NCBI RefSeq assembly: GCF_037975245.1
Contig: NC_092579.1
Span: 18,684,678 to 18,748,677, forward strand
Length of the DNA stretch: 64,000 nt
Reading direction: 5' to 3'
Source of the DNA: Apostichopus japonicus
Lineage: Eukaryota > Echinodermata > Holothuroidea > Aspidochirotida > Stichopodidae
Shown here: piece by piece, positions 1 through 64,000 of the stretch
How the letters are laid out: every line of letters begins with the position of its first letter
How positions within the stretch are numbered: the stretch's first letter is position 1
Notes under the pieces: model-generated
The model's database searches: none
The model's input: the letters and a program-made list of their open reading frames with translations, nothing else
What the model was told of the DNA's origin: nothing
Position numbers and translations under genes: made by a program

Positions 1-1
1 A

Positions 2-32
<31 letters not shown>

Positions 33-54
33 TTATTTATTTATTTATTTTTTT
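1..54. repeat. AT microsatellite and T-rich tract
   Basis: The window opens inside an (AT)n run, followed by a T-rich tract. The next ~680 bases up to the first myosin exon show no convincing exon. They are intron sequence of the gene that enters from the left. Confidence 0.8.
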
Positions 55-738
55 AAATCCCCCATAAAACCAAGGTGGAAAACTAAATGTAGATACGAAA
101 GAACCCACTTGCATGAATTTGCTTTGAATAAAAAAACAAAAGACAATGTTGAATTTATAATTTATAGTGGGTACCTGACATGTACTTTCAAAATTTTGCA
201 AACATCTTAAAAATGAGAGTACGAAAATATCCTATACCTATGAAGAACATGGTTGGGCATAGTGAAACAAAGTATGAACTGGGGACAGCTCGACCTACTG
301 TCGGGATCCCGCTTCAGTACAGGGTGAGACAAAATAATAAAACACATTCAATACGCATGATTGAGATTATACTTCTCTTCTATTTGGTGGTTCGTGTATA
401 ACTGTTTAGTTAATCTATTACACCTACAATCTTGATCATCAAAGAACCTTCTTCGATATGACCTGCTATCTGCTTTCATTTCTGTTTGCCTTTGAAGATC
501 CTGCTAGGATCACAAATCTCAGGCCCTCTAACTTTATACATTCACCTGCACAGGCTTTTTTTTGCAGTAGATAAAACAGTTTGTTAACAATTGTGAACCT
601 GCTAATTAGTCAAAACTTCAGGCATCTTTCCAGGCCATTATTAAAGCCTACACATACTGTTTTATTGATAGATATTCACCTTAATAATAAGAGCATGTGA
701 AAAATTGACAACAACATGCGGTTGTATTTGTTAAACAG

Positions 739-3700
739 GTTCTCGGAATTGCGAAATGTGAAGGCCACAACTCATGGAAACCTCAGAATCATCACAAAAT
801 CTGACAGCATTGTTCCTCTCTACACAAGAAGGGTGAGTATACCTTAGAAAGATATTTTAGGTCTAAAGTTTTCACCAATATTTTTGATATGAAATTAACG
901 GAATTGAAAAAAAGGAAAATGAAGATCACAATATTTATGAGGATCAGACATTCTCTTTTCTTTGTTTTTGCATGTCTCCCCTGATATCAAATAAAATTGT
1001 TGCTTATTGTTAAATAAAAGTATTTATGATAATGATATTATAAAATATCTCTTTGAAATGCCACATATTGCTCATAATCTTTTAGCGTAAAGGTGGTAAA
1101 TTCCTATCAAAGTAGAGCTGGGTTATTGCCATAGTTGTTTAAAAGTATTAAGCGAGTCGGGCACAGCTGTCGAACTGAAGAATACGCCGCTCAACTCGAC
1201 ATTCCTAACTCATTTTCGGTAAGATGTTTAGTCACACGAGTGTTGATGTTGCTTTTGATGGCGAGAGAAATTTAAGCTGGTAAATACATCCTGAGGTAAA
1301 TGCACCCTGCTTAAGTTTGTCATTAATTTATGCGTTTTTCTTTTTCCTCCTGTAAAGGCTGTTCAACTGAAGAACATGATAGATGGGTACATAACATTCC
1401 AACAAGAGGATTCACAGTTTGTAAGAGCCATCAGGGACTACTCTGCAAACGAGTCTACGCTTCTCTCCTTCCAGAAAGGAGATGTCATTAAAGTCACAGA
1501 GCATGAGGTCATCAAGGGTAATAGAGGTACGAACATCGCTAGAATTATACCTACGAGAAAAAATCACATTAGTTTGAAATGAGGGGATCTAGAAGGTATT
1601 CGTTGGAACCGATGTCCCCGGAGACGAGGGTGGGAGGGGGGGGATTTAAATCCTGACTTTTTCAACTTTACAGTAGAAGTTTTGATGGTGTTTTGCACCT
1701 TCTGATATTTGAAGCTACCAACCTTAGCTATTAGTGCTGGTTATGCTAAATAATTGTGATTTTAACATTGGATATTTCCTAACAAGATTAAATGCATAAA
1801 AAAAGACAGCTAAAACCAAAAGGAAATCATGATATACAGGAAACTAAGTTATCAATTAAATTTACTCAATTCTCTTCCCACAGACTGGTTATATGGTGTA
1901 CTCAATGGTAAAACTGGCTTTTTCCCTAGCCAATTGGTTGAGCCTTTGGCTGGTCAGTCATCTCAAATACATCCACCAGTGAGTATAGTCACGATGATCA
2001 ATTAAACCTGATATGAAATCAATTACTGACATTATGAAAATGGAAAACATAGAAGAAATGAAAATTAAACGCCTGAATAAATGAACAAAATTTAAGTACT
2101 GCACTGACTGGGCTTCTAAATAACTGCCTATATAGGCCTAAGTCTGTACCCTAACAATCCACCAGTGTCACCTATCAAAGCACATTTGCCATTAACGTAT
2201 ATCAAGGATTTCAGTTTGATATGAAACAAAACTTTTTACAATTTTGAGAAAAGTCCTTTTTTTTTTTAACTTCTGTCATAAGTGTTCAAAGGCTTTCTCT
2301 TTATTAACTGTATTCCCAAAGGAAACCGTATACGTCAAATTCCAACCAATTTATAATATCTGTCTGCTTGTTCAAGTCCTATGTAAGATTTAAGTAAAAC
2401 TGATGTTGAAAAAGTTAGTTTGTCAATTATGAGGTGGTCAGCATTCTAAATAAAGACGCATTTCCACTTCTAGAAATAGCAGCGGTCTCCTACAATCATC
2501 AGGGAGTAGACATTTTGTAGTTCAATAGCGGTTAGTAATTCTTGATGCAATTAGGTATTCAGTATCAATCGTAACGTTACACTGTGTAGTACATGTATAA
2601 AGCTTGGTCACAATTTGAGTGTGAAAGATTTTCTTCGTTCGTTTAATCCGTTGTTAGAGTGAAATTCATCCTTTGTTCCTTTCTTAGGTTAACAAATCAC
2701 AGGTCGAAGGCAAAGAGAAGTCAGACATGCCTGGAAGACTCTCCATGGAAGAATTTGCTATGAAACACTTCCGGGAAATACCAGACAGGTACAAAAAATC
2801 AGCGGGTTGCATTGGAGGTGTATTTGCTATTTGCCGTAGATGTAGTGTGTAGAATAAATCTATATCGGTCTTTTGTAACATTAGACTGTGTAAACAACCA
2901 CTGTTAACCCCACCAAAGCCTGATCCATTTCTAATCCTCCAACCACACTGGATGCTGGCTATACCAAGCACCTTTATAACAAATGTAGGAAGGCCTAATC
3001 TATATCAGTTATTTGTAACATTAGACTGTGTAAACAACCACTGTTAACCCCACCAAAGCCTGATCCATTTCTAATCCTCCAACCACACTGGATGCTGGCT
3101 ATACCAAGCACCTTTATAACAAATGTAGGAAGGCCTAATCTATATCAGTTATTTGTAACATTAGACTGTGTAAACAACCACTGTTAACCCCACCAAAGCC
3201 CTATCCATTTGTAATCATCCAACCACACTGGATGCTGGCTATACCAAACACCTTTATATAAATTTATATTTGTTAAATAACAAATGTAGTAAGGCCTTAA
3301 CAAGCCATATTACTCGCATGTTCTGTTAGTGTAGGCGAAGCTACTGTACGTTAACCCCCCCCCCCAAAAGCCCTCTTCTTTCAAAACAAACACCAGCCCT
3401 CAACATAGGCCTGCCTCATTAGGCATAGGAGGGTATTTTTTGTCTTTATTGAAGGATACTCTGTTATTGGGGGTTTAGGAGACTGATCTCGTGTAGGGTT
3501 TCTTGAGCACAAAAAGTGCATACTAGCAATTTTGTTTGAAACTCTGCAATTTGTTTAAAATGTAGTATCTCCTTCTTGGTTTTTGGCAAATGACTATCCC
3601 TCCCCCCCCCCACCGTCCACCTCCTTACCTATTCCTACACCCCTGTCTACCCTCTCTACCCATAACAGATGTATGTAATGATCTAGACTTTATTGCATGT

Positions 3701-6700
3701 AAGAATCACACACGGTTGAAGTTGTTATTTTCGTTAACATTTTCAGGGATTAATCCATTGTGTGGCATTACAGCCAAAACACCAATACCAGAATTTGCAT
3801 AATCTGTTTTATGACTGCAACAGAATGTAATTTAAAAAAATTGAATAGACAGGGTTTAGTTGGCAGTAGGTGATAATGGAAGATTCTTTTTTTTTCCTTG
3901 ACAGGCTGACATTACGGAAGCAAAAAGGATTCCTCGGTTCGGTTAAGCAATCTCTTAGGAAGAATAAACGTAAATAAAGATTCGATCATTTGGTTTTATT
4001 TTTTTTGGGGTGTAAGGTTTTCATACTATAGTGTTCATTGTACCTTTTGTAGTAGATTTACTGTTTCAATAGATACAGTATAGTGTCCCAGTGGATTCAG
4101 TACAATATTCTGCTTTCTAAATATAGTCATGGATGTGTTGGGGGCGGGGTGAGTGGGGTTCTAACCCCCCAATCTTGGCAAAAATATCACTAGAGGAATT
4201 CAGGTGATATCAAATGCCCTTCATCAAAAGAAATACACATAAATGACTTAAGGTTTCAAATACCTTTGTAGTTATTTATGTGTTGTATAATGTATCACAC
4301 AGACATCACACTCCCAAGTTAATTACTGTGTTAAATAAATAACCCTAATTGAAGGTGATACTTGGCTAATATTGCTAACCATAAACACCCAGTTGTTCAT
4401 AAAAGTTGAAGGCAGTATTATAGTACTATAGACATAGAGCAAGAGTGATTGGCAGCTTAATTGCAAGCATTTAGGGCAAGGCTCTTGAAATTGAGGGGCC
4501 TGTACAGGGGGTAGGAGCCGGGGGGCACTGGGGGCACGTGCCCCCCCCACACTTTTTTCCAAAATAGCAAATGTGCCCTCCTGGCAAATAAAATGTGCCC
4601 CTTTGATGAAGAACTGTCTTTTGGATATCTTAAGCCTTTGTTAATTTTAATATGTTATTTTAATTATTTATTTTTAGTCTGTACTGTACATGCTATTTTT
4701 AAGATGGCATCCAATATCTTTTTGTAGCACGGTTAACAATAAATTGTATTGATAGAATACTAACACATCATATATATTTAAGTGATATGGCCGGTGTGTA
4801 TCGGTTTATAGCATAACGAGTGGTGGTTGTGGAATGAGAAAATGCCCCTCTGATGTTGTGCCCCCCCCACTTTTTGGAAGCTTCTTACCCCCTGGGCCTA
4901 AAGCATATGCTACTTTTGCTACTAGGTTAATCCAGCACTTACTGCAACCGGTGCATCACAGCAGGTTAATAAATTATGTTATCAAAGGCGTGGTGCTACA
5001 AGTACTTGCAGGGAAAAACTTGATATGCTACTAAACATTTGTATCATACACTTTATAATACTTTACAAATTTAAATTAACATTTGCATATATTTCATTTC
5101 TCACAGCCAAAAAGAGGAGCATCGACTCCAATTTCCTGTTGGAGTACAAGGGTTTGGTCTCTTACGATCATTCACCAATCCATGTGTCATTAATGCCTCT
5201 AGAACCAGAGGAAAATAATATCGCCAAAGATTGTTTCATCGGTAAGTTTCTTTCTGTCTTTCTGCTCTAAATACCTGAACACCAATTTACATCTTAGGGA
5301 AATGAGACATGTCTGAGATATTCAGTCACTCTTTAAACTATATTTATTTATTTCTACATACCTTAAAAGCATTGAAGACTCGCCCCAAACCCTGTGCGGC
5401 CATCAGAAAAAGTTAACTCTCTGTTGCTTGCAAGTGACGTTTTGTTTGTGTTGCTACAAAATGCAGTACTGAAACGTGATACCTTGTTATCTTTAGCTGG
5501 ACCTGATATGTCCATCGCTGTATCATTTGTATACTGTGCTGTGGGTATTGACCGCAGCTGTATGTACTGACTGTACACTAGTGTCTAATTACCGACGGTA
5601 GCAAGCTGTGTGTGTATTTTCTGGGATCGATGGTGGTGTTTAACACTTCTGTTACACCTCATTCAAAACTAGGTCAGATTACCAGCATTAGACGTTTCTT
5701 TTTGGGCGAGTCTTCACATGTGCACCTTTTATAATTTCCTTTTGTTGTATTCATATTTGTTGATAAATTGAATCCCTGTCAGTTTCCAATTTGTTGATTT
5801 AAAAAACATAATTTACAATGCATGGATGTAGAAAGTATTTGTTTGGGTCAGTATTTTGTGGTACCAGAGCAAATAAGAAGATACTTTCTCAAAATGATTT
5901 CACCTCCGACCATCGCAACAAATTTTCAAGATAAACAGTAAAAAACGATGACTATTTTCAAACACAATAGATGCATCCAAAAATCAGTCTTTTATCTTTT
6001 GGTTATTTGGCTAAAAACAAAATCTTGCATGTTTAGACAAAATAACTATTACAACAGATTAAATACTGAGTAAGTCGGTAAAGTTTCAGACCATACATGA
6101 GCCCCTATGAGGTACATACCACCATAACACATATACCTAGCCTACTTAGGGTTTAGTGATAGGGTCTGTTCCTGTATTTTTTCATTTGTTTTTTTTTTAT
6201 TAACGATTGAAAATAATTACCATTTATTTGGCATGGACTAGCAGCTTGATGGAGTCTGGTAGAAAATGACGTATGATTTTTATAAAGTTTGACTGCTTGG
6301 AATGCGATAATCCCTCTCATAATGATAATTAAAAGCACTCCTCTGGTTTATTTGCTCTGGTATTTGTACGATCGGTGTCTCACACATTTCAATACTGTCA
6401 TGAATTTAATCCACAGCTTTAATGCAGATTATGGGAGATCATCCCTACCAGAAGAGATCAGCCGACGAAGCTACTAGCAAGGCCGTCTATCGTTGCTTCC
6501 AACAGATACTAAAAGTAAGCAAAAACCAAATAAGGAATAGCCCTGGAACTCCATATTATATTTTATTATTACCTTTTATTATAAACTCCATCATGAACTT
6601 TGAAATGAGTCCTTTTATGACAATTGCTCTACAGAGCATTTGCAGTACATTATTAATATAGCATTAAATATGCATTTCTTCAATTTTCCAACTACTCCAA

Positions 6701-8907
6701 GGGTAAGTTTTTTAACTCATTGGCATGAGGGGGCAGCAGGGGGTACAGCCAGATGTCCAGGGTCAATCAGGGGACCAGGTGGCATAACGGATAAAGAATA
6801 ATGTATTCTCACTAACATAATCAAACATGGAACCCCATGACATAATTGTTTCCAGGGCCCAGACTGGACTCTCAGCACACTTGGGGGTGGGGTGGGGGGG
6901 GAAGACATGGTAGGCAGATAAATGCAACCTGACTTGTGATTCTATCAGAGGCCCTTGTGTCACTGTATTATGCAAAGCTAATGAATATGCATAAATACAT
7001 CAAGACACTCAATGATTTTTGAGAATTTTTTCATGCCGGTAGTTGTGAAATACATGCAGATAGTACTAAGTGCACAGAACATTACATACATGTGCTGAGC
7101 TTAACTTGGCCAGTCGGAGCGTGAGCATTTATTGTTTATCTGTGGAAACGAGAGTGATTGCAACTGTCGAAGCCAAGTGTGACAACAATCCTATACAATA
7201 ATAAAAATAGCTTAGGATGGGTATGTAGGGAAATGCAATGATGCATGGAAGGACAAACTGTATGTGTGATGTATAAATCGGACTCTGGTCGATATAGTTC
7301 TTTATATTGTTTTTGGGTGTTTTCTCTTTTCTTACAGACTGTGAGAGATTATGAGGTACTCATAGATGAGATATACTGCCATGTGGTGAAGCAAACTACA
7401 CACAACGTCAGTGTCGACAGGTAAACCTCAACTCAACCGGGTTTTTTATTGTTTGTTTTTTTTGTAATTCTGTCTTGCACAGTCAATGTTCCAAAGGATC
7501 TATTACTTGCTGTTTTCAAGTTAAGAGCCTTTTATTCAATTACCTCTTCTTCAACACTAAATAATAGTCATATTTGTTATTGATTTTAAATATTCTTGTA
7601 ATAGACAGAGGGGGAGAGGGGGTTGAAAAGTTGTAGGAGACATTGGAGATTTTTTGTTTTTGGAGAATTACCTATCTCCCACCTTTCCCACTCTCATATC
7701 CAATATAAATGTAGCTATTATGTCTGTTTTGGATGTTGGTATTAGCAGAGTTCGATAGGACCACCTATCCCCCCCTCCCCCACCTGTTCCCATACCTGGA
7801 TATGACAAGATTTGTCATCATGTTATAATTTCTCATGATTTGTGTCATTAATCAAAGAATGTCAATCTTCTGGACACTTTCCGTGGAATAATAAAAGTAT
7901 ATACATGTTGGTTTCCCAAAAACTCAGAAGGAAGCCATAAATACCCCTCATAAAGATTGGGAGGAGGGGGGATCAAAAAGTGAAGCATTGCTTTCCAAAT
8001 GGAAGAGACCAGTACACCCCATTTCTCAAAAGCGACTGCTGTATTTCCCCCCTCCCCAGAAGTAGGGTACAATTCACAGGAAAATATCTATTTGGGAAGA
8101 CCTTTACATTTCCACTACAGATAATTGACTTTATAGCAACATAAACAAGTTTGTGAAGGATTGGGGTGAGGGGTAGGGGGAAGTTTACACCTATGATATC
8201 CCCTGCATGCACCCTGTAGTGTTTTTGTTTGTTTGTTGTTTTTTCTTTTGTTCTCTGACATGTATTAACGACTGGTTTTTAACATCCATCACCATCATTC
8301 AGAAAACAAGAAAAACGTCTCATTTACTTACAAGTTTTTGTACATTATTCTTCACTAACAGTAAAAGTTGTGTTCGCGGTTGGAGGGTTCTTTATGTACT
8401 GTCCATGTTTGCCAAGTGCAGCGACAAACTCAAGCCGTACCTGTGTCGTCATCTGGAGGTTTGTAGCTCCATCGAGGCAGAAAATAAATATTCCGCCATG
8501 GCAAACTCAGCGCTGCTCAACTTACAGAAGACGTTGAAGTATGGTGGCCGAGAAAATTTGCCATCGAAGGAGGAGATTGATAAAATCATGGTGAGATGTC
8601 CTCTTAAGATATGAGATGTCCTCTTAAGATATGAGATGTCCTCTTAAGATATTCCTACCTTTCAAGTGTTTTCATGCTCAAGTCAATTATGTACATCATT
8701 AAACTTAAGGTTAAAGTGAAAATGGTTAAAAGTTCAGCTAAATAATGAGGAAGTTTAATGGTAATTTAAGCTAGTGGCATGACTGAAAGCCTGGAATCTG
8801 TGGATATCAGTCCAAACTCAACCTCTTTGTTTGTTTGTTTATATAAGTTTGTCGTGCTTATTTGCTAGTTTGCGCTTCTTTAATGAATTTTTATCTTTGA
8901 AATACAT

Positions 8908-8939
<32 letters not shown>

Positions 8940-11900
8940 CTACATATATATATATTTATATCTACATATATATATATATATATATATATATCTTTGATAA
9001 CAGGAAGGCAAACTATTCAAACAGCAGCCATTTTTGATTCCTGAGTCCACGCAGAGGAGCGTTCGAGTGAAGGGCAACACCCTGGTAGAGGAAGCCATCA
9101 GGTCAATCTGCGAGGAGATGAACGTCGTACAGGAGGAGGATGTGAACGAGTTTGGAATCCTTTCTGTCACCGTCAGGAATAAAGGTACGTGGTCAAAATT
9201 AAGCTACTGCTGGCAGTTCTCCTTTTTGTTTTAATTCTTCTGGAATAAGAGGATGTTGTTTTTTTGTAAAGAGTATATTAATCTCAAATCTTCAAAAACA
9301 AGAATATTAATGATACAGAAATGTTATTCTTTATTTTTCATACTGTAAAAAAAAACAACTGCAAACAATGTCATTAACAAACTGTAAAACAAAAAAGTTT
9401 CATCTTGTCAAAATAAATCACGGATAAGCAGAAATAGCATGGGCAAGAAAATTGTAATTAAAAAAAAAGAAACCTCACCCTGTCAAGTTTTAAAAATGTT
9501 TACCTATAAATACAAGCTATGAAGCATGGATAACTAGACTAGAGTATTAAGAACTTGCCAATCTGGTCTTGTTGTTTAAATATGTTTTTGAAACTTCCAT
9601 AGAAAGGTCCTATCCCCCGATGTTTATTATACTAGAGTTGATGTAGCAGATCTCTACCATTGCAGTAGGGGTTAGCTTTTAGGATGGAGTTTTTGTTAGG
9701 GTTGGAAGATTTGATCTGTCTTACATTTCTGGGTGCCCCTGCAATATATATATTCCTTCATCTTCTTGTTGCAGATACTCTTTCCATCTGTTTCCCCCCC
9801 CCCCCTTCTCTACTACTTCGTATCCCCCCCCCTCTCCCATTTTCCTTTCCCAATCTTCCTTCCTTCAACCTGTCTGCATGTGTCGTATCTCACCTAGTAC
9901 GATTACTAGTTTAAGATTTTTGAGAATTCAACGTTTTTACACTCTGAAACTTTTCAGAAACTGAGAGGCAGTTACTGCGTGGTGAGGTCTACATCATGGA
10001 TGCTGTTCCCAGTAAAGGAAGCCACACCCTTGTCTTCCACAGAGTGTCGTGGAGAAGAAAACTCAAAATTGAGAAAGAGATGCTTCTCTCCATGCTCTTC
10101 CACCAGGTATGAAAAAAACTTGTCTAATTCTCAGCGATTCCCATCATGCACAGATGCATCTCTGCTGTGGGTAAATTGGTTGCTAGGGTCACAAATTAAA
10201 CGATACCCAGGTCAATAATATATCCCATCATAGTTCCCATGCCAGGTTAATGAGAAGACCTTGAAAATGCAACAGCAGTGCAAGGACTTAACAAAGACTG
10301 TTGGCTCTCAGATGTAGAGCGGAAAATATCAGCCCCAAAATTTAAGTTCCATTGTAGAGAGCAAAAAGTGGTCAAATTTTCCGACTCGTTTTCAATGCCT
10401 AGTTTATTTTAGCCTTGAGCTCTGGTCATGTTCCTATGTTGCCAGGTAGAATAAGTACAAGCCACAGGTTACTTGAAGTATGAACGACCTGCAGGCAAAA
10501 AATATATAATTACATTTTCTCTTTGACATTATGGGGTATGCCAGGGTTAGCATCTCTTATTTATACTTCCAAAACTTCATGAAAGGGCATTTCCATTCAT
10601 TATTTTGATTAATTATTAAATATAAATTTAAATTTACAAAAGCAGTACAAATATTTTAACTGAACCACAAATATTAGTGGCAAACATTTCATTTGATGAA
10701 ATTTAAGGTAATCAAATCTACCATATACAGGATTGCCCCTCTTTCACGAGACAATAATTTTCAAAAATTATGACAGTTTTTGATCAACTTTTCTTCTTAC
10801 GGCTTAAAGCATTGTACACAACACACACAACCAACACTGAGGGAGTTGCTCTTGTTTCTTTACAGGTAAAACAAGACTACCTTGGGAGTAGACTGATATT
10901 GCTGACAAACGAAGGTATGAACGACACACTGAAAGAGATGATCGCCTACCTCGGTGCTCTGTTACTACGAGTGATGCAACTGAACCAAGTACCGTCAACG
11001 TAAGATATTGAATACTGTGCAAATAAAATGTCTAAGGTATCATGGATTAAAAACACATTGATGAATGAACGGGCAGACGGATGGACGTATGTATGCCCAC
11101 CTAGAGTTTACTTTACCACATTTTTTACCATCGGCCAGATTAATGGCACCCCAACCAACAAAACGGTTCATTATAATCTTTATATTTGTTATGCAACAAA
11201 AATTTGAAGAAATTTCTGGGCAAAAAACGTCAAATTGAAATAGTCAAAGTGAGTCAAACTTTGATCCCATTCTTAATGATGTTTTGTGTTCCCTTCTGTG
11301 ACCTATGACCCCTGACCCCAGCTGTGACCTCTTCTGAAGCATTCTGATAGTACTACTGTAAGTTGTCATTGTAAATGTGTAGCACAATACACTCACGAAG
11401 GTTTTTTTCTTTTCTTTTCATGTATTTGTAGTTTCCAAAGCTACATTCGATTATAACTTGAAAAAAAGTTGAAAATATTTTTAGATGGGTTGAAGATTTT
11501 GTTTTATTATTTCAACCTAACTTTTGGATCAACGCTACAGACAGAATTGTTCGAGTTTTGAGAATTCACATCAGAAGTTGAAGTGTACTTTACCTGTATA
11601 CTGGTTGATTTTCCATTGCTTTTCTCTCGCTCTCTGTTTATACATACAGCAAAGATCTTCCACAATTACTACCAAATATGGTCTCGAAAGACTCGTCGAC
11701 GATCCCTCCCAGCCAAAAATTGGCACCTCAGAAATGGCTCAACCTGATTCAGGAGAAAACGGTGGACGAAATTACTAATTTGAGTCCCAACAGGGCCATG
11801 GTCCACTTCCTACACTTGATGCGAAATGCCAAGCTCTACGGTTCCACGTTCTTCCGGATCAGTTCTTCCTCTCATCAAATGATCGGCTCTGAGGGCGCTA

Positions 11901-13785
11901 TGATGGCCGTCAATAAGATCGGCATCCACTTCATAGATTCCCAGAAACACGTAAGTGGTCAGCCATTTCACAATTGGAACGTGTCGTCCTTACTTCCAGA
12001 TCTCGCCGGAACCTTAGTTATTAAAATAACGTCTAACTACCTGACTGGGCAGATGCAGTGTATTATTTTACTACCACATCTCCAAGATATGGAGTTTATG
12101 TATTATATTAATTTGGACCATACATCGAGAGCTGATGATGGGAAAGTTTACATCTTGCTGTGCGATCAGAGCCGTCCAGATAGTTACTGCATCGCTATTA
12201 AACCCTGTAAGCTTCACCCAGATATTATGTCAAGATCACAGAATATTATCCTGTTGAACCCTGGCAGGTTCGATGAAGGTTTATTCCCTGACTGTTACCG
12301 TCTGTCCGTCCGTTTACTTCATCTCAACGTTTTGTCTTGCCTTCCTCTCCAGGAACTGATATTCTCCTATGACCTTCATGAGGTCATCTCTGCTACGCCG
12401 TTCACAACCTACGAAGGCCAACAGGTTCTCAAGATAAACAGCGGTACTCTTCAGACCATGAAAGGAGAACACTTTGAATTAGAGAAGGTAACATTTACAT
12501 TTCTGGTAGTTCTAATTGAACAAATTTTTAATTCATGATTAATATTTACTATTAGATTGAAGTAGGGAAAGGGCAGGAGGGGAGGGGTTGGTGGGGAGGG
12601 TTAGGAGGGGAGGGATGTGAGGGGAGGGTGGGCAGCCTTCCAACAGAACACGGTATTTATCAGGGGCAATGGGTCCATCTGTCGGGAAGAATACTAGACT
12701 TGTTTCAAATTAACATCAAGCTTATTTGATACCTTATTTTGTCCATCAGAGTCATGATTCAAGCTACCGTTCCCTCCAATGTCCAACTATAAAACTAAAC
12801 TAAGACATGAACTGCATCCTGTCTAGTATTCTAATTGGGGAAACACATACCCAACATCAAACTGCTGTGTAACATGTATGATGGAAACAATTTTATTACC
12901 AGATGCCATCTTGATACCGTCCTATAATTGGCATACAAAAGCATAGCTGACATACACAGGCATTCAAAGGCATTTAATTAAACATACAAAGGCATAATTA
13001 ACATACACAGGTATAGAAAGACATAATTGACATATACAGGCATAACTGACATACAGAGGCATAATTAACATACACACGTATATAAAGGCATCATTGACAT
13101 ACACAGGTATACCAAGGCATAATTGATATACAAAGGATATACACAGGGAATTCTTAACATGCAAAGGCATAATTGGCTTGCTTGGCATTCACATCCATAC
13201 TTGACATACATACCGACTCACAGACATACATCCACACATCCCTACATGATACCACACCAATCAAGATACCAGCCGTCAAAGTCAGTCCGCATTTTTACCT
13301 CACAGACTGAGCAAGCCTCCAAGTTGATTCAGCTGTACTTGGGTGACCTCCACGATCGACCCGAGATACCAGACGGGTACCATCCGAGCATGGAGGAACG
13401 ACGGGCAGTGGTGGAGCAAGTCATCTCCAAACCGCCAGGGAAGAAACACAGTGCTCCTGCTATACCCATCGATGCCATACCCAGCAGCGCTCCACCCAGC
13501 GGAGTCCGTCAACAGGTTCTGTTACCGGAATATGCAACCAGAATCGAGGTGGGGGACGCCAGAGAAGAACAGAGGAGAAATCAGGCCCCTAGTATACCAC
13601 CACTTCAACCCGTCTCTGAAGAGGTTAATCACATACCCCAGCAGCCACCAACTACCAACGGCAGACATGTGGGTAACTATCCAGCCGCAGAGCCAAACGG
13701 GAAGCCCAAAGGGTGGCGAGCACCGCCTCCTCCCTCTAGCAACATATTAGCCAGAGGCCACAATCGTAAAGGAGGTAAATGGTAG
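739..13785 (+). CDS. MYO15A: Unconventional myosin XV-like, 3' part (SH3, MyTH4, FERM, tail)
   Basis: Actin-based motor; this window holds only the C-terminal cargo/tail half, about 812 aa. Coding exons: 739-832, 1358-1517 (or -1526), 1884-1978, 2688-2788, 3905-3969, 5107-5241, 6417-6514, 7338-7420, 8362 (or 8368)-8590, 9004-9184, 9958-10106, 10866-10999, 11650-11950, 12353-12487, 13306-13785. All junctions are GT-AG and the phases chain without a break. Exons 2-3 encode an SH3 domain (ALYDY-like RAIRDYSANE, then DWLYG and GFFPSQLVEPL). Exons 5-9 encode a MyTH4 domain (DCFIALMQIMGDHP, DEIYCHVVKQ, RGWRVLYVLS). Exons 10-14 encode a FERM domain (ICEEMN, FHRVSWRRKL, WLNLIQEKT, FSYDLHEVIS). The SH3-MyTH4-FERM order is that of myosin XV, although myosin VII has a similar tail. 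The last exon adds ~110 residues rich in Pro, Gln and Ser and ends GHNRKGGKW. Head, neck and first MyTH4 lie outside. Family is secure; XV rather than another MyTH4-FERM myosin is an inference from best remembered similarity. Confidence 0.9.
2859..3299. repeat. 140-bp tandem repeat, three copies, in myosin intron
   Basis: Units start near 2859, 2999 and 3139. The first two are almost identical over 140 bp; the third is more diverged and carries a short insertion near its end. The array lies between the exons ending at 2788 and starting at 3905. No coding or splice function is visible. Confidence 0.9.
4505..4894. mobile_element. hAT-type MITE (GC-rich ends), myosin intron
   Basis: About 390 bp with terminal inverted repeats: left CAGGGGGTAGGAGC, right reverse complement CAGGGGGTAAGAAGC. 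The flanks are GGCCTGTA (4497-4504) and GGCCTAAA (4895-4902), an 8-bp duplication with two mismatches. CA-starting TIRs with 8-bp target duplications are typical of the hAT superfamily. Poly-C tracts lie inside both ends. There is no transposase ORF, so it is non-autonomous. Confidence 0.65.
5367..5731. mobile_element. TTAA-flanked MITE, copy 1 (myosin intron)
   Basis: Element of ~360 bp with inverted ends TGAAGACTCGCCC at left and GGGCGAGTCTTCA at right. It shares most of its length with copies at 15503-15851 and 16665-16950. TTAA is present at the left edge (5363-5366). The right edge is degraded by a small insertion and the TTAA there is lost. No ORF of note, so non-autonomous. TTAA targets fit piggyBac- or Kolobok-like elements. 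Confidence 0.8.
8591..8650 (+). repeat. 20-bp tandem triplication at a 5' splice site
   Basis: Three units of exactly 20 bp begin at 8591, 8611 and 8631. The first begins GTGAGATGTC and is the splice donor of the exon ending at 8590. The second and third begin ATGAGATGTC, so they differ from a donor by one base. Confidence 0.95.
8911..8991. repeat. (TA)n microsatellite next to a 3' splice site
   Basis: About 80 bp of TA repeat with a few interruptions ends 12 bases before the acceptor at 9003. It occupies the place normally held by the polypyrimidine tract of the myosin exon starting at 9004. Confidence 0.95.
12930..13180. repeat. Degenerate minisatellite of ~36 bp
   Basis: Imperfect units built on AAGGCATAATTGACATACAC and variants run through the last myosin intron to about 120 bp before the final exon. 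Confidence 0.8.
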
Positions 13786-14159
13786 GATTAAATGAACCTT
13801 TCAGGTATTAAGGAGGTATTAAGGAGGATTAAAGTTGGGTCTAAAAGGACTGACCTTATTCTGAAGAGATGGGGAGGAGGTGTCAATTTGGCACAGAACA
13901 AGTTCTGTTAAAGCCTCATGAAGAAGATTCATTTTACTCAGAAAAACTTTTTCATCGCTGCTCCTAGCGTAGTTTTCCTTCTTAGTTTAATATTGTATAA
14001 ATGAGTTTGGTACATACATCACACAGATATTATTGCCGGGGAAAAGAACGATCCTTTCTAGTTATTCAGTCTTCGGAAATGTTAGTAATATTACTTTCTC
14101 TCTTGATAACTTTTCTTGTGTGAATTACAATTAGTAATTGTAATGGTTTTATTGTAAAT

Positions 14160-14720
14160 GCTTTATTGCACAGGCTTCCAACATATGTTATTAATAGATT
14201 GCAAAAGGGTTCAAAATGCTGCTGCTCAACTGGTTACTCTTAATCCTAAATATCGTCGTAATTCCAAGATTTTGTGAATCTTTGCTGGTTACCTGTTGCT
14301 TTTAGAATTTGTTATTCTTCTAGTCTATAAGGCACTCCATGACCTTTGACCCCTGATTACATATCTTCCTTGCTTGTTATGAGGGAGGAAGACAACCACA
14401 AACTTTGCGCCAATTCTGGTTATGTTCTTGTAGTCCAAGTTTTCAGACCACATTTGGTGAGCAAGCTTTTGTTCTCCGCTTGGTCTCCGCCTGTGGAATT
14501 CACTTCCTAATGATCTGAAAATGTGCTCCTGGATTGGTCTTTTTCAGATGTAAACTCTTAAACTTATTTTTTTGAGCAGGCTATTGATGTCTAATCTGTT
14601 GTTTTTCTTTTTGTATGTGTTTCTTTGCATTTTGTTTCTCTTTTTCCTTCTTTTATTTTACAGCGCAACAGAATATTTTATTACTGTGGCGCTTTATAAA
14701 TATAATTATTATTAGTATTA
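14160..14720 (+). mobile_element. L2/CR1-like LINE, 3' fragment
   Basis: Frameshifted remnant of the reverse transcriptase C-terminal region. Readable pieces, in order and across frames: LQKVQNAAAQLVT near 14200, LLVYKALHDL near 14320 and RLWNSLPNDLK near 14490. These match the conserved end of L2/CR1-type ORF2. It finishes with GCGCTTTATAAATATAATTATTATTA near 14690, an A/T-rich tail typical of such elements. Multiple stops and at least one frameshift make it dead. It is the first feature after the myosin stop codon; 13786-14160 shows no gene. Confidence 0.75.
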
Positions 14721-15502
14721 ATAGTCATTGAAATAATATGTTATATGAAAGGCCAATTATGCATTCCATGGAAATGTTGTATAGGAAACATAAAATTAAG
14801 CAAGATTAAGATTCTTTCTTTAACATAAATGGGATATATTTTGCTCAACTTAAAATTTTATAAAGCCTGTAATAGTAATAATAGACAGTTGTACATTAAT
14901 CATAACCTTAAATATTTATTTCAAACTCTAGGTTGGTAGTCGCAATTATTTCAACTATGAAAACAGCGCATTATTTTGATTCTATAGCATTTTCTGTATT
15001 GTGATGCATCATTCTTTTACCAACCTATATTGTGTTTCTACCATTTATAAGAAACTTGTTTTAAGATAAATTGGTCACAGAGTATTATTTGGACTATGAC
15101 ATTTCAATTTCTTTTCTTGTTTTTTAATTGTATCTTTTCTTTCTATATATATATTATCCAGGTTATCTTTTGTATGTGACGGTAAAAGACTTAATCGGTG
15201 GCGTTATCAAGATCCTTCATTTAGTGTCTTGTTACCTATAGTTGGGTAACAGCAGGTAGTCTTAGGGTCCAGATACAAACTGGTAATTATTAGACCAGAT
15301 ATTGTATTATCGTATTGTATAGTTTGCGGTTCAGCTTTTAATACTATTATACCAGAATATCACAGAATATCTACACTAAACTTCATCACACTTTGTAATG
15401 AGTTGAAATTTTTTAATGTGTTGCCCCAGCACTATTACAGTTTAATTTTGCAGTCTTAATAGCTGTACAGATCTAAGGACTAGCAAAGATAGCAGACATT
15501 AA

Positions 15503-15851
15503 GGCATTGAAGACTCGCCCCAAACCATGTGCCGTGCTCTGAAAAAGTTAACTTTCCAATGCTTGCAAGTGAAGTTTTCTGCTTGTCGCTACAAAATGCA
15601 GACAGTAATGAAACGTGATACCTTGTTATCTTTAACTGGACCTGAGATGTCCATCACTGTATCGTGTGAACACTGTGCTGTGGGTATTGACCGCAGCTGT
15701 ATGTACTGACTGTACACTAGTGTCTAATTACCGAAGGTAGCAAGCTTTTCTGGGATCGATGGTGGTGTCTAACACTTCTGTTACACCTCATTAGACACTA
15801 GGTCAGATTACCGTCACTACGCGTTTCTTTTTGCGCGAGTCTTCACACTCT
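15503..15851. mobile_element. TTAA-flanked MITE, copy 2
   Basis: About 349 bp, bounded by TTAA at 15499-15502 and 15852-15855. The left end starts GGCATTGAAGACTCGCCC. The right end carries CGAGTCTTCACACTC, so the termini are inverted repeats over about 13 bp. Same orientation as the other two copies. Full length relative to copy 3. Confidence 0.88.
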
Positions 15852-16479
15852 TTAACTGCATTTATCTCAACTTTCATAGACGACGTGGGTGGCTTGCTCT
15901 CATGTCATATTTCCAAGACAACATAGTATTTGTCTAGATTGTTTGATTTTGTTTTCATTTCGGTTTTCGTTCCGTCTATGCGGTTTATCACTTCACGTAT
16001 AAACACATAGGTTCAACATAACATAAATTGTAATAACAGAAACTATATAAACATGAGGTGAAAGGAAGTGCACAGGAACCTGGCAGGGGTTTTAAAAAAA
16101 TGTTTAAAAAAATGAATATTACCTCGAGTAAAGTTAGAACGACTTGCCCAATGATATGAAATTTGGTACTGATGAATAAAGACTCAACTATGTACCATGT
16201 AGTGATAATTCAAACCCTCTATTTTATTATACATATTTTTTTATTTTTTTTATACAGAGGTACATGAAAGGGATAAAATATGCAATGTTTGGTTGTTTAA
16301 TTACACTTAAATTTAGCAATTCTCTCTCTTATTGTACCTACGTAAACTGTAGACTGAGAAGTAAGGCTATTATATACTTTTCTTCCGTTTTATTTCTGTT
16401 GGGGCTAAGCCACAAGGTTTCATTTTACAATATATGCAGGTTACCATATTACAAACAGTGCCTCTTTACTTGTGAAGTA

Positions 16480-16640
16480 GATACTGGTACCATGCAGTGT
16501 GTATTACGTAATAACTGTAGCGACCACAGCAGTAGATTACAGCAGTGTGTGTTAACTTATATAGACTACAGCAGTGTGTATTAAGTATAGACTACAGCAG
16601 TGTGTGTTACATATACACTACAGCAGTGTGTTTAACTACA
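16480..16640. repeat. ACTACAGCAGTGTGT minisatellite
   Basis: Four to five units of roughly 28 bp, each containing ACTACAGCAGTGTGTGTTA or a close variant, lie immediately left of MITE copy 3. Confidence 0.85.
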
Positions 16641-16664
16641 GTAACTTTAATTCATTGTCTTTAA

Positions 16665-16950
16665 AGGCATTGAAGACTCGCCCCAAACCGTGTGCGGCCA
16701 TCTGAAAAAGTTAACTTTCTGTTGCTTGCAAGTGACGTTTTGTTCGTGTCGCTTGAAAATGCAGACAGTAATGAAATGTGATACCTTGTTATCTGTACAC
16801 TAGTGTCTAATTAACGACGGTAGCAAGCTGCAAGCTGTGTGCGTATTTTCTGGGATGATGGTGGTGTCTAACACTTCTGTTACACCTCATGCAAAACTAG
16901 GTCAGATTACCGGCATTAGACGTTTCTTTTTGGGCGAGACTTCACACCCT
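16665..16950. mobile_element. TTAA-flanked MITE, copy 3 (internally deleted)
   Basis: About 286 bp, bounded by TTAA at 16661-16664 and 16951-16954. Left end AGGCATTGAAGACTCGCCC; right end reverse complement AGGGTGTGAAGTCTCGCCC. Compared with copies 1 and 2 it lacks ~70 internal bases (the segment after CTTGTTATCT). Same orientation as copy 2, 0.8 kb away. Confidence 0.88.
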
Positions 16951-17759
16951 TTAACTGAAGTAGTGTCAGGTCTTGTGGGTCATCACACAATGCTAAGATA
17001 TGGATGAAATATTTCAAACAAATCAATCTCTGCTTTAGGTTCAAGGAAAGATGGGAATGCATATCAGACTATGTATTATCACACATTATACACAAACTAT
17101 TTCAGAAACATTTCACTATGTTGATTCCAGTTTTAAGTCGAAAAAGCAAAGATAAAGAAAGAAAGAGATTGGTGTAAATTTTTCACAAAAATGCAGATTT
17201 ATTGCATCAAACAAGGTCCATTTGAGAGACCAGCATATAATTATTATAGATATATGTAATATACCACAACAACATCAACAATTTTTTCTCTCTAAAAAGC
17301 AACTTTTTTTTTTTTGTTATACTTCAGTAGATACACTCACTGGTAAGCAAAACAAATAGAATAAAATAAAATATTACCATGTGCTATATTTCAGCTAAAA
17401 AGATTTTAAATAACACATAAGTTGTTTATATAATTTCATGCATATTTTGTATATGAATAATTAATAAAAAGCCTACCATCCATTAAATAAATATGTACTG
17501 TCATGCAGAATAAATGAATACATACTCACAGCAGTGATAAACTCCACTCCTTAATAGATTCATATTTTTGTGCCACATGCTTTTATATAACTGTGATACA
17601 ACGAGCATCTAATGTTTGGACTTTCTATGTCCGGGTTTGAACTTAAAAAAACTAACCAGAGCAATGTATACCATTCATCGTTGTGGGGTTTCCAGCCATG
17701 CAATATGTTCAAGAAATGTGTAACACAGAAAACGGTACCTCCAAACACACATCTCATAG

Positions 17760-18110
17760 TTAATAGAGTATCTATAGTGTGTTTATACACAACTATATAG
17801 TGCATTATATGCAACTATATAGTGTATCTAAACTATATGCAGTGTTTTACACAACTTTTGAATGTGTCCACTATATGGTGTGTCCACTATATGATAGTGT
17901 ATAATACACATCTTTATGGTGTGTCCACTATATAGTGTATAATAAAATACTTTATAGAGTATCTATATATAGTATATAGTGTATTTATACACGACTGTAA
18001 AGTGCATATTATGCAACTATATAGTGTATCTAAACTATATGCAGTGTCTTACACATTTTTTAAATGTGTCCACTATATGGTGAATATTACACATAGTGTT
18101 TGTATATTAA
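17760..18110. repeat. Tandem duplication of a CTATATAGTG-rich unit
   Basis: A segment of ~210 bp is repeated: the stretch starting near 17775 recurs near 17983 with the same order of words (TATATAGTGTATCTAAAC, ATATGCAGTG, GTGTCCACTATATGGTG). The unit is built from the near-palindromic word CACTATATAGTG. No coding content. Confidence 0.8.
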
Positions 18111-20880
18111 AAGTGTATACTAGACAACTATTCTATGTGTTACATATTTCTCCTATGCCATTCAACCGTCAGTTTATCAAGCAGTTTTACACAATGATGA
18201 AAATAAACCCACAAATCACAGGAGAACACAGGAACACTTTTGACATTTCAGAAATGCAGAGATATGTAATACACCGCTAAAGACACCAGACGCATGACTT
18301 CGGACTTCCAGTTTCATAAATGAAGCCTGCATCTAAACTTTTGCCATATTATAAAAATGATTGCACATTTTTTTTTCTTCTTCTTATTCTATTTCTTATT
18401 TTTTTTGGAGGGTGTAAGGCTTTATTAGCATCTGTGGTCATAGAAAACATGTAAAGTGTCGCCATTTAGCCTTTTGTGTGAATGTATTTACGTTATGATA
18501 TATAATATTTATGATATTTTACAATTTCTTATATTGCATTGCTATATATGTGTGACAAATCTTTACAGAATATTACTGTTTTCAAGTGAAAAGGGGAGTG
18601 ACAGCTTTTTGCTTTCCTCGCTGACGTGGTAAAACACGCTTGGTAAATCCCATTTGGCGCAAAGTGTTGAAATACTGCAAAATTAACATACTAAGTAGAT
18701 TTCCATTAATGGAACAGCTATCCACTTTCAAACCATCAGTGCCAGAGAACAGGAAGTTAACCAACTCTACCTAGACACACTCTCTAGTGGGTGTGTGCAG
18801 TTTTGTTACAGTATCCATGTAAAAATTTTAATTCTGTGCTTTCAGTATTTACATCTGAAAACAATTATGTTGCTATTTACGTAGAAATCTTCTCAAATAT
18901 TTTGGCGTTATACCGTAGGCAAGGCCTAGAGGTGTTAGCTGTCATCACCTTCATATGCACAGGCAGTACAGGAGTCATGGGTCTAGTGCCTTCAGCGCTA
19001 TAGCCAATCACACAAACTCTTGCATATTAAAATGAATGACCATAAATTTACAAACATCAGAAATTGGGTAAATCTGAAAATGGGCATTTCCAAAAGAAAA
19101 CATCTTTGTGGCAAGAATATTGAAATCCAACCTAACAGCAGTTTGGTATAAAAAAATTTAAAAAAATCTTTTTTTACTTTTAATGACAAGTTGGTAAGTT
19201 GTCAATGCAAACTGCCCACTACCAATCCTAATAAAATTTGCTTTCAAAGCTATATTATGGCAATACATCTACACACACCAAAAAAAAATGAAAAATACTT
19301 TAACCTTTACTCATAAAGTACAAATTGCTTTTAATTCAAATTTAAAGCCAGTCAGTATTGTTCCCAAACTTTTGAACCATTTTTGAAGTTCATGTTTAAA
19401 AAAAAATATTAAAAAAAACCATTAAATAATCATAATAATTTTATTTCTCTGACATTTTTTTATCTTGCAAATAGATCAAAAGTAGGAGTCACATATTAAA
19501 CAGCACTTCAAACCTGTAATCCTGGTAAAAAAAAAAAGAGTGACACTTTCATCTTGAGTCAACACATTTAGGGCAAATACTATAAAATTTACATACCAAT
19601 ACAACTAAGTGTTTCAAGTTCCAGTATGTTCTTCATGTAAACAAAACTTGTACAGCTTTTTTTGCTCTTGGCCCCAGTTTGTCCTAAAATGTACATTAAA
19701 CAACTCAACAGGTATTGTATGACAAATTGTCATGCAACACAACAATCTGAGTACTTTGTAATTCAAAAGTAATGTATGCCAGTGTTTGTACACAAAAAAT
19801 TGTAATATTTTCAATTTTTAGGAGGAAAAAAAAAGACAAAAAAAATTAAACAACCTCCATATTGCTATGCAAATTGTAAACACTATAAACACTGATTTAA
19901 CAGCCCAATGCAATCAGGCTTTTACTTTACATTTTGCTCATTTTCCCCCCTTCTTGTCTTAAAGTGTCTTATCGTGTCTTTTCTCGTCTTTTCTTTTATA
20001 TTTCATCCAAGCCAAATGTCTGAGACTGTTTTGATGTCCATATTAACTACATTCACACAGCGATGTGGTAAAAATGGAAGTAAACTGACCTTTGACCCTA
20101 AATGATGTCACAAATTATGACATGTATACTCCCCTCTAATATATAAAATAATCAAAATTCATAAAACTTCTATGTTCTCCTTTCTTTTTTTTATACTTCT
20201 GCAATAAAACCTTAAAAGAAGATGGTGGTGGTGGTTGGTCTTTTTAATATCTCTATTATAAAATATTTTATTGGAAATCTGAATTTTAACCAACGTAACA
20301 AAATTGAAAGTAAAACATTTTTTACAACCGAAAATGATAATAATAATAGTAAGTTTTCTCTTTCTTTCTTCATAAGTTCATTTGCATATTTCAAATTTAA
20401 AAGGAAGTATTCCTGGGCTGATCGGTCAGCTAGGCAATGTTTCAAAGTATCAGCTACTATTAAAACAAAGAGAACTTGATTTACCACAAATACACTACCC
20501 AGTGGTCACATAGATAATTTATGAAGTATTTATGCTTAATTTATGCAAATATGCAAATTTAGTTCACCTGTCTCAATCTGCAAACTCCGAGACACGATGC
20601 CTACACCCTCTTACACTATAAGCTACCACAACATTTCCTGAGCACACAGGTTTCAGACATTTTGTTTTCCTATATGTCATTATTCCCTGCTTTCACACTT
20701 CAAAGCGCTCATACTGACAGTCTGAGCAGTATGAATAACTTGTTCCTTTCAAATAAAGTTTACGAACAGTCAGCAGGAGGGGTGTTTGAAATACTCCCAG
20801 GGTGGTCGTCCTACTTATACATATTCATTTCTCTGCCCTTCTCATACATTTTTGTGAGAAAAAAAAGTATATACAGTATA
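18110..20880. other. Spacer without recognisable genes
   Basis: AT-rich sequence with many A and T runs. No exon-like open frame with family similarity, no clear transposon end and no tandem array were seen. It could hold untranslated sequence of either flanking gene; the sequence alone does not decide this. Confidence 0.5.
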
Positions 20881-20884
20881 TTCT

Positions 20885-21120
20885 GGAGTGTTAGCTCAGT
20901 GGTTAACACCGGTGCCTTCCAATCATAAGGTCCCCGGTTCGAGTCACTCCAAGATTAATGTAATGTCGTCCAGTTACAGAGGTGTTGACAATTCATAAAC
21001 ATGGACGTTAATATGAATGTAAGAGACTGACTACGGTCAGCTTGCGGCTTTGATAAGCCAATGAGACTTCTTCGCGGGTTCCTGCTTGCAGGAGGATCTA
21101 AAATACATTCAGATACATAC
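20885..21120 (+). mobile_element. tRNA-derived SINE-like element
   Basis: The first 67 bases resemble a tRNA: acceptor-like GGAGTG (20885) pairs with CACTCC (20945-20950), box A-like TTAGCTCAGTGG, box B-like GGTTCGAGTC. An unrelated 3' body of ~170 bp follows (GCTTGCGGCTTTGATAAGCC, a short hairpin) and ends in a CATA-rich tail. The anticodon arm is malformed (an 8-base loop), which argues against a functional tRNA gene. No matching target duplication was found. Confidence 0.6.
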
Positions 21121-21433
21121 ATACTAACTTAATGAGCTCTATGTAAACATTAGTCATAATGTATTGGAAAATGAAAAAAGAGACCGGAAGAAGTTTCTGA
21201 AAAAACACAACTTTTGTATCACTTCAACCAGGCCAAGAAATGTTTGTTAAAATTTTCACTCAGTGCCTTTAAATCTGTAGATTTTGAAATGCTTGCAAAC
21301 TTGGCCAACTAGATGAAACAGATTTGCAAGATACTTTGGTCATTTTTACTAAACATTCGATGCTGCACTTCAGCTACACACTCATTTTGCCTGAATCTAT
21401 TCTTTTTTTTTTTCCCGCTGCTTTGTTTTTAGT

Positions 21434-21640
21434 CCCACTGCCAACACCACTCTAAGACTACTAATTAATTCCTCCAGTCCAAAGGTCACAGGACAGTCAT
21501 TGCATTGTCCATACTACACAAAAAAATTTGGCTACTTTTGTTTTACATCCCACTGCCGACACCACTCTAAGACTACTAAATAATTCCTCCAGTCCAAAGG
21601 TCACAGGACAGTCATTGCATTGTCCACACTACACACACAA
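21434..21640. repeat. 115-bp direct duplication
   Basis: About 87 bases starting CCCACTGCCAACACCACTC at 21434 recur at 21549 with a few substitutions; the intervening ~28 bases are not repeated. A recent local duplication without coding content. Confidence 0.9.
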
Positions 21641-22443
21641 TTATCACACAATGGACCAGGATTGCACACAGACTGGAATGAAATATGTCAAGAGAATGAC
21701 CAGAGTTTATATTCCTGGCCATCTAAACGCTAGTGCTGCTAAAATTCGAGGCCGACCTGCAAACTCTGGCACCTGTTTTTAACTACTAGAACCGTATCAC
21801 TTTAACATGGCTGTCTAGACAGTTCTGTGCAACTCCTTGATGGATATCCTTTTGTACTTCCTGAAGTAATAATTGCTGCATGGACAAAGCTTTATGCAAG
21901 GAAACTTTAAAATGGTAAAACTTCTTTCTATGCGGGCACAAAGAAACGTCAAAACGTGTCGAGATAATTGATAATAATTAAAATAGTACCGTACGACAGT
22001 CATATTTTTTGAAGCAGATGAACGTTCACTGAGAACAGCTATGTTAGTAATCAAATTTCTGAAGTAAAAAAAATGGAAAAAAGTTGAGAGATGAAAAAAG
22101 AATACATTTTCTTTGTAATACTGAAAAATAATAAAAAATTTAAAAAGCCAGACATCGTCTCCATGCCAAAAAGGCTAAAGAAAAAAAAAAGTAGGGCTAA
22201 ACCAAGTTAACCAACTTTAATTGCACATTATAAATACTCCATACAAATAAACAAAATGAGAAGAGAACAAAAAAAAAGGAGAGGAAAACATGAATAAAAC
22301 TTTCAAGGTAATAATACGTTAAGGTCCCCAAGGTTTAAAACGACATCCACAAGATGATGTCAGATTTTGAGACGATTCAAGGTTTGCCAAGTACGGATAT
22401 AAGTTGTAAGATTTAAGTTAGTACCATTAAGAAAGTACTTCAA

Positions 22444-22556
22444 TGGATGGCAAGGGGGGAGGGGATGGGAGGTGAGGGGATGGGAGGGGAGGGGAGGGGA
22501 GTGGAGTGGATGGGAGGGGGGAGGGGAGTGGATGGGAGGGGGGAAAGGGTGGTGAT
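22444..22556. repeat. G-rich minisatellite (GGGAGGGGA)n
   Basis: Repeats of GGGAGGGGA and GGATGGGAGG on the plus strand, with many runs of four or more Gs. The run pattern could form G-quadruplexes. It lies ~1.3 kb beyond the stop codon of the minus-strand phosphatase gene. Confidence 0.8.
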
Positions 22557-22734
22557 GGTATGATTGCAAAAGATGAAGCCCAAGGGAGCTACGAAAACAG
22601 TAATGCAATTTTTTGGGGGGGGGGGGGAATTTTAAGGTGGATCATTGTTGAATATGCAACATTTTCAATTGCTTGTCAAAATATATATGCAAAGCTGAAT
22701 TAGGCATTGTTGCTAAGTTTCAGTAAGAAACAAG

Positions 22735-22990
22735 TAAGGGAGAAAAATGTTTCTACCCCTAAGATGGTACCCAACCATGAAAATATTGTACAGGAGGGAG
22801 AGAGATTTTCAGTCCCGAAAATGGTACCACATAAAGAATGCTGCATAGAGGGACAGGAAAAATGTTCTACCCCAAAAAGGTGCTCCCCAACAGGGAGAGA
22901 AATCTTCTTTCTATTAATATGATTCTCTACAATGATATCCCACCAATGCGCAGAGGGCGGTATATGTTCAAATCCTGAGATGGTACCCAA
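22735..22990. repeat. Degenerate ~60-bp repeat
   Basis: Four decayed units share AAAATGTTTCTACCCC-like and GATGGTACCC-like words at 22745, 22802, 22859 and ~22970. Part of it stays open on the plus strand (PKMVP-like words), but no known protein is recognised and it is treated as non-coding. Confidence 0.55.
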
Positions 22991-23872
22991 ACATTGCACA
23001 ATAATTACTTCCTAAGATTACTTCCTGGGGGGGGGGGGTGAGGGGTGCGGTGAGGGAAGTATTCTATCCATAAGATATCCAACCAACGAAAGATAAAGAG
23101 GTGGGTCATTCAAGTGAGCCACGTTTCCATTGAAACTTAAAAGGTAAAGTTATTGAGTAGAAATGTAAGAATGTATAGCAAAGTGGCAGCTTATGCATCT
23201 GGCCACCTTAATAATTTAAGCCAAGTCGTATGTATATTTCTTGAAGTAATAAAATAATCAGAGTTTCTTTCAAATATTCAAAATTAACAGCAAATGGAAA
23301 TATTAAACTGCATCTGGTGTAACAAGGTGCTTGGGGGGAGGATAGAGGCAATTGTTATTTCTAACTATTCAAATACTTCTGATAACGTTGTATCCTTTGA
23401 AGAGAAGGATAAATGCGAGCTAGCATAAAAACACGGCATGACCATTATCCATACTAGCGAAACACGAAACATAGTGGTCCCTTACGTACTGATAAAGATT
23501 ATAACTCCAAAAATTATTGCACCATCCAAAAACATGTGTGCATGGTGAAAAAAAACAAAAAAACAAGCACAACACAAAAAAAGAATTCCAATGACAATCA
23601 TTGGACCAACGAGAGAGAGAGAGAGAGAGGTGGAGATAGAGAGGGCAAAAAGACAACAGATAATCCAATACTAGTATTGCAGTAAAAACATAAAAATGAT
23701 TTCTTTTAAAAGCAGACTGAACAACAAATTTCAGAATACAATCCCTGAAGGAGCCTACACAACGGAACAACTAACTTGGATACTACCGCCCTCTGGCATC
23801 GCTCAGACGGCGAGATCAAAGAGGAGAAGGAGGAGGGCGACCTTTAAAAGCAATCCCAATTCTCGCTTCCCA

Positions 23873-26800
23873 TCATTTTTTCTTGACAGGTAGTTTGGCA
23901 AGTTCCGGCTGAAAAATGGGGGAAAAAAATTATATTAATGTTATACTAATTTTAGTGTGCCAAGTTTCATTTCTTCTTTTTCTTTGTTTTTCATGGCGAG
24001 GGGGAGGGGGAAGCGGAGGGGGGGTAGGGAAGTCCATTATCCTGTATTCTTCAAGTTTTGCATATATTAGCTAGATGGAATAAGGCTTTTTCACCTTGAA
24101 ATCATGGCCCCATAATTGAAGCACCTATAAAAGCTGGCTTTTAGTCTTATATGCTGAAGTACCAAAAAGAGAACTTACTGGGAGAATGGAGAAGGAACAA
24201 GTCAAGTCTTCAGTCACTATCATTATCCCTCCAGCATTGTCAAATTCCCCGCAGTAATTGGGGGCGCTGAAGAGAGTCACTAGTTTACGCTTTTGGAAAA
24301 ACTGGTATCCGTCTTCAACCACCTGAGAGTGAAAGGGAATGTAAAAATGTTACGATGTAGCCCTGCATGGTTGACATACTTTTTCATACTCTTTCACACT
24401 ATTCCAGACACTTTCGATGGTAATATGAGAATGAGGAGGATGGTAGACCGGATTGGGCCGGAGTACAGGAGGGGGAAGGAACCACAGAGGTGACTGGTCA
24501 ACTACTCAAACCACGGTAGGGGGAGAGAGAGTGCAGATGTTGTGAGGAGGCAGGGAAGTCAAGAGTGAAGTCAATACTACAAATTAACTCAGTCTTTCTT
24601 TTGTGTATTACCAGGACATTCTTGTGTAACATTTTGCAATGACATACCATTTTTTTAAATTATATTTCTCATCCTCTTAAGGTGTATAGAATTATTATTG
24701 TCCCCTTCAGGCAGGGCAGGGCCATTTTCTTACCTGGTGAGCTCTCACGATGAGACTGAGATCATTCTGTTTCAGGAAATGTCTGATGACATCGCCTCCG
24801 AATGTATAAGAAACGCCACGGTCATTCTCACCCCAACCAGTGATGTCCTGCAAGGGAAATATAAATGGAAGATTTAGAAACCGAGGCAGAAGAAGGGAGC
24901 AGAGGGGAAGTAAGGTGTCATTGAGGGAGCACATAGGATTGAGAGGCATTGGTGGGGGGGGGGGGGGTTGGCAACATTCTAAAGATAGTCAAAGGAAGCT
25001 GTCAGTCAATGCTTTTACCTGACCAATGGCATCAAATTTTGTCACTACAGGGTATCCAATTTACCTAGATGATAATAGGAAAGGACCAGTCAAGCTACAA
25101 CATGCAGAGACCACTGAGACCAGATTCAAAACTATATATACCATAAATAGCTAGCTTACAACTGAGTTCTGCATACAACAAATTCTGATTTTGTTTCCCC
25201 CTTTACTTTTCATTTTCAGAGTAGAAACTATCCTAAGTTGGTCGCCGACATGAATGGATGATCGCAAAACAACCACATACCAAAGGGTGTGATCATACTA
25301 GCTTAGATGTAATCATCTACAAAAATTATCAGACGATCTTTTGATGAAGAAAGGATGACAGAGACGGCGATGAATACTCACCTCATCTGGGTCAGACCAG
25401 AGCAGATCACAGACCAGTCCATGGTCCGGTATGTCCAGAGGTCGGTTTATGTGACGCAGCTGGTCGATGGAGGACAGGTCCGGGGACAGTCCACCATGCA
25501 TGCATAGGATTGTGCTTTCCACCACAGCCGCTGCAATGACAGGTAAGAGTTCATATAAAAATGGCATATCGTTTTTAATTAGCATTCATGAATGGTTTTT
25601 GGGGATGCCACAGGTCGTTTATCAGAAAAATTTGTGGGTGTGACTCAGATTCTGTTCATATGTTCTACACACAAAGATATATTGAGGGATGTCCAACGAA
25701 CAAGAAAGTTCATTCACAAGCGTTCATGTAAACCTTTCATCGTATGATTGTATACAGTACTACTCTTTTCAATCATGTCCAGGATTTATCCAAATGAAAA
25801 CCAACAACAGGTCTGTTAAACCCACACAACTTTGCCCAGTGAAAGTCTACATTTATTGAAAGTTAATCTAACTTTGCAGAGTGACGCTATAATCTTTCAT
25901 AAGAGTTTCACTAACAAATATGTTGAGAATAAAAAACATATTTTGTAACGATAATTTACCTATCGGCAAAGAATTGAAGGTATCAGTGAAGGTTTTCCAT
26001 AGTTTAATGTTGTACCTCCGTTTGCATTCATCGTAAAAGCCATAAATTCTGTGTGAAAGGAGAAAATCATGTAACAACATCAATGAAAACAGAGAAAGGA
26101 TACTGCGCTAAAAACTGTATGTTTAGAGATCGATGATTACACATATATTATAGTACTGTAAATAACTATGATTACAGTCATGTGTATGCGAATGATTACA
26201 GTACAGTGTAGTAATGATGTAATCATCATCAATGAGTACAGACATTTGTAATGATAATCACTGTGAATCATAAGTATGATTACTGCACATATAATAGTAC
26301 TGTATATAACTGTGACTGTGTTCATATGTGTGTTCATATAAATGTGTTCATACTCATTATACAGCCACTTATAACAATCACACAACCTTGCCTCGTGCTA
26401 AGTATAATCCTGTAATAATATGCAAGCTCTCAAAGTAGGGTGCACTGTAATCATTGGGGTACCGATTAGAGATTTCAGTTACCTTTCCATAACTGAAGAA
26501 ACACTTTTCCATTCCAGATTTTTATGAAACCTTGTCAGTGAATTAAGCCAGCTGAACTTCATAACATAGCCCCTGCTCATGCATATAATTACTATGCTCC
26601 AATGAACACATTCAGTTGACTTTGTTGCTATTAAATTAATGAATCACCACGTACTAATGTTGCCATAGGGGATGTTGCAGTGAAAGAGGCTGCCTGTGTT
26701 CGCAGCATAAATCATCTCGTCACCGAATGTGCTTGAAGGGAAAGTACTTTGTCAGTTTGTCGCATAGATCTCATGGCAGGTTTCTCTTAGTCTATCAAAA

Positions 26801-29800
26801 CAACCTCAACACTTAGCCAAGATCTATCAAACTCTCACTGCCGTGATCAATACATCGACGGCAGAGGATAGGTGGGTTAAGGAGGATAGGTAGGTTAAGG
26901 AGGATACAGTAGGTCGGTTAAAGGAAGATAGGTGGATTAAGGAGGATAGGGTTAAGGAGGGTAGGTGGGTTAAAGAGGGTAGGTGGGTTAAGAAGGGTAG
27001 GTGGGCTATGGAGGGTAGGTGGGTTAAGGAGGGTAGGTGGTTAAGGTGGATAGGTGGGTTACAAATGATAGGTGGTTAAGGTGGATAGGTGGGTTACAGT
27101 GTGTAGGTGGGTTAAGAAGGACAGGTCGGATCCCAAGGATAGGTGGGTTAAGGTGGATAAGCACTGGTACTGACAGTACAAACAGTTCCTACCATTTATC
27201 TGATAGAAACATGACATTCATACTGCTCATACTGTCAGTACAAGTGCTTTGAAGCATGACCTGTCCCAAAAGGGAGAGATGGACTATAGATGGTCATGAC
27301 AGGCAACCAGTTACTTCAACTTTGCATTATAGTTCACACATAGGGAACTGTCATTGGAATGAGATGTTCACTATAGACTTCAGGAGTAAACAAAACTTGA
27401 GACTGCTTTAACCCAGAACATGTGTTTCTCCTTGAAAAATGTACCAGTAGATGCCCACATTCTGTTATATCTCTCTCTTTCCTTGATTTTTTTCAATTTC
27501 GTGATAATTTCTTCTAGCTGGTAATGCTCCGGCATACACAAACTGCAAAATGACGACGCATATCGCGATGTCTGTATTTAAACTACGTCACATCAAAGTG
27601 AAAAATTATAACAAAACTGCAGATGCTCGATTGACAATAAAAAATGCTACAACAATTGAGCATGCTTCACATCACGGCAATAAATTTCCACATATATTAT
27701 TATAATTGTACTTTTCATTACTTATGCTCATTGCACTCACAGCACATGCAATTGTCAAGATCGATTGAAGAGCAAAGGTTACTTTTGACTTTCGTGTTAG
27801 CTTTTATAACTTAGACTCTTACATATAGGCAATATATGTAAGATCACACTTAGCTTGAAATGCCTGGCTGTCCTACTTAACTATCAATAAATCGAGTGGG
27901 AGGAAAAATAAAAGCAGCTGGCAATAGAAGTGTGCTCACCTGTTTATGCTTGCACATTCATGGTTTCCTCGAAGCATGAAAAAATTCTCCGGGTGTTTCA
28001 GCTTATAAGCCAGCATCAAGCAAATTGTCTCCAAGGATTGTTTGCCTCTGAAAATAGTAGATAGAGGGACCAAAATGTCGCTTTTAACGTCAGTCAAATG
28101 TCCAAAAACTTGAGGAATTATAGAATTGCTTTAGGAATATCATACCGCAAAATTTGTAGCGTACTTTTTCCTTTTTTATTTTTTTTTTATTTTATTTTAT
28201 TTTTTTTTTTATGCGGCGTGTTTAGTGTTACAAGTCTGGAAAGCTATAGCAACACTAAATTCAGTTCACCTCAAATTAAATCCAGTATAAAATTGCAAAC
28301 AATTTATGAACATTAACCTTACAAATAATAATTAAGAAAGGAAATGAAAAATTGATGAAGGTCATAGAACATCAAATGAAAGAAACATCAAAAGAAAAAT
28401 TTGAAACTGAAACTATTGCAAAAGACATTGCATGTTATTACATAATGTGACTGTAATTCATTGATTTTTTTATTTTTTTTATTTGCGTTCAACTCCTGCA
28501 CAACAAATTATGTTAAAAAGAAAGAAAAGTTTGTTTCATGACACCAACAGCTTCATTTCCTTTATCAGTAGTGCAAAGAATCTCGTAGCAGTTTAATTTC
28601 TTTGTGCTTTTTGTTATTAAATACGTACACATTTCAACACTCAAGAAAAGTGACAGCATGAATGTTTGAAAATACCAGAACTTGGAGTGCTTAATTTGTT
28701 AATTCTACAAAGGTAGATATAATACTTGGCATAAGGCTTTACCATTTCATGTTGTTCTCACAATCATACTGAACTGCAACTTTTGAATTAAGGATTTCAA
28801 GACATTTTTTATTCCCAATATCTCCAACTGCTCTACAATGTCAGAAAAGGTGGTCTTAAGTTTCAGTAGGCTCTCCACAGAAAGTGCAACTGCGGTTATC
28901 AATAAAAATTAATTTTACTAAGAAAACTACTTGTAGCTATGGTACAATGATAAACTTGTACTAAAAGTTTCTTATTTAAGTATCTATAAGCTACAAGAAA
29001 CAAAAATCCTACTCCAGTTTAAAGGGGTGCCTTTAAGAACTTTTGTCCCATTTTAAACACAATGTAGTGGCTCAATATAACCGGCTGATAACCAGCTGAC
29101 TTGATGGTTGCCTAGGCAATTGTAATGAATACCTAGATGGTACCCATGTATGTGGGATAGAATGCATAATCCCATTCAGTTTGTAAAAGGAAAGCTTGGA
29201 CAATTAAATTTAGCAATAAAAGCAGTATACGACAGAGGCTGTCTGCCAGACATGTCATACAAATCCCAAACATACAGTACAGCACATTTGAATTAAAACA
29301 CTTCTTGTACCAAACTACTTCATTATTAATCTTGATAAAGCTGTTGTGCCAATCTAATTCAACACCGGGGTTTCATAAGTGAGATCGCTCCACGCACAAC
29401 AGCAGTTGCGAATCAACTAATTTTTCACCTTCTTAGAAATATCATTTCCCTTAAAATTACGGCTGAAAAGAAAAACCTTACCAACGTTTTTAATGAACTT
29501 TTTATGAGCACTGATAGGGACAATGTTTGAATTTTTGAAGTTGACCTTCAGACCAAAAAATAGTTGCATCATCAGCATACATGAACATTTTGATGTTAAC
29601 ATTGCCCACTGGAATTCCGACAAAAATACGGACAGCCCACAATTTCAAAGCCAAAATTTCTGCACACAACACGAAAAGGTACTGCATGGGCTTAAGGGGC
29701 ATCCTTGGTGCATCCCCTTTTAACAGGGAAATAACCAGAGAAGACCCTCTGATTCATAACACAAGCCATACTGTTTGCATCAAAGGTCTTAACCCAATGT

Positions 29801-31574
29801 TATAATGCTATATAGCCAATTCTTCTGTCATATCCAGCTTTCATCTACGACAGTAATGATAGAATTAACAGTTGCTCCCGGACCCTAACGCCCAAATTTA
29901 AAAAAAAAGCCTTATAATACTACACAATGATTTGCAAAACTGCAATTCTGCCCTAAATTAATAGTTCTAAGCAAGACACTAATGTGTAGTATGTACATTA
30001 CAGTTCACTGCAATATTTACTGTCGTGCATTGTCAAGAGACATTTATTCATAAAACTTGGATAGCAACTTCCAGTCATTTCTATACAAAGAGAGTAATAT
30101 TGAACCATGTTTCCACAATTGCTATTCTAATTATAGAACAGATCAATAAAACAAAAGGAGATTCTTAATCAGCAGTTAATTTACAACCAATCGTTAAAAT
30201 AGTTGTCCTTTACTTACATGAAAATGAAATTAAAGTTCTAATCATAAACAAATTCTTAGATCTTTGTGTAATTCAGCTTTTAGCTTTGTCACCCTCGATG
30301 ACTACGAGCAAACTCACCTGTCGACATAGTCGCCAAGAAAGAGGTAATTTGCCTCCGGAGGAAAGCGACACTTTTCAAAGTGTCGTATCAAGTCTTGGTA
30401 TTGGCCATGGATGTCTCCTACGATATTCACGGGAGCTTTGAGCTCCACCAGCATCGGCTCCTCCAGAAACTGCTTCCTAGACAGTTGGCATAGCTGCCTG
30501 ATCTGACTTTCCGGTAGCTGAACCTAATTATGGATTTATTGAAACAACTTGATCTGACACATACTAAGACATGACAAAATTGGTGCATGTTTCTAGGTTT
30601 TACATTATTACTAAACATATGAAATTCAACCATGGCCCCGTAAGGTCTCCCAGGTGACTTTCTTAGATTTAGATGACACTCCATTAGCATGATATACTTC
30701 ATCCACAATGGATGTATACATGTGTGCAAATCAAACTTCCGCTCCATACTATGTGTCATTTGCCAACACCTTTGGCACTCTGTAAACTAGGTAACCCCCT
30801 CCTTCTTTCCACTTTGGGATCAAAAATTCATTTTTGTGAAATATTCTGAATTTTGAGAGATCTTAATAACTGGGTCTTCTAAAGTATCTTAAATTGCTTT
30901 TCAAAGAAACATTCTACTGAAAGTTAGTTTAGACAATAACACACATCATCATCACATGTAGGCTCTACCCGAGGCACTGCATCTGGCCTAACCAGGGTTC
31001 ATTGCAACTGCTGAGGCTATATCTATAGTACACAAAATAACTTAGGTCTGCAACATTTTGGACAAAAACAAAACCTTTATGATACTTTTCCAAACATTGT
31101 ACACATGAAACGGGAATGTATCTAGTGAGGAAAGATACAGGTTATGAATGTTGCTGTAGCAAGCTACAGTATGCTAAATGAAGACAAAGCTATAATTTGC
31201 ACAAAAAAAAGATACCACAAGTCAAAATGAATGGTTTTAGGAAAACGTTGATTGAATTAACTGTACTGCAGTAATAACTTTTTTTTTCTTCAGTTTTATC
31301 ATTGCCAAGTCAGTTTTCAGTTGTGGATGAACTTACAAAAGTGAGAGCCAAATAGGTCTTCAAACGAACAGTTCTAAACTTTATGACCAAATTTACATAT
31401 CGAGCGGTATTAAAAGTTTGCATGAATGCAATCAAATTGATGGGTATAGAACATAGAAGATATACACATTAGTTACTAAGCACTATAGGTATAGTAGTCA
31501 TCCATTACCTGCTTTCCTCCAGAACTAAGGAGCTGCTCAATTATTCTGTCCAAATTAATTTCTGGTTGATTCAT
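23873..31574 (-). CDS. PPP1C: Protein phosphatase 1 catalytic subunit-like Ser/Thr phosphatase
   Basis: Metal-dependent PPP-family Ser/Thr phosphatase, predicted 303 aa. Minus-strand coding exons: 31574-31509, 30523-30318, 28047-27940, 26048-25960, 25530-25382, 24847-24734, 24322-24179, 23908-23873. All are GT-AG and phases match. The ATG (31572-31574) follows an in-frame TGA 45 bases upstream. Catalytic residues are all present: GDIHG (D59, H61), GDYVDRG (D87), RGNHE (N119, H120), MHGG (H168), RAHQ (H243), [11 protein letters not shown] (Y267). The PP1-specific RVxF-docking surface is retained (YQFFQKR, TCSFSIL). It differs from canonical PP1 (~330 aa) at many otherwise constant sites (GGVST-to-SYTFGG type changes, MHGG for CHGG). 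Its tail is short and basic, [11 protein letters not shown], without the TPPR CDK site. It is thus PP1 rather than PP2A/PP4/PP6, but a divergent paralogue; which vertebrate isoform it matches cannot be said. Confidence 0.92.
26860..27150. repeat. GGATAGGTGGGTTAAGGA minisatellite in phosphatase intron
   Basis: About 14 imperfect units of 18-22 bp (GGATAGGTGGGTTAAGGAGG and variants) lie between coding exons 28047-27940 and 26048-25960. AT-rich low-complexity sequence with stacked ATGATTACA words precedes it at 26130-26360. Confidence 0.9.
28780..29770 (-). mobile_element. L1/Tx1-like LINE remnant, ORF2 3' half
   Basis: On the minus strand, 29700-29500 reads as reverse transcriptase domain 5 context: [16 protein letters not shown] followed by [12 protein letters not shown] (YADD catalytic box). 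Further along, near 28900-28830, the frame gives [14 protein letters not shown] and HC, the cysteine/histidine motif found at the end of L1/Tx1-type ORF2. Stops and frameshifts interrupt it throughout. It lies in a phosphatase intron in the same transcriptional sense as the host gene. Confidence 0.7.
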
Positions 31575-31630
31575 GGCCAATTCCAAGTATGAGAATATTG
31601 CAAGTCTGTCAAATGATCAACTATGAGATC
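31575..31630 (-). other. PPP1C: 5' UTR part of the phosphatase first coding exon
   Basis: On the minus strand a strong acceptor (TTTTTCTTTTATGTAG) precedes 31630. The exon then runs 56 untranslated bases to the ATG, with an in-frame TGA. The gene therefore probably has at least one upstream non-coding exon. Confidence 0.6.
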
Positions 31631-32999
31631 CTACATAAAAGAAAAAGGATATAAGTACTTCTACATATTGAGTGTAACGCTGTTGATAGAAAAAGCACTA
31701 TTTGTGTTCCCAGTTTTAAATCCAACAGAAATTAGGATCTCTTGACATGCTGTTCAAAACCACTTTTGTGTTATATAGTGATCAGCTGGGTCTTCTGTAG
31801 ATGAATCTATATGGTTAGTACTAAGTAAGGCACAACATACAGTATGGTAGTATATACAATTATCTTGTGTTCCCTAAATTTGGGTACTGTATAATATGTA
31901 TATGGCTGCACTGACAAATCTACAGTTGTTTTTTGGAGTGCAAGTTTTGCCTCAATCATCTAAAACAGTACAATTTATACCTGTGAACAAGAAACTTGGT
32001 CAACTTTCCTAATTTGTAGCACTTTCATGAAATATTTTAACCAATGAAAGGATTAATACGGCAAACTTAAATGCATGTGCAAATTAAGGTCAATTTGCCT
32101 TGCTTATAGTAACAGGCCCTAGGCCCTAAATCAGGACTTTCACATTACAAGCACAATCTGATCAATCTCCTATTTTGTTAAGTCTTTTTATGACTTTACT
32201 GGAGACTTCCTTTCCTATACAATTGGCGATAAAACACATAAATAAATGAAAATAACTGTGACCAAATCATGTATTATAAAAGGATAAAACTACATCACAA
32301 AGCTTACTACAAAAAGAACACATATGGGTTAGTGTAGCAGTAAGGTTGAGAAATATAGACCGAGTATTATATGTGGAAATTGTCTACATTAGATAAAATA
32401 TATATACTACTTGCAAATGACTGTAGAAAGAGCACAGCCTATGCCACAGACTGTAGTAGAACTAGAAGTAGGAGTAGTGCTAGAAGGCTATGTCTGCACA
32501 CAGCACACCCACTGTAAGAACAACTCTATTCGCCCCCTTCAACAACATAACCAAGACGCAGAACAAGCTCGTTGAGAGATATCAGTTTGACATTAGATCT
32601 AAGTTACGGACTATATTATGAGAAAAATTTTATACCTGAAAAAGACAGTGAGGTTATCTTGCCTAGCCTAGGAACTTCATGGGAACTAACTCGAAATGAA
32701 GAACAAGTTGTGGTCCGTGGCTACTGCTACACCGTTCATGATCTATTGATATTTGTATACTATATGTACTACTGCTACCACTACGCATACTTCTGTACTG
32801 TCTAAAGTAGTTATAAAACGAACACTTTCTGTATGGAGAGCCATCGTTTAGTATTCCCTATTGAATTTACGCGCATCGGACATATTATTACATATATACA
32901 TTCAGTTGTACACTAAAGGGTACTGCTACAGATGTAAATACGCTGGGATGTACTCCTATTTACTACAGTACTTAAGCCATAGTGTGTGCTGGATACGGA

Positions 33000-33300
33000 A
33001 GTACGCGTTGAAGCCACATAAGCTTGTATGCTTTCGACTTGGATGTAAACATTCTGAGATACGAAGTCATACAGTACACGAGGTTTGGAGTCATTTCTAG
33101 TCCAGCTCACCTGAAACCTGGTAATGGGATCATATTCGGAGGGGATCGTACCTGGAGTTTACGGTCACGAAAGTAAGTCACAATCTCTGAATATCGTGGG
33201 GTCAGTAGGGTCGACACTAACTCGGGAAGATGAACAACTAAGCGATTTCTCCGCGCACCCTGTTGACTAACGTTAGTTAACCATGTGAGACGAATACATA
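33000..33300. promoter_or_regulatory. Candidate divergent start region of phosphatase and REXO5 genes
   Basis: A minus-strand donor CAG|GTGAGC at 33111/33110 could end the non-coding first exon of the phosphatase gene. The plus-strand first coding exon of REXO5 begins at 33124. If both are real, the 5' ends overlap head to head here. No TATA box or other core element is convincing. The region 31650-33000 has no other recognisable feature. Confidence 0.35.
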
Positions 33301-36300
33301 CAATACATACATACTGTAGGCCTAAAACAGTATCAGCAAGTTCATGCTAATCAGTAACAAACCTTCGCCCAAAGTGGTCATTGTCACTGGTCACCAAAGA
33401 TTCATAGCTCACCGAGCAATTTGTCTTATTAGACTCTAGTCGTGAATGTGTTTGTAAGTTACGCTACTTTAGGGATGTTGTATTTAGATCGCCACTGTTA
33501 AGGCTAGACATGTGTAGAGACCCTATAGTAGGATCTCTAGACATGTGTTAACTGTTATCAAGTTGAGGTTACCCCTCAGTCTCAGCCTCCAATGTGGACT
33601 TCAACCAAGTTCTATTTTTTATGCAGTCGTGTGCCATGTTAACACAAATTTTCAAATAAAACAGATGGCATTGAACATCGGAAGGGACCTGCCATTTATG
33701 TGAGGTGGCATGAAGAATTTACATTTGATAGATCACTGATTGTGGAAACTGAAACATTTGTTGATCATTTCAGCTCATGTCACATGCATTGAACTTTGTT
33801 AGAATATCCTCACTACCGTACAGATGTGCAGTTCAACTGGAAGTGCTGTCAAATGTTGTGACATTAATGATGATTGTTGTTTACTAAATTGCCTTTTCAG
33901 CATTTTCTTACATGGTGGAAGGCAGACAAACATTCAGATTGGTGGCTCATATACTTTGCATATTTGTACATGTGTTATTTTTGTTGGTGCTTGAATAAAT
34001 GATGGAAATTCAAAGTCATTTATCATGGTCAACCAACTCAAAAACATATTTAGACAAGGGCTATTTGTAAACAACTACTCTCTCACAATCTAATGCTTGA
34101 ATTTTTTACCTTACATGAAAATGTTTGTAATAATTGTATGCATAATTTTTCTTGTTTCTTAGATGGCACTGGGTTGAATTCCAAACTTAAGTCCCATCAT
34201 CAGGGAGATCAAGTCAGAAGGAAGGTAATGTTATTAAGTTTCTCAACTATGACTGAATTTACTGAAACAACTTTTGTATGGTGGTGAAGATTACAGCTGT
34301 GCATGTCACCAATTTAGAATTCTGATGTCAATGTTTGATTTAATTGTTAGATATTTTTTAATTAGCCAGAGAATTCATCTATTAATGGTATATTTGCTGG
34401 AAAAACCATAAAATGGGTCACTGTTAAAGGTCACAAACTTAACTCTTCCTTTATCTGATACCTGCATGGGCATGCAGTCTTATACACAAGAAGTTTAAAA
34501 TTGGATCTTTGTAAGTGTTTGCATACATTTAAAGATACAGTCAAATATGTGTTTAAAATGAATATTCCGCTTAATTTGTGACTGATCTGTTAGTCAGATT
34601 ATGGAGTACGATAAATCCCCCTCATAGATCCTTGTTTCCCAATTGGCCCACCTCTCCCCTCCATCCACCACCCCTTCATGGAGCTGAGAGCAATGTAGCA
34701 GCTCCCCTTTAAACCTCCTAAGTACTCCAAGAGGTCTTCTAGTACTTGGACAAGAATATGTCACCTGTTGACTCATATAATACCTGTATACTGGATAACT
34801 CTGAATACTGATAACTCTGAAACTTCTAAATATTGGACAATTTGTGTTGTTTGTGCACTCAGATTTTGGGGGCCCACTCTGAAGAGCAAAAAGTTACTGT
34901 AGATATTGTGATATAAACTTGAATAGAGAACAGAAACAACATATTGGGACACAACCCATGAGGGGGGGGGGGGGGAGCTGAGGAGGAGTAGACATGCTCT
35001 TTGCATTTACTGGTAATTTGTAAGAACATAATTTTCTAAATATGTTTGAAATATCTTACTCTATTTTTTTTTCTTTTCTTCTTCTTCAGGACATTCCTAG
35101 GATCTTTCTAAATTGCTTCAAGAATCACACACAACATGTTGTACAAAAAGGACAGTGCAGATGTAAGAAAACATACTCTAGGGTACCTCTGGAGGAGATT
35201 CGAAATCTGCTGCACCTGTCCTTGCTGGGAAAACAATCTCAGTGTAAACCACGGTGAGGGAAAAAACATATAATGCGGCTTAATGCCTCATTTCAAATTT
35301 GCATATTAATTTTGTAAAAGAGAGTGCTTCTTTTTCAAACCATTTTAGATTTTAAGGTCTCTATAGTTCAAATATATCAGAAATAGAAGTGTTCACCATT
35401 CAGTTAGTACTGCAAACATGTGGCCTAGGGAATGATGAATGTGGTATATCATGCAGGCAAATGCTATGCAAAGGTGGCAAAGTATAACACAATCTCAAAT
35501 TTGTCTAGCAGTTCGTGTGTACAGAATCAAGTCATTTTCAGTACTGTATGAGTTCTAAACAAAAATTAATAAACCCAAAACTACTTGTACAGGAGTTGTG
35601 AATACTTAATCATTCCATGTGTAAATAAACCTTGTTGTACACTGAACGGTTGAACCTTGCCATATATTTAGGGCAAAGAAAATCAGGAACATCTGAGTGA
35701 TAGTCAGTTTGATACTCATAATCAGGCTTGTTGAGGGGGGTCGCAGGTTGGGTAACAGACCAGGCCCCGGGGTGAATTAGGGGGTCCGGGGAAAGACATC
35801 ACAGTGTCAAGACATGTCTGTCAACAATTTGTATATGTGTAAAAGTAAGTGTGCCTGACGTTTCGACTCCTAGCAGGTTCTTCTTCAGAAGCTGATTTAC
35901 TGAATATACACAGGTTCTATAGTGATAAGCAGTTTGCTATCAGTTTTTGTTTTATTTTAACAATTTGCATAATAGGATGAATTGATTGTCTGATTCCTTT
36001 CTTCTTTGCTATTTAAGATGGTGCACTCTTCGACGAGCACAAGAGATTTCCAAAGTCCTGGTTGTTGTCATGCATGGCGTCTCCAGCAGCTGCTACAGAA
36101 GCCACAAGGACTGCTTTGTGAAGTTAACTGAAATATCCAAAGTAGTGAGTATTTCCTCCTTTGGGGTTCTTACAAGAAAAGAAATGCAAGTTTGAACATG
36201 TAATTGATTTCATTGTCTTAAAACAGAATGCCATATACGATGAATGACATTAGTTATAGGTGATAGGGCTCGAAACATGTAGTAACGAAACAGAGAGCAG

Positions 36301-39300
36301 ATGGAGATGAGGGAGAATTTGTTCAAAGAGACGAAACAGGATATGTTATCTATTGAGATTGAAAATCTCTGTTTTGCATACAGCAAATGAAATTAGACAG
36401 TCTGAGGCTTGGACGCAATTAAGTTCAGCAATAGCTTAGAATAGATGATCTTCGTTCCTACTTGCAAATGGATTCTCTTTTCTTTATTATAGCAAACAAA
36501 GGTTGGATTCACATCAAAGCAAGATCTGGTCGCAGCATTGTTCAAGACAGGATCATCGGAAACAAAGAAAGGTTGGGAATGATTACGAGTCCTATTTTTC
36601 TCTTATTAGGAAAAGGAGAGCATAAGAAGGTGGAGGGAGAAGTTAGGTGAGGGGTACAGTAAGTGAGAGGAGGGAGGGGGGAAGTGGGAGAGTTAAGTAT
36701 GACAACACTATTTAAAACTCTTTTCAAAAATGGTCGTTAAGCGATGGGGTGTAAAGAAATCACAACCTAAATGTTATTATGTAAGGGCATTATTATGAAG
36801 ATTCAATGACAATATTGAAATCAACAATGGAAGCCCTCTTTACTTAGCTGTCCTTACACATCAACTGTATTCTAAGTACTGGCTTATTAGTTCAACCATT
36901 TTAGATTTTCTCTTAAAGTTTTAAATTACTTCTAAAAATAATCTGTTGTCTCATTTAGTTACAAACTTTCTTTCCAGAAACACTACTGTATAGAGTGTGT
37001 ATGGAATGTACATAGAAAAGATTTTCAGAGATATTATTTTCATCTTTGTTGCAGAACCAGATGGTGCTAATGATAATTATCCAGGTAAATTCCAAGTTTC
37101 CAATTATTTTTTAAGGTGTTTTGTTGTGTTATTTAAATAGTTTTTAGGTCATTTTGGTAAAAGTTTTGATACTATCCTGCACAAAAAAAATTCAAATCCC
37201 ATATTTGTCATAGCTTACCAAGATTTTCTTCAAAAAGTGTTAAAGTTTTAATAAAAATTGAAAATGTCTTATACACAGTTTTTGTATTTTTCAATTACTC
37301 TCTAGTTAAAATCTTTCAACTACTCTCTAGTTAAAATTCGATTTATAGTGATTTATGGTGATTTATAGTGAAAAATGTTTTAGTTTGATCAGTTATAACC
37401 TTATTTTGAGTAAGGTTTTGGTAAAATTGCCAAAAGCTTGTCAATCAAAGTAAATAAAAACACTGCATTATAATTAGACCTTATCACATTCAAGAGTAGG
37501 TCTATAGTTTGTTATTTTTTAACCATGATGTTTCAACTATTCATCTCATAGGAAGGTCTTCATTCCTTGTTTCTAAAACAAAAATGGTGAGCTTGAACTA
37601 CCCCTTGAGGGATGATGACAATATTGTCTCCACCAACCATACGGATGAAGTATCAGACAATAGCCCATTGTTTGCCCTTGATTGTGAAATGGTATACCTC
37701 TTTGTTTCAGACACTTTACTATGTATGATCGAGCTTCAGTTTAGTCATTATATTTGTTCATGGCACGTTATTTTCACTCCCAAGAAATTCAAGTTTTAGG
37801 ATTGGTTAGTGTCGACCTTCTTGACAAACAAAAGGAACACATTATCTCATATTAGAGACCTCTGGAACCTACGATTAAAAGTCTAAATCAACTTGTTATG
37901 CATTTGTGTTATGTCTTTCAAGCCATGGAATTTTTCTCCCGTATTTTTGATTTGTGGGCTTTAAAGGGCCAATAGTATCTGGTCATTATCAAGAAGTTTG
38001 GGTTCCTCTGGGGCCAAAATAAAGAACAGTTTATTCCCATGGAAAAGTCGGCCCTGGTCCACAATGGATATCTCATCGCTATAATTATTATTGGTCTTCC
38101 CTCTAAAATGAGTAAAGGACGGTAGTTACTAAACAGCTTGGAATACATAAGCAGGCTTCCTTGCACAGTCAGAATCCAGAGTTTTACTACAAATCCAAAG
38201 AGCGCAGAAACTATGGCAAGTACGATTCCAAGGCTGGGTAAAGAAGATAAGTACTTCATCTATAGAAGTGTTCCAAGATGCCTCACGTAAGGATAGACAT
38301 CCACACGAGGTTAATACCCATAATATGTAATAATTGTGCTATAATTACTCAGATACATGTCAATTCCTCCATTTGCTAAATCTTGCCCATGTGTTCATTC
38401 CTACTTGGAGTTGTCATTCAGTCATATCGCAGTATGTATAGCTATCCCTCTGCTTTGGTCTTACTCCTTTATCATTGTTACGTCCATTCCTTGACTTGAG
38501 TGGCGAGGCTGTTGCCTTAGTGTCACAGTTGGGTCACAAGTAGTGGTTAAAAGAGGACGATTTGATGCAAACACAAAGAACAGGCTTGGCTAAGGTTCGG
38601 CCCTGGGGATCTTTTATTGCCAACTTTATATAACAGATCGTCGGTTTCTGTGTCGTCTCTCGGCATCGATTGTTGCCAGGAGCAACAAAAAGGTTGACAA
38701 AATAATAATATATTTAAAAAATAATTAGCTTATTAAAGTTGATAAGCCATAAAGGTATATTTGCACACTGTATGTATTTATTTGTTGATTTTACTTGTTC
38801 TGCTCGTTCTAGTGTCAGACTCAGGAGGGGTTGGAGCTGGCCAAAGTGTGCTTGGTTGAGGAGGACGGTCAGTTGATATACTCAAGACTGGTCAAACCAG
38901 AAAATGAAATCATAAATTATTTGACCGAGTAAGTAGTCTCCAAGAACCCTCCTTATACATCAAGTGATTAGTTTATATGAATCACGCGATGGTCTGCATA
39001 CTGTGGAGCGTGTGAATCTTTTTCGCTGGGGCACAGAAACTTCTTAGACGTTGGAAACTTTATCTACAGTTTTGGAGCTTACTTAAGAACATCAACAACG
39101 TCTTTATGATCTCAGTTCCATAGTCCAAGCCAGCTGTCATGCATTCTGATGTTTGATTCTGAACCGAGGGTGGGGGGGGGGGGCCACTTGGAAGTCACTG
39201 GGTTGTAGGCCTAAAAAAAATTGACTGCTGTCATAATTTGTTTAATCATATATTGTTATCATTTATGATGCCTTATTCATTTCTATCATTTCACTACATG

Positions 39301-42300
39301 CATACTAATTGTCTGTCTTGTTTATTATTGCTGTTGGTGATGCTGTTTGTTTGTTGATGTTGTTGTTTTCTTGGGGGGTTTTCTCTTTTTTTTCTAACCT
39401 AGTTCATCCATCTGTACCAAATACCCCTAAATTGTACTACTAATTTATTGATAAACCCCCAGAGACCTATTCTCAGTATGTTCAAGTTGTGGACAAGAGG
39501 GTTAAAAGAGCTAATCTGTGGCACAGTGTTTAATTCTCTCATTATAGTGTCACAATTTGCATAGAAATTGTACTTGTCAGTCATAACAGATGCATTTCAA
39601 TATTGACTTTCTCCTCTTTAAAAACCACCAGGTACAGTGGCATGACAGCTGAAACTTTACAGGAGGTAAACACGAGACTACGAGATGTCCAAGAGGAGAT
39701 TATTCAGCTTCTACCACCTGACGCAATCCTGGTTGGACAATCCATCGAAAATGACCTCAGAGCTTTGAAGGTAAATATTGTATGATACTGTAATGTAAAA
39801 ACCCAAAGTATTGTAAATTAAATTATTGGTAATCTGAATACCGGCTAACCTAAAGCCCACACAGACTTGTTGACAAATGGTGCTGTCAACTTTTTCGGAT
39901 CAGGTTGTATTAATGCACAGAACTGTCTGTCACCAAAAGAATATAAACTTGATATCATAGTTTACGTTTATTTTGTTGCAGTAGGGTTAAAAGAGGTACG
40001 TTATTCCTCAAGAAAGTCTAATATTTTCTTACATGAAAGGAACAGGACAAACATTGGTATTATAATAAACTGGTATGAAGGCGAACGATCAACTAACTGC
40101 ACTCGTCATAGGGAACAGAGCACGATTTACCTTTGTTAGTCCTGTTAGAAGAGAAATATGATAAAACAATTTAGTAATTGAGTTTCAACCAGCTGCTCGA
40201 CCCAGAATGGATATTTCTTGTGTTATGTGAATAGTTGACTTTATAGTTATTTTTTTATAGTATTTTCCTCTTTTTCTTTTAGAAATTCAACCATTCAGAC
40301 CCATACATTTAGTCTAGCTGCTCAGGGGTTATTATTCTTTTATGGTATTTTAGGAATATTATGTACAATTCTCTTTTCTCTAAAATAGTGAGCTTATTTT
40401 TAACTTTGTTTTTGATTTCTTTCTTTACAGATGTTCCACCCCTTTTGTGTTGATACAAGTGATATGTTTACAAGGAGTGGCCATCGAGTAGGATTAGCTA
40501 ATCTGACACAGTTTTATCTTAGGTAAGCAAACTACCAGGGGCAACCCAAACAGTGGTCATTAAAAGTTGTCAGTAGGACACAGGATATTACCAGCTGCCA
40601 GAACCATTTCTACAGTTTTCAGAGCTTGCCGTTAGAGATCGATTCAGTTTGGTTTCTAACATCAAGTTGATAGTCTGGCTTTCTTGCATTCAGAGCATCA
40701 AGTTAGGGTGTGTGGGAGGGGTCAGGTGGGTCTGGGAGGGGTCTGGTGGGTGGTGGCCCTGTCCTCGTGGAAGTTCCTGGGTCACAGGCCTAAAAGGTTG
40801 CGGACCACTGGTTTACAGTAGTCCTCTCTGTGCAGTCTACTCTACAGGAAATTCCAAAGGTCATGGAGTATACTATTTATCATGAGCTTCACATGAATTT
40901 TTTTTCAATATAACTTCCACTACAAGTGAACTTCCACTACAAGTGAAAATTGGCCATGAATGAATTAACACCATATATTTTCATGCTCTCAGTCCCTGCT
41001 ATGGGATGTTGCAATAGACATGAATTAATTTTTATAATTTCAGTATTTTCTGAGGCATTTCTGTGTTATTACATCTTTTAGAATTTCTCTTCCTATTCTA
41101 GTCGGGAGATTCAGTCGGGGGACCAAGGTCATGACCCCACTGAAGATGCGAGAGCTGCCCTTGATCTGTTCAAGTTACGACTCGCGGAGGGAACCAAGTT
41201 ACCGAATTACAAACGAAGGAAAGGTTCTCAGCAGCCGGAGAGAATATCTGTTGATTCAAGGTGAGGTATTATTCCTTTACAATGACAAGCACAAATACTG
41301 TCTACTGGCAGCCTGCTCCATTTATATTTCCCATTGACTATTTTACACTTAATTGTCAAAGAAACGAAAGTAAGCCCGGGTAGAAGTTCTCACCAGGTAA
41401 TAGCTACCGCCTCTCTAGGCATGTAGTGTATTGGCAAATTTATGGCACCCTCAATCTCCTGTACCATGACTATGTAAATTTTTAGCAATGAGAGCCCAGA
41501 GATTTGCTCACTCACCCATAACCGCATATTCCTGTGCTGCCCTTTGATGGTCTGAAGTGTACGAAACTTGTCCAAACATGTCTCTAAATGTTCACACCAT
41601 ATGCACATCCATTTGTGTACTTCAACAGCCAATACTATCGTACAATGTGTAATGTAGTAACGTAGAAAGATGTTCTCCTGTTACGTTTTTTAGACACTTG
41701 GGCAGGTTGATATAAACAGCCTATGGATTATGCCAACCTGCAGGACTGGTCCAATTTATTCTAGGTAACTCAAATGTGAATTAGACTTTCAGTTTGTTAC
41801 ATTCGAGAAAGTAAATAATTTCAATTTCTTGCCCACCTTCTTTTTTTTTTTTTTAATGCTGATGCCTCCAGGGGTATCATCGCAAGAGGTTAATAACTGA
41901 ACAACAGTCATGTTATTGTTATTCGTTTGTTGTTGTTATCTGCATTTAATACTGTTCTCTCAAAGCATCTCACGTTCTCCTCTTTTAATCTGATCTCGCT
42001 CTCTCAAGATCTTTATATTCTGGTTTCACAGCCTCCTAGCAGGATGCGAAGACCAACGTAAGACCTGTGCGATTGTGGATGTCAGGAAAGTAATACGCCA
42101 GTTTGAAGCCAACGCTGCCGATATCCTAGAGTGCATCAACGATTCGGAGGTATAATTTATCTATGATTTATTGTTGTTGTTTTTATATAGAAGAGTCGGT
42201 GCGTAATTCTCCAAAATAGAATTCTCATTTTTTTTTTATCTGTGACTAACATTTTAGTAGCATTGCTATTGAAAAAATTATCAATACTAAAAGTTATCTG

Positions 42301-43887
42301 GTGATGCAGCTAACGTTTGCATTGCTTTGCTTTCACAACCTGTAAATGACATTGCTTTAATGCTATTTGTAAACTGTCTACAGAAAAAAAAAATTAGTAA
42401 AAGTTTTGATGAACTTTCTTTGTAAAGAACTTTGGTGGTTTGATCTTCCATTTCCAAAAGGTTTTGTCACCATTTGATTGGGAACAACATGTGTCATTCC
42501 ATCTCATAGCTCGTAAAATCTGAGAAAACTCATGATTTCGACGGTTACAGACATCTGGAGAACGAACATCAGAAATAGCTTTGAAGTGGGCCCTCATGTT
42601 TCATTAGCCAATCAGAGCGCAGAAGTACACAGTGAAAGTTTCAGTAAAGATAGAGATAGCAATCGTCAAGACACATGACACAAGGGGACTGTCTCATGGT
42701 TGTGTAGAGCTGTAGTTGTAAGATTCTCTAGTCTTGTCTGGAAATTTGTTCTTTTGATATCCCACTTAAAACTTTCTAGCTTTCAAGTTAAGGCTTTGCC
42801 CTAGTTTGTTACTTTCCTTGCAGTGTACAAATGATGTATGTCAAAGATAGGCAGAGAACCAGACTGCAACCTGAGGACAAATATGTCACCAGACCCCCCC
42901 CCACCCCTCTCCCTTTGGAAGTCATTCTCTATCCAGCATTTCCCTGGACACCCTGTAGTGCCCCCCCCCCCCCCCCGCTCTTATCAGGCCTGTCTTATGG
43001 TAGCCAAATGCCCTCAAGACGTTGACACACACAAATATATTTTCCTGTCTCATTGTGTTAAAAATAGTCTTGTCTATATTCATTCTTTTGAAAAGATATG
43101 TTGGATCAAATCTCATGAAGTCTATCAGATAATCCACTGCACAGTAACTGGTTGCAGAAATATAAAAGAGTTGTTTCCCTTTTCTCTTTCTTTTTTTTTG
43201 CTCTAAATGTTTAGTCTTTCAAGAAAGCCACGTCTGCTATTAAAAGAAGGGATTTTACGTGGTTGCAATTTCACAGCCTACACAACCTCCTGCAGGGCAA
43301 TTGGATTAGTGAGGAAACCCTACAGGTAAGATGTCCTAGTTTTATTATTTCTTAGGAAGTTGGTTGGTTGGCAGTTGTACAAACAACACAAGCTTTAATA
43401 CTCACCAAAGACACAGATAAAGAGACAGACACACGGAATGACTGATTGATAGAAAGATAGATAGAGGGGAAGATTTGTTGCATAAATGTTACTGCAGGTG
43501 TTTGATCATTTTTATATAATCTGTAACTGGCCAAAGCAAAACATAAAAAGCCAGTCTTAGACATCAACTCTTGGTAGCAGCCTTTAGAATGAAATGGAGG
43601 TTACAGCAAAATAATGAAATGACCTTTACCCTTAGACTTGAAGATACAGCCAAATAATGAAATGACCTTTACCCTTTGACATGAAGTTACAGCCAAGTTA
43701 TGAAATGACCTTTACCCTTTGATCTCTATTCCCACAGATGACATTACGGAAACTAGACGAGCGGTTACATCAACTTTACCAATGTCTGCCTGGGAAGAGT
43801 TTACTGATTACACTAATGGCTCCATCAGACACATCATCAAAACAGCTGGGCAGATGCTTTGTTACTTTAACCAAGGAGTCTTTATGA
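33124..43887 (+). CDS. REXO5: REXO5-type DEDDh RNA exonuclease
   Basis: 3'-5' RNA exonuclease of the REXO/RNase T superfamily, predicted ~511 aa, expected nuclear/nucleolar. Coding exons: 33124-33172, 34163-34224, 35090-35253, 36018-36144, 36493-36571, 37055-37084, 37552-37691, 38813-38928, 39632-39770, 40431-40522, 41102-41260, 42032-42149, 43215-43325, 43738-43887; phases chain throughout. The short first exon was chosen because its ATG and GTAAGT donor give the phase required by exon 2. N-terminal part: LEEIRNLLHLSLLGK and VLVVVMHGVSSSCY, matching the REXO5 N-terminal region. Exonuclease core: DNSPLFALDCEM (D214, E216), LVKPENEIINYLTEYSG, LLPPDAILVGQSIENDL (D297), GHDPTEDARAA (H343, D348), so all DEDDh residues are present. 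The C-terminal end LYQCLPGKSLLITLM resembles the end of vertebrate REXO5. The two RRM domains of vertebrate REXO5 (~774 aa) were not found. One donor (after 36571) is weak, GTTGGG. Confidence 0.92.
35853..35894 (-). ncRNA. Possible decayed hammerhead-like motif of a Penelope-like element
   Basis: The minus strand reads CTGAAGA, then an imperfect hairpin around CCTGCTAGG, then GAAACGTC. CTGANGA and GAAA are the two halves of the hammerhead ribozyme core, and similar words recur in Penelope-like retroelement termini of invertebrates (recalled, not searched). Stem II is damaged (GAACCT against AGGAGTC), so activity is doubtful. Confidence 0.3.
43594..43722. repeat. 43-bp tandem repeat, three copies, before last REXO5 exon
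   Basis: Units carry TACAGCCAAATAATGAAATG and GACCTTTACCCTTTGAC; TACAGC recurs at 43602, 43645 and 43688. The array ends about 15 bases before the acceptor at 43737. Confidence 0.9.
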
Positions 43888-44714
43888 TGTTGTGCTTGTA
43901 CTAGGATGTTAAAAAGGGGGGAAATTCACCCAGTCAGTTTATTTATTTATTTTTTTGGGGGGGAGGATTTATGATGATAGTAGTTAGATATACGTACATA
44001 TGCCCGTACCAACATTTAGAGCACATATAGTACATACAGTGCAGTACACATGGTCAACCATTGCGACCAATACACACTGTTGCAGTGCCACATTATCAAA
44101 GCAAGTGTTCTCTTTTTGGAAAGATTTGACCAATCGCATTACTCCTTACAAAAATCAGCAAACTATGTAATATGCATCTTGTTATAGGCAAGTTTATAAG
44201 TTATAGGCAACTACAGCAATGGGGGAAGTTGCGGGAAGTACCAGAATTGCTGCGGGAAATTCCCCTGAGAGAAAATATTTTTGCAGGAATCCAGCAATCG
44301 CGCGTCCGATTGCGAAAACTGGTACTCCTTCTCCTTTCCCTTGTCAGCTGATTCAACCAGACCGAAGAAGCAGAAGTTTATACCTTTGTATACCATTTCA
44401 AGTTATGTTTATGTGCAATTTAAGCACACCTTAAGGCTATTTATTGGGAATTTCAAGGTAGCATTCACAATGTTTGTGCACCAGGGGTCTGACATAACTT
44501 TTAGGGTGGCCCACTGGCTGTGAGGCCACCAAGACAGCCATTGGGTTTACATTTTGATCCGTGTGTGCCTTTAATATTTCTGTATATAGTGAATACGCCC
44601 GCATTGGTGTGCTTTTACCGATACAGTGGCGCGACGGCTTGGCGCACTGTATTAGCTGTAGAGCGAGACTCAAAGCTCTTGTTCACCGCGTTAGATTTAC
44701 TATACCCTGTAACT

Positions 44715-45078
44715 CAAGGGCGTAGGAACCGGGGGGGCTGGGGGGGCGCCAGCCCCCCCAGTGAAAAATGTGGAGGGGCGGAAGTATCATTCCGCCCCCC
44801 GCTTCGCAAGTCAGAAAACCCCTTTTTCATTTCCAAATGAGAAAAAAATCTCATTTAGAGCACCAAATTGCATCTAAGGCCAGGTGAAAATGCAAAATTA
44901 TATACAAAATGGAGTGGTGGGTTGGAGTGTGCTATATTGCACCAAATTGCATCTGAGGCCACCTGGAAATGCAAAAAAAATCCAAAGGGGAGGGGGACAC
45001 CCCCTCCCCTTAGACCCCTCCCCAGGCCGGCCATCCATCTTCAGCCCCCCCACTCAAAAGTACCTTCCTACGCCACTG
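44715..45078 (+). mobile_element. hAT-type MITE, copy 1, with perfect 8-bp target duplication
   Basis: 364 bp, flanked by CTGTAACT at 44707-44714 and 45079-45086. The left end reads CAAGGGCGTAGGAACC; the right-end reverse complement reads CAGTGGCGTAGGAAGG. Inside are GC-rich near-palindromes (GGGGGGCGCCAGCCCCCCC) and a partly duplicated ACCAAATTGCATCT segment. No transposase. A second copy in opposite orientation lies at 62629-63011. Confidence 0.9.
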
Positions 45079-45086
45079 CTGTAACT

Positions 45087-46855
45087 ACAGAAGTAACAAA
45101 AACACTTGTTTGTGTAAACATATTTGCTAAATTCTTTGTTTTCTTTTTGTCTGCCTTCTAATTTGGGTGCCACTGCCCAGGCCCATCTGGCCTGATCAAT
45201 TTTTGGTAAATCCATTCCTTGCCAACTTGTTATCATCAAAGAACCAATGACTCAAAACTACAGTGTGAAACGTTTCCCTGACAAGGAATGAGGGCGGTAT
45301 TGAAGAACTTAGCATGCATAGACTCCGGATGTGTGACCTTATTAACTAGCTTAGGCTTTGAGTACAAAGTTTCTGTATGCTGCTCGCGTTGGATGAATCT
45401 AACCATAATAGTAATTACCGACTCTACTATTCTCGTTATAGTCATTGCCGAATTTGCAATCCGCTGCCCCCTCACAATATTGCGAGGTCAGTAAGAGTGA
45501 CTCCATAGTTTTCAATAGTTTTGCAATATCGAAGGTCATAGTCATGTGTGACCATGCATTAATGATTTCTTCAGTTATATCTTCAGACAGCCAGGAATAT
45601 TCTTTGTTCCTTTAATAAAGGAATCCTGGTTTATGCATGATTATCTCCAAGGAAACCTCTTCATGTAGACACTTTTCATGTTTTGCATGTCAACTGATAC
45701 AATGGGACAAAAGATACTGAAAACAGAATATAAACTGGCTGACATTTTAACGTTATGTACAATTAAAGTGCACCAAGTATTGTTTTTTTTTGTGTTGGTT
45801 TGTTTTGGTGCATAAGTTGAAGTACAATCAAAGAACCACTGAAGCTTATGTCAACTAAATTTTATAGCTTTTATATAACAATACATTGGGAAATTCTTCA
45901 GTGTATCCTCAAAACAGCTATATATTGTTGTAGTAATTTTAAAACCTTAGTAATCATGATGACACAATGTTAGTTATATAAAGTAAATGAACAATAGAAA
46001 AGTGATCATGAAATTAGTAACAAAACTACAAAAATTAGTAAAGAAAGTTTTGAAGCTAGATCGGATTCAAACCGGTGACCTCAGCGTTACAAGCTAACTT
46101 TTCCAATTGATTTATTCCACCCCTAGTTGGTAGCCATCCCTTATAGAGCCATTTCTTCGATTGGTGGGTGCTCATCAGCTCCCTGGGTACATGGTATGCA
46201 AGATACTGTGGCGTCTGGTTTTGTCATTCACTTTTTTTTTTTTGCTGTTTGCATTATGTTGGAATTTTTCTGTTTTACCATTTGTGTTTGCATGATATGG
46301 AAGTGTATTCATCAGCAGTAGTCCTGTTGAGGGAGAGAGGTCAGAGTGGTTGCAGCCCTGTGGCTCAGGGCCAATATAGGGGGCCTGAAGATGTTTTGTG
46401 CAGGCATTCAGGCCTAAATTGTTAGTGTGTTTTATTTATAAGGGCAGCTGAAATGCCAACAGAATCAGTAACTTATATTAGAAACTCCCCATTCAATAAT
46501 CTTTATTGAAAACAGTTTTATATTCCTTTTGTTAATTTAATACAATTGTCAGTATAACCACTGAGTCAATTTGTTTTTGTTTTCTTTTTGTTTTATGTAG
46601 GTCTAATATTTGTAAAGAGAAACTGCGAGGTGCCACCTTTGCCAAAAAAAAAGCAGACAGCATTTGGTATAAGGGGGGAAATTTTCATCTTAACATCTCT
46701 CTTTTTTTTTTGGTGAGGGATGGGTGATGTTACTATCAAATCATCATTTTGGTCCCCATTGGGCATCTTTGTATGATCCCAAAATATCCTCTTAACCATG
46801 GGCTCCTCCTCCCCCACCACCCGTAGGGGCCCGCACATATGTTACCATTAAAAAT
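45087..46855. other. Spacer without recognisable genes
   Basis: AT-rich non-coding sequence. Near 46065-46090 the minus strand has a box B-like GGTTTGAATCC, but no partner box A is clear. GC-rich scraps at 46330-46410 and 46780-46840 look like further decayed repeat ends. Confidence 0.45.
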
Positions 46856-47900
46856 CGCCAACCTCGAAGTTATTATCCGTCGGGTCAGAGCGACCGTCGT
46901 CGGGAAAACATTGCGGATCGCCAGGAGAATATGACGTGTTTGAGGGGGAAAGCAGTTGCCCGGAACTTTTAAAACAAAAAGCTTATGTTGGTATAAAAAG
47001 GCGCAATTTCGATATGAAAACTTAGGTTTCGAGAAGAAGTAGGCTACAAATATAGAGATAACACGAACACAATCGAAATTATGAGATTAATCGATGAAAT
47101 TTCCTGCATTTTTTATTAGTATTTATTTATTTATTTGTTAGTCGCTTTCAGATTTTCAGTATCGGTAGAAGGCACCATTCATAGAAAGGAAATTATGCTT
47201 AGCTTGTGACATCACGGCATAAACAAAATCCACAAAGTTCGTATGCTTTCATAACAGATGAAAATCAGTGAGTAAAGCACCGTAGGTGCTCTCGTTTCCT
47301 CTAAGGTACGTGAGATTCAAGTCCCCATCCACCCACCTCACCCCGGCCCGAACACCTGACTGAGGTAACTCGCCATGCACTGCTTGAGTCCCTCCCCCAT
47401 TTCCCCTGTGTGAGTCTTTCATGTCAAATCATCCCGTTTGATCGCTCAGCTTAGGAAAGCAGAAATAGGCATTTGTATTCTTATTGTAAAGGAAAATTCG
47501 TATAAGCCTACAACGGAATCGTCATGAAAGTATCGTCACTTCTCGTCTGATCATTTGTATTATGCGATATCCTTATCAAGGTACAGTATTGCTAACTTAC
47601 TGCAGGCGGACGATCCGCGTTCTATACGGCTAACAATGGAAACGCAGTGTTGTACAGGGTACTGACGTAGCCTTTAAAATGTCAGGTCAATCCGGGAAGT
47701 GTTGTTGCAGACTGCAAGGCCCATACACTATAGTATTGATATGTGAATGTGTGTAATGGACGGTAAATCAATTCGTAAGTCAGAGAACAGTAACGAAGTA
47801 GGCGGACGCAGCCATTACCAATAGAAGTACGTCTGCGAAACACCGTGGGGGAAGAGTGTTTATGGGCGGCAGATCAACATGACCCTTCTTCACAAATTTG
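46856..47900 (+). promoter_or_regulatory. CpG-richer stretch, candidate NAA60 promoter region
   Basis: CG dinucleotides are denser here than in the flanks (for example 46865-46930 and 47790-47870). The stretch lies 2.5-3.6 kb upstream of the first coding exon of NAA60. No core promoter element or first exon could be fixed, so the assignment is only positional. 47900-50400 shows nothing recognisable. Confidence 0.25.
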
Positions 47901-50461
47901 GTTTGTTTCTATACTTAAGCCTAGGTTTTAATAAACGAATGTTCCTTTTGTAATCGGAAAACTTTCTGTTGACATTTCAAGAGAGTTAAAGTTCCTACAT
48001 TATGTTAGGCTACTATAAGTTAGAGCGTAGGCTAAGCTATGCCTAAGCTAAAGTTGGCCTTACGTACAGTAATGTATGCTAGACCTAAACACCAGTAGCT
48101 TGGTCTTTAACAATTAAGTCACGAATGTACGTCATAAGAAAGGACGATGTAGGCTTAGGCTCAGTTAGATATAGCAACTAGCACTTGTAATACTTCTTAC
48201 CAGTTGGGTCAGGACTATTAATTTATTGAATAGTATAACGTTAGTGACTTTGTATGGGCTAGATCTACGTCTAATTTGGAGATGCGACGAGTAAGACCTA
48301 GGCTAGAGCACAAATGTTACATTGAAGGACAGCTTGATCAATTACTTGATTTTATCAATGGTTTGAAGATATCTCACTTGAATGATAGAACCTCAATACT
48401 TCCAAAAGTCTTGTGTCAACTAATGTAGGCCTTCCCAACTTCCCAAGTAAAAAATTCCCCAACTTGTGCTTGTGCTAAATTGTGCTATTTTTAGTGATAA
48501 ATTGCTCCCAAACCATTGCTCCTGGGTACTTGATTCTTTCATAGGTTATTATGTCCAGTACACACAAGTTGTGCAGCTCTAAAGTTGCTAGATTCAGCAT
48601 GCGGAAAGGGTTCTGATGCCTATTCTTTACCAACGTAACCATGTTAGATCAATACTTTAATTATAAGTATAAAGTTCTTTGACAGCCAATAACCCAAAAC
48701 ATGTCATGTTGCAAAAATCTGATGATTTTTTCAGGAAGAGATATAGTACTACCCTGTTTGTACAAACAATTTCAGGAGGGTATTTTGCCTTATTTGGAAA
48801 TGTAAAACATGTTTTTGATCCTGAGTATTGTACTTCAAGATCTTCCAATTCAATACTGTGCACATTTCAATGTCATATTAACAAATACTATTTGCAATGT
48901 TCTGTCTGCTTCTGGTTTAATTCACTTAATTAAAAAACTTTACTAGTATAAAATGCAATGCAACTGAAATTTTCAGAATTTATGCTTATTTCATGGTGTT
49001 CCAAGCATACAATAAATGTGGGAATTTTTGGAGAGGGTCCAGCAGTAACCATCTTCGGTTTGACTCTGAATGACCTTGTAGCCTAATTCTTGTAAACGAG
49101 TGGAATAATTCATGTAAGTGCAAAATTGAGGTATCCTTGTTTCAGTGTTGCAGTTACTATTGCAATTATTTATGATGCCATTACTAAAAGACTGATCATC
49201 AACCATTGGTATTGTGAATGGTATTCATCCTAACATTTAAAAAATTATTAAACAATGAATAGAATACTACTGTTAGAGCTCTTTAAATGTACTTTTGATG
49301 AAAAGAAGTAATTATAACTTCATTAAAAAAAGTTGAAAATATGTTAAAACGTAGTAATTCAATCAAACTGCTTAATATCATGATTCATCCTTAGTAATTA
49401 GCCATGGTTTCCTCCTTTTCTGTTTTGCTAGGGTAGCTTGATTGCAATAGCTATGCTTGTGTATAGAGTTGTTGATAATGATATAACACTAAATATTGTA
49501 TGAAATGTGAACCTCCAATATATGTACCTGTTCTATTTTAACTATGGATTGGGAATGAAGAATTTCAATTCCATGGCTCTAGCCTACAGGGTTGTAATAT
49601 TCAGCATAACTTAGGTCAAAGACATCAATCATTAGAAGGCCTTTATCTTTGTATGTACATATGTTTATTCTAAAACAACAAACATTAACTCTTAAGCCAA
49701 CTAAGCAAGCAAATGTTTGCTTAAGGCAAGAAAAATTTAAGCCATCTCTGAGTTGTCATTTATGTATATAATTATGTATGTATATGTAGCTTAATGAAGG
49801 TGATATGTAATTATCAGGATTGTTTTTCATACTGTCATGGACCTTGGACTAATATACAAAGTACTCACCTGCAATCATGACGTATAGTATACTGTACAAA
49901 CATAGTTAGTTACTGGTATAACACTAAAACACATCTGTAGGAATACAACTCTGTCAAACAGGCTTAAAATATGTAGACCGTAGTATGTATTAATTAAGTA
50001 ATGACTACTTAAGACTGAATTATGTAAAATTGTGCGATAGCCTATGCACAAGGGAAGTAGCCTAACTTAAATTGCAACGGTACAAGTAACAGGGTTTTGG
50101 AAAAAACATTCCAGTGTGATTTTTCCATTGCACTGATCTTGGACATGGACAATGAATCAAGAATGCATAGCCAAAGTTGATAATTTTTAAATGAGTTTAG
50201 TGAAAGACCAAATTGTTGAGGAGTAAAATATAACCCTAACTATGGAGAGCATGTACCGTGTAAATATCTGATGTAGCTTCATTTGCCGATTACGTTACTC
50301 ATACAGGTACGTGTTCAACTCCAGGAAGATTCAGAAATATCTATATCCAATTTATCTTCAATGTCTTTTGACAGAATCTTTTTTTCATTGCCTCCCGTTT
50401 TATAGAAGGCAGTGAAGCTTTGTGGAGTCTTTTGTAATGCTTGGACTGGCCGGATTGCAGG

Positions 50462-53400
50462 ATGAACCGACACTCGCGGGTCCTTCCTTTCCCTCAAGGG
50501 AAGGGCAAAGAGAAGGACAAGTCATCGCATAATGCATCGGGGAGTAAACCTCATCTTAGCGGTAGCAGCATCGCTAGTTCATCACGAGGAGTAGCGAAAT
50601 CTGGCATTAAAAGTGTGAAGGGACTAGTGAATAGCCTCTCAGTCGTTGCAAAAGCAAACCATAGCAGCAGTAAGGAGAAACATGGAGGAGGAGGTCAAAC
50701 CTGTGCCCCTAGCATCAGTGCAGCAGTTGCAGCTGCAAGTGCAGTGCCTAACAGGCCACAAAATAAGGTAGAACCTTCAGACGAGACCGTACCAGCCACA
50801 ATCGAAGCCAAAAATGTCAAGCCCGTCGCATCCAGTGCACCCGAACAACAGGACTGCGATAACGACAAAATTTCAAACCCGAAAGCTACGTCGGACTCGG
50901 CTGACGGAGGTGTACCTATAACTGACATTAAGAGTTTGGAGAATTTACAAATCACTCAAGATGAATTGCCAGACGATGAACCGTCGTCAGAACCAAGGCC
51001 AGTCGGCCAGAGTGAAGCAGAGAGCAGCAGTCCGGAGAGCAGCAGTCCGGAGAGCAGCAGTCCGGAGAGCAACACTCCAGAGAGCAGCACCCCAGAGGAA
51101 GATTGCACCACCACTGCTGCGGCCAAGGACGAAGTTGAGCAATGCAAGGAAATCGTCTGCGGTTGTCCCAAAGATAAAGAGAATTGTGAATGTTCCTCAT
51201 CAGGAAAGGATTTGCAGAAAGATCTGCCGTCTTCGTACCTCGCGGTAGTCGGGAAACAAAAAGTGCACGAGTCCGTGCGGGAAACTTTTAAACTGAGATT
51301 GCTCTGTCCAGAAGATGTCCCAGAAGTAAAGGCATTATGTGGAGATTGGTTTCCTGTAGAGTACGTCGGTCTCTTTGTTATTTTCTTTCTTTTTAATTTT
51401 CTTCTTTCTTCCTTTTTAAGAAAAAAATACCATCCCTTCGCAGACAAATGAGTGGTTGTATGATTTCCCTTAATAAAACAGATTTACAGAATTTATAGTT
51501 TCTCATTCATGAGGAATGACTCTCTAAGTAACAGTAGATAAATTACAGCCATTCAAATGTCAAATATTCCAAGAACACCATCTCTTTGGCTGAGAAACTT
51601 GCCAACTGTTTGTTTTCATGGGACCTGCAACCTGTATTTACCAATAAAGGTTCTTAAAGCTGCTTTTTAAATTTTTTTTACCGAGCACTGGTCACCTAAT
51701 TGCCCCGTCTGTTAATGTTGCTCTTGTCTCCAGGTATCCTGACTCATGGTATCACGATATTACCAGCGATAGCAGGTTTCATTCACTCGCTGCTGTAATA
51801 AACAACGAGATAGTAGGACTGTTGGTCTCCGAGGTCAAAGCCAGGGCACGACTCCACAGAGAGGTAAAGAAGAAGTTTTCAACATGAGACAGTACCACAG
51901 AAGGGTCTACTTCATCACTCTTAATGACTTCTTGACATAATTCACATTCTTGCTATTCAAACATGATTTTATTTTATGACCATATAAACAGAAATTTACT
52001 TTTGGATGCCAGCATATAGCAAGCAGCATCTTGGTTCGCCTCAAACTGGGGCAGTCAACAAAGACTCCTGCTGGCATCAATCTATTGATTATTAGTATTT
52101 TATTATTCTGTTAATGTAATTCACTCCCTCTACGGAATTATTATAGTGAAAATGTTTTTTGTTTTTGTTTTTTAGGATTCAACAATACTTTCATCAGCCT
52201 TCCCATCCATTACTCAGGTGGCATATATTTTGAGCTTGGGTGTGGTCTCTACTTTCAGACGACTAGGAATTGGTGAGTTGATGATTGTGAAAGACAAAAT
52301 ATGCAAATATATAGTTACTGAAACTGTCACCAATTTGTAACATATTTGTGTAAACTTCATTAGAATGTTTATTCGTACATATGCACATACACACACTATG
52401 AGTGAAGTGTGAACTTTGATCTCAAAAGATGATCAGTGTTCTGTTGCAGTACAGTTTTGTTACTATTAGCATGTGCAATAAGCAGCAGTTTTATACTAAC
52501 TATGCTCATAAATTGCTGACAATAACGACAGTCTAGCAGGTTTTTATCAAAGAAGTCTAAACACATGTTCACCAGCCATAAAAGTCATACAAAAATACAT
52601 ACTGACTTTTTCCAAGTCTAAAGGGTAAGTTAAGACATCACATTGACCAGGTAAGAAGATACTTTGTGGAAGAGTACTTCCGTTTGAGGGAAAATGTTGC
52701 TTTGCTAACTCAACAAAAGGTCCCCCAAGCTCGGTACAGTACTGACTTCTTATTTGTGGAGTTATCCATGGCATTTAAATCATTCCGTTTGAAGAAAAAC
52801 CAAAGTTTCCCATTTCTCATTCCAGCCACCGCACTCCTGACCAACCTGCTCAACTATTTGAATACTCACGATAAACTCAACATCAAGGCCGTCTATCTAC
52901 ACGTGTTGGCATCAAACACCAACGCAATTAGTTTTTATGAAAAGCACAGTTTTCGTCGCCACGAGTACTTGCCTTATTACTATGCTATACGTGGCAAGGG
53001 AAAAGACGGATTATCTTATGTCTTATACGTCAATGGAGGCCAGCCACCTTGGACCTTGCTATATCCTTTCCAATGTATATGTCTTACTTTTCAACTAAGG
53101 TGGGATGTAATGATTAATGGGTTTTGCTCGTACCCTTGCCTATGGGGTTAACACAAGGCCCTGTATTACTGAATGGATAAACAAAATATATTTGGATTTC
53201 ACTTGATAGCACCTTTTGTTAATAACTAGTATAAACATGGAAATCAAATATGTTTTGAGCATGTCATAGATATTAGTATTTTAGAGCTGCCAACATAGAT
53301 GAAAATTGGTTAAATTCTAAGGGAATGTGGTCATGCCAATTCAGTTTTGGATGATCAGCTGAATTGGCATGACCACATTGATTATTTGGTAAGACGGATC

Positions 53401-55513
53401 AATCCAAGACTCTATTGCTTGCGGAAATTGAACACCTTCAACATCAGTAGAAACATTCTTTCTATTTTCTACAATGCTGTGATTTTCAGTGTGTGGTCAT
53501 ATTGCATTAATTGTTGGGGAGGTAATGTCAATGGTACAGACAGAAAACGGATAGATTCTATTATAAGCCAAGTCAGTCGCATCCTAGGCAAACGTCAGCA
53601 ATCAGTGAACACCTCATATCATCTTCACCTTCAAAGTAAACTTGCTGGGGTTCTCAACAACAGTAGCCACCCTCTACACGTTAATTTGGAAAGTGCAATA
53701 ATACCCCGCAGTGGGTGGATGAGACTACCCCGTGCAGTTACGAATCGTTACAAATCCTCCTTTATCCCTCGTTGTTTTAAACTTCATATTGTATCTTTTA
53801 CTCATTAGGTCAGTAATCTTGCTCATTGTGCAATCCAATGTTTCACAAGTATCTCTGGTGCTGTTTTACTGTATTTTGTATTTTACCGTTTTTACGTATC
53901 TTGCCAGCTTTGTTTTAAGTCTTATGTCTTAGTATTTGAGAGTCTGATATATTTTGTGTGTATTTTATGTACTGTACGTATGTTTTATATTGTGAGCAAT
54001 CAATTGCCCAGCTTGGGATGCAATAAAGAGAATCTGAATCTGAAAGGGAATCCAGTGGTCAAAACCTACAGATTTTGATTCTTTGTGTAACGGGGACAAC
54101 AAGAATGACACCTGGTTGAATCACTTGTTCACGGCAAGCCTCACATATGTTTTATGGTATGCAGGACAAATTTTTAGGGGTCATTCGAGAGGGCCAAATT
54201 TCTGTCGGGAAGACCGAAATCAGCATTGGAGGTCGTCCGGTGGATGACCAGTTGTCTACCTTTAACTCAGATTACATTTTTACTAAAAACTCTCAAATAG
54301 GTAAAATGATAAGTTAGTGTCACCCTCCATCACATTGGAGATACTTAAATAAAATAAAATTATGGGTGGACCTATTATCCTTCTGAAGGGGAGTATTTAC
54401 GGCCAAGATCTTCTATTCACCCAACCTACACATCTCTCCTGCAGTGTTCATATTGCTGTTCTATTCACTCAACCTACTCATCTCTCCTGCAGTGTTTATA
54501 CTGCTGATCTATTCACTCAACCTACGCACCTCTCCTGCAGTGTTCATATTGCTGTTCTATTCACTCAACCTACACATCTCTCCTGCAGTGTTCATATTGC
54601 TGTTCTATTCACTCAACCAACACATCTCTCCTGCTTAATGCTGGCTTATAATGTGTTTGGTCAGTGCCATTCTTTTCCTCTGTTCTTAATTTTCTTTCTT
54701 TTGCGCAGTTGTTCAGCCGTCCAGTAGACAGGCTGCTTTCTAAAGCCTTGGTGGTTGTGTTATGTTAGGTAACAATTGAAATTTCAAAACAAAAACTGGT
54801 ATAAAAAAAATCATCCAAAAACTACTTTACAAAAAATGGACATTTCAAACATCTAACACAGTGCCTGAGATTCACAGGAGGAAGATAGAAGTTACAAGGA
54901 AAAGCAAAGAAAGGGGAATGCTGCTGGATGGGTTGCATTATTCTAGGCAAACCTCTCATTCTTCTCCTCAATTAACGTCATATATGTCACGTACGAATGT
55001 CAAATATCTTTACATCATTTTTTTAATTCAATGCTAGACAATTTTTTTGTATCCCGACTATTCAATCTTCCTTGACTCCCGAGCACAGATTATATGAAGT
55101 TGGTCGGTGCTTACATTTCACGTATGCAACCCTCCAGCCTACCATCCGCTATGGCCAACAGGACCCGTAATTTCATCGCCAGCCGACGTAGCTGGTTTCC
55201 GAGCCTACCAAGCTTTCCCAGCATGCCGAGCATGCCCAACGTCAACTTACCGAGCATGAATATGAACATTCTGCAGCGTTTCAGAGGTCAGCAAGGTCAA
55301 GGGTCGTCACACGACCCCGAGGTCGGTCTTTCACCCGAGGAAGTGGCAGCCCTGGAGAGCGAAGACCCCGACGAGTTGGGACCGGGGAGAAACCGCAGTT
55401 GGTTGCCGAGTGTCAAGTATTACAACTTGCTCCAGAGGTTTGGCGGCCAATGTTACGACAGCGGAGAACCGTCTGAATTTGAGGATATCGAGTCCGGCCC
55501 ACCGAGACTATAA
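50462..55513 (+). CDS. NAA60: N-alpha-acetyltransferase 60 (NatF)
   Basis: GNAT-family enzyme that acetylates N-termini of transmembrane proteins from the cytosolic face of the Golgi. Coding exons 50462-51360, 51734-51863, 52176-52272, 52826-53060, 55087-55513; predicted 595 aa, against 242 in human. The first coding exon probably starts at 50406 after a good acceptor (CCCGTTTTATAG). An in-frame TAA at 50435 precedes the ATG. Residues 1-270 are low-complexity Ser/Pro/Glu/Lys with five SSPES-like repeats. The catalytic domain starts near 273 (LRLLCPEDVPEVKALCGDWF). It has YPDSWY, QVAYILSLGVV (Y360), the acetyl-CoA motif RRLGIA (371-376), AVYLHVLASN (H401), SFYEKHSF, YLPYYYAIRG and NGGQPPWTLLDY. 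The Tyr and His correspond to the catalytic pair of human NAA60. The C-terminal MKLVGAYISRM and NFIASRRSWFPSLPSF regions may be the membrane-binding amphipathic helices; an acidic tail follows. The last intron is AT-AC. Confidence 0.96.
51018..51095 (+). repeat. NAA60: Coding 15-bp repeat in NAA60 exon 1
   Basis: Five copies of GAGAGCAGCAGTCCG or variants encode ESSSP repeats, the last ones drifting to ESNTP and ESSTP. In frame and without stops. Confidence 0.95.
53324..53379. repeat. Perfect 21-bp inverted repeat
   Basis: AATGTGGTCATGCCAATTC(AG) at 53324-53344 is repeated inverted at 53359-53379 with a 14-base loop. It sits at the left edge of the LINE fragment in the AT-AC intron. Confidence 0.95.
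53345..54042 (+). mobile_element. Non-LTR retrotransposon, 5'-truncated 3' end
   Basis: An open frame of ~150 codons (53347-53808) gives the tail of a LINE reverse transcriptase: LNWHDHIDYLVRRINPRLYCLRKL, ILSIFYNAVIFSVWSYCINCWGG, DRKRIDSIISQVSRILG. After a 3' UTR it ends CAATAAAGAGAATCTGAATC, a polyadenylation-like signal plus short TCTGAA repeat usual for CR1/L2-type elements. The intact frame suggests fairly recent insertion. It sits in sense orientation in the AT-AC intron of NAA60. Confidence 0.85.
54411..54638 (+). repeat. 48-bp tandem repeat with acceptor-like units
   Basis: Nearly five units of 48 bp. The first four contain TCTCTCCTGCAGTGTT, with CAG ending at 54444, 54492, 54540 and 54588; the fifth changes to CCTGCTTAATG. 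As 48 is a multiple of three, one frame stays open across the array, but no protein is recognised. Confidence 0.92.
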
Positions 55514-56389
55514 AATTACATTCAAAAGGAATTTGAGTTTTCAGGGAATGTTCTTAAAAGTACAAACTTATAAAAGAGGTTTCAGTTGTTTAACAGTAGA
55601 CTATATCACTTTGCAGAAAAACCTTGCCTTTGCTGGAACGGACTAAACAGACTCGGAAATGGTCTCAAGAATCCAGTACTTATTTGTGAAACAGGTTTTA
55701 CACCTTTATTTTGGTGACTGGAGCCAAAAATCATAAATGAAAGATTCTGTGTTGACATTGGCATGGTTATAGTAGTTTTATGTACAAAACTTGATTTTAC
55801 TGGTGATGTTACCTCCCGTCCCCTCCCCCGCTCAAACCCCGATTCCAGGACCCTCCCTTGTTCATCATTATTTATGTGCTGCAAATGATGAGCTGTTGAA
55901 TCCAGGACAGGTCTATGGAATTTAAATTTTTATGTATTTTATGTTTGGAACCCGCATTCTAAAGCTTTCAAATCACATGTTTTCAAGGTGTTAGAACTTT
56001 GCCCGAGAGCGAAATGGTGTTGGGACATTGGATTTAGTGTGTATTTTGTAAGGCATTAATGTCATGAATATGCAGTAGTAACGTCAAAAGTCATTTCTGG
56101 TGGGAAAAAAACACCAATAGTTTCCGTTACAAAATAATGCACGGTTGATTGGTGCTGGTTTTCGTGAATTCTGGATATTGGTTGTAGCTCAAACAGAGGT
56201 CTGTGTGGTTTTGTTGTGACTTTCCAAACTTGAAATCAAACTTTCTCCAGTTTTGTGCACAACATGATTTCAGTTGTTGAAAGAAGCATCATTGCTTATC
56301 TACAGGATTGACTGTTTGTTGGACAATGAAGTATCAATCAGACAATGTTAAGCCAGACCCAGTGAACCATCATTGTCAATGACACAGAC

Positions 56390-57175
56390 GAATTGAGAGA
56401 GTCATTAATTGATCTATTGATAGATCTTTGTCTAGATTAGTCGGAAGGGATATCAATAATTCTATTAATTGATCAGTCAGTAGTTATATCAAAACATCTG
56501 TTTATAGCTCAATCATAAGTGCTGTCAGTAGATCAATCAATAGTTGTTCAATATATCTGTCATTGGATCTATCAGTAGACCAGTGGATTTTATCTGTCAA
56601 TAGATCTATAAATAGATCAGTCAGTAGTGTCTATAGCTCAATCAGAAGTGCTGTCAGTAGATCAATCAACAGTTGTTCAATATATCTGCCAATGGATCTA
56701 TCAGTAGACGGGTGAATTTTATCTGTCAAAAGATCTATAAATAGATCAGTCAGTAGTGTCTATAAGCTCAATCAGAAACCGTGTCAGTCGATCAATCAAT
56801 AGATCTTTCAATGATCTATCGATAGACCAATATGGATTAATCAGTCGGTTTTTATCAGGATTTTATCTCGGTCAGTCAGTAGATCAATAACTCTGTCAGT
56901 GAATCTATCAATAGTTGTGTCAGTAAATTAATCCATAAATCCTATCACCAGAGCAAATGAATATTAATCTGTCAATAGATCTATTAATTGATCAACCAGT
57001 TTGATCGAGAGATATATTTGTAGATATAAGTAGATCAATTATTCTGTCTGTAGATCTTTCAGAAGATCTGTCAGTAAATTCAAATTGATAGATCTATCAG
57101 CAATCCATCAATATATCTATCAATAGTCTGTCAATAGATCTATTGATTTTTCAGTCATTAGATCTTTTAGAAGAT
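56390..57175. repeat. GATC/TAGATC-rich repeat array with 129-bp higher-order period
   Basis: Short words such as AGATCAATCAATAG and GATCTATCAATAG are repeated throughout. A longer unit is visible: TATAGCTCAATCA starts at 56503, 56632 and 56761, 129 bp apart. Outside the three units the short words are scrambled. It begins ~0.9 kb after the NAA60 stop. Confidence 0.85.
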
Positions 57176-57179
57176 ATGA

Positions 57180-60100
57180 CATATATGATGATGGCATTGA
57201 TAATGTGTACAGCAGCTACTGCAGGAGTTGACTGAACCCTGAATTGGAACCCACAGTTGTACTGAGTAGTTGGCTATGTCGCTGCTGCTGTTCCACCCCT
57301 CTACATTTGATTTTGTATTTTGATTTTTCATTCAGGTAGTTTGAAAAAAAAGATGGCAAAAGTCTAAATATTGGGAATGTCGTTGCTAACTGCACTATGA
57401 CACCCAATGTGTTTGTGTTACTAGACTGGTGCTGGCTATTGGATGTAAAATGTTAAATATCCATAGAAAGTTTGTCATTTTCTTTGTAAGTCATATTATA
57501 ACGTGGCGTAGCCTAAATTGGATATATTCATTTTTCAATTTTTTCCCTCCTTCTCTTTCCCGAAAACTACCTTCAAAATTGTTTATTGCGACTATGGTAG
57601 AAAGAAGAGATATTTAGTGAAGTGCTTGTTAATTCATTGTTAAGAGATCAGGGCAAAGATAATATAAATGGCTATGAGTTTTAGGTACATGGTTTAACAG
57701 ATTGGGTGTGGGTATGAAAGTCAATGCGGCATTCGATTACTTCTTATAGTTTTATCAAATTGTTTAAAAAGACATTCAAAGTCAAGTTTTATATTTCGTA
57801 TGGGATGTAAAGAAAAGTGACATACCTTAACTCTATTTTTTTTCTTGGCTGCAAAACAGATTGAAAAAAACAAGCACAAAGAACATCCTAATTGATCTTA
57901 AATTCAAGTAACATGTTATTGAAGAGATTAATTGGGACTGTAAAGATAAACAAATGTTGCATCTTTGGCTGCAATTTTTTCAATTTTTCATCACTTTAGG
58001 AGGAAAGAGAACTTTTATTATGGTATTGTATTAGATCAAGGATAGGCCTAGCATATCAGTCAAGATCTATGTAGAAGATTTCGCCAAAATGTTTTTTCCT
58101 GTTCTAAAATGAAATGTTTGTTACGTAACATCTCTCAAATGCCGTCTTGTCCGTCCCAGCTTCCGTTTGATTTAGAAATGCGTGTGTGATGTGTGCAAAT
58201 ATTTGCAAACACATACTTATATATACTTTCAGTATAGTGAACGAGCATAACTTAAATTATACGCTTGTATTTAGTCTTGGGTATCACAGACGATTGGAGT
58301 CAAATTTAACCAGTATTGAAGGAAAAAAATATTATTAAAAGACAGTATTATTCACAAATGTTTACTCAAATATTCAAAAAACAATACCTCCATTAAAAAG
58401 TCATCGATATTTGCCTCAAATGTTAACAAGCTAGTTCTCAAAAGTTCTTCAAAACTTGTCTGGAGGTTTGGGGCCACTATAGGTGATTTACAGACATGGA
58501 AGAATGCTTTAATGAAATAATTGCTGTGATCTACTAGAAAGGAAGTGCTATGAAGATATATTATAGTTAATTACAATGAGTAATTAGTTTTGAAGTTCAT
58601 AAGTGACCATTCTTTGACTTATCTAGCATAGAACTGGTGACCTTTCAATGTATGGTAGAAAATGTGAAATTTGTGTTGAAATTTATACTGCTGATTAGTA
58701 CCTCTGGTGAATCGTTCTGAATCTATTTAGGAATAATTTAAGCTGTTCTTAAAGAGATCCTGAAGGCCTGACAAGGCAGTTTGTAAGGCTTCTTGTAATA
58801 TTTATCGGTTATCGGTAGGTGGACAGGACTGGTGTATTTGTTAGAATGTTTAATTGCGAGAGATCGTGGAAATGTTTTGACATGTTTTAAACTTCAACCT
58901 GTGTGTCCAAAAATTTTGTATGTTGTGCTTCTCACTCTGACGGAGGGGGGGGGAGCGGGGGGTTGTTTCTCTTTGGGAATTTTCGGGGTTTAGTATCTCA
59001 AAACCTGGAATTTATGGTATTTAAGGGCAGCTTGAAAGTTAGGACAAATTTGAATTGGTCTTCATGACAAATTATTCCAAGATGTCAATGTCTATAAATG
59101 ACATGTAGTCAAGCTATGATCTATATATTGTCAAGCTACGGTTAGCTATCAGCTATATTACTCCAGCAATGTAGTCAAATTTTATACATGCTGTAAAACG
59201 CATATGTAGTCCAGCTATGTGGTCAAGTCAAATGCTTACCTATAAATGGAATATTTATTCCTCCAAACTGAACAATATGCAAAGACAAGTATAATAACAA
59301 TTTCCTGTATTGACAGGAAAACTTGCTGGCCTTGATTTTCGAAACCAACGTTGGACCTCTCTACTATTACTACTCTATTGACACTAAGAATTATTTACCT
59401 TGTAACAGAGCATGTGGGTGAAAAGGGTGTGTGGGGGGGGGGGGGTTAGGGAGGGAGAATAAGCCATTTCATTTCACGAGGCATTTCTATGCAGTTATTA
59501 ATGACTTGTAAATAAATTGAATGATTTTTCACATTTTACAGTTGCTCAAGATATTTCCAGATATTCAACATTTTTTTCTCTCTCTCTCAAGTATATATAG
59601 TTTGGTTGATGAAAAGTGAAATTGTTTACATCAATATTTAAAAGTAAACCTATGTTTTTACCACTACTTGGTTCCCTCAAGTGTAATTGTCTTGATGTGG
59701 TATTAGTAGGATTACTACATAATGTACTATCATACATAGTGAGGTATATTAAAAAGAAATTGTTTTCATACATTTTGTTCCTCATTCTACTTATGTTCAT
59801 ACTTTTACTTTTCATTTGATACTTTATGTGCTTTTTCGTCTCTATATTACCTTTTTAGCTTACTGCTTGAAATAGCGAGCGAAACAACCTTTCTCCATTA
59901 TGTTAATAGTGAGAACCACATTCTGAAAACATGATTCAATCCCAAAGATATGGATTTTGAAAAGTTTGGAGAAATTTCTTCCATAAAGGTAACTGCCTAG
60001 TTTAAACGTGCTGTGCAAGTTGCAGGGAATTGCTCGATGGTTGGTATGCTCATTTTATGAATAGATTGTCTTCAGTATTACATGTCTGCTAAAGTAATAT

Positions 60101-60280
60101 TCACACAAAAAAAAAAAAAAAAAACAAGACTCATTGTGATGGTGAATTTATGAGATAGAACATTCCAGTTTATAAAACACAATCAGTTTCACTAAAGCGG
60201 CATTGCGAATTCCATTTCTGGGTTGGGATGATAATCGTAACCTATGCATTCATGATGGTGTATGTGCGAGAGTGGGTATT
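57180..60280. other. Spacer without recognisable genes
   Basis: AT-rich, with isolated homopolymer runs and G-runs (58946-58960, 59431-59450). No conserved exon, repeat array or transposon end was recognised. Confidence 0.5.
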
Positions 60281-60285
60281 TAGTG

Positions 60286-60700
60286 TGTCAAAGTACCACA
60301 TTGAGTACAAGGAGCCTATTGTTTTGGTAGAGGTCAAAGGTCATTTGGGGTCACCAGGGGTCAAATTGTGAAAACACTTGTAAACACGATATCTCAAGAA
60401 GGAAAGGTCAGACCAATTTCATATTTTATTTGTAAAAGTACCACATAAAATATGAAATTGGCCTGACCATTCATTGATTACAAGAAACTTATTGTTTTTG
60501 GTGGAGGTCAAAGGCCATTTGGGGTCCAGAGGGGTCAAATTGTGAAATCTTGTAATCACGATATCTCAATACTGGAAGCTTGGGCCGACCTCTTATTTAG
60601 TATGTAGAAGTACCACATTGAGTTAAAGAAGTCTTTTGTTTTTGGTGGAGGTCAGAGGTCATCAGAGGTCAAATAGTGAAACCTTTGTAAACATGTACAC
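60286..60700. repeat. Direct repeats of ~150-170 bp with AGGTCA pairs
   Basis: AAGTACCACA recurs at about 60291, 60437 and 60609. Each unit is followed by GGTGGAGGTCAAAGG-like sequence, then GGGGTCAAATTGTGAAA and CACGATATCTCAA. Related but more diverged sequence continues to ~61140. Confidence 0.75.
60406..60468. repeat. 23-bp inverted repeat (22 of 23 matched)
   Basis: Arms 60406-60428 and 60446-60468 with a 17-base loop; core AATTTCATATTTTA pairs with TAAAATATGAAATT. One mismatch. Confidence 0.93.
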
Positions 60701-61229
60701 CCTCACTGTACATTACATCAGATTCATGAAGAAAACTGCTCATGTTACATCATCAAAACCACATTGCATTTTTGCATTCTGGTTTTGATGGTCATCGTGT
60801 AAGTTGGTTCTTTGTGATGACAAAGGAATACACAAAAGTGATGGACTTAGATTTGGGTGTAAACCAGGCGTGTGGTGTGCAGAGACACAACCAAATTTTG
60901 CCCCCTTTTTTATTCCTTACCCGAAGGCTCAAGGAACCTATGCGATTGTGATTACGTGTGTGTATATGTGACGCCCTTGCCTTGTAAACATGATAACTCA
61001 ACAATGGCAAGTTGGATTGAAGTCATACTTGGCACCTAGATGCGCCATGGTGAGTAGATGAACCCTATTGATTTTGGTGCTCATCTCATGAATAATAATG
61101 AGGTCACGGGGTCAAACGTGAAAATCTCCAAATGCTTAACTCCGCAACCGAAAGTCAGAATTTATTCATACTTGGTATTAATGTGTTGGTAGAATTTTGT
61201 TTCTAATATCTTAGATTCATAATGGGAGG

Positions 61230-61610
61230 AAAAAGATATAAGAACAGCAAAAGCAACTGCCTACACTGGGGTTTGAACCCTAGACATGGAGTTTGTCTTG
61301 AGAACTAACCACTGCACCAATTTAACTGTTGAGAAGTAATGCTCGTTTCTAATATTTAAGTTTCACAATGGAAGAAAGAGGTATAAGAATAGAAAAAGGA
61401 AAACTGCCTTCACAGGGCTTTGAACCCTAGACAAGGAGTTTGTCTTGCTCTTTTGGCACAAAGCACCAACCACTGTATCTATTGAGAAATATTGTTTGTT
61501 TCTAATATTTAAAGGTGCATAATGGAAAAAAATTTAACTGCCTTCACTGGGGCTTGAACCCTAAACATTGAGTTTGTCTCGCTCTTCAGGTACATACCAC
61601 TAACCCATGG
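61230..61610 (-). repeat. Three tandem tRNA-like units
   Basis: Read on the minus strand, units at about 61320-61255, 61470-61400 and 61600-61540 have an AGTGGTTAG-like box A (clear in the first two) and GGTTCAAACCC, GGTTCAAAGCC and GGTTCAAGCCC as box B. Spacing is 134-147 bp and the sequence between units is also repeated (TTTCTAATATTTAA). They lack a proper acceptor stem, so they look like SINE heads or tRNA pseudogenes rather than tRNA genes. Confidence 0.6.
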
Positions 61611-62628
61611 GCGCAGAACCAGCGGGACGCGTCCCCACCAACTTTTTCAGTGGTGGGGACATGATATACCGTCACCGTGTCCCCACCAATTTGTCTTTAC
61701 CAACCGCTGCATTTCAAATTCCCGCCCTGTGTTGAACTTTGGCGCAGTTTAATCCAGCATTGTGAAAATGATATGCTATAAAAGACGAGAATTATTACTA
61801 TTGACACTGTTAGGCGTGACTTCTCCGCTGAAGTATTAACACATTCAATCATGTGAAACAATCTATACACGAGGCTGGTAAATTGTGGTCAGTAAAACGG
61901 TCTGGGTGCGAACAAAATCGTAAACAACTCACATTGTGAGCTAGCTTCAAGTCCTGCAGTGGTTCCACATTCACTTGAATTACCTGAAGTTTTGGTCAAT
62001 TTCGGGAAATATTTTGAGAAGATAACATTTTGGAAGGGAAGTATTTGGATGTTTCTAATTATATGTCTCTGATGTAAGAATAAACGGGGCCTTACAACCT
62101 GTTACACTATAGTACTCTTTTCATCGTACTGTGAGACGTATGAGCTTTCTTAGATTAATATACTACGAGCATGCAGGAGCAGCATTCATATAAGTCGATG
62201 TAACTTAAATCATAACTAGTTCTCATTTTATTATATTTATCCACAGTTGTTGAATATAGGACGGAAATCGCATTTGCGGTAGTCTATATTTGTTTTATTG
62301 GAAAGGACCCCAGACCCATCGTATACAAAAGTCTACTTGGATTATTATTCCCCTGATTTTTTTTTTTCTGCAGACACTCATGTATTTCCGGGCCAAACTC
62401 AATTTCTAAGCCATTAGATCTAAGACTTATACTACAACCAGTTAAAACAACAGTATCGGGCAGTATGTTATCACCCTCCCTTCCATTTTTAAAGAAAAAA
62501 TTTCGATTAAAACATTGAACTCTTATATCGCCTAGCATACACAACTTCCGAGGAACAACACAAAACCGGAAAACATTTATGAATAACAAAGATTCGATTT
62601 GAAACCACGTATCACTGACAAGATGCGT

Positions 62629-63011
62629 CAGTGGCGTAGGAAGGTACTTTAGAGTGGGGGGGGGGGGCTGAAGACTGATGGCCGGCCTGGGGAAAGGGTC
62701 TAAGTGGAGGGGTGTCACCCTCCCCTTTGGACTTTTTTGCATTTCCAGGTGGCCTCAGATACAATTTGGAGCAATATAGCACACTTCAACCCACCCACTC
62801 CATTTTTTGTATATAATTTTACATTTTCAACTGGCCTTAGATGCAATTTGGTGCTCTAAATGAGATTTTTTTCTCGTTTGGAAATGAAAAAGGGTTTTTC
62901 TGACTTGCGAAGCGGGGGCGGGGGGGGCAGAATGATACTTAATTCCGCCCCTCCACATTTTTCATGGGGGGGGCTGGCGCCCCCAGCCCACCGGTTCCGG
63001 CTACGCCCTTG
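62629..63011 (-). mobile_element. hAT-type MITE, copy 2, with perfect 8-bp target duplication
   Basis: 383 bp, flanked by AGATGCGT at 62621-62628 and 63012-63019. It begins CAGTGGCGTAGGAAGG and ends CGGCTACGCCCTTG, the reverse complement of copy 1 at 44715-45078. The internal order (GC-rich ends, ATGAGATTTTTTTCTC, CAAATTGGTGC) matches copy 1 inverted. Confidence 0.92.
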
Positions 63012-63119
63012 AGATGCGTCGAGCGCCTTGTCTCATCGCTTCTATCGCTTCTATTTCTTAGCATACAACTTCCGAGGAACAATAGAAAACCGAAAAACTA
63101 TTAGACAGAACAAAGGTTT

Positions 63120-63640
63120 CTCAAACCTATGTTTTGACTAAAAGATAAGCAGAAAGTTAGTTTCTTGTAGATTTGTGTGCGCGGAATAAGCCTGATTGAT
63201 ACGGGGAAAGGTGATTACTTTGCTCTAGGTGGGTTCTGGTGCGGTTATCTATAATTCTTTCGAAAATCTTACCGCTGGGAGGAGACTAATTGGTCGATAG
63301 TTTTGAATTTTGGTGCTATCTTTACTTAGTTTCGGTATTGAAATCTTTTTTGCGGATTTCCATGGGGTCGGGAAATAACCCAGTCTAATGAGTTCGTAAT
63401 AGTTGGGAAATATGAGAGTTAATGAATATCGGAATGGAGTTTTTAAGCATTTGGTCATTTACGTTGTCAAGACCAGGGGAGGAGGCATTTTTTAGTGGCA
63501 CTATACCAATTGTTGATATCTATTTTTTATGAGTATAGGATGTTTTCTTTGAGACATCCTAAGGGGCTGGGGTTAAAGCTGGTTGCATTACTGATAGTTG
63601 TAGGGGAGAGTGGGGATGAAAGTCACTAGGGTTGGTTGTC
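63120..63640 (-). mobile_element. Non-LTR retrotransposon reverse transcriptase fragment
   Basis: On the minus strand, 63458-63249 reads LGYFPTPWKSAKKISIPK followed by QNYRPISLLP, the hallmark of RT motifs 0-1. Before it, in another frame, PGLDNVNDQMLKNSI fits the preceding conserved block. After it LSPYQSGLFRAHKSTRN fits the next one. The three blocks need frame changes, so the copy is dead. Sequence resembling 62540-62590 recurs at 63058-63110, which suggests that more of the same element lies beyond the MITE at 62284-62620. Confidence 0.75.
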
Positions 63641-64000
63641 CCATATGCGATTACGTGAAAACTACGAATTGATAGTCAGAGGCGAAGGGGAATATATTAC
63701 CACCATGGTACCTCATTTGCATAAAACAAGCCCAGCGCGAGGTACAAACACCATGCCTTTGACATAACTAAAGTGATAAAGTTTACATAAATCACTCCAA
63801 TGGTGATATCGTGTGCCGCATTTCGCCAAAAATGTGGCAGTGGACTGCAGCTTCACAGGTAATTCTTAAGAAGCGATAGCAGAAGCATTTACATAGGAAT
63901 ATTATACTTTAGTGTCGTCTGCCCGTCTAATGATCTAGCGTCAGTGAGTAGTGCTGTATTGTTATTCACTGGACCTTGGAAAGTTGGATGTAGGCTAGTT

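Follow-up and report, generated by a model that had tools for sequence, protein, structure and literature searches.

Intron 4 of the NAA60 gene in the window, the 64,000-nucleotide stretch of Apostichopus japonicus DNA analyzed here, is almost certainly an ancient U12-type AT-AC intron and the ortholog of the AT-AC intron of fly CG18177 and human NAA60. The intron spans positions 53061 to 55086 of the forward strand (2,026 nt, phase 2). Its motifs and their spacing, its phase, the reading frame across it and its best fit to the human protein are direct observations, from which we infer that the intron is transcribed and spliced as a U12-type intron and that its codon position is that of the fly and human counterparts. 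An AT-AC U12-type intron in NAA60 is already catalogued for both fly and human, and the finding is expected rather than new.

The five-exon model of NAA60, on the forward strand, encodes a 595-residue open frame, and intron 4 is the last of the four introns between its coding exons. Coding exon 1 was modeled at positions 50462 to 51360 on the basis of an open frame and an in-frame join, with an uncertain start codon, and matches PDB chain 5hgz_A from CGDWFP onward. Coding exons 2 (51734-51863) and 3 (52176-52272) are in frame, have GT-AG flanks and align to NAA60. Coding exon 4 (52826-53060), placed by NAA60 alignment, contains the last part of the PF00583 domain match and ends in GGQPPWTLL-, and the last coding exon (55087-55513) runs from DYMKLVG to the stop, its start corresponding to the helices (residues 190-224) through which human NAA60 binds the Golgi, as described in PMC10937998. 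Exon 1 combines a long, Ser/Pro-rich N-terminal extension with the start of the acetyltransferase domain, both the extension and its start codon being predictions only. The first three introns (373, 312 and 553 nt) are all GT-AG (3/3) and all shorter than intron 4.

The identity of the gene was established through protein comparison. The product carries the acetyltransferase (GNAT) domain PF00583 (E 6.8e-14), and in a PDB search with a 229-residue stretch the five best of 23 matches were N-alpha-acetyltransferase 60 chains, the best of them, 5hgz_A, aligning ungapped over 198 residues (E 1.7e-70). We take 5hgz_A and the other N-alpha-acetyltransferase 60 chains to be the human protein. Structures of human NAA60 are reported in PMC4993997, in line with a human origin of these chains.

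The signals at both ends of intron 4 are those of the U12-type class, for which PMC3584512 takes the 5' splice site and the branch sequence as defining and gives an optimum of 11-13 nt between the branch and the 3' end. Directly after the exon end ...TTGCT, the donor ATATCCTTTC (53061-53070) conforms to RTATCCTT, the consensus being given as ATATCCTT in PMC2831892. The branch sequence TTCCTTGAC (55068-55076) is close to TCCTTRAY, for which the same source gives TCCTTAAC, and places the branch A at 55075. The intron ends in ...GAGCAC (CTTCCTTGACTCCCGAGCAC), with its AC terminus at 55085-55086, and the next exon opens with AGATTATATG. The last intron base thus lies 11 nt past the branch A (10 nt when counted from the C of TTCCTTGAC), within the 11-13 nt optimum of PMC3584512. 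The first-pass annotation had located the donor, the branch word and the AC terminus at 11 nt correctly to the base, and its assignment of these signals to the rare AT-AC class removed by the minor spliceosome is consistent with the 5' splice site, the branch and the spacing alike.

Other properties of the intron bear on the assignment to different degrees. According to PMC3584512, U12-type introns are without a distinct polypyrimidine tract and mixed termini such as AT-AG are disfavored. By eye, no pyrimidine tract is seen in TCCCGAGCAC, which runs from the branch to the intron end; in a simple count over the 23 nt before the acceptor, however, the pyrimidine fraction of intron 4 (0.70) is barely below those of the GT-AG introns (0.74, 0.78 and 0.74), and absence of a tract is not demonstrated by this count. 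The phase 2 of intron 4 is in line with the bias against phase 0 that PMC7367187 reports for U12-type introns. A U precedes the donor, but since the U-before-donor bias is described in that report for GT-AG and not for AT-AC U12-type introns, it was given no weight here.

Taken alone, the motifs are unremarkable. Across both strands of the window there are four instances of ATATCCTTT against 1.25 expected from 100 dinucleotide shuffles, and TTCCTTRAY occurs four times in the window against 3.98 expected from 100 such shuffles. Donor, branch and AC together, scored with 10-14 nt between the branch A and the AC and all elements within 10 kb, are found once in the window, and they also arise in 24 of 300 shuffled windows. 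The strong evidence is instead positional, in that the motifs fall exactly at the coding join defined by homology. Joining exon 4 to the last exon yields NGGQPPWTLLDYMKLVG, which aligns without a gap to NGGHPPWTILDYIQHLG of 5hgz_A, bearing out the earlier claim that the join restores a conserved NAA60 motif.

To compare this junction with its alternatives, we enumerated 468 splice pairs with GT-AG, GC-AG, AT-AC or AT-AG termini (donors in 52990-53159, acceptors in 54900-55139), scored their products against human NAA60 and inspected the top 14 together with the best five GT-AG pairs. The AT-AC pair 53061/55086 ranked first of the 468 (score 287), and all GT-AG, GC-AG and AT-AG alternatives scored below it. 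Removal of the intron by the major spliceosome, using a GT-AG or GC-AG pair close by, with the U12-like words present by chance, is very improbable. Pairs that would permit such a reading do exist, since the GT-AG pairs 53081/55088 (the best of its kind, score 257, 601 aa) and 53075/55088 (score 254, 599 aa) and the GC-AG pair 53058/55083 (second best overall, score 280, 595 aa) all preserve the frame, and the recurrence of the motif combination in shuffled windows shows that it is not very rare. At the join, however, these GT-AG products carry extra residues from the intron and no longer have the conserved LDY, whereas the GC-AG product reads WTFTDY. The donor of that GC-AG pair, GCTATA, is a poor one by consensus. 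As the AT-AC pair leads the GC-AG pair by only 7 points, much of the weight falls on the exact U12 motifs and on published conservation, the literature already counting NAA60 among the minor-intron genes and assigning it an AT-AC intron (PMC12332006, PMC2831892).

It is extremely improbable that the donor at 53061 is used with the upstream AG at 55082-55083 as the 3' end, either exclusively or alongside the AC terminus. This AG is in frame, and the resulting AT-AG intron (53061/55083, score 276) would yield a 596-aa product reading PPWTLLTDY, with an extra Thr. Nevertheless, its distance from the branch A is only 8 nt, short of the optimum given in PMC3584512, and its use would create the mixed termini that the same source describes as disfavored and insert a residue at the join that is absent from the NAA60 PDB chain. 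The remaining AT-AG pair among the leading candidates, 53063/55088, scored 278 with LLYYMK at the join.

Intron 4 is most likely removed by ordinary minor splicing. U11 would pair with its 5' splice site and U12 with its branch sequence, U4atac/U6atac.U5 would then join, and excision with A-C termini would bring LL next to DY. These steps, involving U11/U12 and U4atac/U6atac.U5, are established for the class and outlined in reviews.

The first-pass annotation had also described all other accepted junctions in the window as GT-AG. This holds for the other three NAA60 introns, and for the neighboring phosphatase-like and exonuclease-like genes the junctions looked at, a subset of those in the window, are GT-AG by eye. 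Donor words of the form RTATCCTT occur nine times on both strands of the window, against 5.7 expected. The one at 26103 on the reverse strand, upstream of a phosphatase-like exon, was set aside because the visible junctions there are GT-AG by eye, and a branch-like word at 3894 was discarded because, by eye, an AG follows it too closely. Among the U12-like words and genes examined, no second minor intron was established in the window. A search of the whole window against Rfam at gathering thresholds gave no matches, and viral contigs searched for relatives of NAA60 yielded three pattern matches, none of them a relative.

Intron 4 contains two repetitive features, both of which had been proposed on first inspection. 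The tandem array (54411-54634, forward strand), with 4.7 copies of a 48-bp unit, was confirmed, whereas the LINE insertion is only likely. The sole Pfam match on the LINE-like insert (53327-54043, forward strand) is PF09004 (E 9.1e-4), whose 19.2 bits fall below the curated cut-off of 21. The open frame at 53314-53805 resembles the C-terminal portion of a LINE reverse transcriptase, and a LINE fragment within the intron is likely. An 8-bp repeat, AAGGGAAT, at 53319-53326 and 54044-54051 served to set the edges of the insert by eye; it flanks the insert as a target-site duplication would, although this repeat was itself chosen by eye and has a third copy in the window at 24333. At the 5' edge of the insert, a 21-nt perfect inverted repeat (53324-53344/53359-53379) is predicted to form a strong hairpin (z -8.0). 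No further copies of the insert were found within the window. Long minor introns are not unusual: PMC10639083 reports a cross-species correlation between the median lengths of minor and major introns, with a minor-intron median of 4,019 bp in one fly species.

The position of the intron within the protein is of functional interest. After correcting for the numbering of 5hgz_A, which equals protein numbering plus one (as checked at Gly113 and His131 of PMC10937998), the codon interrupted by intron 4 aligns with residue 191 of human NAA60. In human NAA60 the GNAT domain is placed at residues 13-182 and the two Golgi-binding helices within 190-224 (PMC10937998), and PMC4993997 describes residues 190-202 as an amphipathic helix and a 1-199 form that surpasses the full-length protein in in vitro activity. 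The intron therefore separates the catalytic domain from its anchor. Read-through of the donor would add 29 residues from the intron to the preceding 454 before a stop at 53149-53151, and failed or regulated minor splicing would thus yield an acetyltransferase without its membrane anchor, or else lose the transcript. A deeply conserved role of intron 4 in switching NAA60 between its anchored and free forms, which would be a reason for the persistence of the AT-AC intron even in flies with their mere 19 U12-type introns, is an improbable extension of this observation. PMC2952598 describes unspliced U12-type transcripts in fly as most likely retained in the nucleus, where they may be degraded, a view that counts against a translated short NAA60. 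Since the intron coincides with the domain boundary, a simple test of minor splicing as a control on the site of NAA60 action suggests itself.

Having taken up both a tandem array and a LINE-like element, intron 4 is a clear example of how strongly some minor introns are kept across animals. Gene annotation software restricted to GT-AG introns would probably mis-model this NAA60 gene, which makes it a useful check case for them.

Comparison with other animals, suggested in the first-pass annotation, supports the same intron type. Row 13 of Table 2 in PMC2831892, a study that reports 19 U12-type introns in flies and compares intron positions through protein alignment, lists CG18177/FLJ14154 as carrying an AT-AC intron, intron 4 of 4, that is U12-type in both flies and humans. 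The window intron agrees with this row in subtype and in rank, being the fourth of four between coding exons, although the table does not state the species in which introns were counted. The human ortholog of CG18177 is given as NAT15 in Table 1 of PMC2952598, and the names NAT15 and NAA60 co-occur in PMC9769039, PMC4993997, PMC4692089 and PMC10399710. Functional reports point in the same direction. Knockdown of RNPC3, a component of the minor spliceosome, is reported to alter the splicing of human NAA60 among the affected minor-intron genes (PMC12332006), and Naa60 is named among eight minor-intron genes with reduced protein in miso-null fly ovaries (PMC12084885). Intron architecture is also shared at the preceding intron. 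The human variant c.338-1 is located in intron 5 and affects Gly113 (PMC10937998), which places human intron 5 in phase 1 at codon 113. Intron 3 of the window gene is in phase 1 at codon 376, which pairs with human codon 113 in the ungapped alignment, and thus matches human intron 5 in both codon and phase.

Among known systems, the closest counterpart of intron 4 is the intron of CG18177 (Naa60) and human FLJ14154/NAT15/NAA60. We take NAT15 to be an older name of NAA60 and the two to be one gene. The introns are alike in gene, in AT-AC subtype and in rank (four of four, presumably by the fly count), and they differ in that the present one belongs to another animal, is 2,026 nt long and contains a 48-bp array along with a LINE-like insert. 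U12-type GT-AG introns have the spliceosome and the branch sequence in common with U12-type AT-AC introns, and differ from intron 4, with its A-C ends, in their termini. The features common to the two subtypes are outlined in PMC3584512. U2-type AT-AC introns, as found in sodium channel genes, have the same AT-AC termini as intron 4 but carry a G at position +5 (PMC2831892), where intron 4 has a C within ATATCC.

Two GT-AG pairs, 53075/55088 and 53081/55088, are in frame and overlap (53075-55088) the U12-type AT-AC pair that bounds intron 4 of NAA60 (53061-55086, + strand). Should minor splicing fail, use of either pair could yield a near-normal protein, and their overlap with the U12-type pair is probably due to chance. 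The same minor intron carries a 48-bp tandem array (54411-54634), in which CTCTCCTGCAG is present in each of the four full units. CTCTCCTGCAG resembles a U2-type 3' splice site, and its recurrence in every full unit thus provides the minor intron with a series of potential acceptors of the major class. The LINE-like insert within this intron has at its 5' edge (within 53319-53379) a perfect 21-nt inverted repeat with a 14-nt loop, which is predicted to form an RNA hairpin (z-score -8.0); the arrangement looks as though the start of the insert had been copied back in reverse upon insertion.

Compared with human NAA60, the modelled product begins, at a predicted start codon, with a Ser/Pro-rich N-terminal extension (50462-51250) of approximately 263 residues, which is longer than the entire human protein (242 residues) and includes a 15-bp tandem repeat (51018-51097) encoding ESSSP units.

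Elsewhere in the window, exons of a PP1-like phosphatase lie on the opposite (-) strand (24707-26048), with PF00149 matches in two exons, junctions of GT-AG appearance by eye and the exon at 26048 called by eye only. Upstream of NAA60, exons at 37580-40523, also with GT-AG junctions by eye, resemble those of an RNA exonuclease. SH3 matches and a FERM-domain match, the latter below its cut-off, map to 1295-1579 and 11609-12535, regions that may belong to a single gene resembling unconventional myosins.
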